Origin: Vreelandella subglaciescola
GTDB lineage: Bacteria > Pseudomonadota > Gammaproteobacteria > Pseudomonadales > Halomonadaceae
DNA: 64,000 nucleotides
Assembly: GCF_900142895.1 (NCBI RefSeq)
Contig: NZ_LT670847.1
Coordinates: forward strand, 806,001 to 870,000
Direction: 5' to 3'
The notes beneath the pieces were generated by a model, which was not told where the DNA came from, did not search any database, and saw only the letters and a program-made list of their open reading frames with translations. Both the position numbers and the translations under genes were made by a program. This document shows, piece after piece, positions 1 to 64,000 of this stretch. The first letter of the stretch is position 1; the number at the start of each line of letters is the position of its first letter.

Positions 1-478
1 GAATCTGACGAGTGGCATCTTGGGCAATCTGGACGCAGTCTTGCTTGTCGACCTTGAACACCACGCGGCGAAACATCGGGTCAGTGGCGTTATACACGTG
101 GACGATAGCGTTTTTGGCGCCTTTGAGCGCCTCAAAGCTGCGTTCGATCAGGTGCGGGCGCGCCTGGGTGAGCACTTGGATGGTCACATCATCAGGGATC
201 TTGTCCTGCTCGATCAGCGTGCGCACGAAGTCAAAATCGGTTTGTGAGGCCGACGGAAAGCCCACTTCGATTTCCTTAAAGCCAATATTTACCAGCATGT
301 CAAAGAGGCGCTGCTTGCGCTCTTGATTCATCGGATCAATCAGCGACTGGTTGCCGTCACGTAGATCGACGCTGGTCCAGATGGGCGGCTGCTCGATGCG
401 CTTGCCCGGCCACTGGCGATCGGGCAGGTCAACGGCGACAAAGGGGCGGTATTTTTGCGCGGGATCAGACAACATCAT
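1..478 (-). CDS. leuA: 2-isopropylmalate synthase (5' part; 3' end beyond window)
   Basis: LeuA condenses acetyl-CoA with 2-oxoisovalerate, the first committed step of leucine biosynthesis. The minus-strand frame begins [13 protein letters not shown] and reads on through [14 protein letters not shown], the N-terminal TIM-barrel signature with the catalytic Arg-Asp, and [20 protein letters not shown]. This fits the longer type of LeuA found in many proteobacteria. About 159 codons are visible before the window edge. The start at 478 is preceded by AGGAG seven bases upstream. The gene is headed by a leader peptide and an attenuator-like hairpin (separate entries), so transcription is probably attenuated by leucyl-tRNA supply. 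Confidence 0.93.
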
Positions 479-551
479 GGCGGCTCTCCTGGAAGAAAAG
501 AAAACGGTGGGGCATAAAATAAGTATAGCCGGTGCCTCGGGGCACCAACGT

Positions 552-587
552 AAAACGCCCCTTCACCGCAGGGGATGAAGGGGCGTT
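552..587 (-). terminator. leuA attenuator hairpin
   Basis: A perfect 11-bp inverted repeat (554-564 with 577-587, AACGCCCCTTC and its complement) is followed on the minus strand by TTTT. It lies between the leader peptide and leuA, 74 bases before the start codon. This is the arrangement of a transcription attenuator. A structured RNA upstream of leuA in Halomonadaceae has, to my recollection, been described computationally, and this region is a candidate for it. The rest of 588-766 contains further GC-rich inverted repeats, for example around 740-755, that could form the alternative fold. Confidence 0.75.
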
Positions 588-766
588 CAAGAAAGAGGCA
601 CGGCGGACGGTGGCGGCTATGTTGAAGACCGTATCGACGACATTGACGACCGGATCGGCAGCGCGACCCTCGCATAAAAAACAGTGCAAACCTTTGATAT
701 CCATGACGACCTCGCAACGTGTAACACCTAACGACAATGCCCGCAGCATTGCCCGACCCTGAACCT

Positions 767-826
767 TCAGAGGCGGGCGCTTAGTAGTCGTAGGTCTAGT
801 ACAAGATGCGTCATGGAGATATTCAT
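767..826 (-). CDS. leuL: leu operon leader peptide (too short for usual gene callers)
   Basis: The minus-strand frame from ATG at 826 reads MNISMTHLVLDLRLLSARL and ends with TGA at 769-767. Six of 19 residues are leucine, and four of those leucines use CTA, a codon rare in this GC-rich genome. That is the expected design of a control peptide whose translation stalls when charged leucyl-tRNA is short. An internal in-frame ATG at 814 is a second possible start (15 residues). No good Shine-Dalgarno sequence precedes either. Placement upstream of a hairpin and leuA supports a role in attenuation. Confidence 0.8.
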   Translation of the reverse strand: MNISMTHLVLDLRLLSARL

Positions 827-832
827 CGCTCT

Positions 833-861
833 AGAAAATCAGTCCTAGCGTGTTTTGTCAA
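833..861 (-). promoter_or_regulatory. putative sigma-70 promoter of the leu leader
   Basis: On the minus strand a consensus TTGACA (861-856) is followed after 17 bases by TTTTCT (838-833), a weak -10. The predicted start of transcription falls at about 827-826, on the first ATG of the leader peptide, so the leader could be translated from a leaderless or nearly leaderless message. The -35 is clear and the -10 is not. Confidence 0.5.
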
Positions 862-1071
862 CGCTATTTTCTGTTTGATGACGGCTGCCAGCGGGTGGAA
901 AGACCAGACAAGCGGCCGGTGTAATCGCCAATATCCACTAAAATTTCACAACGCTGGCTCAACTGGTACTCTTCAGGGTTTGCGCTGTGCCGCGTTGTGC
1001 AGCAACTCAGGATACGACGCCGCGCCACGCTGCGGCAATCAAGGACTTTACCGACCGCTGGATTAACGCCC

Positions 1072-3909
1072 ATGACACTGCTGTGGATCGCCCTACTGCC
1101 GCTTTTAGGCGTGCTGGTGCCCCTGATTACCTATCGGCACGGGCGCACCGCCTGCACCCTTGCAACTGCCCTGTTACCGGGCATTGCCCTGGCGCTGACG
1201 CTGTTGCAGATCCCTGCGCTAGCCGAGGGCCAGCCGCTGCGCTTTACCGTGGCCTGGCTACCGGAGCTGGGGCTTGACCTGGCGCTGCGTCTGGACGGCT
1301 TGACGCTGCTGTTCAATCTGCTGATTTTGGGCATCGGCCTGCTCATTTTGCTGTACGCCCACTTTTATCTGCATGAAGACGAGCCCGTCGGGCGTTTTTA
1401 CGCCTTTATGGTGCTGTTCATGGCGTCGATGGTCGGCATCGTCATGGCCAACAACCTGATTCTTTTGTGGCTGTACTGGGAGCTCACCAGTCTGGCCTCG
1501 TTTTTGCTGATCGGTTTTTGGACCACCCAAAGTGCAGCGCGCAAGGGCGCCCGCATGGCGCTGACCGTGACCGGCGCCGGCGGGCTGGCCCTGTTGGCCG
1601 GCGTATTACTGCTGGGCCGCATAGCGGGCAGTTTTGACATGGACGTGGTGCTCTCAAGCGGCACGGCCATTGCCGCCGACCCGCGCTATCCGGCCATGCT
1701 GGTATTGGTGCTGCTCGGCGCCTTTACCAAGTCTGCACAGTTTCCGTTTCAGTTCTGGCTGCCCCACGCCATGGCCGCACCCACGCCGGTATCGGCCTAT
1801 CTGCACTCGGCCACCATGGTGAAAGCCGGTATCTTTCTCATGGCACGGCTGCATCCGGCCCTTGGCGAAAGCGAGCTATGGACGGTTATCGTCGCGCTGA
1901 CCGGTACCGTTACGCTGCTGTACGGCGCCTGGTTTGCGCTGTTCAAGACCGACCTCAAGGGGATTCTGGCGTTTTCCACCGTTAGCCACCTAGGGCTTAT
2001 CACGCTGTTGCTGGGCATTGGCAGCCCCATGGCGATACTCGCCGCGCTGTTTCATGTCCTCAATCACGCCACCTTCAAGGCGGCGCTGTTCATGAGTGCA
2101 GGGATCATCGATCACGCGGCCGGCACGCGCGAGCTCAAAGCACTTGGCGGGCTGAAATCCACCATGCCAGTCATGGCCGTTTTAACCTCGCTGGCCGCCG
2201 CAGCGATGGCCGGTGTGCCGCTATTTAACGGCTTTTTATCCAAGGAAATGCTGTTTACCGAAACGCTTAACACGCCGATTCTTGCCGGGCTAAGCTGGCT
2301 CATGCCGGTGTTGGCAACGCTTGGCGGTGTGCTGTCAGTGGCTTACTCACTGCGCCTGGCCCACGCGGTATTTTTCAAACCCGGGCGCAAACAGCCCCCC
2401 AAAACCCCTCACGAGCCGCCGCGCCTGATGCGCGCGCCGGTCGAGCTGCTGGTCGCGCTTTGTGTGCTGGTCGGGGTATTTCCGGCCTTTTTCGCCGGCG
2501 GCCTGCTCGACCTAGCCACCCTTGCCGTGCTCGGCGAGCCGCTGGATTTTCAGTTGGCCGTCTGGCACGGCTTTAATGTACCGCTTGCCATGAGCGCAAT
2601 TGCACTGGCTGGCGGCGCGCTGATGTACTGGCGTCATCCGGATATGCGCCGTTTTCTCCAACAGTTCAACGGCTTGGATGCCCGGCGGGTGTTCGAGCGC
2701 GGCATTATGTCCTGCAAGTATGCCTCGGAGCGCACTGTCACGTGGCTGGAAGGCAACTCGCTGCAGCGCTATATGGCATTTTTGCTGATGGCCGCGTTAG
2801 TCAGCGGCGTGGTCGGGCTTGCCCAGATTAACGAATTAACCGGCGAGCTCGGCAACCAGCCAATAGATGGCGCCGTGCTGTTTGGCGCAGCAATGCTGAT
2901 CTTTGGCGGCATCGCGACCGCCGCGACCCACCGCTTCCGTTTGATTTCTTTGCTGATGCTGTCAATCGTTGGCTTGTTTGTGGCGCTGACCTTTGCCCGT
3001 TTTTCGGCCCCGGATCTCGCGTTAACCCAGCTCTCGGTTGAGGTCGTCACCATGATTCTGTTGATGCTGGCGCTGTTTTTCCTGCCTCAGCGCACACCCA
3101 GGGATTCCAGCCCCATGCGCAACGTGCGCGACATATTGCTGGCAAGCGCGCTGGGGCTGGTGATCGCCAGCCTTAACTACGCGGTGATGACCCGTGGTGT
3201 GGATTCGATTTCAGATTTCTTTGTCCACAACAGCGTACCGGGCGGCGGCGGGCACAACGCGGTCAACGTGATTCTGGTCGACTTCCGTGGGTTTGATACG
3301 CTTGGGGAAATTACCGTGCTGGCGCTTGCCGGCCTGGCCATTTTCAAGCTACTCAACCGCCTGCGCGTGTCGATGCCGCACAGCGACGTTGAAGGGCGCC
3401 TGTGGTCGCCCGATCGCTACCCGGCCATCTTGACCTCTATTTCCATGGCGCTATTGCCCCTGGCGCTTTTAGTATCAGCGTTCATCTTTTTGCGCGGCCA
3501 CAACCAGCCGGGCGGCGGGTTTATTGCCGGGCTGATTACCGCCGTGGCGCTCATTTTGCTGTACGTGGCGCGGGGCGTGGAATGGGCCCAGCAGCGGCTT
3601 GATTTCCCCTTCCAGCCGGTTGCCGTGGCGGGCGTTGCCACGGCAACGCTGACTGGCCTTGGCAGCTGGCTGTTCGGGCAGCCTTTTTTAACCTCGGCCT
3701 TCGGCCATTTTTCGCTGCCGTTAATCGGCAAGTTCGAATTGGCAACGGTGCTCCTGTTTGATCTTGGGGTGTATCTGGCGGTCGTTGGCGCCACGCTGAT
3801 GATCCTCGCCAACCTTGGCAAGGTCACCACGACCCACCGCCCGGTGACGGAGTCACAGGAACATCATACGGACAGCACGGCGCCTGCATCCGGCAAGGAG
3901 AACGGCTAA
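1072..3909 (+). CDS. mnhA: Na+/H+ antiporter subunit A, fused A/B type
   Basis: This is the large subunit of the Mrp/Mnh multisubunit cation/proton antiporter of the inner membrane, used for Na+ extrusion and alkaline pH tolerance. The protein (945 residues) carries the NuoL-like proton-channel domain in its first ~500 residues, with conserved [15 protein letters not shown] (Glu137), [15 protein letters not shown] (Lys220) and the HSATMVKAG motif. It continues with MbhD/MbhE-like segments and an MnhB-like C-terminus ([10 protein letters not shown]). That A+B fusion is typical of group-2 operons with six genes. The start at 1072 ([13 protein letters not shown]) was preferred over an upstream frame extension on family grounds. 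No strong ribosome site is visible. It overlaps mnhC by one base. The 230 bases upstream (842-1071) hold the opposing leu promoter and presumably the mnh promoter. Confidence 0.95.
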
Positions 3910-4241
3910 TGGAAGCACTGTACGCAATAACCACCGGCATTCTGACCGCCTGCGGCCTTTACTTGACCCTTCGCGGGCGCACTTTTCCCGTCGTGGTGGG
4001 GCTGACGCTACTGTCCTATGCGGTCAACCTGTTCCTGTTTTCCATGGGCGGGCTGACCACCCACGGCGCCGTGATTATCAACGGGGCTAAAGACTACGCC
4101 GACCCGCTGCCTCAGGCGCTGGTGCTTACCGCCATCGTGATCGGCTTTGCGATGACCGCGTTTGTGGTGATTTTGGCCATGCGTGCGCGAAGCGAAATGG
4201 GTAACGATCACGTGGACGGTAAAAAGGATGATAACGAATGA
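3909..4241 (+). CDS. mnhC: Na+/H+ antiporter subunit C
   Basis: A NuoK-like small membrane subunit (110 residues) of the Mnh complex. Three hydrophobic segments are visible, with the family motif NLFLFSMGG and the loop ADPLPQALVLTAIVIGFAMTAF. Its ATG overlaps the stop of subunit A (TAATG) and is preceded by AAGGAG. It ends in a 4-base ATGA overlap with subunit D. Tight overlaps through the operon indicate translational coupling and fixed stoichiometry. Confidence 0.94.
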   Translation: MEALYAITTGILTACGLYLTLRGRTFPVVVGLTLLSYAVNLFLFSMGGLTTHGAVIINGAKDYADPLPQALVLTAIVIGFAMTAFVVILAMRARSEMGNDHVDGKKDDNE

Positions 4242-5755
4242 CACAGCATCTCATTGTCCTGCCGATTGTACTTCCCCTGGTGGCCGGAATTCTGCTGCTT
4301 TACAAGCGCCTCGGGCGGCTTAGCCAGATCAAGCGCCTGATCAGCGTTGTCGCCACCGTTCTGCTGTTGCTGGTGTCCATTGCGCTGGTGAAACAGGCGG
4401 CGAGCGGTGAGGTTACCTACTACGCGCTGGGCAGCTGGCAGCCGCCGTTTGGCATTGTGCTGGTACTTGACCGATTATCGGCGCTGATGGTGATGGTTAC
4501 CTCGTTTCTGGCCGTTGGTGCGGTGGTTTATTCATGCGCCGGCGACGACGAAAAAGGCAGCAATTTTCACGGCCTGTTTCAATGGCAGCTGATGGGCATC
4601 AACGGCGCCTTTTTAACCGGTGACCTGTTCAACCTGTTCGTCTTTTTTGAAGTGCTGCTGCTGGCCTCGTATGCACTGCTGCTGCATGGCGGCGGCAAAT
4701 TGCGCATTCAGGCAAGCGTGCACTATGTCGTGCTCAACATTGCCGGCTCGTCGCTTTTCCTGATTGCCGCAGGCGTGCTGTACGGCGCCACCGGTACGCT
4801 CAACATGGCCGATATGGCCAACCGTATTGCCAACCTGCCGGCCGAGCGCGAAGGGCTGGTAACCGCGGGGGCGCTGATGCTGCTGGTAGTGTTCGGCCTG
4901 AAAGCCGCCATGCTACCGCTGTATTTCTGGCTGCCGCGTACCTACGGCTACGCCCCGGCGCCGGTAGCGGCACTGTTCGCCATTATGACCAAGGTCGGCA
5001 TCTACGCCATTCTGCGGGTATATATGCTCATGTTCAGCGATCAGGCCGGCTCGCTTGCCGCTCTGGAACAGCCCTGGGTATGGTGGCTGGCACTTGCCAC
5101 CCTGGCCATTGCTGGCATGGGCGTACTGGCCGCGCGGGATCTGCGCCTGTTGGTGGCTTACCTGATCCTGATTTCGGTGGGCACGCTACTCGCGGGCATC
5201 GGCATGCGCACGCCCGCGGCCATCTCGGCGTTGCTTTACTATTTGATTCACACCACGCTTGTGACCGGCGGGCTGTTCCTGCTTGCCGCCATGATTGGCA
5301 CCCAACGCGGCAAGGCCGGCACCCGGCTGGTGAAAGGCCGCCCCATGGCCGAAGGCGGCGGTTTGGCGCTGTTGTTTTTTGTCGGCGCCGTGGCCGTTGC
5401 CGGCCTGCCACCGCTGTCCGGGGCGCTGGGCAAAGCGCTGTTGCTGAACGCAGCCGAAGGGAATGCGCGCCTGTGGCTATGGCCCCTGTTGCTGCTGGCC
5501 GGGTTGGCCTCACTGGTAGCGCTTTCGCGCGCGGGCTCAACGATATTCTGGGCCAGCCACCGCGGCTCGCACTGCGGCGAAGCCCTGCCGCGCGCGCAGT
5601 GGTTCGGCGTAACCTGGCTGGTGGTGGCCGCCCCGGTATTGCTGGTGGTGTTTGCCGGCCCGGTCAGCGAATACACCCAGGCCACCGCCGAGCAGCTGGC
5701 TAATCCTGAAGCAATCATCCAAACACTGCTGCCGGCCACAGGAGATGCTCCATGA
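4238..5755 (+). CDS. mnhD: Na+/H+ antiporter subunit D
   Basis: A NuoM/N-like proton-translocating subunit (505 residues) with about 14 membrane helices. Conserved elements are FFEVLLLASYALLLHGG (channel Glu) near residue 140 and GLKAAMLPLYFWLPRTY with its conserved Lys near residue 220, followed by PAPVAALFAIMTKVGIYA. It works with subunit A as the second antiporter-like channel. It overlaps mnhC upstream (ATGA) and mnhE downstream (ATGA). Confidence 0.95.
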   Translation: MTQHLIVLPIVLPLVAGILLLYKRLGRLSQIKRLISVVATVLLLLVSIALVKQAASGEVTYYALGSWQPPFGIVLVLDRLSALMVMVTSFLAVGAVVYSCAGDDEKGSNFHGLFQWQLMGINGAFLTGDLFNLFVFFEVLLLASYALLLHGGGKLRIQASVHYVVLNIAGSSLFLIAAGVLYGATGTLNMADMANRIANLPAEREGLVTAGALMLLVVFGLKAAMLPLYFWLPRTYGYAPAPVAALFAIMTKVGIYAILRVYMLMFSDQAGSLAALEQPWVWWLALATLAIAGMGVLAARDLRLLVAYLILISVGTLLAGIGMRTPAAISALLYYLIHTTLVTGGLFLLAAMIGTQRGKAGTRLVKGRPMAEGGGLALLFFVGAVAVAGLPPLSGALGKALLLNAAEGNARLWLWPLLLLAGLASLVALSRAGSTIFWASHRGSHCGEALPRAQWFGVTWLVVAAPVLLVVFAGPVSEYTQATAEQLANPEAIIQTLLPATGDAP

Positions 5756-6249
5756 TCAAGCCGCGCCGTTGGCTGCCCACGCCCGTTTTGTCCCTGCTGC
5801 TGCTGATCGTCTGGCTACTCCTCGCGCACAGTATCGCCCCGGGGCAAATCCTGCTGGGCGGCGTGCTTGCAGTGATAATACCGCTGTTTACCCATCGCTT
5901 CTGGGATGCCCAGTTGCATATCAAAAAACCCTGGCTATTGCTGCGCTTTTTTCTGCGGGTGATCGGCGACATCATTATCGCCAACTTTGAAGTCGCCTAC
6001 CTGATCATCAATCCGTGCCGCAAAATGCGCCCGCATTTTATTGAATACCCGCTGATGCTTGAAGAGCGCTTCACCATTACGCTGCTCGCCAGCACCATTA
6101 CGCTAACGCCCGGCACCGTATCGGCCAACCTGCGCCTGGACGGTAAATCGCTGTTGATTCATGCGCTGGACGTTGACGATCCCGAGGTACTGGTAGCGCA
6201 GATTCGCGAGCGCTACGAGCAACCGCTCAAGGAGATCTACGAATGCTGA
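5752..6249 (+). CDS. mnhE: Na+/H+ antiporter subunit E
   Basis: A 165-residue subunit with two or three N-terminal membrane helices and a cytoplasmic C-terminal part. The family pattern is visible in FFLRVIGDIIIANFEVAYLII and STITLTPGTVSANL, followed by LLIHALDVDDPEVL. Start and stop overlap both neighbours, so it belongs to the single mnh transcript. Confidence 0.93.
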   Translation: MIKPRRWLPTPVLSLLLLIVWLLLAHSIAPGQILLGGVLAVIIPLFTHRFWDAQLHIKKPWLLLRFFLRVIGDIIIANFEVAYLIINPCRKMRPHFIEYPLMLEERFTITLLASTITLTPGTVSANLRLDGKSLLIHALDVDDPEVLVAQIRERYEQPLKEIYEC

Positions 6250-6512
6250 GTATCGCGCTACCTATCGCGCTTACGCTGGTGATCATGGCGCTGTTGATGA
6301 ACCTTTATCGTCTGGCCGTCGGCCCACGTCTCCCGGACCGCGTGATGGCGCTGGATACCATGTACGTCAACTCCATTGCGCTGATCGTGCTGCTGGGTTT
6401 CTGGCTGGGTAACAAGATCTACTTTGAAGCTGCCTTGTTAATCGCCATGCTCGGCTTTATCAGCACCGTGGCGATCTGCAAGTATATTCTGCGGGGGGAC
6501 ATCATCGAATGA
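6243..6512 (+). CDS. mnhF: Na+/H+ antiporter subunit F
   Basis: A small three-helix membrane subunit (89 residues). The family signature RLAVGPRLPDRVMALDTM is visible near residues 22-39, followed by FEAALLIAMLGFISTVAICKYILRG. It overlaps mnhE by seven bases and mnhG by four. Confidence 0.93.
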   Translation: MLSIALPIALTLVIMALLMNLYRLAVGPRLPDRVMALDTMYVNSIALIVLLGFWLGNKIYFEAALLIAMLGFISTVAICKYILRGDIIE

Positions 6513-6892
6513 TTATTATCGACGCCGTGGTGGCAATTTTGCTGATTTCCGGGGGCACTTTTGCCTTTATTGGTTCGCTGGGCATGGTGGTGCTGAAAGA
6601 CTTTTATATGCGCCTGCACGGCCCCACCAAGGTCACCACCTTGGGTATCGGCTGTATGCTGATCGCCTCGATGCTGTATTTCTGGCGCCTTGAAGGCATC
6701 ATCAGTATCCAGGAAATGCTGATTACGCTGTTTTTATTTATTACCGCGCCGGTCAGCGCTCACCTGCTGGCCAAAACCGGCCTGCATATGCAGCTCAAGC
6801 GCGCAGACAAAACCCAGGGTGAACCGTTGGAGCTGCGTCAGGAAGAAGTGGGCGACAAGCCCGTCCCGCATCCGGACCACAGCCACGGCTAG
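6509..6892 (+). CDS. mnhG: Na+/H+ antiporter subunit G
   Basis: The last subunit of the Mnh operon (127 residues). Three helices carry the family pattern GTFAFIGSLGMVVLKDFYMRLHGPTK, then FITAPVSAHLLAKTGLH. The C-terminus is a hydrophilic His- and Glu-rich tail ending PHPDHSHG, which might bind metal or may simply be variable. It ends the six-gene operon. Confidence 0.93.
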   Translation: MIIIDAVVAILLISGGTFAFIGSLGMVVLKDFYMRLHGPTKVTTLGIGCMLIASMLYFWRLEGIISIQEMLITLFLFITAPVSAHLLAKTGLHMQLKRADKTQGEPLELRQEEVGDKPVPHPDHSHG

Positions 6893-6902
6893 GCCTGAGC
6901 TA

Positions 6903-6926
6903 GCGGGGCGAATTCGCGCGCCCCGC
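6903..6926 (+). terminator. possible terminator hairpin after mnhG
   Basis: An 8-bp perfect inverted repeat GCGGGGCG/CGCCCCGC with an 8-base loop lies 10 bases after the mnhG stop. There is no T-run, so it is at best a weak intrinsic terminator or an RNA-stabilising hairpin. The rest of the gap to 7072 shows nothing clear beyond a repeated CACATGATTA just before the MFS gene. Confidence 0.4.
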
Positions 6927-7072
6927 CTTGCCGTACCCTGCCCGTCTTTGCCAAAATCGGATAACTCTCTGCTCAAAAAACGCTTATTGTGCAGGCGTAG
7001 CGTTTGCGCATACGGCAGGCGGCTGAAACCCTCAGGGTAGCGAGAGACAGCACATGATTAGCTCACAAGCAC

Positions 7073-8311
7073 ATGATTAACCAAAAAGAGTTGCCGGCGT
7101 TATTCACCGGCATGATGGCGACGCTGGCCGGCATTGGCGTTGCCCGTTTTGCCTATACGCCGCTATTGCCGGCGATTATTCAGGCCGAGTGGTTCAGCCC
7201 CAGCCAGGCCGCTTATCTGGGCGCGGCCAACCTGCTGGGCTATTTGATCGGGGCATTAGCCGGCCACCCGCTTTCCGAGCGCTTTTCAACCCGGGGCTTG
7301 TTTGGCCTGTGCTTTGCCGGCATCGCCCTGAGCTTTCTGCTGTGCGCAGGCCCCAATAGCTTCGGCTGGTTTTTTATCTGGCGGCTGGTGGCGGGCATTG
7401 CGGGGGCCATTCTTGTGGTCGTGGGGCCGTCGCTTGCCCTCACGGCGACGCCGCCTGCACGGCGCACCGGCGTGGGCACGCTGGTGTTCACCGGCATTGG
7501 GCTCGGCACGCTGGTATCGGCGCTGGTGGTGCCGGCGCTGCTGGCCGTCAGCCTGACGGCCACCTGGATCGCACTGGGCGTGCTGATCATCATCGCGGGG
7601 ATATTTTGCGACCATAATCTCGTGCAGCTGACTCTTTCACCACCTCATGCCGCGCCGGACTCACCCCCAAGCGATGCCCATCAAGAGCATCCTCAAAAAG
7701 CACAGGGCCATCCAGAACAGGCTCATAAAAAACCCGCCGGACTCGCACTGGTTATAGCGCTGGTGATGATGGCCTATGCGCTGGACGCGATCGGCTTTGT
7801 CCCGCATACCGTTTTCTGGGTGGACTACCTCGCCCGGGAAAAAGCGCTGGGCGCCCACGCCGCCTCGTTGCAGTGGGTCATCTTTGGCGTTGGCGCAGTA
7901 TCGGGGCCGTTTATCGTCAGTTGGATGACAAGGCGGCTGGGCTGGCACAGGGGCCTGGTACTCGCCTTTCTGACCAAGGCGGCGGCCGTGGCGCTGCCGC
8001 TGCTGTCCATCGCGTTTATCAGCCGGTCAGCGTCGTCCTTTTTGGTCGGCGCGATGATTCCCGGCATCGTCGCCCTTACCTCAGGGCGGCTGGCCGAGCT
8101 CGCCGGCCCTACGCAGCACAAACGCCTGTGGGGACAGGCCACCGCCACCTTTGCCGCCGCGCAGGCGTTTTCCGGCTACGGCATGTCCGCCCTGTATGAC
8201 GTGTGGCATACCTATACGCCGCTGTATGCGATCGGCAGCGCGGTGCTGGCAAGCGGCCTGCTGCTGGCGCTACTCAGCCAGCTGGTGTATCGCAGAACCC
8301 ATGCCGCCTGA
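7073..8311 (+). CDS. MFS transporter, YbfB/YjiJ family
   Basis: A predicted 12-helix inner-membrane transporter of 412 residues. The N-terminus LPALFTGMMATLAGIGVARFAYTPLLPAII followed by AAYLGAANLLGYLIGALAG is typical of the YbfB/YjiJ group, whose substrates are largely unknown. A hydrophilic, Pro/His-rich central loop (about residues 185-222) divides the two six-helix halves. The start at 7073 has no clear ribosome site. The gene is convergent with serB, with a 29-base gap. Substrate cannot be deduced. Confidence 0.85.
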   Translation: MINQKELPALFTGMMATLAGIGVARFAYTPLLPAIIQAEWFSPSQAAYLGAANLLGYLIGALAGHPLSERFSTRGLFGLCFAGIALSFLLCAGPNSFGWFFIWRLVAGIAGAILVVVGPSLALTATPPARRTGVGTLVFTGIGLGTLVSALVVPALLAVSLTATWIALGVLIIIAGIFCDHNLVQLTLSPPHAAPDSPPSDAHQEHPQKAQGHPEQAHKKPAGLALVIALVMMAYALDAIGFVPHTVFWVDYLAREKALGAHAASLQWVIFGVGAVSGPFIVSWMTRRLGWHRGLVLAFLTKAAAVALPLLSIAFISRSASSFLVGAMIPGIVALTSGRLAELAGPTQHKRLWGQATATFAAAQAFSGYGMSALYDVWHTYTPLYAIGSAVLASGLLLALLSQLVYRRTHAA

Positions 8312-8340
8312 ACGTGAGTCTGAATTTGAGCCGGCAGGCG

Positions 8341-9258
8341 TCACTTAACCCGCCACTCCTTGCGACTATGGCCCAACAAGTAAAGCACCGCGTCGAGCCC
8401 CAGCGTCGAGATAGACTGGCGCGCCTGCTCGCGCACCAGCGGCTTGGCACGAAAGGCAATGCCCAGCCCCGCTCTGGCGAGCATTTTTAGATCGTTGGCG
8501 CCGTCGCCCACGGCGACGGTCTGGCTCAAGCTGAGCCCCTGGCACTCGGCCATTTGCGCCAGCAGCTCCGCTTTGCGCTGGGCATCAACAATGGGCTCGC
8601 GCACTTCGCCGGTGACCTTGCCGCTTTCAATCACCAGCTCGTTGGCGTGAATCTCATCGAAGCCAAAGCGTTCCTGCAGGTGGCGGGCAAAGTAGGTAAA
8701 GCCTCCGGAAATAATCGCCGTGCGGTAGCCCTGCTGCTTTAACGTCGCCATCAGTGTTTCAAGGCCGTCCATCAGCGGAAGATGGGCGGCGATATCAGCC
8801 AGCACCGCTTCATCCAACCCTTCCAGTTTGGCCATGCGCGCACGAAAGCTCTGCTTGAAATCCAGCTCGCCGCGCATGGCCTGTTCGGTCACCGCCGCCA
8901 CTTCATCGCCCACGCCGTGCCGGCGCGCCAGCTCGTCGATGACTTCGGTCTTGATCAGCGTTGAGTCCATGTCGAAGCACACCAGCCGGCGGTGGCCTTG
9001 CCATTCGCCGCTTGGCTGAATAGCGACGTCAACACCCTGGGCGTTGCCCAGCGCCAGCGCCTCTTTGCGCAGCGCTTCGACGTCAGCGCTCTCGCCGGTC
9101 AGCCAATAGGCTACGCAGGCGCCGCTGTTTTCGTCCGACAGCCATTCACGGCGCTCGACCGTCAACCCGTGGCGGGCCACCAGCGCTTCCGCCTCGGTCA
9201 AAAACGCCGCCGGCAGCGTGTCGCCCAGCAGCGTTAACATCAGCGCGTTTTCGCTCAT
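8341..9258 (-). CDS. serB: phosphoserine phosphatase
   Basis: SerB hydrolyses phosphoserine in the last step of serine synthesis. The HAD-family motif [18 protein letters not shown] (catalytic Asp96 and Asp98) is clear, with SGGFTYFA (motif II) and [11 protein letters not shown] (motif III). The first ~85 residues form an ACT-like regulatory region, and total length (305) matches the long proteobacterial form. Its start codon overlaps the parC stop (ATGA), placing it last in a parE-parC-serB group. Confidence 0.95.
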
Positions 9259-11537
9259 TCATTTTTTCCTTTTTGTCCTTCGCTTTGCTGTCTCTCGAGG
9301 CGATCCACTTTCTGAAACCCGCGGGGCAGTTTGCTCCCGCGCCGCCCGCGTTCGCCGCGGTAGTAGCTCAAGTCGCCGGGTTTTATGGTCAGTTTGCGCT
9401 TGCCAGCGTGGATCACCAGCGCGTCGCTATCGGCCAGCACGGTGATATCGCGAACGAACTCTTCGCGGCGTGCCGCCCGTGCGCCGGGGATATCGAGCAT
9501 TTTGATGCCCTTGCCCTTGGCCATCTCGGGCAGCTGCTCCAGCGGGAACAGCAGCAGCCGCCCTTCGTTGGATATCGTCGCCGCCCACAGCGCTTCATCG
9601 CTTTCGGGAATGGCCACCGGGGGTAACACGCTGCAGCCTTTGGGCAGCGTCAATGTGGCTTTGCCGGCCTTGTTCTTGCCGGTTAACGCCTCGAGCTGCG
9701 CGACAAAGCCGTAGCCGCCGTCAGAGGCGAGCACAAAGCGCTGGGCGGGAGGCGCCAACAGCACGCCGGCCATTTGCGCGCCGGCGGCCACGTTGACGCG
9801 TCCGGTCACCGGCTCGCCCTGCCCGCGAGCGCTGGGCAGGTTGTGCGCGGCCAGCGTATAGGCGCGGCCGGTATCGTCAAGCAGCACCAGCGGCTGGTTG
9901 GTCTTGCCCTGCGCGGCCAGATGGAAGCAATCGCCGGCCTTGTACGACAGCCCCGTCGGGTCGATATCGTGACCTTTGGCGGCGCGAATCCAGCCTTTCT
10001 CGGACAGCACCACGGTGATCGGATCAGCGCCCAGCAGTTCTACCTCAGACAGCGCTTTGGCGTCTTCGCGCTCTACCAGCGGCGAACGGCGCGCATCGCC
10101 GTGCTCTTTCCCCGCCGTGCGGATTTCTTTCTCGATCAGCGTGGTCAGCCGGGCTTCGCTGCCCAACAGCCCCTGCAGGTGCTTGCGTTCTTTTTCCAGT
10201 GCGTCCTGCTCGCCGCGGAGCTTCATTTCCTCCAGCTTGGCCAGCTGGCGCAGCCGCAGCTCCAGCACAGCTTCGGCCTGGCGTTCGGACAGCCCAAACG
10301 CGGCAATCAGCGCGGCCTTGGGTTTGTCCTCTTCGCGGATGATGCGAATCACTTCGTCAAGATTAAGGTAGGCGGCCAGCAGCCCTTCCAGCAGATGCAG
10401 GCGGTCTTCGACCTTGCCCAGCCGGTGCTCCAGGCGGCGGCGCACCGTGATCCGGCGAAAGCTCAGCCACTGGCCCAAAAGCTCGGGCAGCGACATCACC
10501 TGGGGGCGGCCATCGAGCCCGATCACGTTGAAGTTGACGCGAATGTTCTTTTCCAGATCGGTGGTGGCAAACAGGTGCGCCATCAGCGATTCCACTTCGA
10601 CCCGGCTGGAGCGCGGTTCGATCACCAGCCGCGTGGGCTCTTCGTGGGTCGATTCATCGCGCAGATCAGCGACCATGGGCAGCTTTTTGGCCTGCATTTG
10701 CGCAGCAATCTGTTCGAGCACCTTGGCCCCGCTGACCTGATACGGCAGCGCGGTAATCACGATATTAGCGCCTTCGCGCTCGAAGCGAGCGCGCATCTTG
10801 ATCGACCCGCGCCCGGCCTCGTAGAGCTTTTTCAGATCAGCACGGGGGGTGATGATCTCGGCCGCCGTGGGAAAGTCCGGCGCCGGCAGGTACTCCATCA
10901 AATCGGTCGTGGTGGCCTCGGGATGGCGCAGCAGGTGGCAGGTGGCGTCGACCACCTCGCTGACGTTGTGCGGCACGATATCGGTGGCCATGCCCACGGC
11001 AATGCCGGTGCCGCCGTTGAGCAGAATATGCGGCAGCTGCGCGGGCAGCACCGTGGGTTCCTGCATGGTGCCGTCGAAGTTGGGCGTCCAGTTCACCGTG
11101 CCCTGACCCAGCTCGGCGAGCAGCACTTCGGCAAACTTCGAGAGCTTGGCCTCGGTGTAGCGCATGGCAGCGAACGATTTGGGATCGTCGGGACTACCCC
11201 AGTTGCCCTGGCCGTCTACCAGCGGATAGCGGTAGCTGAACGGCTGCGCCATCAGCACCATGGCTTCGTAGCAGGCGCTGTCGCCGTGCGGATGAAACTT
11301 GCCCAGCACGTCGCCCACCGTGCGCGCCGACTTCTTGTACTTGGCGTTGGCAGAAAGCGCCAGCTCGCGCATGGCATAAATAATGCGCCGCTGAACGGGC
11401 TTGAGCCCGTCGCCGATGTTGGGCAGCGCGCGGTCGAGAATGACGTACATCGAGTAGTCGAGGTAGGCTTTTTCGGTGTAGTCGCGCAGAGAAAGGCGCT
11501 CAACGTCGCCTTCCGCCACGGCAATATCCATGGTCAT
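9255..11537 (-). CDS. parC: DNA topoisomerase IV subunit A
   Basis: ParC is the DNA-cleaving subunit of topoisomerase IV, which decatenates daughter chromosomes. The protein is 760 residues. The winged-helix region reads [15 protein letters not shown], and the catalytic tyrosine lies in [12 protein letters not shown] (Tyr127). The quinolone-determining positions equivalent to E. coli Ser80 and Glu84 are wild-type Ser87 and Glu91. The C-terminal part from ~500 is the beta-pinwheel DNA-wrapping domain. The start at 11537 has AGAGG seven bases upstream. A long opposite-strand open frame inside this gene is a codon-bias shadow. Confidence 0.96.
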
Positions 11538-11576
11538 GGAGTGACCTCTTCAAACGGGTAAAGGTGATCCGGCATG

Positions 11577-15339
<3,763 letters not shown>

Positions 15340-15427
15340 AGGGCCTTCTCCTGTGGCGGCGGGTCTGTTCGCGTCATGGCGGGGCGGGTAAACTGTGACC
15401 CATCTTTTTTACCAATCGGCCTGCCCC

Positions 15428-16171
15428 ATGAGTGATGCATCTTACCGTGACGCCATCTTTTCGACACCCCTTGACCGGGTGGCACGGTTTTCGTTTGACG
15501 AGAAAGTCGTGGCGTGTTTTCCCGATATGATTCGCCGCTCGGTGCCCGGCTACGGCCAGGTGCTGGGCATGCTTGGGCTGATTGCCCAGCGCCACCTGCG
15601 CCACGGCGCCCGCGTGTATGATCTGGGCTGCTCGCTCGGCGCCGGCGGGCTGGCGCTGGCCGGGGCGCTGCCGCCCGAGGCCTTTGCCTATACGGGCATT
15701 GACGTTTCTCCGGCGATGGCCGAACGGGCGCGCCAGACCTTTGCCGACGAGTGCCCCGAGCACGCCATGCAGGTCGATATTGCCGATATCCGCCAGTTCG
15801 AGTACGCGCCAGCAGGCATGATTGTGCTCAATTTCACCCTGCAATTTTTACCCCCCGACGACCGCGATGCCCTGCTGGCAAGGCTGTATCAGGCGCTGGA
15901 GCCCGGCGGCGTGTTGATTCTCTCGGAAAAAACCGTGGACGCCGACGAGTACGATAACGCCTGGCGGGTCGAGCGCTACCACGACTTCAAGCGCGCCAAC
16001 GGCTACAGCGACATGGAAATCAGCCAGAAACGCAACGCGCTGGAAAACGTGCTGGTGCCGGATACCCTGGAAGCGCACCACGACCGCCTGAAACGCTCGG
16101 GCTTTGCGCGTTCGATGACCTGGTTTCAGTACCTCAACTTTGCTTCCATGATCGCCTTCAAGGAGGGCTGA
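15428..16171 (+). CDS. cmoA: carboxy-S-adenosyl-L-methionine synthase
   Basis: CmoA converts SAM and prephenate into carboxy-SAM, the donor for the cmo5U34 modification of tRNA. After [11 protein letters not shown] the sequence shows [23 protein letters not shown], a CmoA hallmark, then the SAM-binding [15 protein letters not shown] and [14 protein letters not shown]. The start was placed at 15428 by comparison with the family. An upstream in-frame start at 15395 would add eleven unsupported residues. The TGA stop is followed directly by the cmoB ATG, so the pair is one transcription unit. Confidence 0.94.
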
Positions 16172-17185
16172 ATGGCGCGATCCAATACCACACTACCCGA
16201 CGACCATCGTGCGCTGTATCAGGCGTTTCTGGACCAGGGCCTGACCGAATGGCTGGCGCGCCTGCCGGAGCAGCTCGAAAAGGGGCTGGACCGCCGCCGC
16301 CACGGCGACTTGCCGATGTGGGAAAAGGCCGTGGCCAAACTTCCCGCGCTGCCCGAGGAGCGCCGGGTCACGCTGGATGACGATAGTGTGCGCGTTGACG
16401 TAGCACTTGACCACAGCCGCCTTCGCCAGTGCGACAACCTGCTGCGCAAGCTCACGCCCTGGCGCAAGGGGCCGTTTTCGCTGGGCGGCATCGAGATCGA
16501 TACCGAATGGCGCTCGGACTGGAAGTGGCAACGCGTAGCGCCGCATTTGGCGCCGCTTGCCGGCCGAAAAGTGCTCGACGTTGGCGGCGGCAGCGGCTAT
16601 CACGCTTGGCGCATGGCCGGCGCGGGCGCCAGCTTTGCGCTGGTGATTGACCCCTCGCCGCGCTTTTACTGGCAGTTTCAGGCGGTGCGCCACTTTGTCG
16701 GCGACGCTGACGGCGGGTGCACGCACTTCTTGCCCGTGGGTATCGAGGACGTGCCCGAGAATCTTGGCTTTTTCAACACCGTGTTTTCCATGGGCGTGCT
16801 CTACCACCGCCCCTCACCGCTGGAGCATTTGCAGCAGCTAAAAGAGACGTTGGCCCCCGGCGGCGAGCTGGTGCTGGAAACGCTGGTGGTCGAAGGTGAC
16901 GCGCAAACCGTGTTGCTGCCCGGCGAGCGCTACGCGGCCATGCCCAACGTATATTTCCTGCCGTCTTCCCAGGCCCTTTGCCACTGGCTTGAACGCACAG
17001 GCTTCAACAACGTGCGGGTGGTAGACGAGGCGGTCACGTCGCTTGCCGAACAGCGCTCCACCGAATGGATGACGTATCAATCGCTTGCCGACTTTCTCGA
17101 CCCTGCCGATGCCACGCGCACCGTGGAAGGCTACCCCGCACCGCGCCGCGCGGTAATTGTAGCCAACAAGCCGGCAACGCTTTAA
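16172..17185 (+). CDS. cmoB: tRNA U34 carboxymethyltransferase
   Basis: CmoB transfers the carboxymethyl group of carboxy-SAM to 5-hydroxyuridine-34 in tRNA. The protein (337 residues) has the family features [27 protein letters not shown] before the Rossmann domain, [15 protein letters not shown] for the cofactor, and [19 protein letters not shown]. It begins one base after the cmoA stop. Its TAA overlaps the stop of the convergent App1-type gene (17182-17185). Confidence 0.95.
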
Positions 17186-18306
17186 CCCTCAGGGTTCTGT
17201 GCGTGCTGCTCCACATCCTGCTTGACCGAGTCCCAGCCGTGGGTGGAAATAAAGCCGTTATCATAGGCGTGCCGGGCAATATGCAAACTATCGCGCGCCA
17301 GCACCAGCGCACAGCCCTGCGCGGCAAGCTCGGCGTGCAGCCGCTGGATGGTCTTCTCACGCTCGGGGTCGTTGTCGACCCGGCGGATATACACGGCCAT
17401 GACGCGCCCCGGGTGCGTTTTGACGATCTGCGCATACACTTCGGGGTCGTGCTGGCCGCTGTCGCCGATCAGCACGCAGGGCAGATCGTCAAACAGCTTG
17501 AGCATCCGCTCGATCAGGTCGCGCTTGTGGTCTTCCGCACGGCGCGGCCACGGATGGCGCAAGGAAAGCCCCCATTCGCGTAAAAACAGAATCGGTCCGA
17601 CGGGAATACGGTTCAGCTGGAAAAACGCCTCCAGCATTTCATAAATCGCCCAGGGACCCCGTGAAACGTACAGAATCGGGCGTTCCTGCTTGTCGTTTTT
17701 GCCCCGGTGTAGCGCCTGATACAGCGCCGCCACGCCGGGAAACGCCGTGCGCCGTTCAGCTTTTTTGATAAACAGGCGGTAGAGCATTTTGAGCTTTTCA
17801 GCCACGCCGGTGAACATTACCGTATCGTCGATATCGCTAATCACCAGCAGGTCGGTTTCCTGCGGTGGCACATAGACTTCAGACTGGCTCTGCACCAGCG
17901 GGTGGCCGTCAGCGCGGACTTCGATATCCGCACGATGCCAGGACACGTCAATGGGCAGCGGTGACTCAAGCGCCAAGCGCACGTTGAAATAGCCGTCGCG
18001 GTCGGTCACTACCTGACGATGATTCTTGCCCAGCCGCACATCCACTTTGGCCCGCACCACGCCGCGACGCAGCACGCGCCGGGCCACGTCGGCGGTATCG
18101 CGCAGCGCGCCACGGCGCGGAATCATCCGCCCCAATGCCACCTGCTGATACACCCGCCCCATGACCAACGCCTCACGCTGCGAGCCATAGCCACGGTACG
18201 GATGCACCACCACGCCGCCGCGCCCATGATCCCGGCGCATGGGTGAGGCGGCCACGTGCAATAGCCGTTTGGTAAAGTGCGATACGCGCCGCAGTCCGTT
18301 TTTCAT
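17182..18306 (-). CDS. App1-like phosphatase (DUF2183)
   Basis: A 374-residue protein with a C-terminal HAD-like catalytic domain of the App1/DUF2183 family, whose yeast member is a phosphatidate phosphatase. The key motif [16 protein letters not shown] (catalytic Asp-x-Asp) lies around residue 152, followed by [18 protein letters not shown] and [16 protein letters not shown]. The first ~140 residues form a beta-rich region ending in [16 protein letters not shown]. The start at 18306 has AAGGAG seven bases upstream. The bacterial substrate is not known. Confidence 0.85.
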
Positions 18307-18424
18307 GCTGAGGCTCCTTGCTCAGAGACGCCTGATCGAAAGTCAGCGTGCTTATCGCACAACGCTTACATGGGGTGACAGCCAGACAGGCTACGCTTTG
18401 GCGCCATGCACGGCAAACGACCAC

Positions 18425-18460
18425 AAAAAAGCGACGCCCCGCACGTGGCGAGGCGTCGCT
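18425..18460 (-). terminator. intrinsic terminator of cysDN
   Basis: A perfect 9-bp stem (AGCGACGCC/GGCGTCGCT; 18430-18438 with 18452-18460) is followed on the minus strand by six T. It lies 44 bases after the cysN stop and separates cysDN from the downstream App1 gene. Confidence 0.85.
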
Positions 18461-18503
18461 GAACAAGGCCTTGAGACACAGGCCCGGTGATACGTGCTAA
18501 CGG

Positions 18504-19952
18504 CTACAGCAGCGAGGTGATGTCTTTGGCATCCCAGTGGGGAAAGTGCTTGCGCACCAGGGCATTAAGATCCTGCTCGAACGCGGCCCAGTCGGTTTTC
18601 TGCTCCGGCGCGTTGGCGTCGCCTGCCTCCAGCACGCCGCGGATCATGCCCGCACCGACGGTGACGTTGGTCAGCCGGTCAATGACGATAAAGCTGCCCG
18701 TGCCGGGACTCTGACGATAGTCATCCACCGGGATGTCGGCGGTCAGCTCGATCTCGCAGCGGGCAATGGCGTTTAGCTCGAGCGCATCCGTCGCGTGGTG
18801 CTCCAGCGTATTCACGTCGACCTGATAGTCGATACGGCTTACCTGGCCCGACAGATCACGCGTGGCGAGCTTGAAATCGTACAGCCGGCCGGGCGTCAGC
18901 GCGTCTTCGTGCATCCATACCACGTCGGCACTGAAGGCGTTGGACAACGGCACCTCTTCATTGGCCGCGACCAGCCAGTCGCCCCGGGAAATGTCGATTT
19001 CGTCGTCCAGCGTCAGCGTAATCGCCTGGCCGGGATACGCCGCTTCCAGATCGCCATCGTAGGTCACCACGCGCTCGACGGTGGCCACTTTTTGCGACGG
19101 CAGCGCCTTGACCTGCTGACCGGGGCGTACGATGCCCGCCGCCAGCGTGCCGCAGTAGCCGCGGAAATCCAGATTCGGGCGGTTGACGTACTGCACCGGC
19201 AGGCGCAGCTGGGTCAGGTTCTGGTCGCGACTGAGCTCGACGCTTTCCAGAATCGACAGCAACGTATCGCCGGCATGACCGCGCGCGGGATCAAAGTACC
19301 AGGGCGTGTGCTCGCTTTGGTTGACGACGTTGTCGCCCTCAAGCGCCGAGAGCGGCACAAAGCGGATGTCGGACGCGTTCAGGTTCTGCGCAAAGGACTG
19401 ATATTCTGCGACGATTTCATTGAAACGCGCCTCGGAATAGCCCGCCAGATCCATCTTGTTGACCGCAATCACCAGATGCTCGATACCCAGCAAATCCGCA
19501 ATGAAGCTGTGGCGGCGGGTTTGCGTCTGCACGCCGTAGCGCGCGTCGATCAGTATGATTGCCAAACTCGCCGTCGAGGCGCCAGTGGCCATGTTGCGGG
19601 TGTACTGCTCGTGGCCCGGGGTATCGGCGATGATGAACTTGCGCTTCTCGGTCGAGAAAAACCGGTACGCCACGTCAATGGTAATGCCCTGCTCGCGTTC
19701 GGACTGCAGGCCATCGACCAGCAGCGCCAGGTCAACGCTGTCGCCGGTGGTGCCGCTGGTTTTGGAGGCTTGGGTGATCGCCGCGAGCTGGTCTTCAAAG
19801 ATCATCTTGGAATCGTGCAGCAGCCGCCCGATCAGCGTCGACTTGCCGTCATCCACGCTGCCGCAGGTAATAAAGCGCAGCAGATCCTTGTTTTCGTGCT
19901 CGTGCAGATATTGCTCGATGTTGTCTTCAATCAGTGCTGACTGGTGTGCCAT
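18504..19952 (-). CDS. cysN: sulfate adenylyltransferase subunit 1 (GTPase)
   Basis: CysN is the GTPase that drives APS formation by CysD in sulfate assimilation. GTP-binding motifs are [33 protein letters not shown] and AVNKMDLAG, followed by the EF-Tu-like beta-barrel domains. At 482 residues it has no fused CysC (APS kinase) domain. The start at 19952 ([11 protein letters not shown]) has GGGGG eight bases upstream. The open frame extends further upstream without support. cysD ends 13 bases before it. Confidence 0.94.
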
Positions 19953-19965
19953 TGAATCGCCCCCG

Positions 19966-20928
19966 TTAAAAGTAGCCTTCGCGCTTCTTCTTCTCCATCG
20001 AACCGGCCTGATCACGGTCGATGGCCCGTCCGCTGCGCTCTGACGTCTTGGTCAGCAGCATTTCCTGAATGATCTCGGGCAGCGTGGCGGCATGGGATTC
20101 CACCGCGCCGGTCAGCGGGTAGCAGCCCAGGGTCCTGAAGCGCACCCACTTTTCCTGCGGCGTTTCATCCGGCGCCAACGGCAGGCGATCGTCATCGACC
20201 ATAACCTGCATGCCGTCGCGCTCGACCACCGGACGCGGCGCGGCGTAGTAAAGCGGCACGAGGGGGATCTGTTCCAGATAGATGTACTGCCAGATATCCA
20301 GCTCGGTCCAGTTCGAGAGCGGAAACACGCGGATCGACTCGCCCTGATTGATCTTGGCGTTGTAGGTGTTCCACAGCTCGGGGCGCTGATTTTTCGGGTC
20401 CCAGCGGTGGAACTTGTCGCGGAAGGAGTACACGCGCTCCTTGGCGCGGGTGGCTTCCTCATCGCGGCGCGCACCGCCAAAGGCGGCGTCAAAGCCGTGC
20501 TTCGACAGCGCCTGCTTGAGCGCCTGGGTCTTCATGACATCGGTATATTTGGCGCTGCCGTGGTCGAACGGGTTGATGTTTGCCGCCCGCCCTTCTTCGT
20601 TGGTATGGACAATCAGCTCCATGCCCGACTCCGCCGCCATGCGGTCGCGGAACTCGATCATCTCGCGGAATTTCCACGTGGTATCCACGTGCAACAGCGG
20701 AAACGGCGGCGTGCCCGGATAAAAGGCCTTACGCGCCAGATGCAGCATGACCGACGAATCCTTGCCGATGGAGTACATCATCACCGGGTTGGCAAACTCG
20801 GCCGCGACTTCGCGGATGATATGAATCGACTCGGCTTCCAGCTGCTTCAGGTGCGTCAGCCGGGCGGCATCAACGGTGCTTTCGGCCGTCGACTCCGTGG
20901 CCTCGGAAAGAGCGGATATCTGGGTCAT
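19966..20928 (-). CDS. cysD: sulfate adenylyltransferase subunit 2
   Basis: CysD is the catalytic ATP sulfurylase subunit, of the PAPS-reductase-like adenine nucleotide hydrolase fold. The PP-loop-type motif [19 protein letters not shown] is clear, with [18 protein letters not shown] and [17 protein letters not shown]. The protein is 320 residues, starting at 20928 with GAGGAAG about eight bases upstream. A 22-bp tandem duplication sits just before the ribosome site. The AT-rich stretch 21030-21100 is a likely CysB-responsive promoter region, immediately beside the IS copy at 21106. Confidence 0.95.
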
Positions 20929-20938
20929 GTCCCACTTC

Positions 20939-20982
20939 CTCACAAAACAAAAACGACGCGCTCACAAAACAAAAACGACGCG
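20939..20982. repeat. 22-bp perfect tandem duplication in the cysD leader
   Basis: Two exact adjacent copies (20939-20960 and 20961-20982) of a 22-base unit beginning CTCACAAAACAAAAACGACG. The inner copy abuts the cysD ribosome-binding site, so on the mRNA the unit is a repeated CGCGTCGTTTTTG element. Confidence 0.9.
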
Positions 20983-21105
20983 CAGGGCGTGTCATGGCAA
21001 GCGTGTTAGTGGGGAGCAGGTTAACGCTGAACCAATAATAACCCAAAAGAATTAATAACTATTCTTTTATAACCTTTATTCAATAACTTTCTTTCCGTTC
21101 GACTA

Positions 21106-21962
21106 GGGCGTGTTGACGTTTCATGGCAGGGGTATTGGCAGGATAGGGGCAAGCTCGCAGAATAAAGGTTCCTACGCCAACAAACTGCAAGCCTGCCATG
21201 CCCCGACAAATGCTCACGGATGAACACTGGTCGAAGCTGAAACCTATCCTGCTTCAACAAGGTATTTATGACAAGGCTGACTTGCGTACCACGGTGGAAG
21301 GCATCCTGTATCGGATGCGCACCGGCTGCCCGTGGCGGGATCTACCGGAGACGTTTGGCCCCTGGAATACGGTCTACAAGCGTTTTAACGCCTGGTCAGC
21401 GAGTGGAAAGCTGATGAGGATTTTCAACACGCTGGTGGAAGATCCTGATGTCGAGTGGTTGTTCATTGATGGCTCCTACGTCAAGGCTCATCAGGACAGC
21501 ACAGGGGCTGCCACGGAAGACGCAGAAGCCATCGGCAAAAGTCGTGCAGGCAATACCAGCAAGATCCACTTGACCGTGGATGCTTATGGGTTACCGATTG
21601 CCTTCAGGATAACCGGGGGTGAGGTGCACGACAGCACGGAAGCCCAGGCATTGATTGACGACTTGCCAGCAGGTGATGCGCTGGTGGCTGACAAGGGCTA
21701 TGACAGTGAACGTATCCGTGAGCAGATCGAGGCCAAAGGCATGGCGGCGGTGATTCCACGCAGGCGTAACTCGAAAAAAGGAAATGCCAATCTGGACAGG
21801 GGGTTATATCGCTACCGGCATCTGGTTGAGAATGCCTTTGCTCGACTGAAACCGTATCGCGCCATTGCGACGCGCTACGATAAGCTCAAGCGAAACTACG
21901 AAAGCATGGTGGCCTTGGCGTGCTGTTTGTTGTGGCTCCCAATGTGAAACGTCAACAGGCCC
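21106..21962 (+). mobile_element. IS5-family insertion sequence, copy 1 (857 bp)
   Basis: The ends form ~18-bp terminal inverted repeats, GGGCGTGTTGACGTTTCA and GGGCCTGTTGACGTTTCA, with one mismatch. Flanking TA dinucleotides (21104-21105 and 21963-21964) form a 2-bp target duplication. A single transposase frame fills the element. The same 857-bp element occurs inverted at 30192-31048, with identical encoded protein. The size, the short duplication and a CTAG-type target suggest the IS427 or IS1031 group. The insertion lies between cpdA and cysD. Confidence 0.93.
21198..21947 (+). CDS. IS5-family DDE transposase (copy 1)
   Basis: A 249-residue transposase. The N-terminal DUF4096-like region reads WSKLKPILLQQG and ILYRMRTGCPWRDLPETFGPW. 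Candidate catalytic residues are Asp91 (LFIDGSY), Asp165 (VADKGYD) and Glu211 (LVENAFARLK), followed by the IS5-type RYDKLKRNY motif. The frame is uninterrupted and identical to that at 30207-30956, so both copies look intact and recently active. Confidence 0.95.
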   Translation: MPRQMLTDEHWSKLKPILLQQGIYDKADLRTTVEGILYRMRTGCPWRDLPETFGPWNTVYKRFNAWSASGKLMRIFNTLVEDPDVEWLFIDGSYVKAHQDSTGAATEDAEAIGKSRAGNTSKIHLTVDAYGLPIAFRITGGEVHDSTEAQALIDDLPAGDALVADKGYDSERIREQIEAKGMAAVIPRRRNSKKGNANLDRGLYRYRHLVENAFARLKPYRAIATRYDKLKRNYESMVALACCLLWLPM

Positions 21963-21979
21963 TAAAACACCCGCTTGCG

Positions 21980-22720
21980 TTAGATCGCCACCTTGACGCG
22001 CTCCACGCGCGTACTGGCACCCTGGGCGTCGAGCGTCAGCACGCGATAGCCGGGGCTGGCTTCGGCGTCTACCGCGAAGTGTTCAGCATCGGGCAGAAAC
22101 TGATCCGCCGCTGCCGGGCAGCCGTAAACGTCTACCTCTCGGCCGGCGCATGCCACGGTGCCGGAAAATACTTGATGGGCGTGGCCAAACAGCACGGCCT
22201 TGACCTGTGGATACGCGCTCAGCGCCTGCCAGAACGCGGCGCTGTCCTTGAGGCCAATGGCGTCCATCCAGTCAGCGCCCACCGCCACCGGCGGATGGTG
22301 CAGGGCAATCAGCGTGGGGCGGTCGTCGTCTTCAAGCTGCGCGGCCAAGGCGGCGAGTTTGTGCTCGCCGAGTTCGCCGTGGGGGGCGCCTGGCACCTGG
22401 GTGTCCAGCAGCAGCATGCGCCAGTCGCCCAGCGCTACGGCGTCAACCAGTTCGTGCTCGGCGGCCATCAGCTCGCGCTGATCGTGGTTACCGGGCAGCC
22501 AATGCCAGGGGCACGGCAGCGTATCAAACAGCCGCGCCGCTGCCGCGTAGGACGCCGCGGATTCGTCCTGGCTGATATCGCCGGTGACCACCACGGCATC
22601 GGGGCGTTCGTCGATCACTGCGGCCACCACCGCCTGCAGTTGGGCAAAGGGAATGCCGGTGCGCGAGCGCGCGGCGGGGTCGGCGTGCAGGTGGGGATCA
22701 GTGATTTGGACTAAACGCAT
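21980..22720 (-). CDS. cpdA: cAMP phosphodiesterase-type metallophosphoesterase
   Basis: A 246-residue calcineurin-like phosphoesterase of the CpdA/Icc family, which hydrolyses 3',5'-cAMP. Metal ligands are in QITDPHLHAD (residues 5-14), VVTGDISQDES, LPGNHDQR, LIALHHPPV and VLFGHAHQ. The ATG follows directly on the TAA of the DUF1249 gene. The nudF-yqiB-cpdA order is the same as in E. coli. The IS copy starts 17 bases after its stop codon. Confidence 0.92.
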   Translation of the reverse strand: MRLVQITDPHLHADPAARSRTGIPFAQLQAVVAAVIDERPDAVVVTGDISQDESAASYAAAARLFDTLPCPWHWLPGNHDQRELMAAEHELVDAVALGDWRMLLLDTQVPGAPHGELGEHKLAALAAQLEDDDRPTLIALHHPPVAVGADWMDAIGLKDSAAFWQALSAYPQVKAVLFGHAHQVFSGTVACAGREVDVYGCPAAADQFLPDAEHFAVDAEASPGYRVLTLDAQGASTRVERVKVAI

Positions 22721-23182
22721 TTATGGCGCTTCCGCGACAAAGGCGCTGTGCCCATGGGCCAAACCGTGGGCCAGCCACTCGCCCAGAAAGCGGTTGAGCT
22801 GGAGCTTTTCATCGGGCTGGTGCATGCGCGCATTGGGGTAGTGGTAGCGCCCGTGAAAGTGGCGTTCGCGCTGAAAGTCGATCACCTCGGCCATGCGCAC
22901 GTCGTGATACAGGTGCACGCGCATTCGGGGGCTTTCAATTACCCGGTCCAGCGGCCCGGTCTGGGTCACTTCCACCAGCGTGGTGTAAGGCGCGTTGTGC
23001 CGGATATGCAGGCGCAGCGCGGAGGCATTACTAGCCCCGGCGTCATCAGCCACGTCGCCCAGACCGATTTCACGACGCTGCCCCTGCTCCATGTCGCCTA
23101 CCAGGCGCAGCAGTCGCAGGTAGTTGGCGCTGCATTCGCCCTGCAGCGTTTTCAAATCGGTCACGTAGGCGGTTCGAGCCAT
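22721..23182 (-). CDS. yqiB: DUF1249 protein (YqiB-like)
   Basis: A 153-residue protein of unknown function, conserved between nudF and cpdA in many gammaproteobacteria. Typical parts are CSANYLRLLRLVGDM near the N-terminus, ARMRVHLYHDVRMAEV-like text in the middle (RVHLYHDVRMAEVIDFQ) and the C-terminal YPNARMHQPDEKLQLNRFLGEWL. The start at 23182 has AGGAG six bases upstream. A longer upstream frame has no such site. Confidence 0.88.
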   Translation of the reverse strand: MARTAYVTDLKTLQGECSANYLRLLRLVGDMEQGQRREIGLGDVADDAGASNASALRLHIRHNAPYTTLVEVTQTGPLDRVIESPRMRVHLYHDVRMAEVIDFQRERHFHGRYHYPNARMHQPDEKLQLNRFLGEWLAHGLAHGHSAFVAEAP

Positions 23183-23225
23183 ACTTGCTCCTGCTTGCGT
23201 TCGTCTTGCTGAGGCTTTTGACGGC

Positions 23226-23897
23226 TTATTCCTGTATCGCCGCGCTAAAGCGGCGGGCGTGTTCGGGCAGCGCACGCAGCGAGGCGCGCTTGCCGGCCAG
23301 CCAGTGCATGCCGATCAGCGTCATGGCGTTATCGAGTCGTCCGGCTTCCATGAGTTCCCAGGCATCGGCAAAACGTACCACGTGGACGCGGATATCTTCG
23401 TGCTCATCCGCCACGCCGTGTACGCCGCCCAGATCACCGGCATCAACCAGCGCGCAAAACAGCGTCACCTGTTCGTTGCAGGCACCGGGGCTGGGATAAT
23501 AGGTATGCAGCTTGACCAGCTCGCGCACCGTGCAACCGGCTTCTTCCTGGGCTTCGCGGCGGGCGACGTTTTCCAGGGTTTCGTCCTTGTCGATCAGCCC
23601 CGCCACCAGCTCAAGCTTCCACGGCGAGTCGGGATCATCCACCGCGCCGGCGCGAAACTGCTCGACAAAGACCAGCGAATCCAGCGCCACGTCGTAAAGC
23701 AGCACGCCCACGGCACCGTGACGACAGTGCAGTTCGCGGCGCATGGGCTCGCTCCAGCCGCCTTCAAACAGGCGGTGGCGAAGGGTCAACGCTTCGACGT
23801 GAAAAAAGCCCTGCTGTAATACCTCGCGCGAGGCAATGTCGACGTCGGCGCGGGTAAACGGCGGCGTTAACAGCGATGCAGACGATACGAACGCCAT
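23226..23897 (-). CDS. nudF: ADP-ribose pyrophosphatase
   Basis: A Nudix hydrolase (223 residues) that splits ADP-ribose. The Nudix box runs GLIDKDETLENVARREAQEE with AGC following, with all conserved Glu and Arg positions present. The region before it, GAVGVLLYDVALDSLVFVEQFRAGA, is the NudF/TrgB type. The start at 23897 has GGGAG six bases upstream. It heads nudF-yqiB-cpdA. About 145 bp covering its promoter and first codons is duplicated 0.7 kb upstream (24548-24690). Confidence 0.92.
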   Translation of the reverse strand: MAFVSSASLLTPPFTRADVDIASREVLQQGFFHVEALTLRHRLFEGGWSEPMRRELHCRHGAVGVLLYDVALDSLVFVEQFRAGAVDDPDSPWKLELVAGLIDKDETLENVARREAQEEAGCTVRELVKLHTYYPSPGACNEQVTLFCALVDAGDLGGVHGVADEHEDIRVHVVRFADAWELMEAGRLDNAMTLIGMHWLAGKRASLRALPEHARRFSAAIQE

Positions 23898-23966
23898 GAG
23901 GCACTCCCGGTCAGCCCAGTGGAAATTGGCCTTATTATCGGTGCACATCGCCGAGAATGCCAACCG
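23822..23966 (-). repeat. nudF promoter and 5' coding region, original copy of a duplication
   Basis: This segment, which includes the nudF upstream region, ribosome site and first ~25 codons, is ~85-90% identical to 24548-24690 in the same orientation. The first 16 codons (MAFVSSASLLTPPFTR) are the same in both copies. The stretch from about 23850 to 23906 is almost unchanged. Confidence 0.88.
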
Positions 23967-24058
23967 GACTGCCCTGGCCATCATTCAACGTTACTTGAGA
24001 GTTGCGTCACTCAGGACCTGAGGGCTGCCTCAAGGTCAAGGTATCTTGACGCAAGTGA

Positions 24059-24508
24059 TCACATCAGGAAGGGAGCGGCAATAACGAGATAACGTGCCGT
24101 CTTGGCAAGCGCCACGATCGGCAAGAAACTCCACAACGGCTCGCGCATGATCCCGGCTATTACGGTGAGCGGGTCACCGATAATCGGCACCCAGCTCAGC
24201 AATAATGACCAACGCCCGTAGCGGTGATAGGCCCGTCGGGCTTTCGCCAACCGGGCTTCGCTAGCAGGAAACCAGCGCTTATGCTGGAAGCGCTCGACAT
24301 ACAGCCCCATCAGCCAGTTTATCGTTGAGCCCAGCGTATTGCCGATGGCAGCCGCCAGCACCAGAACCCAGACCAAATACTGATCATTCAACAGCAACCC
24401 AACCAGCATCACTTCCGACTGAAGGGGAAGCAGCGTAGCGGCACCCAATGCTGCCAAAAAAAGCCCTGCATAACCGGTTAATTCACCCATCAGATCATGC
24501 AGAACCAC
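24059..24508 (-). CDS. YqaA-like (DedA/SNARE-associated family) membrane protein
   Basis: A ~149-residue inner-membrane protein. The segment ATLLPLQSEVMLVGLLLN, then AAAIGNTLGSTINWLMG and LLLSWVPIIGDPLTVIAGIMR, is typical of YqaA proteins, relatives of the DedA family that are implicated in lipid carrier or membrane homeostasis. The start is uncertain: GTG at 24508 or ATG at 24490, neither with a good ribosome site. The upstream 42-codon frame copied from nudF ends at 24495, between the two candidate starts, so coupled translation is possible. Confidence 0.8.
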   Translation of the reverse strand: MVLHDLMGELTGYAGLFLAALGAATLLPLQSEVMLVGLLLNDQYLVWVLVLAAAIGNTLGSTINWLMGLYVERFQHKRWFPASEARLAKARRAYHRYGRWSLLLSWVPIIGDPLTVIAGIMREPLWSFLPIVALAKTARYLVIAAPFLM

Positions 24509-24623
24509 ATGAAAGCGGCATGGCCCGAATCTCGCAAGCCTGGCACTCCTCGCGCAAGGAAAGTTCGACGGCGGCGCGAGTAAACGGCGGCGTTAACAGC
24601 GATGCAGACGATACGAACGCCAT
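24495..24623 (-). pseudogene. chimeric 42-codon frame with nudF-derived start
   Basis: The frame starts MAFVSSASLLTPPFTR, exactly like NudF, then reads AAVELSLREECQACE and ends at TGA 24497-24495. It carries no Nudix domain. The nudF ribosome site is kept (GGGAG before ATG). It is either a decaying fragment of a duplicated nudF or a leader frame that now feeds ribosomes into the YqaA gene, whose start it overlaps. Confidence 0.6.
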
Positions 24624-24690
24624 GCGGCACTCCCGGTCAGGCCAGTGGAAAGGCCTTATTATCAGTGCTTAACGCCGGGAATGCCAACCG
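24548..24690 (-). repeat. second copy of the nudF promoter/5' region, upstream of yqaA
   Basis: Same orientation as 23822-23966. It carries the same AGTGGAAAGGCC-like stretch, a GGGAG ribosome site and start codon, with scattered substitutions and one 2-base gap. It provides the 24059-24508 gene with a nudF-like upstream region. Confidence 0.88.
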
Positions 24691-24720
24691 CCCGCTAACG
24701 TTGCAAGGCGTCGGAGTGGC

Positions 24721-25380
24721 TTAGAGGGTCTCGAGCAGAGATCGGGCGTCATCGCGCAGCGTTTCGTCAGAATCACGGCGCGCCTCGCGTGCAGTACCGT
24801 TCACCGCTTGCTGGGCATGCTGGCGGGCTGCCTGCGTTCTGTCTTCGTCAGCCAAAAAGGTGGCGTAATAATAGTTGACGTCAATGCCGTCGGGGCGAAC
24901 AGCCAGCGCGCGCTGGAACATCTGATCCGCCTTGTCACTGTCGCCAAAGCTGACCAGCCCGCCGGGCACGCGAGCGTAAAGAATCCCCAGCGTCACGTAG
25001 GCCGAGCCGTTGTTGCCGTCCGGATCCAGCTGGATGGCGCGCTCAAGGGCCTGGCGCGCCGCCTTGGCATCGCCCAGCGCCCCGAGACCACCACGTTCGC
25101 CGGCGTAAGCCGCCAGCACCAGCCCTTGCCAGACCAGCACTTCGGCGTTATCCGGGTGTTTTTCTGCCAGCGCATTCACGTCCTCCACCAGCGCTTTGAG
25201 CGTCGCCTCACGCTGCCCTTCCGGCACTTCGGCCAGGGTATATTCCACGCGATTTTTTAACTCGAAAAAGCCGCTCGGATCATCGCCGAAAGCGGCACTG
25301 GACAAGGTCAGTGACGATAGCGCAACAACGCCTGCAAGAGCGGTGGCCATCGCGGTTTTCTGGATAAATAGCGGGCGCAT
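24721..25380 (-). CDS. exported TPR protein
   Basis: A 219-residue protein with an N-terminal signal peptide (MRPLFIQKTAMATALAG then VVALSSLTLSSAAFG, probable cleavage after ~32). The rest is made of TPR-like helical repeats: EVLVWQGLVLAAYAG, AARQALERAIQLDPDG, AYVTLGILYARVPGG and DQMFQRALAVRPDGIDV. It is probably periplasmic and acts in protein contacts. It is divergent from the glycosyltransferase, and the shared gap contains a PmrA/QseB-like box. A specific role is not evident. Confidence 0.8.
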   Translation of the reverse strand: MRPLFIQKTAMATALAGVVALSSLTLSSAAFGDDPSGFFELKNRVEYTLAEVPEGQREATLKALVEDVNALAEKHPDNAEVLVWQGLVLAAYAGERGGLGALGDAKAARQALERAIQLDPDGNNGSAYVTLGILYARVPGGLVSFGDSDKADQMFQRALAVRPDGIDVNYYYATFLADEDRTQAARQHAQQAVNGTAREARRDSDETLRDDARSLLETL

Positions 25381-25512
25381 ACGAGATTCCTCATTGTTAT
25401 TACTGACTGTTGTTGGTGCTGACTGTCGTTGTAACTGCTTTATGTCGCCGTCTTCAATGTAACGAACGTTTGAATGATTCGCCAGTTATGCCCCGAGACA
25501 ATCCCGGTCAAC

Positions 25513-25529
25513 GTTAAGGGTTTTTTAAG
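25513..25529 (+). promoter_or_regulatory. PmrA/QseB-like response-regulator box upstream of the glycosyltransferase
   Basis: GTTAAG-N5-TTTAAG, two TTAAG half-sites 11 bp apart, matches the direct-repeat form recognised by PmrA/QseB-type OmpR regulators. It lies 48 bases upstream of the glycosyltransferase start and in the divergent region shared with the TPR gene. A close relative of this site precedes the two-component operon at 26673. Confidence 0.6.
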
Positions 25530-25576
25530 CCAACTGCGGGATGCTGCGTCTACCATCAACCCGCAGGAGTAGACGC

Positions 25577-26677
25577 ATGACATTTCTGACCGTTATTCGG
25601 CGTAATGATCGTATGCGGCGTTTGGGCAAGGCGCTGGAAAAGAAGGCCAAGGCAGGACTTTATTCCCTGGCGGCCAGAAATCGCCTGGCGCCGCGCCCGG
25701 TGAGCGCCGCAACGCTTGACGGCGTTGAGCGCATCCTGCTGGTACGGCCCAATTTTCGTCTGGGCAATGCGCTAATCAGTGCCCGTCTGATCGAAGCCTT
25801 TGCCCACGGCCGGCCTGACATCACCGTCGACTATCTGGGCACTGACACCACGCAATCGCTGTTCAAGGGCATGCCGCTTGGCCACTACCATGCGCTAAGC
25901 CGCTCGATGCTGCTGCGCCCCTGGCGGTTGGTGGCGCTGTGGTTGGCCCTGCGCCGGCGCCACTACGACCTGGTGATCCAGGTCGCCGACAGCTCTTTTA
26001 CCGGCTGGCTATGCACGCAGCTTTCCGGAGCACGCCAGTCGGTGGGCAAACGCGGCAAGCTGGCCTCAAGCTACCACTGGGTGATGAATGAGCCGTGTCG
26101 CCATGCGTATGACTTGCCGGCAAGCATCGCCACGCCGCTGCAACTCCCCTGCAAAGCGGCTCCCTGGCTGCAAATAGACGCCGAGGAGCGCTTTCGGGCC
26201 GCCCGCCTGCTGCATGGCATTGCCGAACACGGCGCCGCGCCTGTTGGCGTGTTTATTGGCGGCCATCTGGATAAGCGGCTGCCGCTGGCGTTCTGGCAAG
26301 CCCTGTTCACGGCACTCAATGCGCGCCGTCTTCCCTTTCTGGTGCTTGCCGGCCCCGAAGAACAGGACGCTTGCCTGGCACTTGCCCCGCATTTGGGCGA
26401 CTGGGGTACGGCGGCTCCGCTCATGCCGCTACGCGACTTTGCCGCCTGCATCTCGCTGCTGCCCCGCCTTATCACCCCCGATACCGGCCCCATGCACATG
26501 GCCGCGGCGCTGGGTATACCGGTCATCGCCTTGCTGAATGTAGAAACGTCACAGCGATTTGCTCCCCGTGGCGCGCAAGACAGGGTGCTGCTTTACCCCA
26601 CCGCAGCTGAGGTTGCCGAGTGCGCGATGCGGGAGACTCAACGCTCGCCCGCGCCTGGGCTTGCCCAAAGCGCGTAA
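25577..26677 (+). CDS. glycosyltransferase family 9 (heptosyltransferase-like)
   Basis: A 366-residue GT9-family protein, the family of LPS heptosyltransferases. The N-terminal ERILLVRPNFRLGNALISARLIEAF corresponds to the acceptor domain motif, and the C-terminal LITPDTGPMHMAAALGIPVIALL to the ADP-heptose-binding motif. The start at 25577 follows AGGAG by seven bases. The short basic N-terminus may contact the membrane. The neighbouring PmrA-like box and two-component system suggest that it modifies the envelope under stress; this is inference. The acceptor is unknown. Confidence 0.87.
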   Translation: MTFLTVIRRNDRMRRLGKALEKKAKAGLYSLAARNRLAPRPVSAATLDGVERILLVRPNFRLGNALISARLIEAFAHGRPDITVDYLGTDTTQSLFKGMPLGHYHALSRSMLLRPWRLVALWLALRRRHYDLVIQVADSSFTGWLCTQLSGARQSVGKRGKLASSYHWVMNEPCRHAYDLPASIATPLQLPCKAAPWLQIDAEERFRAARLLHGIAEHGAAPVGVFIGGHLDKRLPLAFWQALFTALNARRLPFLVLAGPEEQDACLALAPHLGDWGTAAPLMPLRDFAACISLLPRLITPDTGPMHMAAALGIPVIALLNVETSQRFAPRGAQDRVLLYPTAAEVAECAMRETQRSPAPGLAQSA

Positions 26678-26689
26678 GGGTTTCTTAAC
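26673..26689 (+). promoter_or_regulatory. PmrA/QseB-like box upstream of the two-component operon
   Basis: CGTAAG-GGTTT-CTTAAC shares its central GGTTT and the 11-bp spacing of TAAG/TTAA half-sites with the box at 25513. It overlaps the stop of the glycosyltransferase gene and is 70 bases before the 100-codon membrane gene that leads into the response regulator, which fits autoregulation. One half-site deviates from consensus. Confidence 0.5.
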
Positions 26690-26758
26690 AAAACAGCTGT
26701 AACACGGACTCATGCCCGTCTGAGTCGCATGCCGCATCGACACCTTGAGGAGTCCCTT

Positions 26759-27061
26759 ATGAATATTACCCACCTGACGAATGCGCGCACCGATATGGCC
26801 TTGACGTTCAGCCGCTATATGCCGCTCGTGCTGGCCGGCGCTGTCTGGCTCAGCGTGGCGCTGCTCAGCACTGCCTCTTCCACGCTGGATGCATGGCTTG
26901 GCGGCATCGCGCTACTGGCCGCGTTGGGTCACCTTATGCTGCCGGTTAGCGAGAACCACGGCGTTGACCAACACGCCACTAAGTTCAATCCGGCAAACAT
27001 CGCGTCCAGCATCAGCATCGCCGCCAGCCTGACCATAGTGGTACTGTTCCTGCTGCAATAG
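26759..27061 (+). CDS. small membrane protein of unknown function
   Basis: A 100-residue protein that I do not recognise. Three hydrophobic segments are visible, at about 20-38, 44-62 and 82-99 (YMPLVLAGAVWLSVALL, AWLGGIALLAALGHLML, ISIAASLTIVVLFLLQ). The linker SENHGVDQHATKFNPAN is probably a loop. The start at 26759 has GAGGAG upstream. It lies between a PmrA-like box and the response regulator gene 46 bases downstream, so it is probably the first gene of the two-component operon and could act as a small modulator of the kinase. That role is a guess. Confidence 0.75.
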   Translation: MNITHLTNARTDMALTFSRYMPLVLAGAVWLSVALLSTASSTLDAWLGGIALLAALGHLMLPVSENHGVDQHATKFNPANIASSISIAASLTIVVLFLLQ

Positions 27062-27107
27062 GCCATGCTGCAAATCGGCCGTTCAACCATCTACCGCGAG
27101 TCCTGCC

Positions 27108-27770
27108 ATGCGCGCACTGCTGATCGAAGATGACCCGCTGCTGGGCGACGGCATCAAAACGGCGCTGGAACGGGAGAAATACACCGTCGACTGGTTTACC
27201 CGGGGCAGCGAGGCGATAAGTGCGGTACATAACGAAACCTTCAGCGTCATGATTCTTGATCTGGGGCTTCCCGACATGGACGGTATGCAGGTGTTACAGC
27301 AGCTGCGGCACGAGACAACGTTACCCATTTTGATTTTAACCGCGCGCGATGCGGTCGAGGAGCGCATCCGCGGGCTGGATGCCGGCGCCGACGACTATGT
27401 GCTCAAACCCTTTGATTTACAGGAACTGCTGGCGCGCCTGCGCGTGGTTACCCGGCGTGCCACGGGGAGAGCCTCGCAGGTACTCACCCTCGGCGCTCTG
27501 AGCATCGACGAGGCCGAGCACAGCGTTATCTGGCACAATCAGGCCATCAAACTGGGGCGGCGCGAGTTTGCCTTGCTGCTGGAACTCGCACGCCATGCCG
27601 GCAACGTGCTGTCCCGGCCTCGCCTTGAGAGCCTGTTGTACGGCTGGGACGAAGCAGTCGAATCCAACACCCTGGAAGTCCACGTGCACCATTTACGTAA
27701 AAAGCTCGATAAACACCTGATTGTCACAGTTCGCGGGATTGGCTACCGGCTTGATCGCCAGGCGACATGA
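27108..27770 (+). CDS. OmpR-family response regulator, QseB/PmrA type
   Basis: A 220-residue two-domain regulator. The receiver domain has the acidic pair EDD (residues 7-9), phosphoacceptor Asp51 (MILDLGLPDMDG), Thr78 and Lys100 (VLKPF). The C-terminal winged helix reads LGRREFALLLELARHAGNVLSRPRLESLLYG and HVHHLRKKLD. The closest family types are QseB and PmrA. Its stop overlaps the kinase start by four bases. Candidate binding boxes are at 25513 and 26673. Confidence 0.92.
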   Translation: MRALLIEDDPLLGDGIKTALEREKYTVDWFTRGSEAISAVHNETFSVMILDLGLPDMDGMQVLQQLRHETTLPILILTARDAVEERIRGLDAGADDYVLKPFDLQELLARLRVVTRRATGRASQVLTLGALSIDEAEHSVIWHNQAIKLGRREFALLLELARHAGNVLSRPRLESLLYGWDEAVESNTLEVHVHHLRKKLDKHLIVTVRGIGYRLDRQAT

Positions 27771-29185
27771 TTTCCATACGCCGCTATTTCACCCGCACCC
27801 TGACGCTGATGCTGGTGGCAGGCGGCGGCATCGCGTTTGCCGCTGCGTATTTGATCACCGATCACGAAATGGAAGAAATACTCGACGCCCAGCTGAGTTT
27901 GCATGGCCGCGTGCTTACCGGTCAGCTGAGCCGCGAGACAACGCCTGCGCAGTATCAGCGTATTGCCCAAAGCCTGAGTATTCCCCGCTACCCGTCAGTC
28001 GTTTATCAGCACGGTGAGGCGCTGCCACCACCGGCCACGGCCACGCCGCCTGCGCTTTACCACGAAGAAGAACGAAACCTCGGGGTCGGGCTCTGGAACC
28101 GCGATAAAACCCCCCGACTGTTGACCGGCAAATGGAATAACCACGGCCTGTTTCCCGCCCCACAGGAAGAAGGCTATCGCTGGGTCACGTATAACGGCAG
28201 CCGTTGGCGGGTTTTCAGCCTGTGGGATAACGCCAGCGCCACGTGGTTGAGTCTGGGCCTGCACGGCAGCTTTCACGATGAGGTTGTGGAACGTATTGCG
28301 TGGAACAACCTGATTCCCATGCTGGTACTGCTACCGCTACTGCTATGGCTGATGAACCGCATCATACGGCGCGGGCTGTCTCCCGTGCGGCAGCTGTCGC
28401 GTCAGGTTGAAGGGCGTAGCGCCCGGGATTTAAGCCCCATCACCACCCCCGTACCGGACGAAATTGAAGGGCTGCGCCGCTCGTTGAACGCGTTTATTAC
28501 CCGGCTGGAAGAAACGCTGAAGCGAGAGCGGCGCTTTACCGCCGATGCCGCCCACGAGCTGCGCACCCCGCTGGCGGCCCTCCGCATTCATCTGGATAAC
28601 GCCCAGGCCGGCGAACAGCAGTCACTGCGCAAGGCGTATACCGGCGTGGAGCGCTTACAGCGAGTTGTCGAGCAGCTTCTGGTGCTGGCGCGGCTTGACC
28701 GCACGACAAAACAAAGTGCCGGCGTGATCGATATCTACCCGACCGTGTCCGACATCATGGCCGATTTATGGCCACAGGCGAACGCGCGCCAGCAACACCT
28801 TGAGCTAACCGGGAAAACGCGCCTGCCCGTGGCCGCAGACGACGTACAGGTCGGCATACTGGTACGCAACCTGATCGATAATGCCCTGCGCTACACGCCC
28901 GATAACGGCACTGTCACGGTTGAACTCGGGACCCAGGATGATCAGCCCTATCTCGCGGTGTGCGATACCGGCCCGGGTATTCCCCAGGAGCTCTTGCAAG
29001 CGGTGACGGAACGTTTTCGCCGCGCCGCGGACCAGCTGACCACGGGCAGCGGGTTGGGGTTATCCATTGTGCTTGAACTCGCCGAGCGCCAGCAGGCAGG
29101 CTTGACGTTACACAACCGCCAGCCGCACGGACTGGAAGCCCGAATTACGTGGTCTGCCCTGCCCGCTGAGCCCCGCAACCCGTAA
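27767..29185 (+). CDS. sensor histidine kinase, QseC/PmrB type
   Basis: A 472-residue inner-membrane kinase. Membrane helices lie at about 10-30 and 182-199, enclosing a ~150-residue periplasmic sensor part rich in Trp and Tyr. A HAMP segment follows, then the phosphorylation site RRFTADAAHELRTPLAALRIHL (His263) and the ATP-binding N, G1 and G2 boxes (NLIDNALRYTP, VCDTGPGIPQE, GSGLGLSIV). The signal is unknown. QseC/PmrB relatives sense cationic peptides, metals or quorum-type cues. Confidence 0.92.
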   Translation: MISIRRYFTRTLTLMLVAGGGIAFAAAYLITDHEMEEILDAQLSLHGRVLTGQLSRETTPAQYQRIAQSLSIPRYPSVVYQHGEALPPPATATPPALYHEEERNLGVGLWNRDKTPRLLTGKWNNHGLFPAPQEEGYRWVTYNGSRWRVFSLWDNASATWLSLGLHGSFHDEVVERIAWNNLIPMLVLLPLLLWLMNRIIRRGLSPVRQLSRQVEGRSARDLSPITTPVPDEIEGLRRSLNAFITRLEETLKRERRFTADAAHELRTPLAALRIHLDNAQAGEQQSLRKAYTGVERLQRVVEQLLVLARLDRTTKQSAGVIDIYPTVSDIMADLWPQANARQQHLELTGKTRLPVAADDVQVGILVRNLIDNALRYTPDNGTVTVELGTQDDQPYLAVCDTGPGIPQELLQAVTERFRRAADQLTTGSGLGLSIVLELAERQQAGLTLHNRQPHGLEARITWSALPAEPRNP

Positions 29186-29221
29186 ACACGACGTGACGAG
29201 AACACAATGAAAGGCAGAAAC

Positions 29222-29761
29222 ATGACGCGCTGGCGCGATCCGGCGAAAGATCCGCGCCAGGAACCCAAAAGCAACGTGATTACCGCCGAAGGTGCGGCGC
29301 GCATGCGCGGTATTCTGGAGCATTTGTCGCGGGTGAAGCGCCCGGCGCTTTCCACCAAGGTGGGCGAGGCTGCCGCCCAGGGCGACCGCTCGGAGAACGC
29401 GGATTACACCTATAACAAAAAGGAGCTTAACCGCGTCATCGCGCGGATCCGCTACCTGACCAAGCGCCTCGACGAGCTGCAGGTGATCGACCGCCTGCCT
29501 GCCGATACCGGCAAGGTCTTTTTCGGCGCCTTTGTCGAGCTTGAGGACGAGCACGGCGAGACGCTGTCGCTACGCATCGTCGGCCACGATGAAACGGATA
29601 CCCGAAAGCGCTGGATCAGCGTTGATGCACCGCTGGCCAAAGCACTGTTAGGCAAGCAAATTGACGACGATGTCACGGTATCAGCACCCGGCGGCGACAG
29701 CCTGTATAGCGTCAATACAATTCGCTACGCGCCCCGCCATGACGGGCATTCAGGACGCTGA
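29222..29761 (+). CDS. greB: transcription elongation factor GreB
   Basis: GreB rescues backtracked RNA polymerase by promoting transcript cleavage. The N-terminal coiled coil carries the tip GDRSENADYTYNKKELN with the acidic residues that act in the active site, and RVRYLTKR-like RIRYLTKRLDEL follows. The C-terminal FKBP-like domain reads VFFGAFVELEDE and SVDAPLAKALLGKQ. ATG 29222 (MTRWRD) has AAGG seven bases upstream. A start at 29207 is also possible. About 20 extra residues precede the region aligned to E. coli GreB. Confidence 0.93.
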   Translation: MTRWRDPAKDPRQEPKSNVITAEGAARMRGILEHLSRVKRPALSTKVGEAAAQGDRSENADYTYNKKELNRVIARIRYLTKRLDELQVIDRLPADTGKVFFGAFVELEDEHGETLSLRIVGHDETDTRKRWISVDAPLAKALLGKQIDDDVTVSAPGGDSLYSVNTIRYAPRHDGHSGR

Positions 29762-29784
29762 AACCTTGTTTTCCCAGCACAACA

Positions 29785-29798
29785 TTGATCCACATCAA
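29785..29798 (+). promoter_or_regulatory. FNR/Anr box upstream of cyo
   Basis: TTGATCCACATCAA is a perfect match to the FNR/Anr consensus TTGAT-N4-ATCAA. It lies about 330 bases before the cyoA start, in the 364-base gap after greB. In relatives Fnr/Anr represses the cyo quinol oxidase when oxygen is low. The rest of the gap (29800-30125) shows no other clear site, although two pyrimidine-rich tracts may hold the promoter. Confidence 0.7.
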
Positions 29799-30191
29799 CC
29801 TTGGGTGCGACACAGGTGTGGCAAAAAGTCGCTTCACAGCGTCCTTTCACATCCTTGATAATACCCCTCCTCGCGGTTAAAGCCGCTGCGTTTGGCCTCC
29901 CGGTTTTCTCTCTCCCTTTCCGGGCAGACGCTCTGGCTTTACCTGCGGGCGTACGCCGAGCGAAGCGCCCCACCGCCCGTCACCACCACAGCAATGGCGG
30001 CAAGCTCCATGCCACCAATTAGCTTGCTAATAGTTAGCCTGCCTAGCACTAGCGGAGTGATGTTGGTTTGCTTGTCCCTGACAGGCCTGGGGCGTTTTGC
30101 CTCTCCACTCTCACGAGGTCGCAAGATGAGAAGAAAGAGCTTTACGCGCGCCATCGGTACCTTGTTGCTGATCACGCTGCCGCTGTTGCTA

Positions 30192-31048
30192 GGGCCTGTT
30201 GACGTTTCACATTGGGAGCCACAACAAACAGCACGCCAAGGCCACCATGCTTTCGTAGTTTCGCTTGAGCTTATCGTAGCGCGTCGCAATGGCGCGATAC
30301 GGTTTCAGTCGAGCAAAGGCATTCTCAACCAGATGCCGGTAGCGATATAACCCCCTGTCCAGATTGGCATTTCCTTTTTTCGAGTTACGCCTGCGTGGAA
30401 TCACCGCCGCCATGCCTTTGGCCTCGATCTGCTCACGGATACGTTCACTGTCATAGCCCTTGTCAGCCACCAGCGCATCACCTGCTGGCAAGTCGTCAAT
30501 CAATGCCTGGGCTTCCGTGCTGTCGTGCACCTCACCCCCGGTTATCCTGAAGGCAATCGGTAACCCATAAGCATCCACGGTCAAGTGGATCTTGCTGGTA
30601 TTGCCTGCACGACTTTTGCCGATGGCTTCTGCGTCTTCCGTGGCAGCCCCTGTGCTGTCCTGATGAGCCTTGACGTAGGAGCCATCAATGAACAGCCACT
30701 CGACATCAGGATCTTCCACCAGCGTGTTGAAAATCCTCATCAGCTTTCCACTCGCTGACCAGGCGTTAAAACGCTTGTAGACCGTATTCCAGGGGCCAAA
30801 CGTCTCCGGTAGATCCCGCCACGGGCAGCCGGTGCGCATCCGATACAGGATGCCTTCCACCGTGGTACGCAAGTCAGCCTTGTCATAAATACCTTGTTGA
30901 AGCAGGATAGGTTTCAGCTTCGACCAGTGTTCATCCGTGAGCATTTGTCGGGGCATGGCAGGCTTGCAGTTTGTTGGCGTAGGAACCTTTATTCTGCGAG
31001 CTTGCCCCTATCCTGCCAATACCCCTGCCATGAAACGTCAACACGCCC
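30192..31048 (-). mobile_element. IS5-family insertion sequence, copy 2 (857 bp), inside cyoA
   Basis: Inverted copy of the element at 21106-21962 with the same terminal repeats, flanked by TA on both sides (30190-30191 and 31049-31050). The empty target was CTAG within the CyoA lipobox codons. Both cyoA halves adjoin this same copy, so the junctions are those of a simple insertion. The transposase is on the opposite strand to cyo. Confidence 0.95.
30207..30956 (-). CDS. IS5-family DDE transposase (copy 2)
   Basis: Protein identical over all 249 residues to the transposase at 21198-21947, with Asp91, Asp165 and Glu211 as the probable catalytic triad. It is transcribed against the cyo operon and may hinder read-through from the cyo promoter. 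Confidence 0.95.
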   Translation of the reverse strand: MPRQMLTDEHWSKLKPILLQQGIYDKADLRTTVEGILYRMRTGCPWRDLPETFGPWNTVYKRFNAWSASGKLMRIFNTLVEDPDVEWLFIDGSYVKAHQDSTGAATEDAEAIGKSRAGNTSKIHLTVDAYGLPIAFRITGGEVHDSTEAQALIDDLPAGDALVADKGYDSERIREQIEAKGMAAVIPRRRNSKKGNANLDRGLYRYRHLVENAFARLKPYRAIATRYDKLKRNYESMVALACCLLWLPM

Positions 31049-31903
31049 TAGCAGGCTGCGGGTCTGCCCTGCTGGATTCCAAGGGCCAGATCGGCCAGGA
31101 GCAGACGCGGCTGATCTTGACCGTTTTTGGCCTGATGATGATCGTGGTCATTCCGGTTATCGGCATGACCTTCTGGTTTGCCGTACGCTATCGGCGCAGC
31201 AACAAAAACGCGGTTTACCACCCCGACTGGTCGCACTCCAACGCCATTGAAGTGGCGATATGGCTGATTCCCTGCATCATTATCGCGATCCTCGCGACAA
31301 TGACATGGAAAACCTCCCATAGCCTTGACCCCCACAAGCCTATTGAAAGCGACGTTGCCCCGATGGAAATCCAGGTCGTTTCGCTGGATTGGAAATGGCT
31401 GTTCATCTATCCCGAACAGGGCATCGCCACGGTCAACGAGGTCGCCTTTCCCAAAGACGTACCGGTACGCTTCCGGGTGACGTCGGGCTCGGTGATGAAT
31501 GCGTTTTTCATTCCCCATCTGGGCAGCCAGATCTACGCCATGGCGGGCATGGACAACGACGTTCACCTGATCGCCAATGAAAAAGGCGTTTATCCGGGAC
31601 GTTCCACCAACTACAGCGGCTCGGGTTTTGCCGGCATGACGTTTGACGCTCACGCGACCTCACCAGAGGCGTTTGACGACTGGGTTGAAAACGTCCGCGA
31701 GTCCGCCGATAGCCTCACTTTCCCCGAGGAATACGAGGCGCTGGCCTTACCCACCCGGGATGTTCCGGTGAAATATTTCTCCGAGATATCGCCCCGGCTG
31801 TATGAAGACATTGTTCAGAGTTTTCATACCGGCCGCGACGGCGATGCATCCCCAAATAGCCACGGCGATGCGCCGATGAGCGCGGAGGCAGCGGAATAAC
31901 ATT

Positions 31904-33922
31904 ATGTTCGGAAAACTAAGCTGGGAGTCGATCCCCTTCCATGAGCCCATCGTCATGGGCACCGTCGCGGTCATCGCGGTGGTAGCAGCGCTGCTGCTCG
32001 GGGCAATCACCTACTTCAAAAAATGGCAGTATCTGTGGTCAGAGTGGATTACCTCTGTTGACCATAAAAAACTCGGCATCATGTACTTTATCGTCGCGCT
32101 GGTGATGCTGGTTCGCGGTTTCTCGGATGCCATCATGATGCGCAGCCAGCAGGCATTGGCCGCCGGCGACGCCTCGGGCTATCTGCCACCCGAGCACTTT
32201 GATCAGATCTTCACCGCCCACGGCGTGATCATGATCTTCTTTGTGGCAATGCCCATGGTCATCGGCCTGATGAACCTGGTGGTGCCGCTGCAGATCGGCG
32301 CGCGCGACGTGGCCTTCCCGTTTCTCAATAACCTGAGTTTCTGGCTGTTTGTCGCCGGCGTGGTGCTGGTCAACCTGTCGCTGTTTATCGGCGAGTTTGC
32401 CAAAACCGGCTGGCTGGCCTACGCGCCGCTGTCGGGGATTCAGTACAGCCCTGATGTCGGGGTGGACTACTGGATATGGGCGTTGCAAATATCGGGGATC
32501 GGCACGACGCTGACCGGTATCAACTTCTTCGTCACCATTTTGAAGATGCGCACCAAGGGCATGACCATGTTCCGCATGCCGATCTTCACCTGGACGTCGC
32601 TTTGCGCCAACGTGCTGATCATCGCGTCATTCCCGATCCTCACCGCGACCATCGCGATGCTGACGCTGGATCGCTACTTCGGCATGCACTTCTTCACCAA
32701 TGATTTTGGCGGCAACATGATGCTGTACGTCAACCTCATCTGGGCCTGGGGTCACCCCGAAGTGTATATCCTGATTTTGCCGGCATTTGGCGTGTTCTCC
32801 GAGGTCGCCTCGACGTTCTCGCGCAAGCGGCTGTTTGGCTATACCACCATGGTGTGGGCCACGGTATGTATTACCGTGCTCTCGTTCATGGTCTGGCTGC
32901 ACCACTTCTTCACCATGGGTGCGGGCGCCAACGTCAACGCCTTCTTCGGCATCATGACGATGATCATCGCCATTCCCACCGGGGTGAAGATCTTCAACTG
33001 GCTGTTCACCATGTTCCGCGGGAGTATTCAGTTCACCTCGCCGGTCCTCTGGACGCTGGGCTTTATCGTCACCTTTACGCTGGGTGGCATGACCGGCGTA
33101 ATGCTGGCCATTCCGGGCGCCGACTTTGTACTGCATAACAGCCTGTTTGTTATTGCCCACTTCCATAACGTCATCATCGGCGGCGTGGTCTTTGGCATGA
33201 TGGCCGGCCTGACTTACTGGTTCCCCAAGGCGTTCGGTTTCACGCTCAACGAGAAATGGGGCAAGCGTTCGTTCTGGTGCTGGATCATCGGCTTTTACAT
33301 GGCCTTCATGCCGCTCTACGCGCTGAGCTTCTTCGGTGCCGTACGCCGCATGCAGACCTACGCCGACACCAGCTGGCAGCCGCTGATGATTGCCGCCTGG
33401 GTTGGCGCCGTGATCATTCTGATGGGCATTGCCTGCACGGTGATTCAGCTTTACGTCAGCATTCGCGACCGCAAGCAGAATCTCGACGTCACCGGCGACC
33501 CCTGGGATGCGCGTACCTTTGAGTGGGCCACTTCATCTCCGGCACCGTTCTATAACTTTGCGCACCTGCCCGAAGTCACCGGCATCGACGGTTTCTGGGA
33601 AGACAAGCAGAAAAACGGCGCCGAAGCCCTGCTGAGCAATGGGCCTTACGAAGACATCCACATGCCCAAAAACACCGTGGCAGGCCCTGTCATCGGCATT
33701 CTCAGCATCGGTCTGGGCTTTGCGCTGATCTGGCACATCTGGTGGCTGGCGGCCCTTAGCGGCGCGGGCATGTTCGTTGCCTTCCTGATGCGCGTGTTCA
33801 ACGATGACATCGACTACTACGTACCGGCTGCCGAGGTTGAGCGCATCGAGCGCGAGCACCGCGAGCGCTGGGCGCGTCGCGACGAACTCGAGCACACCAA
33901 CCGAGTAGAGGTGCGGGCATAA
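31904..33922 (+). CDS. cyoB: cytochrome bo3 quinol oxidase subunit I
   Basis: Subunit I (672 residues) holds haem b, haem o3 and CuB and pumps protons. Visible ligand motifs are [11 protein letters not shown] (low-spin haem His), [17 protein letters not shown] (CuB His and cross-linked Tyr), [10 protein letters not shown] (CuB His pair) and [13 protein letters not shown] (haem ligands). N- and C-terminal extra helices are of CyoB type. It starts five bases after the cyoA frame ends. Expression may be reduced by the IS upstream. Confidence 0.96.
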
Positions 33923-33923
33923 C

Positions 33924-34562
33924 ATGGCAACGCAAACAATGAGTAATCAACACGCCCAGACGGCTGCGGCCGAGCATGAGCACGATCACCACGCCGATCA
34001 TCATGATGCCGGCGGCACCAAGGTCTTCGGCTTCTGGGTCTATCTAATGAGCGATCTGGTGATCTTCGGGTCACTGTTCGCCACTTACGCCGTGCTCGCT
34101 GGGGGTACGGCGGGTGGCCCCTCGGGTCAGGATATTTTCGAGCTACCCTTTGTGCTGGTCGAAACCTTCCTGCTGCTGTTCTCGAGCTTTACCTACGGCA
34201 TGGCCGTGCTTTCGATGAACACCGACAAGGTCGGCCAGCTGAAAGCCTGGCTGGGCATTACCTTTTTGCTCGGCGCGGCTTTTGTGGGCATGGAGCTTTA
34301 CGAGTTCCACCACCTGATCGAGGAAGGCTTTGGCCCGGATCGCAGCGCGTTTCTCACCGCGTTCTTCACCCTGGTGGGCACCCACGGGCTGCACGTCACC
34401 TTTGGCCTGATCTGGATTGCGGTGATGTTCGTGCAGGTCTCGACCAAAGGGCTGAATCACATGACCCGCCCGCGGATCATGTGCCTGAGCCTGTTCTGGC
34501 ACTTTCTGGACATTGTCTGGATCTGCGTCTTCTCCTTCGTCTACCTGATGGGAGTGCTGTGA
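33924..34562 (+). CDS. cyoC: cytochrome bo3 quinol oxidase subunit III
   Basis: A 212-residue, five-helix subunit III. It starts with a hydrophilic His-rich tail ([14 protein letters not shown]), then [26 protein letters not shown]. The conserved acidic and aromatic pattern [23 protein letters not shown] and [13 protein letters not shown] follows. It sits one base after the cyoB stop. The N-terminal His cluster may bind metal, but subunit III tails vary. Confidence 0.95.
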
Positions 34563-34563
34563 T

Positions 34564-34896
34564 ATGAGCGATTCACATACGGCGCCGGGCGGCGCCAGCC
34601 ACGGCAGCGTCAAAACCTACGTCGTCGGGCTGATTCTTTCCCTCGTGCTGACGGTGATCCCGTTTACCGCGGTAATGAGCGGCGCGTTCAATACCGGCAT
34701 GACCGTGATCATCGTTGTCGCCATGGCGGTCGCCCAGATTCTGGTGCAGCTGATCATGTTCATGCACATGAACACTAAGTCTGACGACGGCTGGAATCTG
34801 ACATCTTTCGTTTTCACCATAACCATCCTGGCTCTGGTCGTGGGAGGTTCGCTATGGATCATGCACCACTTGCAACTCAATATGATGATCGGCTAG
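34564..34896 (+). CDS. cyoD: cytochrome bo3 quinol oxidase subunit IV
   Basis: A 110-residue, three-helix subunit IV that stabilises the oxidase. [46 protein letters not shown] and [17 protein letters not shown] follow the CyoD pattern. It starts one base after cyoC. Its end overlaps cyoE by 43 bases. Confidence 0.95.
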
Positions 34897-35795
34897 TGGC
34901 AACGCCGAGCCGATTCCAGGACTTTATCACCCTGACCAAGCCGGGCATCATTGGCGGTAACGTGATCTCGGTGATGGGCGGTTTCTTTCTCGCCGCCCAG
35001 GGCACGTTTGACGGCTGGCTGTTTGTCGCCGCCCTGCTGGGGCTGGCGCTGGTGATTGCCTCGGGTTGCGCGTTCAACAACGTGATTGACCGCGACATCG
35101 ACGCGCTCATGTCGCGCACCCGCAACCGCCCGCTGGTACAGGGGCGCATCACCCCGGCGGCGACGCTGGTCTTTGCCACGCTTCTGGGCGCCGGCGGGTT
35201 TGGCCTGCTGGCACTGGGTACCAACGCGCTGACGGTCGGCCTTGCCGCGTTCGGCTTTGCGATTTATGTGGGGGCGTATAGCCTTTATATGAAGCGCAAC
35301 TCGGAATTCGGCACGCTGGTCGGTAGCCTTTCCGGCGCGATGCCGCCGGTGGTGGGCTATTGCGCGGTGACCGGGCAGTTTGATACCGGCGCGCTGACGC
35401 TGCTGGTGATTTTCTGCCTGTGGCAGATGCCGCACTCCTACGCGATTGCGATCTTTCGTCGGGAAGATTACCGCGCGGCGTCGATTCCAGTACTGCCGGT
35501 AGTGCGCGGCATTGAAACCGCCAAGCACTATATCCTCGGCTATATTCTGGCCTTTGTGGTCGCTACGCTGACGCTGAGCCTGGCCGGCTACGCAGGCGCT
35601 GGCTACTTTGCCGTCGCACTGGTGATGGGGGTTTACTGGCTGTATCTGGGGCTTGAAGGCTACCGCGCCCGCGACGATGTCAAATGGGCCAAGCAGGTGT
35701 TCGGCTTCTCCATTCTCACCATCACCGCTCTGAGCGTGATGATGTCGGTAGATTCAAGCCTGGCGCCCAACGTAGCGCTCTGGACGTCACTCTAA
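34854..35795 (+). CDS. cyoE: protohaem IX farnesyltransferase (haem O synthase)
   Basis: CyoE farnesylates haem B to haem O for the bo3 oxidase. It is a nine-helix UbiA-family protein (313 residues). Prenyl-diphosphate and Mg-binding motifs are [18 protein letters not shown] and the loop [24 protein letters not shown]. The ATG at 34854 lies inside cyoD and has GGAGG six bases upstream, which supports the overlapping start. It ends the operon before a strong terminator. Confidence 0.95.
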
Positions 35796-35822
35796 AGCCT
35801 GCCTGACAGCAAGCCAGTAACC

Positions 35823-35859
35823 AAAACCGCGCGACCCTTTCGGGCCGCGCGGTTTTTTT
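35823..35859 (+). terminator. intrinsic terminator of cyoABCDE
   Basis: A long GC-rich stem (AACCGCGCG paired with CGCGCGGTT, extended by CCC/GGG) with a short loop is followed by a run of seven T, 28 bases after the cyoE stop. Confidence 0.9.
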
Positions 35860-35912
35860 GTGGGTGCCTGAAAGCACTCGGTCACACACAACCCGGACGC
35901 CTACGGCGCCTT

Positions 35913-36068
35913 TCGCGCGGCATAGCCGCCCTCCTACAAAGCAAGAGGCAGTGAACAGGTTGCGTAGGAGGCCCTGAGTTTAGAATAAAGCGTACCGGGC
36001 GATGCAGGCCAAAGGCCTGCCGGGGTGCGGTGGCACAACTGTCGCGCAGCAGAGCTGCCCTCCTACAA
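35913..36068. repeat. pair of REP-like palindromic elements
   Basis: Two 27-base elements, 35913-35939 and 36042-36068, both run TCGCGC..GCA..AG..GCCCTCCTACAA, in the same orientation. Each is followed by an inverted GTAGGAGG at 35965 and 36099, so each can fold as a REP-type hairpin. The pattern resembles the GTAGGAG REPs of pseudomonads. They fill the gap between cyoE and rsmC. Confidence 0.7.
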
Positions 36069-36144
36069 CCCCGAATGATAGCAATCATCAGGTTTTCGTA
36101 GGAGGCCCTGAGTTTAGAATAAAGCGTACCGGGCGATGCAGGCC
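35963..36144. repeat. 48-bp direct repeat of the rsmC 3' end
   Basis: Positions 35963-36010 and 36097-36144 are identical over 48 bases. The second copy contains the last ~10 codons and stop of rsmC plus its downstream flank. The first copy is a non-coding duplicate that then runs on into an AAAGGCCTGCC hairpin. Part of the unit (TACCGGGCGATGCAGGCC) also occurs near 13600. Confidence 0.9.
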
Positions 36145-37166
36145 CGATACACCTTGAACCGGCGGTTATCGGCCAGCACATCAAACGTCCCAAACGCACG
36201 CTCCAGCGGCACGGCATACGGCAGGAATGCGTTGGCTACCAGCACCAGCTTTCCACCTTTAGTCAGGTGACCGGACGCTTCGGCAATCAGGCGTCCCGCC
36301 GCGCCGTAGTCGATCTCGCGCTCCTGATGAAACGGCGGATTGCTGATGATCAGGTCAAAACGCTCATCGCCCAGCGCCGAATACACGTCGCTGGCCAGCA
36401 CGCAGCCGTCTGCGCCATTTTCAGCCAGCGTCCTGCGACAGGCCTCAACGGCAAAGTGATTGACGTCTACCGCGCTGACGTTATGCCCCTGGCGCGCTAG
36501 CCAGGCGCTGATAATCCCGTCCCCGCAGCCAACGTCGAGCACCTTGAGCGGCGTATCGCCAAGCGCGCCCTCCAGCGTATCCAGCAGCAGCGTGGTGCCT
36601 TCATCGACCTTACCGTGGCCAAACACCCCCGGATGGCTGACCATCTGCATATCGCGCGCGGTAAAGCGTTCCCACGCCTGTGAGGCAAGGCGCTCGGCCG
36701 GCAGCGCGTCGGGTGCGCGGGTCTGGGTGACAAACACCGAGCAGCGCCGCGCGCCGTCGCGCTTGTCGCACTCAAGCCCGCGCTCGGCGAGCCATTTGGG
36801 CACGCGCCTAATGCCGCCCTGATGCTCGCCCACTACCGCCACCGGCGTACCGTCGGGCAGTGTCTGGTTCAGCCAGTCAAGCCACCACCCGCCCAGCCGC
36901 AGCGCTTTCGGCCAGAACAGCACCACGGCGTGAATCGTACCGCCGCGCAGCTTGGCCTCCGTTGCCTCATCAAGCGGCGATACCACGGGCGTACTCTGCG
37001 CCGCAAAGCGCTCATGCAGCGCTTGATCGGCGCTGACAACGCCCGCGGCAGCACTCAAAAGCCAAGGGTCATCCGGCGGCGCGATCGCCCAGAAAGAGGC
37101 AAAGTCGGGATCTTTGCTAAACGCATCGCGTTCCAGCAGTTGGCAGCTCGGCGTCTGAGCACTCAT
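36114..37166 (-). CDS. rsmC: 16S rRNA m2G1207 methyltransferase
   Basis: RsmC methylates G1207 of 16S rRNA. The protein has 350 residues. The C-terminal catalytic domain carries VLDVGCGDGIISAWLARQG for SAM and the base-methylation motif DLIISNPPFHQ. The N-terminal half is the degenerate methyltransferase-like domain of the RsmC/RlmG group. The last codons lie in a 48-bp repeat. The cmoM gene ends nine bases upstream of it. Confidence 0.92.
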   Translation of the reverse strand: MSAQTPSCQLLERDAFSKDPDFASFWAIAPPDDPWLLSAAAGVVSADQALHERFAAQSTPVVSPLDEATEAKLRGGTIHAVVLFWPKALRLGGWWLDWLNQTLPDGTPVAVVGEHQGGIRRVPKWLAERGLECDKRDGARRCSVFVTQTRAPDALPAERLASQAWERFTARDMQMVSHPGVFGHGKVDEGTTLLLDTLEGALGDTPLKVLDVGCGDGIISAWLARQGHNVSAVDVNHFAVEACRRTLAENGADGCVLASDVYSALGDERFDLIISNPPFHQEREIDYGAAGRLIAEASGHLTKGGKLVLVANAFLPYAVPLERAFGTFDVLADNRRFKVYRACIARYALF

Positions 37167-37175
37167 CGGGCTCTC

Positions 37176-38006
37176 CTATTGATTCACACAGGGTGGCTTA
37201 CGCAGGGTATAAAGCAGGTAGCGCCCAAGGCGCCAGTGCGGGTCGGTACGGCAGTATTGGCGCTCAAGGGCGAAAAGCGTCGCCTGATCATCCGCATCTG
37301 CCACCGGTTCGCGCAGGTAATCCTGAAAAATACGGATGCCCGCTACGCCGTCAAGGGTCAAGCCGGCGGCGGCGGCAAAGTGCTCGATCTGAGCGTGGGT
37401 CAGCGGCGATACGGGCGTCAGGCGCTTGCGCTTGCCCAGCCCTTCCAACCGATCGTCCAGCGCCTTTTGCCGGTTGCCCTTGATCACGTTGGCAAACCGC
37501 AGCGCGTCGCGGTTGAACACCATCAGGCTTAGCTGACCGCCGGGCGCCACCAGCCGGCCAAGCGCTTCGAGTGCGGCACGCGGGTCGCCCATCCACTCAA
37601 GTACCGCGTGGCATATCACCAGCGGCCAGGGGCCGGGGGCTGCCGTATCCAGCGCCTGCAGCGGCGCCTGCAGATAATCGATGCGCTCGGCGAACGTCTC
37701 ATCAGCGAGGGTGGCGCGCGCCAGCGCGAGCATATCACCAGACGGCTCGGCAAGTGTAACGTGATGGCCGCGGCGGGCCAGCCACGCTGCCTGCTGACCA
37801 AGGCCGCCGCCCACGTCCAGCGCCAGCTGGCCGCTAAGCGTTAGCATCTCGGGCAATAGCGCATCCAGCAACGCCAAACGTAGCTCGCCGCGCGGGGCGT
37901 TATACAGCGAGCGGGCAAACTTCTCCGCCATGCCGTCGAAATAACGGTCGCCTGCCGCCGTCAGTTCGGGCGCTTGTGGAGAGGCTTTCACTGGCGAGAC
38001 TTTCAC
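37176..38006 (-). CDS. cmoM: tRNA 5-carboxymethoxyuridine methyltransferase CmoM-like
   Basis: CmoM methylates cmo5U34 to mcmo5U34 in some tRNAs. The 276-residue protein matches the family in FDGMAEKFARSLYNAPRGELR near residue 23, LALDVGGGLGQQAAWLARRGH, VICHAVLEWMGDP, FANVIKGN and the C-terminal GIRIFQDYLREP plus ERQYCRTDPHWRLGRYL. The start is GTG at 38006, with GGAG nine bases upstream. A later GTG is possible. Together with cmoA and cmoB the window holds all three SAM-dependent steps. The 248 bases upstream to 38254 hold no further gene that I can see. Confidence 0.88.
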   Translation of the reverse strand: MKVSPVKASPQAPELTAAGDRYFDGMAEKFARSLYNAPRGELRLALLDALLPEMLTLSGQLALDVGGGLGQQAAWLARRGHHVTLAEPSGDMLALARATLADETFAERIDYLQAPLQALDTAAPGPWPLVICHAVLEWMGDPRAALEALGRLVAPGGQLSLMVFNRDALRFANVIKGNRQKALDDRLEGLGKRKRLTPVSPLTHAQIEHFAAAAGLTLDGVAGIRIFQDYLREPVADADDQATLFALERQYCRTDPHWRLGRYLLYTLRKPPCVNQ

Positions 38007-38254
38007 TGACGATCGCTCCGCGCATTGGGTGGGATGGCTTGCCTACCAATCGTGTCGCTTACCAAGCGTGCGGAGAGCGGCGATGGCGCGCTAGATTATT
38101 CACTCACACGAAAATAATCAATATGTTAAACGCTAGACCAACCGCTATCACGCTGCACTATCTCTCCTTGCCTGAAAAGTCCGAGTTTTTTCGCGAATTA
38201 CTGATAAAATAACGCTTAGCCTGACCGAATTATCAACTGGCAAGGGAGGAATGC

Positions 38255-38683
38255 GTGAGCTACCAGATTGAGTTAAAGCGTATTTATGCACCGGTCAGCC
38301 AGGACGACGGCGCCCGCGTGCTGGTCGACCGGCTATGGCCCCGGGGGAAAACCCACGACACGCTACACCTGACCGCGTGGCATCCCGAAGCCGCCCCCTC
38401 TATCGGGCTACATCGCCAATATGACCAGGGGCGCCTCAGTCACACGTCGCTTCTGACGCGCTATCGCCTCGATCTTCGCGACAGCGGCGAGGCGCTACTC
38501 CCGCTGATGGTATATGCCCGCAAGGGCACTTTAACGCTGCTGACCAGCGAGCGGCGACTAGAACACTCTTACCTGATCGAGCTACGTGCCATCCTACTTG
38601 AAGCCCTCGAAGCAGAGGACATAGCCGACCGCGAGCCGTCATCGCCACCCTGCTATGCTCACGAAATGCGCAATTGGCTGTGA
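38255..38683 (+). CDS. DUF488 family protein (YeaO-like)
   Basis: A 142-residue protein of the DUF488 family, of unknown biochemical function. The conserved start IELKRIYAPVSQDDGARVLVDRLWPRG and the later LTLLTSERRLEHSYLIELRAIL are typical. The start is GTG at 38255, preceded by GGGAGG. The ATG four bases earlier is out of frame and stops quickly. It is convergent with the DUF393 gene. Confidence 0.85.
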   Translation: MSYQIELKRIYAPVSQDDGARVLVDRLWPRGKTHDTLHLTAWHPEAAPSIGLHRQYDQGRLSHTSLLTRYRLDLRDSGEALLPLMVYARKGTLTLLTSERRLEHSYLIELRAILLEALEAEDIADREPSSPPCYAHEMRNWL

Positions 38684-38719
38684 GCAACCCTGCCTGGTTG
38701 TCGACGGAGCAACCGGGCT

Positions 38720-39094
38720 TTACGGCAGGCGGCCTTCACGCTCAAGCCGCCGGCACACCCAGCGCTGGTAGAGCTTTGTCAACACGCCGTTGACGCCGGG
38801 AAGCGCCATGAAAAAAGCCGCCGGACGTAGCCTCGGCACGCGCTTCATCAGCAACACGTAGGCCTCGATTCCTTCATACAGCTGCCCGCTGGCGTCTTCA
38901 ACGTGCAGCGACATCATCGCCGCGTCCGGGTCAACGTCAATCGAGTGCAGGTGCTCGGTGTACTGGTTAAAATCGCACCAGATCACCGACTTTCCCGTTT
39001 CTCCCGCCCAGCGTTCATAGCGGGCACGGTCGCGCCGGCATATCGGGCAGGCGCCGTCGTAATAGACATAAAGTAATGTGGTTTCTGCTGTCAT
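38720..39094 (-). CDS. DCC-family thiol-disulfide oxidoreductase-like protein (DUF393)
   Basis: A 124-residue protein. The N-terminal YYDGACPICRRD holds the CxxC and Asp motif that names the DCC family, and CDFNQYTEHLHSIDVDPDAAMMSLHVED and YEGIEAYVLLMKRVPRL follow. A redox function is assumed from the thioredoxin-like CxxC, but substrates are unknown. The 133 bases between it and the antiporter gene contain only an unsupported 70-codon frame. Confidence 0.83.
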   Translation of the reverse strand: MTAETTLLYVYYDGACPICRRDRARYERWAGETGKSVIWCDFNQYTEHLHSIDVDPDAAMMSLHVEDASGQLYEGIEAYVLLMKRVPRLRPAAFFMALPGVNGVLTKLYQRWVCRRLEREGRLP

Positions 39095-39227
39095 AATGCC
39101 TCCGCCGGTTTCGCACCATCATCGCCTCAATCGCTGTCAGCGATGCCAGCTGATCGATGGAGTAGCGCACGCTTCTCACATCCAAAAACGTAACGCTCTG
39201 ATACGGACGAACTAGCTCGCGAATCAT

Positions 39228-41117
39228 TCATGGATGATGAGATGATTTGTCGAGGGTTGATGACGCCTCGAGAGTTCCCGGGGTCAGGCTTTCCTCATCC
39301 GCTTGGAAAAGCTCCTGTAACTCCCGGTTGGCCTGCTCGTGACTCTGCGCCAGCTGTTGCGTCTCGCGGGTTGTCTCCATCTGCTGTGCCAGGGTGCGCT
39401 CATCGTGTTGGTAAAAGGTCTCGATGGTGTGCTCGGCAACCTCGTCCTTGACGCCTAGCTCCATCAATACCCGCCGCGACATTTCAAGACTCGACAGCAG
39501 CAGCTCGCGAATCACGATAGACACGCCAAGGCGCATCAGCTGCTGGGCATGATAGCGATCCCGCGCCCGAGCAAGCAGTTTGGCCCGGGGGAAACGTCGC
39601 CGAATCAGCCGCGCCACCCGCATGGAGACGTCCACATCGCTCACGGCCAGCACCAGCAGGTACGCGCGCTCTGCCCCGGCGGCCTCCAACAGATCCAGCC
39701 GCGAGGCATCGCCGAAATAGACCTGATGGCCGTAACGTCGCACGAAATCGACCCGTTCCGGGTCGCTGTCCAGCACCGTAAAAGGAATCTGCAAATTCTG
39801 CAGCACCCGCCCGACGACCTGGCCGAAACGACTGAAACCGATGATCAACACCTGATTTTCGACGCGCTGGGGCTGGTCGTATTCACGCGACGGCTTCTTC
39901 TTTGGCGCTAACAGGCCGGAACGCAGCGCCAACGCGTTGATCAGCGGCGCGAGTGCGATGGAAAGCGACACAATCAGGATCAGCGTATTGACCAGCGGCG
40001 CCTCAAGCAAGCCAGCGGCCAGCGCGGCGGAGAACAGCACGAAGCCGAACTCACCGCCGTGCCCCATCAGCACCCCGAGCCGCAAGGCGACGGGCCAAGG
40101 CCGACGAAACAGCCGCGTGGCCAGCAGCAGCATCAGGAATTTGACGACGAACAACCCCAGCACGAGAAGCAGAATGCGCAGTGGCTCTTCCAGCAACAGG
40201 CCGATCTGGGCGGTCATCCCCACCGCCATGAAGAAAAGCCCCAACAGCAGCCCCTTGAACGGCTGAATATCCGCCTCGATGGCCGGGCGATATTCCGAAT
40301 CCGCCAGCAGCACGCCGGCAACAAAAGCGCCCAGCGCCATGGATAATCCCGCTTTCTCCATCAACAGGGCCGCTCCCAGCACCACCATCAAGGCAACCGC
40401 AAGGAACATCTCCCGGCTTTGTACCCGGGCGATCTGATGAAACAGCGGGCGCAGCAGATAACGTCCGCAGAGAATCAATATGACGAAGGCACCGACGCCC
40501 AGCACGATATCCTTGATCATTGCCGAAGAATCGCCATCAAGGTTCGCCCCGGCGCCAAGGAAAGGAATCAGCGCGAGTACCGGAATGGTGGCCATGTCCT
40601 GAAACAGCAGAATGGAAAAAGCGTAACGGCCCTGGCGACTCTGCAACTCACCGCCCTCGCCGAGCAGCTGCAGGACCAGGGGCGTCGAGCTCAGCCCCAG
40701 GCCAAACCCCACGATCAGCGCCGCCGTAGGAGACAGCCCCAACAGCCAGGCAATCAGGGCGATGGCCAAGCCAGCGGTGAGAAGCTGCAGGCCGCCGAAA
40801 ACGAACACCGCCTGGCGCATCAGCTTTAGCCGCGAAAGCTTGAGTTCCAGACCGATGATAAACAATAGGAAAACGATGCCGATCTGGGAAAACCCCAGCA
40901 CCTGTTCGGGATCGCTCACCAAGCCAAGAGCGGCCGGGCCAATGGCTACGCCTGCCAACAGATACCCCAGCACTTCGCCAAGACCTAACTTTTTACACAG
41001 CGGCACTACCGCCACCGCCGCGACGAGAAATACCAGGGCGGAATACATCAGTCCGGTTTCCAAGGGCACATACTCCAGAGCGAAAATTATAGGGGATGGC
41101 CAGCTTCCTAGCGGCAC
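39228..41117 (-). CDS. Kef-type K+/H+ antiporter (CPA2 family)
   Basis: A 629-residue CPA2 transporter with ~12 N-terminal helices (GEVLGYLLAGVAIGPAALG, GLGLSSTPLVLQLLGEGG, LFQDMATIPVLALIPFL, VLMGHGGEFGFVLFSAAL) and a TrkA-N/RCK domain near residues 415-535 (VLIIGFSRFGQVVGRVLQNL, YFGDASRLDLLEAAGAE). A Gln/Glu-rich coiled tail follows. It is closest to KefB/KefC, glutathione-gated K+ efflux systems, but no KefG/F partner is present. The start could be 41117, or ATG at 41048 (MYSALVFL), which fits relatives better. Confidence 0.88.
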   Translation of the reverse strand: MPLGSWPSPIIFALEYVPLETGLMYSALVFLVAAVAVVPLCKKLGLGEVLGYLLAGVAIGPAALGLVSDPEQVLGFSQIGIVFLLFIIGLELKLSRLKLMRQAVFVFGGLQLLTAGLAIALIAWLLGLSPTAALIVGFGLGLSSTPLVLQLLGEGGELQSRQGRYAFSILLFQDMATIPVLALIPFLGAGANLDGDSSAMIKDIVLGVGAFVILILCGRYLLRPLFHQIARVQSREMFLAVALMVVLGAALLMEKAGLSMALGAFVAGVLLADSEYRPAIEADIQPFKGLLLGLFFMAVGMTAQIGLLLEEPLRILLLVLGLFVVKFLMLLLATRLFRRPWPVALRLGVLMGHGGEFGFVLFSAALAAGLLEAPLVNTLILIVSLSIALAPLINALALRSGLLAPKKKPSREYDQPQRVENQVLIIGFSRFGQVVGRVLQNLQIPFTVLDSDPERVDFVRRYGHQVYFGDASRLDLLEAAGAERAYLLVLAVSDVDVSMRVARLIRRRFPRAKLLARARDRYHAQQLMRLGVSIVIRELLLSSLEMSRRVLMELGVKDEVAEHTIETFYQHDERTLAQQMETTRETQQLAQSHEQANRELQELFQADEESLTPGTLEASSTLDKSSHHP

Positions 41118-41803
41118 AAACTGAACCCACCCACGGCCAAATGAAAATGATTGGCATGAGCGGCATTATATTCCGGCCCCAGTACCGTGGCGAAACGTCG
41201 ACACGCGCCACGCTGAATCTCGTGCAGGAACTGGCCGGTCTTGCCTTCCTCCTGCCAATCGTCAAGCACGCTTATTCTCCGCCCGTCTGCCAGTGTGAAA
41301 GCGGCCACATCCAGCGCTTCTGCCGACGCATGGGCACTGCGCCGAGCATTTTCACGACCATAGATATTGCGGCAGGCGAAGCTGCCATAATGCTCGACGC
41401 GACTGACCGGGCTGCCCAGAAGATTTCTGGCCGCCGGCTGCAGCGTGTGATACTCAAACATCAGCCAGCCCAGCGCCAGCGGGCAGGTCGCCACAAAGCT
41501 GCGGTTGAACTGCACGCCGCTGGCGTTCAGACGTACCACATTGGTGAGCGGGCAGCTGGGGGTCGGCACATAATCCACCAACGCCTGATATTCGAGCGCG
41601 CTATCCGGCAGCGTATCCAGCACCGCCAGACACCCCTGACGATCACGCTTGAGCCACGTAAGCTTCCAGCCGGTGACCGGGGTAACCGGGTCCTGAATAC
41701 GCAGTGGCTCAAAGGGGCTCCATTGTCGCGGAATCGCCCAGACGCCCTTGTCGAGAGCGACACCGATGGCGATCAGCACCAGCAAGCAGAGTAGGCGCTT
41801 CAC
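41108..41803 (-). CDS. extensin-like family protein
   Basis: A 231-residue protein with an N-terminal membrane anchor or signal (MKRLLCLLVLIAIGVAL). The C-terminal extensin-like domain shows GSFACRNIYGRENARRSAHASAEALDVAAF and RRFATVLGPEYNAAHANHFHLAV, with His and Asp residues that resemble peptidase M15-type metal ligands. A role on the cell wall is plausible but not shown. It overlaps the TelA-like gene by four bases, so the two are co-translated. Confidence 0.83.
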   Translation of the reverse strand: MKRLLCLLVLIAIGVALDKGVWAIPRQWSPFEPLRIQDPVTPVTGWKLTWLKRDRQGCLAVLDTLPDSALEYQALVDYVPTPSCPLTNVVRLNASGVQFNRSFVATCPLALGWLMFEYHTLQPAARNLLGSPVSRVEHYGSFACRNIYGRENARRSAHASAEALDVAAFTLADGRRISVLDDWQEEGKTGQFLHEIQRGACRRFATVLGPEYNAAHANHFHLAVGGFSLCR

Positions 41804-42960
41804 CGGGGCGGCCGCTCGTCACGGCTGCGTTGCACCCGCTCGATGGCTTCACTGCCCTGACGGGAAAGAGTATCCAGACGGCTGACCTGCTCTGCCAGCC
41901 GCGGCAGCGCCTCGCGACGATAGCGCGAGACGTCGTCGATGGCGGCCATAACGTCGCCAAACGACTGTTCAAGCTTGTGCATGTCGAGCATCGCCGAGCC
42001 GGCGCGGGTCTGAATCTCCGTGCCCTGGCGGCGCAGGGCCTGAGCGGTGCCGGCGATCATATCCGCGGTGGTGGCATTGAGCGCCTCAACCTTGTCCAGC
42101 ACCAGCCGCTGATTGGCCAGCCCCAGCGCTACGGTCACGGCCACGCTCAGTGCAGAAACGGTGACGTTGATGGCTCTATCCACGCCACGGATCAATTCCC
42201 GATTGTTGCGAATGAGCACTTCCAGCGCCAGCACGCCCTGCTGACTGACGGCCAGCTGCTGCTGGAGATCGACAATGCGCTGGCGCAGCGGAAACAGCAG
42301 CTCCTCCTCGATAAAACGGCGCTCGGCATCGTCTTGCGGCAGTGCTTCGGCTTTAAGCACCAAACGTTGATCAATCAGCTGGCCCAGCTCGATCTGCTCC
42401 TGCAGCTTTTCCGCCGCCTCTTCCAGCGCCTGCTGATCATCCGCCAGGGTCAGGTTATCGCGCCCCAGCCGATCCTTGCCCGCTTCAAGCTCATGAATGA
42501 TCGCATCCAGCGCCTGCTGGGCACTTTCATACTTCTGAAAATAGCGCTCCAGACCGGTGCTCATGCCGGGAATGAGCGTCAGGATTCGATCGATACCCCG
42601 CCGAGCCAGATGGTGGCGCTGCGGATCGAGTTCATGCATGCGCTGGCGCAGCCCGGTTAGCGCCTGAGCCACCGGCCCGCCTTCGTCTCCCTGCTCGGCC
42701 AGCGTACGCATCGGGGTCTTGAGCAGTTCGCTCTGGTAGGCGGCCTGACGCTGGATCTCACGGCCCAGTTCGTCCACGTGGCGGCGCTGGGTCTGGCGCT
42801 CATTGCCCTGTGTCAACAACGCCGCCACGAAACGCTCGGCCTGATCCGGCAGGCTCGCCGTTCCCTCTGAGGAGGAAGACTTACGCTCCAGATCGGCGGC
42901 AACTTCCTCCGTCGACGGCAGGTATAGCGCTGGGTTGTGGGGATCTTGCGGGGTTGGCAT
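41800..42960 (-). CDS. TelA/KlaA-like toxic anion resistance family protein
   Basis: A 386-residue, largely helical protein of the TelA family. Characteristic stretches are DRILTLIPGMSTGLERYFQKYESAQQALDAII, DNLTLADDQQALEEAAEKLQEQIELG and VLIRNNRELIRGVDRAINVTVSALSVAV. Long coiled-coil segments are evident. Members are linked to tellurite, nisin or cell-wall stress, with unknown mechanism. The start at 42960 (MPTPQDPHNP) has AAGGA about 12 bases upstream. It lies between an XpaC-like gene and an extensin-like gene, as a probable three-gene operon. Confidence 0.85.
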   Translation of the reverse strand: MPTPQDPHNPALYLPSTEEVAADLERKSSSSEGTASLPDQAERFVAALLTQGNERQTQRRHVDELGREIQRQAAYQSELLKTPMRTLAEQGDEGGPVAQALTGLRQRMHELDPQRHHLARRGIDRILTLIPGMSTGLERYFQKYESAQQALDAIIHELEAGKDRLGRDNLTLADDQQALEEAAEKLQEQIELGQLIDQRLVLKAEALPQDDAERRFIEEELLFPLRQRIVDLQQQLAVSQQGVLALEVLIRNNRELIRGVDRAINVTVSALSVAVTVALGLANQRLVLDKVEALNATTADMIAGTAQALRRQGTEIQTRAGSAMLDMHKLEQSFGDVMAAIDDVSRYRREALPRLAEQVSRLDTLSRQGSEAIERVQRSRDERPPR

Positions 42961-43020
42961 AAGTCGAAGCGTCCTTCTGGAAGGGGATAAAAGCTCAAGG
43001 GCCGTTCTCAAGGCTCGTTC

Positions 43021-43962
43021 TTAAAGGCTACGGCTATAACGTTCCGCCCGGGCCACGAAGCGCTGCAGATCCCCCAGCGCTTGATCAGCGCTGACGGACG
43101 CCTGAGGACGGCGAGTATCCACTCGGGCCATTGCCACCGCCGCGTTATCCAGCGCGGTCAATGCAGTTTCGTTGCGGCCACTGAGTTCACGCAAATGTCG
43201 GTGGGTGTCCTCCACCAGCGCCAGGCGGCGTTCCAGAGCCAGGCGCTCCGCGGGGGATAATCGATCGCCTTCACGCGCCAGTCGCTGGCGCACAAGATTC
43301 CCGTCCACTCCCGCCACGCCGCTCGCCTGAGAGGCCATCGTGGTCAGATTATCCACCGCCACAAAACACACCTCCGCCACCAGCGAGCGGGCGCGCTCAA
43401 AGGCAAGCTCGCCCACCTCGAAACGCTCCAGCAATACCGCAATCGCCTTGCGATAGCGACTATAAAGGCGATCTGCCTGTTGGGCGAGAGCCGGCTGCTT
43501 GACCGCTAACAGACGCTTTTTGGCATCACACAGCGCTAGAATCACAGCGTCCGCATTGGCCGGAGGATGATCCGGATCGAGGATTTCCTCCCCGGCTTCG
43601 CGGGCGTCATGCGCCTGCTTCGCCTGACGCTGAGCCACGTCACGCTCGTGCTGAGCGTCGAGGCGTCGCTGCTGGCGGTTTCCCCACCAGCCGCGCAAGC
43701 GGCGTTCCAGAGGAAGCGCCACGGCAACCGCCACGAGACCCGCCAGCCAACCGCCCAGGGACGGCCCGAAGCCGCCCCACAGTGAGGTCAGCCACAACAG
43801 CCCCGCCAGAAAAGGCACGGCAAACCAGTAACGGATAACGACCTGCCAACGCGAAGGCCGCAGCGTGCCCAACGCACGGCGCGGGCTAACCAGACCGACC
43901 AAAAACCAGGGCAGGCAGGAAAGAAACAGCCCGTAGGAGAAACCTTGAAGAAATTCCAGCAT
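43021..43962 (-). CDS. membrane-anchored coiled-coil protein, partner of TelA (XpaC-like position)
   Basis: A 313-residue protein with hydrophobic segments at about 1-25 and 45-85, then a long charged helical region rich in Arg, Ala and Glu. Conserved-looking text is RLYSRYRKAIAVLLERFEVGELAFERA. Genes in this position before telA in other bacteria are called XpaC-like, or misnamed cobyrinic acid diamide synthase. I see no catalytic motif. It probably forms a membrane complex with the TelA-like protein. The 105 bases upstream show nothing clear. Confidence 0.7.
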   Translation of the reverse strand: MLEFLQGFSYGLFLSCLPWFLVGLVSPRRALGTLRPSRWQVVIRYWFAVPFLAGLLWLTSLWGGFGPSLGGWLAGLVAVAVALPLERRLRGWWGNRQQRRLDAQHERDVAQRQAKQAHDAREAGEEILDPDHPPANADAVILALCDAKKRLLAVKQPALAQQADRLYSRYRKAIAVLLERFEVGELAFERARSLVAEVCFVAVDNLTTMASQASGVAGVDGNLVRQRLAREGDRLSPAERLALERRLALVEDTHRHLRELSGRNETALTALDNAAVAMARVDTRRPQASVSADQALGDLQRFVARAERYSRSL

Positions 43963-44068
43963 GCGGCGTTACGTCCGATAGACAGACAAATATTGAGTGT
44001 AAAGCAAGGACGTCAGGCAAGGAAAAAAGACGGTGGCACTCTCTGCATGACACAGCGTCTTCAAAGGG

Positions 44069-44677
44069 TCAAACCAAGGACGACACAGCGGCCGGTGAGG
44101 CCATCTCCCCCAGCATGGCGGCAGCTTCTTCCAGCAGCGCCAACGCCCGCGTTACCGGCACACGCCCCGCCGGACCTGACACGGACAGCCAACGCACAGG
44201 CTGGCTGCCTAGCAGGACGACCGCCAACATTTCACCGCCGGGAATTACCGGACGCGGATCATCTGCGTTGGCGCATGCCCAGCGCATTCCCGGATGTAGG
44301 TCATGCCGCAGTGCCTGAGACGGCAACGCCACCAAGCGGCATTCAACGCCTTCCGACGTACGCTCGAGCAACGCAGCGGTTTCCTCAAGCTGCGCGGCGA
44401 CCCGCTGCAAGCGAGGCTCTATCCGTACCAGAACGTCCTGGTCATCAGGTCGGCGACGTGCCAGCCGGCCGGGCGTGTCACCCAGCTGCCAGGTGCCGTC
44501 CCCCGTGCGGCGTACGTAGCCAAAGCGAGCCAGTGAGCCCAGCAAGCGTAACAGCGTGCTTTTGTAAAAGCCGGTACGCCGCGCAAGCGTTGCCAAACTA
44601 AATTTTTCCTCAGCGTCGTCAAATACCTCCAGCACCGTCAGAGCGCGCTCGACGGCTGCCACCCTATCGTTGGCCAT
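44069..44677 (-). CDS. IclR-family transcriptional regulator
   Basis: A 202-residue regulator. The N-terminal winged helix reads AVERALTVLEVFDDAEEKFSLATLARRTGFYKSTLLRLLGSLARFGYV, typical of IclR. The effector domain is shorter than the usual ~170 residues but retains RLVALPSQALRHDLHPGMRW. The start at 44677 has a near-perfect AGGAGGTGA upstream. It is divergent from the tctCBA operon and faces two tandem operator-like repeats, so it probably controls that uptake system. Confidence 0.88.
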   Translation of the reverse strand: MANDRVAAVERALTVLEVFDDAEEKFSLATLARRTGFYKSTLLRLLGSLARFGYVRRTGDGTWQLGDTPGRLARRRPDDQDVLVRIEPRLQRVAAQLEETAALLERTSEGVECRLVALPSQALRHDLHPGMRWACANADDPRPVIPGGEMLAVVLLGSQPVRWLSVSGPAGRVPVTRALALLEEAAAMLGEMASPAAVSSLV

Positions 44678-44769
44678 GGAACTCACCTCCTCAACCAAAA
44701 ACAGCTACCCTAAACTTTGGTCGCAATCCCACCGAACAGCATTGACCGAGCATATCAAGCTACCTAGCT

Positions 44770-44806
44770 TTCTACTCTGAAGAACGCAAATTCTACTTTA
44801 CAGAAC
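44770..44806. promoter_or_regulatory. tandem IclR-type operators
   Basis: TTCTACTCTGAAGAAC (44770-44785) and TTCTACTTTACAGAAC (44791-44806) are two related sites with TTCT...AGAA ends, repeated at a 21-bp distance, two DNA turns. They lie in the divergent gap between the IclR gene and tctC. IclR proteins often bind such paired sites. Confidence 0.6.
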
Positions 44807-44901
44807 TTTAAGATAAGCCGCCCTCCGTCACAACCACGTTGAAACGCCAACAGCACGCTGAAAAAACCAACAACACCATGAATCATCGTGAGGACATCGC
44901 C

Positions 44902-45903
44902 ATGTTCAACAAAACAACAGCCAGCAAAACACCGTTAACCCTTATCGCGACTGCCATGCTGGCGCTGGGCAGCAGCAGCCTGTTTGCCTTTGAGCCTGAA
45001 GGCAAAGTGGAGTGCATTGCTCCCGCCGACCCGGGTGGCGGCTGGGACTTTACCTGCCGTAGCGTTGGCAACGTCATGGAAACGCTTGACCTGGTACCGC
45101 GCAGCGTACAAACCATCAATATGGCCGGCGCAGGCGGCGGGGTTGCCTACGCACATACCGTCAGCAAGCGCGAAGGCGATGAGCAAGTGCTGGTTGCCGC
45201 CTCAACGGCCACCACGACGCGGCTGGCTCAGGGGCAGTTTCCAGGCCTGGATGCCGGCATGGTTAACTGGATTGGCGCGCTGGGTGCCGATTACGGCGTG
45301 ATTGCGGTGGCCTCAGGTTCCGAGTACGACGACTTGCCCGAGCTAATGGCAGCTTTAAAGGAAAACCCGCGCAACGTGAAGTTTGCCGGTGGCAGCGCCA
45401 AAGGCGGCTGGGATCACCTCAAGGTGTTGATTGCCGCCAAAGCGGCTGACGTAGAAAACCTGCCGCGTATTCCCTACCTCTCCTATAACAACGGCGGCGA
45501 GGCCATGACTCAGGTTGTCGGCGGCCACGTTGACGCCTTTACCGGCGATATTTCTGAAGCCCAGGGCTTTATGGAATCCGGTGACTTACGCGTACTTGCG
45601 GTACTTTCGGAAGAGCGCCTGCCCGGCGAGTTCAGCGACATTCCCACCGCACGTGAGCAGGGCATTGATGCGATTGGCCCCAACTGGCGCGGTTTTTATA
45701 TGCCGGCCGACATCTCTGACGATGCCAAGGCTTATTGGGTCGACGCCATGGATACGATCTACGCAAGCGAAGAATGGCAACAGGTAATGACCCGCAACGG
45801 CCTGATGCCGTTTCACATGAGTGCCGGCGAATTTGAAACCTTCGTCCTCAATCAAATCGATGAGATCGAGCAGCTGTCCAAAGATATCGGACTGATCCAG
45901 TAA
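44902..45903 (+). CDS. tctC: TTT-family substrate-binding protein (TctC-like)
   Basis: A periplasmic binding protein (333 residues) of the tripartite tricarboxylate transporter family. A signal peptide is visible (TPLTLIATAMLALGSSSLFAF). The mature part shows IAPADPGGGWDFTCRSVG, INMAGAGGGVAYAH, VKFAGGSAKGGWDHLKVLIAAKA and GGHVDAFTGDISEA. The start at 44902 has GAGG eight bases upstream. The substrate may be a di- or tricarboxylate but cannot be read from the sequence. Confidence 0.9.
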   Translation: MFNKTTASKTPLTLIATAMLALGSSSLFAFEPEGKVECIAPADPGGGWDFTCRSVGNVMETLDLVPRSVQTINMAGAGGGVAYAHTVSKREGDEQVLVAASTATTTRLAQGQFPGLDAGMVNWIGALGADYGVIAVASGSEYDDLPELMAALKENPRNVKFAGGSAKGGWDHLKVLIAAKAADVENLPRIPYLSYNNGGEAMTQVVGGHVDAFTGDISEAQGFMESGDLRVLAVLSEERLPGEFSDIPTAREQGIDAIGPNWRGFYMPADISDDAKAYWVDAMDTIYASEEWQQVMTRNGLMPFHMSAGEFETFVLNQIDEIEQLSKDIGLIQ

Positions 45904-46355
45904 TGCGTTTGAATGACCGCATCCTCGGTATTTTGCTGATTGTCCTGGCCGTGGCTTACGGCTGGGGCGCCACGCAGCTCCCCGCTCCCTTTGGCGGTTC
46001 AGGCGCGGTAGGTCCCGAAACGTTCCCGCTGCTGTTGGCGGGGCTTCTGGGGTTATCCAGCCTTTATCTGGTGGTGCGCCCCGACCCGGATAACGCTTGG
46101 CCACTGAACCGTACCGGCGTTGAACTAATTATTGCCGTCGTCGTGTTAGTGCTTTATGCCATGCTACTGGCACCGCTCGGATTCATCATCAGTACAACGC
46201 TTGCCGTCGGCACGCTTTGCTGGCGCATGGGGTCAACGCCCGTACGCGCCTATCTGACCGGCCTTATTTCCGGCGTCGTAGTATTTCTGCTGTTCAACTT
46301 TGCGCTGGATCTGGCATTACCGCTGGGTCTGTTGGGCTTCTGGGAGATGGGCTAA
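45903..46355 (+). CDS. tctB: TTT small membrane subunit (TctB-like)
   Basis: A 150-residue four-helix protein (ILGILLIVLAVAYGWGATQL, AVGPETFPLLLAGLLGLSSLYL, LIIAVVVLVLYAMLLAPLGF, GLISGVVVFLLFNFAL) that fits TctB. Its ATG overlaps the tctC stop (TAATG), and its stop overlaps the tctA start in the same way. It works with TctA in the membrane. Confidence 0.9.
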   Translation: MRLNDRILGILLIVLAVAYGWGATQLPAPFGGSGAVGPETFPLLLAGLLGLSSLYLVVRPDPDNAWPLNRTGVELIIAVVVLVLYAMLLAPLGFIISTTLAVGTLCWRMGSTPVRAYLTGLISGVVVFLLFNFALDLALPLGLLGFWEMG

Positions 46356-47859
46356 TGGAGACCCTCGGCTTTCTAATCGACGGCTTTGGCGTGGCACTCG
46401 CGCCACACAACCTGATGTTTGCCCTGCTGGGTGCCATTTTGGGCACGCTGATCGGCGCCCTGCCCGGGCTGGGGCCAGCCAACGGCGTGGCCATTTTGAT
46501 TCCACTGGCTTTTTCGCTGGGGCTGCAGCCCGAAACAGCGCTTATCATGCTGACGTCGGTCTATGCCGGCGCCATGTACGGGGGCGCATTTCGTCCATTC
46601 TGCTGAACATTCCCGGTGACGAGCCGGCGATGATGACATGCCTCGACGGTTACCCCATGGCACAAAAGGGTAAGGCCGCCGAAGCACTGGCGATTTCAGC
46701 AGTAGCCTCGTTCATCGGCAGCCTGGTCGCGACCATTGGCCTGATTTTGCTGGCCCCCTTGCTCGCCAGGTTTGCCCTGACCTTTGGCCCCGCCGAATAT
46801 TTTGCGCTGTTTTTGCTGGCGTTTGCCACGCTTGGCGGCATTACCGGCAAAAACCCCGTCAAAACTATCGTGGCTGCGTGTATTGGTCTGATGATTGCAA
46901 CGGTCGGCATTGATAACACCGGCGTACAGCGCTTCACTTTCGGTGTGCTTGAACTTTACGAAGGCGTCGACTTCATTATTGCCATTGTCGGCCTGTTTGC
47001 CATTTCGGAGTTGCTGTTCTTTATCGAGGCACGCGCCAATGGCGGCACCCCCAAGATGGTCATCAACAAACTCTCGCTGTCCTTTGCTGATATCAAAGCG
47101 ATCATTCCCTCCAGTCTCCGCGGCGGCGTACTCGGATTTATTGCCGGCGTGCTCCCCGGTGCCGGCGCGTCGCTTGGCAGCTTTATTGGCTACACACTGG
47201 AAAAAAAGATAGTGGGTAAAAAGGGCTATTTCGGCGAAGGCGACCCACGCGGCGTGGCCGCTCCCGAAGCCGGAAATAACGGTGCCTCAAGCGGTGCGCT
47301 GGTACCCATGCTCACGCTGGGCGTCCCCGGAAGCGGCACCACGGCCGTACTGCTAGCGCTGCTGATTTCATTAAACATTACGCCCGGCCCACTGATGTTC
47401 ACGCAACACGCCGATGTTGTCTGGGGCGTTATCGCTGCGCTTTTGATCGGCAATTTTTTGCTTTTGCTGCTGAATATTCCGCTGGTAGGGATTTTCGTCA
47501 AACTGCTTTCGGTGCCACCGATGTACTTGCTGCCGGTCGTCACGATGGTCGCATTCGTGGGCATCTATTCCATCAGCAACACCACCTTTGATCTTTACTT
47601 CATGGTCGCCTTTGGCGCTGCCGGCTATGTATTACGCAAACTCGAAATACCGCTGGTACCGGTCATCCTCGGCCTGCTTTTAGGGCCGGAGATGGAAAAG
47701 AACCTGCGTCACGCGCTGGATATTGCCGACGGTGACTGGACGGTTCTATGGAGCAGCGGTCTTGCCATCAGCCTCTGGGCGCTTGCCGGTATTGGGCTTC
47801 TATTGCCGTACATGGTCGGCCCCATACTACGCCGCCGCATGCGTTCTACCGCGCCTTGA
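46355..47859 (+). pseudogene. tctA: TTT large membrane subunit (TctA-like), frameshifted
   Basis: The frame from 46355 starts METLGFLIDGFGVALAPHNL, runs through ALPGLGPANGVAILIPLAFSLGL and YAGAMYGGA, then ends early at TGA 46606. The neighbouring frame continues without a break from RISSILLNIPGDEPAMM to 47859 with all later family motifs (VLPGAGASLGSFIGY, LGVPGSGTTAVLLALL). One added G in the five-G tract at 46580-46584 would give YGGRISSILLNIPGDEP and a normal ~502-residue TctA. It is a true loss, a phase-variable tract or a sequencing error. tctC and tctB are intact. Confidence 0.88.
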
Positions 47860-47992
47860 CCTCATCCTTGTCCAATTCGGACGGGGATTTCCACGCCGGG
47901 ACGGCAACGCCATGAGACTGAGGCTATGCCGGGAAAAGGTAACGGGCGCCAACTGGGTCAGCGCCCGCACATACTTCAACCTGACAACAGGC

Positions 47993-48742
47993 TTACATCT
48001 CCTGGGCCGTAGGGCGCAGGATAATCTCATTGATATCCACGTCTTGCGGCTGCTCAATCGCGTAGACAATCGCGCGAGCAACCGCATCGGCGTCGATTGC
48101 CACCTTGTAAAGCTCTTCCGCTGCTTCGGCGGCAGTGGGATCGGTGATGGTGCTGGTTAGCTCGGTGGCTATCGCTCCCGGCGAGATATTGGTGCTGCGA
48201 ATTTCGTCACCGGCCTCCATACGTAGCCCCTCTGACAGAGCTTTGACGGCGTACTTGGTAGCGCAATAGACCGCACCGCCCGGAAACACTTTGTGCCCGG
48301 CGACTGAGGACAAATTGATCACGTGCCCGCTGTGCTGCTCGCGCATGGTCGGCAGTACTGCCGCAATGCCGTACAAAACGCCCTTGATGTTGACGTCTAT
48401 CATCTGTTCCCACTCGTCTACCTTCAGGGCATCCAGCGGTGCCAGTGGCATAAGGCCAGCGTTGTTGATCAACACATCGATACGGCCGAAGGTTTTCTTG
48501 GCCAATGCCGCCAGGCTTTCTACCTGTTGGCTATCGGTAACATCGGTCACCTGCCACGTGACTTCCGCACCTTTTGCCGTCAGCTCTTCGGTCAGAGACT
48601 TCAGGCGGTCTTCCCTGCGTGCTGCCAGCACCAGTTTGGCGCCACGCTCTGCCAAGCGCCGGGCGGTGGCTTCGCCCAGACCGCTGCTGGCACCGGTGAT
48701 GATGACAATCTTGCTGTTAATCGGATCGTTGACGTTGCTCAT
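47993..48742 (-). CDS. short-chain dehydrogenase/reductase
   Basis: A classical SDR of 249 residues. The cofactor motif is [19 protein letters not shown], the core has NNAG and [13 protein letters not shown], and the catalytic triad is Ser (LSSVAG), Tyr and Lys ([15 protein letters not shown]). Arg residues after the second strand (AARREDR) suggest NADP. The closest known type is YdfG-like. It lies 33 bases after the alkene reductase and is probably co-transcribed with it. The preceding gap 47860-47992 holds one hairpin (about 47943-47967) without a T-run. Confidence 0.88.
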
Positions 48743-48775
48743 GGTCTTTCTCCTGCATGGATTAAAAAATGCTGA

Positions 48776-49903
48776 TCAAGCGTTGGTTTCAAGCGCTTCG
48801 AGTGTGGGGTAATCGGTATAGCCGTGCTCATCGCCCCCGTAAAAGGTGCTGTCATCCCACTCGTTAAGCGGCGCATTCTGGCAAAAGCGCTCGGGCAGAT
48901 CAGGGTTGGCGATAAACGGCCGACCGAATGTCACCAGGTCGCAGAGGCCCTCGCTGATGCGTGTGCGAGCTTCCTCGGCGGTGTAGGCACCGTTGGCGAT
49001 GTAAGTGCCTTTATACACAGCGCGGATCGCATCGATAATGTCTTCCGGCCGACCGCTGGCGTGATTACCCTGGAAGGAATCCTCAACCACCTCGAGATAA
49101 GCGATGCCCAGGTCGTTCAGGTGTTTGGCAAAGGCGGTGAAGGTTTCGGTCGGGTTGTCGTCGTACATGCCGTTGAAGCTTCCGGTTGGGCCAACACGCA
49201 CGCCCACCTTGTCCTTGCCCCACACATCAATGACGGCCTGGATCACCATCAGCGGCAGGCGCAGGCGATTCTCCAGCGAGCCACCAAACTCGTCGGTGCG
49301 GTGGTTGCTGCCGCTCTTGATGAACTGGTCCAGCAGATAGCCATTGGCGGCGTGAACCTCAACGCCATCAAACCCGGCTTCCTGCGCGTTCAGTGCGCCC
49401 TGGCGATACTGCTCAACAATACCGGCCATTTCGGCGGATTCCAGTGCCCGGGGCTCAGGGACATCTACCATGCCGGAATCGGCACTGATGAAGGTCTTGG
49501 CACCTTCCGGCTTGATCGCGGAGGGGGCGACTGGCAGGTTGCCGTTCGGCTGCAGTTCCGGATGGGAAATGCGCCCCACATGCCATAGCTGCATGTGGAT
49601 GCGGCCACCCGCCGTGTGGACAGCGCCGGTCACTTTCTTCCAGCCGTTAACCTGCTCCTGAGAGTGGATGCCCGGTGTAAAGGCATAGCCTTTGCCTTGG
49701 GGGGAAATCTGCGTTGCTTCACTGAGGATCAGTCCGGCACTGGCCCGCTGCTGATAGTAGTGCACGTTCATGTCGTTCGGGATATCGCCCGGTTGGCTTG
49801 AGCGCGAACGGGTCAGAGGAGACATCAGGACCCGGTTAGGCAGCGTAAGGTCGCCCATCGTGAAGGGCTGAAATAACGGATCATTATGCTGTTGGTTGCT
49901 CAT
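48776..49903 (-). CDS. nemA: alkene reductase, old yellow enzyme family (NemA-like)
   Basis: An FMN-dependent ene-reductase of 375 residues acting on electrophilic alkenes such as N-ethylmaleimide. Motifs are MSPLTRSRSSQPGD at the N-terminus, LWHVGRISHPELQPNG, FDGVEVHAANGYLLDQFIKSGSNHRTDEFGGS (read in parts) and TFGRPFIANPDLPER at the FMN phosphate site. An operator-like repeat lies 37 bases upstream, matching that before the TetR gene. Confidence 0.9.
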   Translation of the reverse strand: MSNQQHNDPLFQPFTMGDLTLPNRVLMSPLTRSRSSQPGDIPNDMNVHYYQQRASAGLILSEATQISPQGKGYAFTPGIHSQEQVNGWKKVTGAVHTAGGRIHMQLWHVGRISHPELQPNGNLPVAPSAIKPEGAKTFISADSGMVDVPEPRALESAEMAGIVEQYRQGALNAQEAGFDGVEVHAANGYLLDQFIKSGSNHRTDEFGGSLENRLRLPLMVIQAVIDVWGKDKVGVRVGPTGSFNGMYDDNPTETFTAFAKHLNDLGIAYLEVVEDSFQGNHASGRPEDIIDAIRAVYKGTYIANGAYTAEEARTRISEGLCDLVTFGRPFIANPDLPERFCQNAPLNEWDDSTFYGGDEHGYTDYPTLEALETNA

Positions 49904-49939
49904 AAAACATGACTCTTCGCGGATGAGTTAATAGCTAAA

Positions 49940-49951
49940 TAGACCAGTCTA
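49940..49951. promoter_or_regulatory. NemR-like operator before the alkene reductase
   Basis: TAGAC-CA-GTCTA, a perfect inverted repeat with a 2-base spacer. The same TAGACCAGTC begins the repeat at 50573. It lies between the reductase start (49903) and the end of the TetR gene (49974), where the reductase promoter should be. Known NemR sites have a similar TAGACC...GGTCTA form. Confidence 0.65.
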
Positions 49952-49973
49952 CTAGTATCTTGGCGAAAAAATG

Positions 49974-50570
49974 TTAGCCGGTGCCAAGGCACTGCTTGAA
50001 AAATACGCGAACAAACCGCTCCATCGGTTCTGTTGATTTCACCACTTTGGCTCTCAGGATGGCGCCTTCCCAGCCGGAGAGCAGGAAACTGGCAGCATCT
50101 GAAGGATCAATGCTCGCCTCGATGTCGCCGGCCGTTTGTGCCTCGGCAATGCAGCGCTCGAAGCGTTTTTCCCAGGCACAGAACACATTATCCAGCCGAA
50201 TACGGAATATCTCGTTTTGCCCCGCCAACTCTTGACCCAAGTTGCCAATCAGACAACCACGAGCGCAGTTGCAGTTGGCCATGTTATCAAAGCCGATATC
50301 GAAGTAGGCGCGCAGGCGCTCAACGCAGGAAAGATTACTGTCATTGAGAATCTGGTCCAGCTTCGCCTCGTACTCCTCGGCAAAGGTGTCAATGATCGCA
50401 AGGCCGAAGTCATTCTTGCTGCTGAAGTAATGATAAAACGACCCTTTGGGTACGCCGGCAGCAGTGAGAATGCCATTGATACCGGTGGCACCAAAGCCCT
50501 TCATGCCGATGAGGTCAGCGCCTGCCTGAATGATGAGATTGCGTGTGTCGTTCGTCTTCATGCCAATCAT
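49974..50570 (-). CDS. nemR: TetR-family regulator, NemR-like
   Basis: A 198-residue TetR protein (195 if the ATG at 50561 is used). The helix-turn-helix is GINGILTAAGVPKGSFYHYFSSKNDFG. The region NCNCARGCLIGNLGQEL matches the cysteine-bearing helix of NemR/AcuR, where a reactive cysteine senses electrophiles. It probably represses itself and the downstream reductase/SDR pair, since similar repeats lie before both. No ribosome site is apparent, and the operator at 50573 almost touches the first ATG. Confidence 0.85.
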   Translation of the reverse strand: MIGMKTNDTRNLIIQAGADLIGMKGFGATGINGILTAAGVPKGSFYHYFSSKNDFGLAIIDTFAEEYEAKLDQILNDSNLSCVERLRAYFDIGFDNMANCNCARGCLIGNLGQELAGQNEIFRIRLDNVFCAWEKRFERCIAEAQTAGDIEASIDPSDAASFLLSGWEGAILRAKVVKSTEPMERFVRVFFKQCLGTG

Positions 50571-50572
50571 AA

Positions 50573-50587
50573 TAGACCAGTCGTCTA
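50573..50587. promoter_or_regulatory. NemR-like operator before the TetR gene
   Basis: TAGAC-CAGTC-GTCTA inverted repeat immediately upstream of the regulator start, sharing TAGACCAGTC with 49940-49949. It fits autoregulation. Confidence 0.6.
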
Positions 50588-51553
50588 GACTCCGTCAAAT
50601 CAACCACTCTATAGGCTCGCCGAGGCTTGATGACTGGCGCCCGGCTCCACCTCAGCGGCGTGAGACGCTTCAAGATGACAGACGCGATTACGTCCGTTTT
50701 GCTTGGCCGTATAAAGCGCCACATCCGCTCGGGTAAGCGCACCGTCAGGCCGCGCGTCTGTCGCCAGTAGCTGCGCAACGCCCACGCTGGTGGTAACACT
50801 CAGCGCATGCGTGCCTTGCCAGTTCACGCGCATATCTTCTATTGCTTTGCGCACTTTCTCGCCTACGCCAATGGCATCGTCCAGGCAGGTATCTGCCAGC
50901 ACAACGGCAAATTCTTCTCCGCCCAGACGGCCGGACACATCAGTTTCACGCAGCTGCCCGGCCATGGTCTTGCCCAGCTCGGCTAGTACCAAATCCCCGG
51001 CGGCATGCCCGTAGCCGTCGTTGACCCGCTTGAAGTGATCAATATCCAGCATAAGCACGCAGGCCGGGTAATCTTTCTGGCGCTTGATGCGTCCATATTC
51101 CCGATCCATGGTGCTCATGAAGCTGCGTCGATTGGGCAGACCCGTCAGCTCATCGTGAAAGGCCAGCCGCGCCAGACATTCCTCCATGGACTTGCGTTCG
51201 CTGATGTCCTGCTGCATGCCCACCATACGCAACGGGCGGCCGTTGGCATCGCGGCTGATGACGTGGCCGGATTCAAACAGCCATACCCAGTGGCCGTCCC
51301 GGTGCCTGGCACGAAACTCGCACTGATAGCGGGGGCTTGCCCCGTCAAGATGCTGTTTGACCGCCTGCTGTAGCCGGCCGATGTCTTCAGGGTGCGTTCG
51401 CATCAGCCATTGCTCAGCCGTCCGAGGCAGATAGATATCGTCGGGGCTAAAGCCCAGATGCCCCAGATGGCGCGCGCTACCGGTGAAAGTGTCGTCTGAC
51501 AGCAGCCAGTCCCAGACGCCGAGTCGGCCACCTTCCAGCGCGGCTGCCATACG

Positions 51554-53270
51554 CCCGCCTTATTCATCAGGACGCCGAACGAGCGTTTTACGTCCCGTGG
51601 TGACCGGGACCGACCGGCTTTTATGTCATACGGTCGCTGAGTAGCCGATTAGCACATAGCTTTATCGTATCAATGCCGTGATATTTATAACTGAAGTTCA
51701 TTGGTTTCGAGTGACGGCGCAGCCGTGGTCGTCGGCCTCCATAGTGGCCGTTTTGTCTGCTGGAAAAGGCTGAGTAATGCGACGTGTCAGGTCAATGCCG
51801 TCAGCCGCGGCAACCCCTTCAGTAAGGATGGCCACCATTTGTCGGCGGCATCGCCGAGGTGCACGGTGATACGCCGGGCGTGCACTGTCAGCGTGGCGGC
51901 CACCTTGAGCACCTGCTCGCGCATCCGCTTCAGGCTCCAGCCCTGCCGGGTCTGTCGTTCCAACAGGCAACGCAGCCCGTGTAGCACCTGATAAGCGCAG
52001 AGAGTCAGCAGCAGGTTTACCTCGTTGCGGGCCATGACGTCCTGGACGGTGGAGACACCGCGATCAGTCGAGGAGAGATGCATATCGAGCGACGACTTCA
52101 CCTCGCCCATGTGGGCTTCGGCGCTGCCGCGCTTGCGATAAAGCGCCAGGACCTTTTCCGGCGGCCAGTCGAACTTGCCGAGATTGGTGACCAAAAAGAA
52201 GGCATGCAGCAGCAGATCATCGGGCCGCTCTTGTACCACCAGCACCACGCGCCGCGGCGCCGGCCAGGTACCGGCTTGGTACGCCAGGTCATGGCACCAT
52301 TCCCGAGGTTGCTCGGGGGGCCGGCCGCGTGGCCGCTTCAGATGTGGCGCTGCCAGTGTCTGCAGGCCCGTATGACTGCGCAACCGGCCCAGATACTCGA
52401 TGTCGCGATCTTCCAGCGCCTCAAGCGTGTCGTTGTCGGTGAAGCCGGCGTCGATGCGCACCTTGACCTTGGCCCCGGTGCTCTCGTTGAGTCGCCGCAC
52501 CAGATGTGGGATCCAGGTATCGGCATTCTCGGCTGGGCCGGCGTTACCTTCACGCAGCAGGCCGCCCACCATGTCGCCGGTCTCTGCCAGCGAGGCCACC
52601 AAAGGCGAGTATATTCTGGCCCCGTAAAGTCCATGAAACGCCGAACCGCCCTGGTGGCCGTGAACGTCGATCGGCAAGCCGTCGATGTCCAGCGTCAGAT
52701 GCTCGGGGCGTTCGCCGCCGTTCAGCGAGGTCAGTCGCCAGACCGCCAGCCGCAGCAGGCCCTCATGCACGGTATCGATATTGTCGTCGCGGCCCAGGCA
52801 CGTCAGCAGCCGCGACAGCGTCGCTTGAGATGGCCGGTCCTGAGCCAACGGCGTTGTCCCGCGGGCATCACTGCAGGCTAGCTGCCAGAGCGGGTCACGG
52901 CGAAGCGTATCGGTATCGCTGAGGTCGATCCAGCCCATCGAACGCTGCAGCACCAGGGTACGCAGCTGGCTGGCTAACGAGTGGCGGACGCGATCCGGGT
53001 CGCGGTGATCGACCAGATGGTCGTCCAGCGCATCGATCATGCCGCTGTTGTCGAGGGCTTCACGCAACAGCAAAGCACCGCTGTCGCTGGTGGTGCGATG
53101 GCCGCTGAGCTCGACGCGGATGGACCCGTTGCATGACGGGGTCCAGGGGGATAAGCTTTCACCCATGGCGAGTGGTCCTCTTGAATTGTGTTCGTTCAGG
53201 AACATCTTGATTCTACAAGAGAAACTGCTCGCCATCTTCTTTTCTGTCTCAGCCCGGTGAATTAGGCGGG
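51554..53270 (-). mobile_element. IS1380-family insertion sequence (1717 bp)
   Basis: Imperfect terminal inverted repeats CCCGCCTTATTCATCAGG and CCCGCCTAATTCACCGGG lie at the two ends. They are flanked by a perfect 5-bp direct duplication ATACG (51549-51553 and 53271-53275). One intact transposase frame is inside. The non-coding end 51572-51786 holds nothing else that I can identify. Confidence 0.93.
51787..53166 (-). CDS. IS1380-family transposase
   Basis: A 459-residue DDE transposase. Family features are RTTSDSGALLLREAL near the N-terminus, LTLDIDGLPIDVHGHQGGS (first Asp), VKVRIDAGFTDNDTLEAL (second Asp) and LYRKRGSAEAHMGEVKSSLDMH (Glu), then an all-helical end. The start at 53166 (MGESLSPW) has AGAGGA about nine bases upstream. 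The frame is open further to 53502, but that part lies outside the likely gene. Confidence 0.92.
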   Translation of the reverse strand: MGESLSPWTPSCNGSIRVELSGHRTTSDSGALLLREALDNSGMIDALDDHLVDHRDPDRVRHSLASQLRTLVLQRSMGWIDLSDTDTLRRDPLWQLACSDARGTTPLAQDRPSQATLSRLLTCLGRDDNIDTVHEGLLRLAVWRLTSLNGGERPEHLTLDIDGLPIDVHGHQGGSAFHGLYGARIYSPLVASLAETGDMVGGLLREGNAGPAENADTWIPHLVRRLNESTGAKVKVRIDAGFTDNDTLEALEDRDIEYLGRLRSHTGLQTLAAPHLKRPRGRPPEQPREWCHDLAYQAGTWPAPRRVVLVVQERPDDLLLHAFFLVTNLGKFDWPPEKVLALYRKRGSAEAHMGEVKSSLDMHLSSTDRGVSTVQDVMARNEVNLLLTLCAYQVLHGLRCLLERQTRQGWSLKRMREQVLKVAATLTVHARRITVHLGDAADKWWPSLLKGLPRLTALT

Positions 53271-53726
53271 ATACGCGCTTCCGATATAACTCGCTGTTGC
53301 TCAAGCCGACACCGGATGATGGCATGGTGTACCACGCGCGATAGCGTACGCTCATCCAGCTCATCCTTGACCAGACACTCCTGTGCGCCGGCGGCCAGCG
53401 CCCGGGTAGCCAGATTGATATCGTCGTGGTCAGCCAACGCCACAATGGGAACATTCGGATTGAGTTCGCGGCACTGGATAACGGCGTCCACGCCGTTGGC
53501 ACCGGGCAAACTCAGATCCAGCAGCGCCACATCGGGCGGCGCGTTGCCTTCCAGCACCACGGCAAATGCCGCAAGACTTGCTACATGGGTAAATGAAAAA
53601 GCGTTCTTGTCACTCTGCAGCAAACGCTGAACCACATCAGCATCGCTTGGGCTATCTTCGATCAAAACACATGAAACATGCTGCATATGGCCTCCTGCTG
53701 AGCATCGCGCCTCGCCTTTTATGGCG

Positions 53727-53751
53727 TTGTATACAATATCGCAAAATATTG
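53727..53751. promoter_or_regulatory. palindromic site between the REC-PAS-GGDEF gene and nnrS
   Basis: TTGTATACAA (53727-53736) is a perfect 10-bp palindrome. It overlaps a second inverted repeat CAATAT...ATATTG (53734-53751). The site lies 41 bases upstream of the cyclase start in an AT-rich divergent region (53687-53971). The binding protein is unknown; some GntR-type operators look alike. Confidence 0.45.
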
Positions 53752-53971
53752 TAGATTCCCTGGCGCTTTCTAACGCACAGGCCAGCATAAGCAAGGCAAC
53801 ACTAATTGCTAGTTTGACTTCGAGGTTTTCACGTTTTTTCAGCTTTTTCTCAACATTTCATGTTGCTTGGCTGACCGGCCCTTGCTGCAGCACGTTGACG
53901 CAGGTCATGCGTTAGACGCACGTTTCTCGTATGCTGAGATAATCCCTAGTAAAACCGTCAGGAATAGCCCC

Positions 53972-55165
53972 ATGAAGGATACCTCTCTGCAGCACCGCCT
54001 GCCGCTCATGCGCCTGGCCTTCCGCCCTTTCTTCTTGCTTGGCGCTGTGTTCAGCGTGCTGGCCATGCTGGTTTGGTTAGCTTTTTGGCACGGCAATTTG
54101 TGGCTTGCCCCCTACGGCGGCATGCTGTGGTGGCACCCCCATGAAATGCTGTTTGGCTTTGGCAGCGCCATTATCGTCGGCTTTTTGCTGACCGCCGTAC
54201 AAAACTGGACAGGCCGGCCCGGGCTTAGCGGATGGCCATTGTTCGCGCTGGCCGCGCTATGGCTCGCGGCACGCTTACTGCTGGCCTATGGCGGATCATT
54301 ACCGCCGACGCTGCTATTAATCGTCGACGTGGCGTTTCTTCCCGCCGCCGCGTTTGCCATGGCCAGGCGCGTTGTTGCCGTACGCATGTGGCGCAACCTG
54401 GGTTTTGTGCCGATTTTACTGCTGCTGGCCTGTGCCAATGCGGGCATGCATGCCGGTGCCATAAGCGGTGACGGCGTTTTAATGCGCGAGGCAAGCCATG
54501 CGGCCATGCTCTTGATTGCTCTGTTGATGGCGCTTCTTGGCGGCCGCGTAATTCCTTTTTTCACGTCCATGAAACTCGGCTTTGCCCAGCCCGAGCGCCT
54601 GCGTTTTCTGGAAATCTCGAGTCTTGGCGCACTGGCGGTCGCCGTGATACTGCAGGCAGCGGCGGCGCTGGGCATGAGTGTTGCTCACGTGTTAATGGTG
54701 CCGTTTTTGCTGCTGGCAAGCGTGGCCAATGCCTGGCGGCTGGCGCGCTGGAAAGGCGCAAAGGGCCTGCAAGAACCACTGCTGTGGGGGCTTCACCTGA
54801 GCTATGCGTTTATTCCGCTGGGGCTTTTCATGTGGGCCGTGGAGCTTGGAACCGGACAACGGGTCGAAACCGCGCTGCACGCGCTGGCCATTGGCGGCAT
54901 GGGCACCATGATGCTGGCGATGATGTCACGCGTATCGCTTGGACATACCGGGCGCACGATTCGCACGCTTCCGGGTATTGGCGTAGCGCTTGCCCTTATG
55001 GCCTTCGCCGCGCTGATGCGCTCCGTGTGGCTGTGGCTGTTCCCGCAAACCAGCCACTGGGTGTATACCCTGGTTATTATCGCGTGGTGTATCAGTTACG
55101 TTATCTTTATCCTGTACTATGCCGTTCCCCTGTTGAGCGCGCGGCCGGACGGCAAAACCGGATAA
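53972..55165 (+). CDS. nnrS: NnrS family haem/copper membrane protein
   Basis: A 397-residue membrane protein with about 12 helices, of the NnrS family, linked to nitric oxide tolerance and denitrification. Conserved text includes LMRLAFRPFFLLGAVFSVLAML, MLWWHPHEMLFGFGSAIIVGFLLTAVQNWTG (read in parts), GGRVIPFFTSM, HALAIGGMGTMMLAMMSRVSLGHTGR. Several His residues are likely metal ligands. The start at 53972 has AGGA nine bases upstream. Confidence 0.92.
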   Translation: MKDTSLQHRLPLMRLAFRPFFLLGAVFSVLAMLVWLAFWHGNLWLAPYGGMLWWHPHEMLFGFGSAIIVGFLLTAVQNWTGRPGLSGWPLFALAALWLAARLLLAYGGSLPPTLLLIVDVAFLPAAAFAMARRVVAVRMWRNLGFVPILLLLACANAGMHAGAISGDGVLMREASHAAMLLIALLMALLGGRVIPFFTSMKLGFAQPERLRFLEISSLGALAVAVILQAAAALGMSVAHVLMVPFLLLASVANAWRLARWKGAKGLQEPLLWGLHLSYAFIPLGLFMWAVELGTGQRVETALHALAIGGMGTMMLAMMSRVSLGHTGRTIRTLPGIGVALALMAFAALMRSVWLWLFPQTSHWVYTLVIIAWCISYVIFILYYAVPLLSARPDGKTG

Positions 55166-55196
55166 CGCCTGACGATCAGGATGAGACAGCATGACA

Positions 55197-55218
55197 CCGC
55201 CGGCGCAGAGGCCGGCGG
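55197..55218 (+). terminator. possible hairpin terminator after nnrS
   Basis: A perfect 8-bp stem CCGCCGGC/GCCGGCGG with a 6-base loop, 31 bases after the nnrS stop. No T-run follows, so termination is uncertain. Confidence 0.4.
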
Positions 55219-55270
55219 GAAAACGCGCCTCTTCACTTTCATTTCTGCTTTAATCGAGACACGTTGATCC

Positions 55271-55660
55271 ATGGAAAGCTACACTGCCGTTAAGCACCTC
55301 CACGTTACCGCTGCCTACCTGAGCATTATTTTCTTTGTGCTGCGGGCCTTCTGGTCGGTCAGCGAAAACAGCGTACTGAACGCACGCTGGGTAAAGATCG
55401 CGCCGCATATTATTGATACCGCGCTGCTGGCCTTCGGGGTGGCGCTTGCCGTGATGCTCAACTTCTGGCCGTTGCCGGGCTGGCTGGCCGCCAAGATCGT
55501 AGCGCTGGTGATTTATATCGTGCTCGGCACCATTGCCATCAAACGCGGGGCAACGCCCGCCATTCGCGCCTTTTTCGCTGCGGTGGCGATCATCGTATTT
55601 GCCTACATTCTGGGCGCTGCCAACCAGCACAGCGCGCTTTCGTGGCTTGCCGCCATGTAA
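55271..55660 (+). CDS. SirB2-like membrane protein
   Basis: A 129-residue, four-helix membrane protein. KHLHVTAAYLSIIFFVLRAFW, APHIIDTALLAFGVALAV and KIVALVIYIVLGTIAIKRG are characteristic of SirB2. The family function is unknown; in Salmonella it was named for invasion gene regulation. Thirty-one bases separate it from the YbaN-like gene. Confidence 0.87.
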   Translation: MESYTAVKHLHVTAAYLSIIFFVLRAFWSVSENSVLNARWVKIAPHIIDTALLAFGVALAVMLNFWPLPGWLAAKIVALVIYIVLGTIAIKRGATPAIRAFFAAVAIIVFAYILGAANQHSALSWLAAM

Positions 55661-55691
55661 CGCAGTAGCGGTATGACGAAGGGAGATAACC

Positions 55692-56093
55692 ATGCGCTTC
55701 TCATCCATTGCCTGGTGCGCACTGGCTTACCTTTGTATTGGTCTTGGCGCCGCAGGTATTGTGCTGCCGCTGCTACCCACCACGCCGTTCTTGCTGCTTG
55801 CTCTCTGGGCGGCAACAAAAGGCTCGCCCCGGCTGGCCAACTGGCTGCTTGGCCACCCGCGTTTTGGCCCTTACCTCCATGCCTGGCGCGAGCAGCGCGC
55901 CATTCCGCCCCGCGCCAAGCTGACGGCTTACGTGCTGCTGGGCGCGAGCTTTACCACGCTATGGTTAAGCGGAGCCAACCCTTGGCTACTGGCCGCAATG
56001 GCGCTTTTCTTCAGCGTCATTGCGGCCTTTATTGCGACCCGCCCCAACGCTGCGGTACCGGCGCCACGCTTGCCCCAGCCGCCGCGCCAATAA
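55692..56093 (+). CDS. YbaN-like membrane protein (DUF454)
   Basis: A 133-residue inner-membrane protein of the DUF454/YbaN family. Conserved text is GLGAAGIVLPLLPTTPFLLLALW, then NWLLGHPRFGPYLHAWREQRAIPPRAK. Three to four helices and a Pro-rich tail are visible. The function is not known. It is probably co-transcribed with the SirB2-like gene and convergent with phoX. Confidence 0.87.
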   Translation: MRFSSIAWCALAYLCIGLGAAGIVLPLLPTTPFLLLALWAATKGSPRLANWLLGHPRFGPYLHAWREQRAIPPRAKLTAYVLLGASFTTLWLSGANPWLLAAMALFFSVIAAFIATRPNAAVPAPRLPQPPRQ

Positions 56094-56110
56094 GAGCACG
56101 TGGCAGTTTG

Positions 56111-58240
56111 CTATACGGCTACCGGCCCGCCGTCTTGCTTCTCTATCACCACCGTTGCCGCACGCGGGCGCACCGCGCCCTGAGCCATCCGAGTGGCATC
56201 CTGGGTGAGCGCATCACCATTGGCCGGCCAGTTGCCGGGATGCTGGATATTGATGAACAGCGCCGTTTTGTCCGGCGTGGCGAAAATCCCCGTCACTTCA
56301 CAGCCGTTGGGGCCAACGGCAAAGCGTTTCAGCTGGTGCTGATTCGCGGCATTGATGATGGCGTCCGGGCTGTCTGAATCAAGCGCTGCGGGAATCACGG
56401 CCAACAGCTGATCGTTGGTGTAGCCGGACACGTTTTCATAGCCGTTATCGGTTTGAATCCACAGAATGCCCTGCCCGCCTTCACGTTCGTCAAAACATAG
56501 CCCGTCGGGGCTGGCAAATTGGGTCATTTCCGTCAGGCCGGACAGGTTGTCATCATCGTTCGCGCCCGCACCAAACACAAACACCTCCCAGGCAAACCGG
56601 ACCTGATCAGAGGCTTCCCGCCAGCGAATAATATGCCCGGCAGCGTTATCCGGCCGCGGGTTAGCCGTGTTGGTGGGCGCGGTGGCATAGCCAACCCCTG
56701 ACTGTGTCACACCACTGCCGTCGTTGGTGTAGGTGGGGTCGGTTTGCTGCGCTGTGCGCTGGCTATTATTGGTCAGCGTCAGGTATACCTCGCCAGAGGT
56801 GGGGTCAACCGTTGCCCACTCGGGACGATCCATGGGCGTGGCCCCCATCAAATCCGCGGCATCGCAGGTGCTAACCAGCAGGCCGGCCATGTCGTCGTCG
56901 CTTAACCCCAGGGCACCGGCGAGCGAGTGCCCTTTCGGCGTCAACGCCTGCGGGGTTAATGCCAGCCATTCGCCGCTGCCGTCAGCGTTGAAACGTGCGA
57001 CATAAAGCGTGCCCTGATCCAGATATTTAGCACCAACCGCCATACGGTCATAGGATTCTCCTGGGCGGTTGGCATCGTCAGGGTTCCACATGGCTCGGGA
57101 CACGAATTTGTACACGTATTCGTTGCGGGCATCGTGCCCCGAATAGAACACCACCGGCTTGCCGGCGTCCAGCTTGCCCAGCCAGCAGCCTTCGTGGCGA
57201 AAACGCCCCATGGCCGTGCGCTTTGCCGCCCGCGCGCCGCTGTACGGGTCAATTTCAACGTGATAGCCAAAGGTGCGCGCTTCGTTGCGATAGTCCTGAG
57301 CGGCGCTGTCGCCCCGCGGGGTAATATCAAAGCGGGCAAATTCGTCCTCGACTTCGCTTGCGTCTCCCGCCGAGGTTTCCCACCCGTAGCGGCTGCGCTC
57401 GGTCGGAATACCCAGCCGGGCATCGTCACTGAAACGCTCGCCGCCGTGGGTAAAAACGTTGGGCCAGTTTTCTTCACAGGCAAGATACGTACCCCAGGGC
57501 GTCACGCCGTTGGCGCAGTTATTATTGGTGCCTCGGGTCTGATGGCCGTCGGGAGAAAAGCGCGTTTTAACGTAGTCACTGCCGGCAACGGGGCCGGCAA
57601 GCGCGATTACGGTGGCGCTGGTCAGCCGGCGGTTGTAGGGGGAGCCGACAACGTGGGACCAGCCACCGCTCGCCTCTTTTTGCACTTCTACCAGCGTCAC
57701 GCCGTGCGCGTTGATCTCGGTGCGCGACTCCTCCGCCGGGCGCTGCCCGTCCTCGGCATTGGTCGGCCCGCCCTGCGGCGCCCAGAGTGCGTCCTGGTCG
57801 ATGTATTCGTTATTCAACGCCAGCACAAAACGCCGCGAGGCGCTGCTCTCATTCAGCGCAAAGCCGGCCATGCCGTCATGGTGCATGCCTACGCTGACGG
57901 ACTGACGTTCGGCATCCATCGGCTGGGAGGCCTTCCATTGCTGATCGTCAAACAGCGGCGTCCCCCAGGGCACCAATACCTGAGCACGATAGCCTTCAGG
58001 CACGACTACCGCATCCGTGCGGGAGCCGCGTACGGCCTCGAAAGCCAACGTCAGCGGCTTTTTCGACGCCGTCGCGGCCAGTGCCGACACGGGCGCGCCC
58101 ATGCCCAGCATCGAAGCTGCTGCCAGTCCGGCGCTACCGCGCATCACGCCACGCCGAGAGACGCGCCGGGCCAGCACGTCGGCAAACGGCAGATTATGAC
58201 TGCTGTTCAGTACGCGATGATCTTCAATCTCTTTGCTCAT
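56111..58240 (-). CDS. PhoX-family alkaline phosphatase (DUF839)
   Basis: A 709-residue secreted phosphatase of the PhoX family, which uses Ca and Fe. A twin-arginine signal lies at residues 28-50 (SRRGVMRGSAGLAAASML), so it is exported folded by Tat. Downstream text fits the family: NNCANGVTPWGTYLACEENW, GRFRHEGCWLGKLDAGKPVVFYSG (read in parts), PDGLCFDEREGGQGILWIQTDNGY. It releases phosphate from esters. No PhoB box was recognised in the short gap upstream (58241-58342). Confidence 0.9.
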   Translation of the reverse strand: MSKEIEDHRVLNSSHNLPFADVLARRVSRRGVMRGSAGLAAASMLGMGAPVSALAATASKKPLTLAFEAVRGSRTDAVVVPEGYRAQVLVPWGTPLFDDQQWKASQPMDAERQSVSVGMHHDGMAGFALNESSASRRFVLALNNEYIDQDALWAPQGGPTNAEDGQRPAEESRTEINAHGVTLVEVQKEASGGWSHVVGSPYNRRLTSATVIALAGPVAGSDYVKTRFSPDGHQTRGTNNNCANGVTPWGTYLACEENWPNVFTHGGERFSDDARLGIPTERSRYGWETSAGDASEVEDEFARFDITPRGDSAAQDYRNEARTFGYHVEIDPYSGARAAKRTAMGRFRHEGCWLGKLDAGKPVVFYSGHDARNEYVYKFVSRAMWNPDDANRPGESYDRMAVGAKYLDQGTLYVARFNADGSGEWLALTPQALTPKGHSLAGALGLSDDDMAGLLVSTCDAADLMGATPMDRPEWATVDPTSGEVYLTLTNNSQRTAQQTDPTYTNDGSGVTQSGVGYATAPTNTANPRPDNAAGHIIRWREASDQVRFAWEVFVFGAGANDDDNLSGLTEMTQFASPDGLCFDEREGGQGILWIQTDNGYENVSGYTNDQLLAVIPAALDSDSPDAIINAANQHQLKRFAVGPNGCEVTGIFATPDKTALFINIQHPGNWPANGDALTQDATRMAQGAVRPRAATVVIEKQDGGPVAV

Positions 58241-58342
58241 GCCTGCTCACCTGATCGTGGATGTATCCACCGGCAAGGTAACGGCCTCAGATGACAGACA
58301 GGTGAAGCACGGCATGGCACCGCGCTTCGGATAAAGTGGCGC

Positions 58343-59881
58343 TTATTCCACGGCGCCTGCGGTCTCGGCACACTGAAAACGGCGCATATTGCCGTCTTGT
58401 TCCATGGCGATATGCCAGGAGAGCGCCTGTTCCAGGCAGTGCGGCGTGTGCCCGCCGCGCTTGCAGGCATCAGCAAAGTAGCGCCGCAGCGCCGGGCGAT
58501 AACGCGGGTCAACGCAGCGCTCGATGACCTGAACGGCGCGTTCGCGCGGGGCCAGACCGCGCAGATCGGCCAGCCCGTGTTCGGTGACGAAGATATCCAC
58601 ATCGTGCTCGGTATGATCAACGTGGCTGACAAACGGCACGATGCTGGAAATATCGCCGCCCTTGGCCAGCGACTTGGTAACAAAGATCGACAGCTGGGCG
58701 TTGCGGGCAAAATCGCCGGAGCCGCCGATGCCGTTCATCATCTGCGTGCCGCCCACGTGGGTGGAATTGACGTTGCCGTAAATGTCCATTTCCAGCGCGG
58801 TGTTGATCGAAATCACCCCCAGCCGGCGCACGATGCCGGGGTGATTGGAAAGTTCCTGGGGGCGCAGCACCAGCCGGTCGCGATAGCGCTCAAGGTTATT
58901 CCAGACGCGTTCGCCGCAGGGCTCGGACAGCGTGATCGAGCAGCCCGAGGCAAAATCCAGCTTTCCGCTGTCCAACAGGTCAAAGGTAGAGTCCTGCAGC
59001 ACTTCGGAATACATGGTGAGATGCTCGAAGGGGCCTTCGGCCAGCCCGCTCATGACCGCATTGGCCATGTTGCCAATACCCGCCTGCAGGGGCAGAAGCG
59101 CCGGCGTCAGGCGGCCGATCTTGACCTCGTCGGCAAAAAAACCGATCAGATAGTCGGCAATGCTCTTGGTGTCGGCATCGGGCGGCTGCACCGTTGAGGG
59201 GCTGTCTTTGCCGTGGGTGATGACAATCGCCGCTATCTTGCTCGAATCGATGGGAATGTACGGTGTGCCAATGCGCGTATCCGGCGCGACAACGGGAATG
59301 GGCGGCCGCGTGGGGCGCATCTGCGGGATATAAATGTCGTGCAGCCCTTCCAGACCTTCAGGCGCGTCCAGATTGAGCTCGATGACCACTTTTTTGGCCA
59401 GTTGGGCATAGCTTGCCGAGTTGCCCACCGAGGTGGTCGGTACGATATGGCCATCCTCGGTGATCGCGCAGGCCTCGATAACGGCCACGTCCATATCCGC
59501 CAGCTGGCGATTGCGCAGCAGCTCCACCGTTTCCGAGAGGTGCTGGTCGATGAACATCACGCGGCCGTCATTGATCGCGCGGCGCAGCGTGGGGTCGACC
59601 TGAAACGGCATGCGCCGGGCCAGCACGTTGGCCTCGGTCAGTAACCGATCCAAGTCATTGCCCAGCGAGGCGCCGGTCATCAGGGTGATGGAAAACGGCT
59701 CCTGCAGAGCACGCTCGGCCAGTGCGCGGGGCACTTCCTTGGCCTCGCCGGCCCGGGTAAAGCCGCTCATACCCACCGTCATGCCATCCTGAATCAGCGC
59801 AGCGGCTTCCTGCGCGGTACGCAGCTTAGCGCGCCAGTGGGGCCAGCGGCAGCGCTTGCTCACCAGAGCCTCGTCGAACAT
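58343..59881 (-). CDS. acetyl-CoA hydrolase / succinyl-CoA:acetate CoA-transferase family
   Basis: A 512-residue CoA-transferase of the Cat1/SCACT type. The N-terminal domain has IQDGMTVGMSGFTRAGEAKEVPRALAER, and the C-terminal has the catalytic Glu region SEVLQDSTFDLLDSGKLDFASGCSITL, GGTQMMNGIGGSGDFARNAQLSIFV and VTEHGLADLRGLAPRERA (read in parts). It probably interconverts succinyl-CoA and acetyl-CoA. ATG 59881 has AAGGAG upstream. The frame to 59959 has no ribosome site. Confidence 0.9.
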   Translation of the reverse strand: MFDEALVSKRCRWPHWRAKLRTAQEAAALIQDGMTVGMSGFTRAGEAKEVPRALAERALQEPFSITLMTGASLGNDLDRLLTEANVLARRMPFQVDPTLRRAINDGRVMFIDQHLSETVELLRNRQLADMDVAVIEACAITEDGHIVPTTSVGNSASYAQLAKKVVIELNLDAPEGLEGLHDIYIPQMRPTRPPIPVVAPDTRIGTPYIPIDSSKIAAIVITHGKDSPSTVQPPDADTKSIADYLIGFFADEVKIGRLTPALLPLQAGIGNMANAVMSGLAEGPFEHLTMYSEVLQDSTFDLLDSGKLDFASGCSITLSEPCGERVWNNLERYRDRLVLRPQELSNHPGIVRRLGVISINTALEMDIYGNVNSTHVGGTQMMNGIGGSGDFARNAQLSIFVTKSLAKGGDISSIVPFVSHVDHTEHDVDIFVTEHGLADLRGLAPRERAVQVIERCVDPRYRPALRRYFADACKRGGHTPHCLEQALSWHIAMEQDGNMRRFQCAETAGAVE

Positions 59882-60012
59882 TACTCTCTCCTTCACCCTA
59901 CAAAACGCGGCACCCGACGCCGCCAACAGCGGCGCATGATGACACGCCGTACCGGCCAACGGCGCTTGTCACGACCAAAGTTGCAGGAACGGTGGTCAGC
60001 ATGATGGCATAG

Positions 60013-61128
60013 CTAGCGCGCCAGATAACGCGACACAATATCGCTCCACTGCTCCGATTCGGTCACGTCGAGTATCTCAAGCGACAGCGGCGCGCGCAGG
60101 GCACTACCTTCGGGAATGGCAAAGGCGTAAAGCTGCTTGGCAAACACGTCCGGCAGAATGCTCAGATGTTTGTCGCCCAGCTGTTGATTGCGGTACTGCA
60201 TCAGCGCCCGGTCGTAGACCACCGCGCCGGTTTCACCCTCGGCCACTGAGGTCATGGCCGTGGTCAGGTCGGGATAGGCGCGATAGCGAATATGCTGTTC
60301 CTGCAGATAGCGCTGGCTAGCGGTATCGTCGATCGTTGCGACCACGGTGCCGTAGAGGTCATTTTCACTCTGGATTCGCGAGGTCAGATTGCTCACCGTC
60401 AGCGACGTGGTAATTGCCGCGGTAAAGCTGGCCACTACAATCAAGCCGGCAAACATCCAGACCAACCCGACCAGGCGCCCCAGCGGCGTGGTTGGCGCTT
60501 TATCGCCATAACCCACGGTGGTCATGGTGACAGCGGCCCACCACATGCCGGCGCCCAGCCCCTGCAGCGTTGTGCCGCCAAACTGCTCGGGATTGCGTTT
60601 GTGTTCGGCAAACCATACCACTACGCCCACGGCCAGCAGCAGCGCGGCAAGACCCAGCACCACGCTTAAAAATTGCCAGCTGATCAACGCACGCAGTGCG
60701 GTAAACAGGTTCTGATCGGGCTGGGGCAGCACGCCGATGGAAAGCCCGGTCTGATAAAACGGATGGCTGAAGTCAAAGCGCTCCTCGCGATCGGCAGTCA
60801 TGGTGAGTGCACCCACGGCCACATCGATATCGCCGCTTTCCACCGCGCTTAACAGCTCGCTGAAGGACAGCGGCTGCCAGCTAAAGTCCCAGCCTTTGCG
60901 CTCGGCAATGTCCCGCCACAGGTCAACGCTGATGCCCTCCAGCTCACCGCCAGTAGCCTCCATGACAAAAGGCGGCACCGTCGCCACGCCCACTTTAAGC
61001 GTCTGTTCCTGTGTTTGCCCCTGCGTCTGGGCAATGGCACTGGCACAGAACAAAACCCAGGGAAGCAGTAAAAACAACGCTGCCACGTGCTGCCAACGCA
61101 GGCATCGCCGAAAAGAAAAATAAGCCAT
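60013..61128 (-). CDS. prokaryotic ionotropic-glutamate-receptor-like potassium channel
   Basis: A 371-residue protein that joins a solute-binding domain to a pore. A signal peptide (residues 1-33) is followed by the first binding lobe (KVGVATVPPFVMEATGGELEG, GALTMTADREERFDFSHPF), a helix at ~150-172, the pore loop GMWWAAVTMTTVGYGDKAP with the K+ selectivity filter TVGYGD (204-209), a second helix ~216-240 ending SFTAAITTSLTV, and the second binding lobe (VVATIDDTASQRYLQEQ, GAVVYDRALMQYRNQQ). This is the layout of cyanobacterial GluR0. Ligand and cation are likely an amino acid and K+, by family. Confidence 0.9.
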   Translation of the reverse strand: MAYFSFRRCLRWQHVAALFLLLPWVLFCASAIAQTQGQTQEQTLKVGVATVPPFVMEATGGELEGISVDLWRDIAERKGWDFSWQPLSFSELLSAVESGDIDVAVGALTMTADREERFDFSHPFYQTGLSIGVLPQPDQNLFTALRALISWQFLSVVLGLAALLLAVGVVVWFAEHKRNPEQFGGTTLQGLGAGMWWAAVTMTTVGYGDKAPTTPLGRLVGLVWMFAGLIVVASFTAAITTSLTVSNLTSRIQSENDLYGTVVATIDDTASQRYLQEQHIRYRAYPDLTTAMTSVAEGETGAVVYDRALMQYRNQQLGDKHLSILPDVFAKQLYAFAIPEGSALRAPLSLEILDVTESEQWSDIVSRYLAR

Positions 61129-61261
61129 CGATTACGTCCTTGAAGAAAAAGTGCTGTCCGCGCGGCCGGTTACGCACGGCATCAACGCAGCATGGCGGGT
61201 AATTATACGAGTATGGCAGAAGCAAATGGCAGGGAAAAATGGCAGAAAAATGCGACACACA

Positions 61262-61290
61262 CAAAAATGACCCCGGAAAACCGGGGCCAT
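61262..61290 (-). terminator. intrinsic terminator of the DUF7282-like gene
   Basis: The stem CCCCGG/CCGGGG, extended by flanking pairs and closed by an AAAA loop, is followed on the minus strand by ATTTTTG. It separates the small exported protein gene from the channel gene. Confidence 0.75.
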
Positions 61291-61379
61291 GCGATGTAAT
61301 GTCGGCGTAGTGTCAGAAAAATGCAGCAACAGGATTTCGCGTCAGCTATTAGCCACTGCGCGTCGCTGCATGAAGACGC

Positions 61380-61799
61380 TTATTTCACGTCAACGGGCAC
61401 CACCACGGGTTTGCCGTCGGCCATCATGGGCGGATCCACGTCGGTTGAGCCTTCACCGAATTCGTACTTGCCTTCTTCACCGGTATCTTTGTGCAGCATG
61501 ACAAATACCTTGTCACCGGATTCAAGCATGCGGTCAACTTCAACGGTGACTTCGTCCTGACCGTCAATGGCGGCGTGGCCGATAGACGCAGGTGCGATGG
61601 GCTTGCCTTCGTCGTTGCTATCGTGAATGACCACAAAGCCTTTCTGGTCGGCCATGACGTTCACGGTAACTTCTTCACCCGGCGACTGTGAGTCAGCCTT
61701 GATGCTCGGACCTTTATCGTCCATGGCCATTGCAGTGCCTGCGGTACCGGCAAGACCCAGCGCCAGCAGAATTGAAAGGGAAACGTTGCGATATGTCAT
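61380..61799 (-). CDS. exported protein, DUF7282-like domain
   Basis: A 139-residue protein with a clear signal peptide (ILLALGLAGTAGTAMA, cleavage about residue 25). The mature ~114 residues are acidic and beta-rich: SPGEEVTVNVMADQKGFVVIHDSNDEGK, SIGHAAIDGQDEVTVEVDR, VMLHKDTGEEGKYEFGEGSTDVDPP (read in parts). The pattern resembles the DUF7282 domain common in haloarchaeal surface proteins. The family assignment is from memory. The function is unknown. It is flanked by its own terminator and is monocistronic. Confidence 0.75.
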   Translation of the reverse strand: MTYRNVSLSILLALGLAGTAGTAMAMDDKGPSIKADSQSPGEEVTVNVMADQKGFVVIHDSNDEGKPIAPASIGHAAIDGQDEVTVEVDRMLESGDKVFVMLHKDTGEEGKYEFGEGSTDVDPPMMADGKPVVVPVDVK

Positions 61800-61962
61800 A
61801 CGTTATCTCCTGAAAAACGCCTCAAAGGCGGTATAGCTACGCGGCCTGCATGATTGCCGCTGCGCACCATTCAAGCTAGACAACAAAGCGGCGGCTGTAC
61901 ACAGCTTGTGGCAGTCTTCATATTGCGTCCTTTTTTACCGTCCTCTTGTATCCCCCCACACG

Positions 61963-61997
61963 AAAAGGCCCCCGCAGAGCGGAACTCTGCGGGGGCC
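61963..61997 (-). terminator. intrinsic terminator of mdh
   Basis: A perfect 13-bp GC-rich stem (61967-61979 with 61985-61997, GGCCCCCGCAGAG) with a 5-base loop, then TTTT on the minus strand, 20 bases after the mdh stop. No gene is seen in 61800-61962. Confidence 0.9.
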
Positions 61998-62017
61998 CGA
62001 AGCCGGAAATCCGGCCA

Positions 62018-62995
62018 TTAACCCAGCAGGTGCTCTACCGCCGTGCGTTCTTCACGCAGTTCTTTCTCGGTGGCCTGCATTCTTTCCTTGCTGAACGCAT
62101 CCAGCTCGAAACCCTGAACGATTTCATAGCTGCCGCCCTTGCAGCGCACCGGGTAGGAATAAATGATGCCTTCCTCGATGCCGTAACTGCCATCGGATGG
62201 AATCGACATGCTGACGATGCCATCACAGCCCAGCGCCCAGTCGCGCATATGGTCGATGGCCGCCGAGGCTGCCGAGGCCGCCGAAGACGCACCACGCGCC
62301 TTGATGATGGCCGCGCCGCGCTGCTGTACGGTGGGGATGAAGTCGTTTTCGTACCAGTCGCGCTCAACCAGATCCAGGGCCGGCTTGCCGTCCACCTGGC
62401 ACTGAGAAATATCCGGGTACTGGGTCGCGCTGTGGTTGCCCCAGACAATCATGCTGTCAACGTCGGTCACGTGCTTGCCGGTCTTTTGTGCCAGCTGGGT
62501 CAGCGCGCGGTTGTGGTCCAGGCGAGTCATCGCGGTGAACTGGCCGGCATCAAGGTCCGGCGCGTTGCACGAGGCGATCAGCGCGTTGGTGTTGGCCGGG
62601 TTACCCACGACCAGCACACGCACGTCGTTGCTGGCACTGTCGTTCAGCGCCTTGCCCTGCACGGAGAAAATGGCCGCGTTGGCTTCCAGCAGGTCTTTAC
62701 GCTCCATGCCCGGGCCACGCGGGCGAGAGCCCACCAGCAGCGCATAGTCGGCATCCTTGAACGCGACGTTGGCATCATCGGTGGCAACGATATCGCGCAC
62801 CAGCGGGTAGGCGCAGTCGTTGACTTCCATGACCACACCGTTCATGGCCTCCATGGCCTGGGGGATTTCCAGCAGCTGGAGAATGACGGGCTGATCCGGC
62901 CCCAGCATATCGCCTGCGGCAATGCGGAAAATAAGAGAATAGCTAATCTGGCCGGCACCGCCGGTAATCGCAATACGGACTGGATCTTTCATCAT
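62018..62995 (-). CDS. mdh: malate dehydrogenase
   Basis: An NAD-dependent malate dehydrogenase of the TCA cycle, 325 residues, of the cytoplasmic-like type 2 group. It shows the nucleotide site [42 protein letters not shown], the cofactor motif VGNPANTNA, active-site MTRLDHNRA and [13 protein letters not shown] with the catalytic His. It is a single gene with a strong terminator. The 235-base gap upstream (62996-63230) presumably holds promoters for mdh and for the adaptor gene. Confidence 0.95.
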
Positions 62996-63230
62996 GGCTC
63001 CTTGGTTATTTCGCCTTGGGGTTCGGCCACGCCGAACGCTGCGACGCCTTGATATTATGCGTCGGGCGGTAAAAACTCAATCAGACCTGTGGCTTAGGCT
63101 CTCGTAGACAAATCGTGGGAGAACAGTTGCCCCGACGCCTTGCTATCGGTCAGGCTAAGCGCTTTCGAGCTCAGCGCTGTATAGGTTTGTCTGGCGTGGC
63201 TGTGTCTCCCTCCCACATACGGATACGTTC

Positions 63231-64000
63231 ATGCGGCAACAGCGATTTTCCCGGCTGCCTTTTTCCTACGTACTGGCAAGCCTGCTTTTACTCGCCCTGG
63301 TACTCTGGCTCGCACTGGGTGATTTCAATGCCTTCAAGGATGAGGCGCCCGAGGACACTACCACGCCGCCCGCCCCCACGCGCGTTGAAACACGCCGGCT
63401 CGAAAGCGTAGATTACACCCCCACCCGGGTGGTACAGGGCGCGCTTGAAGCCAACCGCGACGTCGCGCTGCGCGCCAGTGTCGAAGGCCTGGTGAAAGAC
63501 AAGCCCGTCAAGCAGGGCGCCAGCGTCAGCGCCGGCGAGACGCTGCTCGTACTGGACAACGACGCTCTTCCCGAGCGCTTGGCGGAAGCCCGCGATAACG
63601 TTGAGCTGGCTCGCGCCGAGCTGGCCGGAGCGCAACAATTGCGCCAGCGCGAGCTGATCTCGAAGCCCGAGCTTTTGCGCCTGCGCGCCGCCCTCAGCCA
63701 ACGTGTGGCCGAAACGGCACGGCTGAAAAAACAGCAGGCCGACACCCGCCCGCAAGCCCCCTTTGACGGCACGCTTGATCGCGTCAGCGTCACACTGGGC
63801 GAGCTGTTACAGCCCGGCGAAGAATGGGGGCGGCTGATCGACGACGCTACGCTCAAAGGTATCGGCTGGGTGTCGCAGCAAGACGTGGCTCCGCTCGCAG
63901 CAGGCCAGCCCGTCACCACCCGCCTGTTAAGCGGCGACACCCTGCAGGGCACGCTGACCCACGTGGCCAGCCGCGCCGCTGAAGATACCCGCAGCTTTTA
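63231..64000 (+). CDS. RND efflux periplasmic adaptor (MFP), 5' part
   Basis: The frame from ATG 63231 is open to the window edge (256 codons). It starts MRQQRFSRLPFSYVLASLLLLALVLW, a signal anchor, then the barrel-sandwich half DVALRASVEGLVKDKPVKQGASVSAGETLLVLD, an alpha-helical hairpin (LAEARDNVELARAELAGAQQLRQ) and the returning strand IADTRPQAPFDG-like text (TRPQAPFDGTLDRVSVTLGE). This is a typical membrane-fusion protein of tripartite RND pumps. The pump gene is expected beyond the window. The ribosome site is weak. Confidence 0.88.
   Translation, partial: MRQQRFSRLPFSYVLASLLLLALVLWLALGDFNAFKDEAPEDTTTPPAPTRVETRRLESVDYTPTRVVQGALEANRDVALRASVEGLVKDKPVKQGASVSAGETLLVLDNDALPERLAEARDNVELARAELAGAQQLRQRELISKPELLRLRAALSQRVAETARLKKQQADTRPQAPFDGTLDRVSVTLGELLQPGEEWGRLIDDATLKGIGWVSQQDVAPLAAGQPVTTRLLSGDTLQGTLTHVASRAAEDTRSF

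What the first reader, a model, noticed from the sequence alone, without database searches (positions are those of the whole stretch)
30126..31899. IS5-family element lands exactly in the CyoA lipobox
Removing 30192-31048 and one TA restores CTG TTG CTA GCA GGC TGC (LLLAGC) in frame. The signal peptide is severed from an otherwise intact mature subunit II and from cyoBCDE. By chance the frame stays open from the cyoA body back into the IS, with ATGs at 31030, 30955 and 30937, so an unlipidated or mis-signalled CyoA may still be made. This is either a recent oxidase loss or a live test of whether CyoA needs its lipid anchor.
Basis: seen in the sequence. Interest (0 to 1): 0.75.

Follow-up and report, generated by a model that had tools for sequence, protein, structure and literature searches.

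The report
Jumping gene cuts oxidase subunit gene
A common kind of bacterial jumping gene has landed in the start of an oxygen-using enzyme gene, at the only spot in that gene matching its usual target, and most likely switched the enzyme off; this is real but ordinary.

Summary
An 857-bp IS5-family element (30192-31048; intact transposase; TA duplication) splits cyoA inside the lipobox Leu codon, and the flanks join into a full-length CyoA frame.

The precise landing needs no special explanation. Of 19 copies examined of this IS and its relatives, 19 lie in TA and 18 in YTAR. Uninterrupted cyoA has exactly one YTAR: the CTAG of its lipobox codons CTA-GCA. Its three nearest held relatives read CTGGC there. 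The IS begins with G and ends with C, so insertion into CTAG rebuilds CTAG at both junctions; that is why L-A-G-C survives downstream.

The open frame back into the IS is real, but 30937 is GTG. The three named starts lack a convincing Shine-Dalgarno, no outward sigma-70-like promoter was found, and the hydrophobic signal core before the lipobox is gone.

Most likely outcome: loss of cytochrome bo, probably with polarity on cyoBCDE (inferred). It is not a clean lipid-anchor test. The assembly shows no second cyo operon; two cbb3-type operons and a bd-type oxidase remain. In the genus, 18 of 82 genomes show no close CyoA match.

The parts
29785..29798 (.). FNR/ANR-like box TTGATCCACATCAA upstream of cyo
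   Evidence: the only exact TTGATN4ATCAA in the window; exact in G066 and G019, off the motif in G034. Motif and name recalled.
29833..29862 (+). candidate native cyo promoter TTCACA-18-GATAAT
   Evidence: 10 of 12 consensus matches; both hexamers kept in G066, only in part in G019 and G034
30126..30350 (+). severed cyoA signal-peptide fragment, running on into the IS (74 residues in all)
   Evidence: native start has an SD-like sequence, -6.6 kcal/mol
30190..30191 (.). TA target duplication, left copy
30192..31048 (-). 857-bp IS5-family insertion sequence, transposase on the minus strand
   Evidence: six copies in the genome; TIR 17/18
30207..30956 (-). IS5-family transposase, 249 aa, single uninterrupted frame
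   Evidence: NCBIfam NF033580 295.1 bits over cut-off 110; Pfam DDE_Tnp_1 and DUF4096
31049..31050 (.). TA target duplication, right copy
30937..31899 (+). chimeric open frame: IS right end fused to the mature CyoA body (starts GTG 30937, ATG 30955, TTG 30964, ATG 31030)
   Evidence: TIGR01433 CyoA 344.2 bits over cut-off 266.2 for the body
31904..35795 (+). cyoB, cyoC, cyoD, cyoE, all open
   Evidence: full-length counterparts in G066 and G019; those of G034 were not fetched beyond the start of cyoB

Best explanation
A recently moved, probably active IS5-family element inserted into the only YTAR site of cyoA, the CTAG formed by the lipobox codons CTA-GCA. It separates the signal peptide and ribosome-binding site from the CyoA body. 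Shown: the insertion, the TA duplication, the target preference, the uniqueness of the site, the open downstream genes and the absence of a second cyo operon from the assembly. Inferred: little or no correctly targeted CyoA is made; the stretch of nearly 600 bases between the end of the N-terminal fragment (30350) and the first chimera start, in which no sense-strand frame of 60 aa or more lies wholly, favours transcriptional polarity on cyoBCDE; so cytochrome bo is lost or nearly so, and the cell respires through the cbb3-type and bd-type oxidases.
For: IS boundaries, TIRs and TSD. Target sites: TA in 19 of 19 and YTAR in 18 of 19 copies examined (6 of 6 own, 6 scored in G022, 6 scored in G034, 1 on plasmid pHA020_1). 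One YTAR, which is the one CTAG, in the 915-bp uninterrupted cyoA. Relatives G066, G034 and G019 have an uninterrupted 915-bp cyoA and read CTGGC at that place. Starts 30937, 30955 and 31030 have anti-SD energies +0.4, -1.9 and +2.2 kcal/mol against -6.6 for the native start; median of 869 plus-strand ATGs -1.7. No promoter-like site reads out of the IS towards the body; the one in the IS end reads inward, 31019-30991 minus. One CyoA match in the genome and one CyoB-type among four COX1-family proteins. Other oxidases: a CcoN above cut-off, a second cbb3-like subunit I with FixO-like and cytochrome-c-like neighbours, CydA.
Against: cyoB has its own weak SD-like sequence (-3.5 kcal/mol), and cyoBCDE are undamaged, so partial operon expression is possible. 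The chimera has a moderately hydrophobic stretch (12-residue Kyte-Doolittle mean 1.72 against 2.52 for the native signal), and an in-frame TTG at 30964 has a better SD energy (-5.0, about the best tenth of background ATGs). The promoter scan covers only sigma-70 consensus sites. No expression or activity data exist here.
Confidence: 0.85

Rival explanations
1. The chimeric frame is translated. An unlipidated or mis-signalled CyoA, with an IS-encoded N-terminus and TM1 acting as an N-out signal anchor, still assembles with CyoBCDE.
For: Frame open to about 30901; L-A-G-C retained; both hydrophobic helices and the periplasmic domain are in the frame. A TTG at 30964 has an SD energy of -5.0. In E. 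coli the CyoA N-terminal domain is inserted by YidC alone (passages of PMC9360617 read).
Against: No convincing SD at the three named starts, no outward promoter-like site, no strong hydrophobic core before the lipobox. 109 of 109 other CyoA loci examined keep a lipobox-type cysteine motif.
Confidence: 0.08
2. The insertion is present in only part of the cultured population, or is an assembly error; an intact cyoA exists.
For: Near-identical IS copies can mislead assembly, and IS insertions can arise during culture (inference).
Against: Single 3.11-Mb contig; both junctions carry the same TA duplication and join into a perfect frame, as true transposition predicts. No second CyoA in the assembly. 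No reads were available.
Confidence: 0.05
3. The insertion was selected because loss or reduction of cytochrome bo is advantageous in this strain's habitat or in culture (compatible with the best explanation; it concerns why, not what).
For: 18 of 82 genomes of the genus (15 of the 73 with completeness of 90% or more and contamination of 5% or less) have no close CyoA match (best E above 1e-20), so the operon looks dispensable in the genus.
Against: No second lesion in cyo was found; one insertion is explained equally well by drift. Genomes without cyo may have other oxidases: the weak matches in them may be cytochrome c oxidase subunit II (inference, not searched).
Confidence: 0.15

Closest known systems
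IS5 family, IS427 group (as tabulated for Paracoccus, PMC3281130, passages read)
   Same: Tabulated elements of the group in the passages seen are 832-865 bp, with a 2-bp duplication in all but ISPha1 (4) and short inverted repeats; the paper reports high copy numbers for most
   Different: Single transposase frame rather than the two overlapping frames that the paper reports for the group; it names ISPha1 as a single-frame exception. Group assignment was not tested against ISfinder.
IS5 element on Halomonas sp. A020 plasmid pHA020_1 (NZ_AP022851.1)
   Same: 91.9% identity over all 857 bases; annotated IS5 family transposase; inserted at CTAG
   Different: Lies on a 5.8-kb plasmid
E. coli CyoA, cytochrome bo3 subunit II (PDB 1fft_B)
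   Same: Body aligns from the LxGC lipobox through both helices and the periplasmic domain
   Different: Here the signal peptide is detached by the IS
IS elements near cyo in Acidithiobacillus ferrivorans YL15 (PMC10214660, passages read)
   Same: IS110, IS3 and IS5 elements reported upstream of cyoABCD
   Different: Upstream of the operon in the passage seen, not inside cyoA

Membership tests
IS5 family insertion sequence | Transposase matches an IS5-family model above cut-off | tested here: met
   NF033580 295.1 bits, cut-off 110
IS5 family insertion sequence | Terminal inverted repeats and short target duplication | tested here: met
   18-bp TIR with 17 matches; TA on both sides in 19 of 19 copies examined
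IS427 group of IS5 | Two overlapping frames with a frameshift motif (usual in the group) | tested here: not met
   One 249-aa frame covers the model; PMC3281130 notes one single-frame exception. I therefore do not file it under IS427.
IS427 group of IS5 | Assignment in ISfinder | not testable with these tools
   ISfinder is not available
Functional CyoA lipoprotein | N-region, hydrophobic core and lipobox Cys contiguous in one frame | tested here: not met
   Core and n-region lie before the IS; LAGC lies after it
Functional CyoA lipoprotein | Mature subunit II body intact | tested here: met
   TIGR01433 344.2 bits over 266.2; NF007816 is below its cut-off (410.6 of 511)

The most novel reading that the evidence does not exclude
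The IS right end supplies a working start and surrogate N-terminus, so that an unlipidated CyoA with an IS-encoded leader is inserted by its own TM1 and keeps cytochrome bo partly active: a natural gene fusion that bypasses the lipoprotein pathway.
Probability: 0.06. Interest if true: 0.5.

Novelty: new member of a known kind. Interest (0 to 1): 0.2.

Why it matters
It shows how a strict target preference can make an insertion look as if it aims at a functional motif: a synonymous difference (CTA-GCA here, CTG-GCN in the three nearest held relatives) gives this cyoA its single landing site. If cytochrome bo is lost, the strain is a natural cyo mutant of a halophile. Beyond that it is a routine gene disruption.

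Tried and rejected
Rejected: that the lipobox itself attracts the IS. The five other own copies lie, as I read them, outside genes or in TAG stop codons, and the 19 target sites share only TA, nearly always within YTAR. Rejected: a second intact cyo operon in the assembly. Considered: a single-TM subunit II from internal starts at 31135, 31138 or 31165; SD energies are only -1.5 to -2.4 kcal/mol, so unlikely. Considered: a surrogate lipobox in the IS-encoded leader (..FILRAC); arginine at -2 does not fit the lipobox pattern that I recall, and no predictor was available. No structure prediction was run, because folding the chimera would not decide targeting. Literature: searches listed 15, 15 and 10 of 207, 22 and 45 papers. 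Two listings that hold 'cyoA' were looked into by passage: PMC10214660 reports IS elements upstream of cyoABCD in Acidithiobacillus ferrivorans YL15, and PMC2647930 a cyoABCD cluster on a Pseudomonas island. The rest of those three lists were seen as listings only. I found no report of this insertion there, which is not a claim that none exists.

They confirmed most names that I had only read off, but for the L004 neighbour they support no more than a pyridine nucleotide-disulphide oxidoreductase, so the name type II NADH dehydrogenase was dropped.

Full report
Observation. The window lies in a single-contig genome of 3.11 Mb. The best named matches of the CyoA body are Halomonadaceae: Halomonas ventosae, Vreelandella lionensis and Halomonas salinarum head the list by E-value (records of the own genome or very near it may be left out there). 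cyoA starts at ATG 30126 and is cut after TA 30190-30191 by an 857-bp element, 30192-31048, followed by TA 31049-31050. Joining the flanks with one TA gives an uninterrupted 304-residue CyoA beginning MRRKSFTRAIGTLLLITLPLLLAGCGSALLDSKG.

The element. The minus-strand frame 30207-30956 (249 aa) matches the NCBIfam IS5 transposase model NF033580 at 295.1 bits, cut-off 110, and Pfam DDE_Tnp_1 and DUF4096. The ends are 18-bp inverted repeats with one mismatch. The own genome holds six copies: three identical (the cyoA copy among them) and three with one change at position 504. In the genus search 29 of 82 genomes, the own one included, have some match, but in that call only six candidates per genome were scored; the best outside the own genome are 94% (G034) and 88% (G022). 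A named relative at 91.9% lies on plasmid pHA020_1 of Halomonas sp. A020, the only one of 72,556 plasmid records matched in 'near' mode. By length, 2-bp duplication and repeat length it resembles the IS427-group elements tabulated in PMC3281130 (passages read), but that group usually has two frames and this element has one.

Why exactly the lipobox. I read target sites of 19 copies: six of six own, six of G022 and one on pHA020_1 (read by eye because the script's label was off by one base), six of G034. All 19 have TA, 18 of 19 fit YTAR and 12 of 19 are CTAG; the exception to YTAR is GTAG in G034. The uninterrupted 915-bp cyoA contains one YTAR, a CTAG at position 64, formed by the lipobox codons CTA GCA; the window without this IS copy holds 193 YTAR and 35 CTAG in 63,141 bases. 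So if the IS enters cyoA by its usual preference, it can only enter here. The three nearest held relatives read CTGGC at that place and have uninterrupted 915-bp cyoA frames. Because the element starts with G and ends with C, insertion into CTAG regenerates CTAG at both junctions. This explains why L-A-G-C is still encoded to the right of the IS.

The other five own copies. L004 sits in the TAG stop of a pyridine nucleotide-disulphide oxidoreductase (Pfam PF07992 166.6 bits; none of the 25 NCBIfam models shown of 29 reaches its cut-off). L001 sits in the TAG stop of a TonB-receptor beta-barrel protein (PF00593 102.9 bits) on one strand and of another DDE transposase (PF01609 74.5 bits) on the other. 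In both the stop is regenerated by the IS end (read from the junctions). L006 lies 17 bases after a metallophosphoesterase (PF00149) and before CysD (TIGR02039 532.7 bits). L005 lies 40 bases after a nitroreductase-family gene (PF00881). L003 has no frame of 100 aa or more across the site. Against this tidy picture: stop-to-stop frames of 157, 131, 147 and 260 aa do cross the sites in L001, L004, L005 and L006. I judge them spurious because they overlap better genes or, for the L005 frame, because its 109-aa piece on one side matched nothing in Pfam; the others were not searched. On this reading cyoA is the only clear gene disruption among six.

What it does to CyoA. The N-terminal fragment reads 74 residues and stops at 30350. 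The body frame is open back to about 30901. Anti-SD pairing energies are +0.4, -1.9 and +2.2 kcal/mol for starts 30937, 30955 and 31030, -5.0 for a TTG at 30964, against -6.6 for the native cyoA start; over 869 ATGs on the plus strand of the window the median is -1.7, the 10th percentile -5.0 and the 5th -5.9. The most hydrophobic 12-residue stretch of the IS-encoded leader averages 1.72 against 2.52 in the native signal. The promoter scan of 29750-31920 found three sites against 1.0 expected from shuffles: one on the plus strand upstream of the native start, one in the IS right end reading inward, and one inside the cyoA body on the minus strand; none reads out of the IS towards the body. In E. 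coli the N-terminal domain of CyoA is inserted by YidC and the C-terminal domain by SecYEG and SecA (PMC9360617, passages read), and the protein is listed as N-in with three TMs (PMC9099147, passages read). Losing the signal therefore removes a targeting and topology determinant, not just a lipid. That unlipidated E. coli CyoA still functions is recalled, not retrieved.

The rest of respiration. COX1-family proteins number four: CyoB (TIGR02843 1148.6 bits over 1020), CcoN (TIGR00780 764 bits over 583), a divergent cbb3-like subunit I below that cut-off (263.7) with a FixO-like (PF02433) and a cytochrome-c-like neighbour, and a protein that I read as NorB, with a cytochrome c neighbour; NCBIfam gave no Nor match for that pair, and the name NorB is my reading of the gene set. 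One CydA is present. CyoA has a single match in the genome at E up to 0.001. In the genus, 18 of 82 genomes have only weak matches (best E above 1e-20), 15 of them among the 73 with completeness of 90% or more and contamination of 5% or less; some are drafts, so gaps are possible. cyo thus looks dispensable in the genus, though those genomes may carry other oxidases.

Verdict. A real, probably recent and probably inactivating IS insertion whose position is set by target preference. 'Recent' rests on near-identical IS copies, an undecayed body frame and absence from the three nearest held relatives; it cannot be dated. Interest is low unless the chimera proves to be made and active.

Noticed in passing
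window 29785-29798: Perfect FNR/ANR-like box upstream of cyo, the only exact one in the window, exact in G066 and G019 and degenerate in G034; fits oxygen-dependent repression of cyo (recalled for E. coli).
   Followed up: partly
window 30126-30161: The first 12 codons of cyoA are unusually conserved at DNA level in four species: 9 of 10 degenerate amino-acid-invariant codons identical, against 94 of 193 over the later codons counted; may reflect translation initiation or regulation.
   Followed up: partly
L001 and L004, IS junctions: Two copies of this IS abut a second IS5-like element (DDE transposase) at CTAG, so the two elements nest or share a target preference.
   Followed up: partly
window 21106-21962: A second copy of the same IS in the window (L006), 17 bases after a metallophosphoesterase gene and upstream of cysD.
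   Followed up: partly
L009 1243-4070: Divergent cbb3-like oxidase operon: 538-aa subunit I scoring below the CcoN cut-off, followed by FixO-like and cytochrome-c-like proteins.
   Followed up: partly
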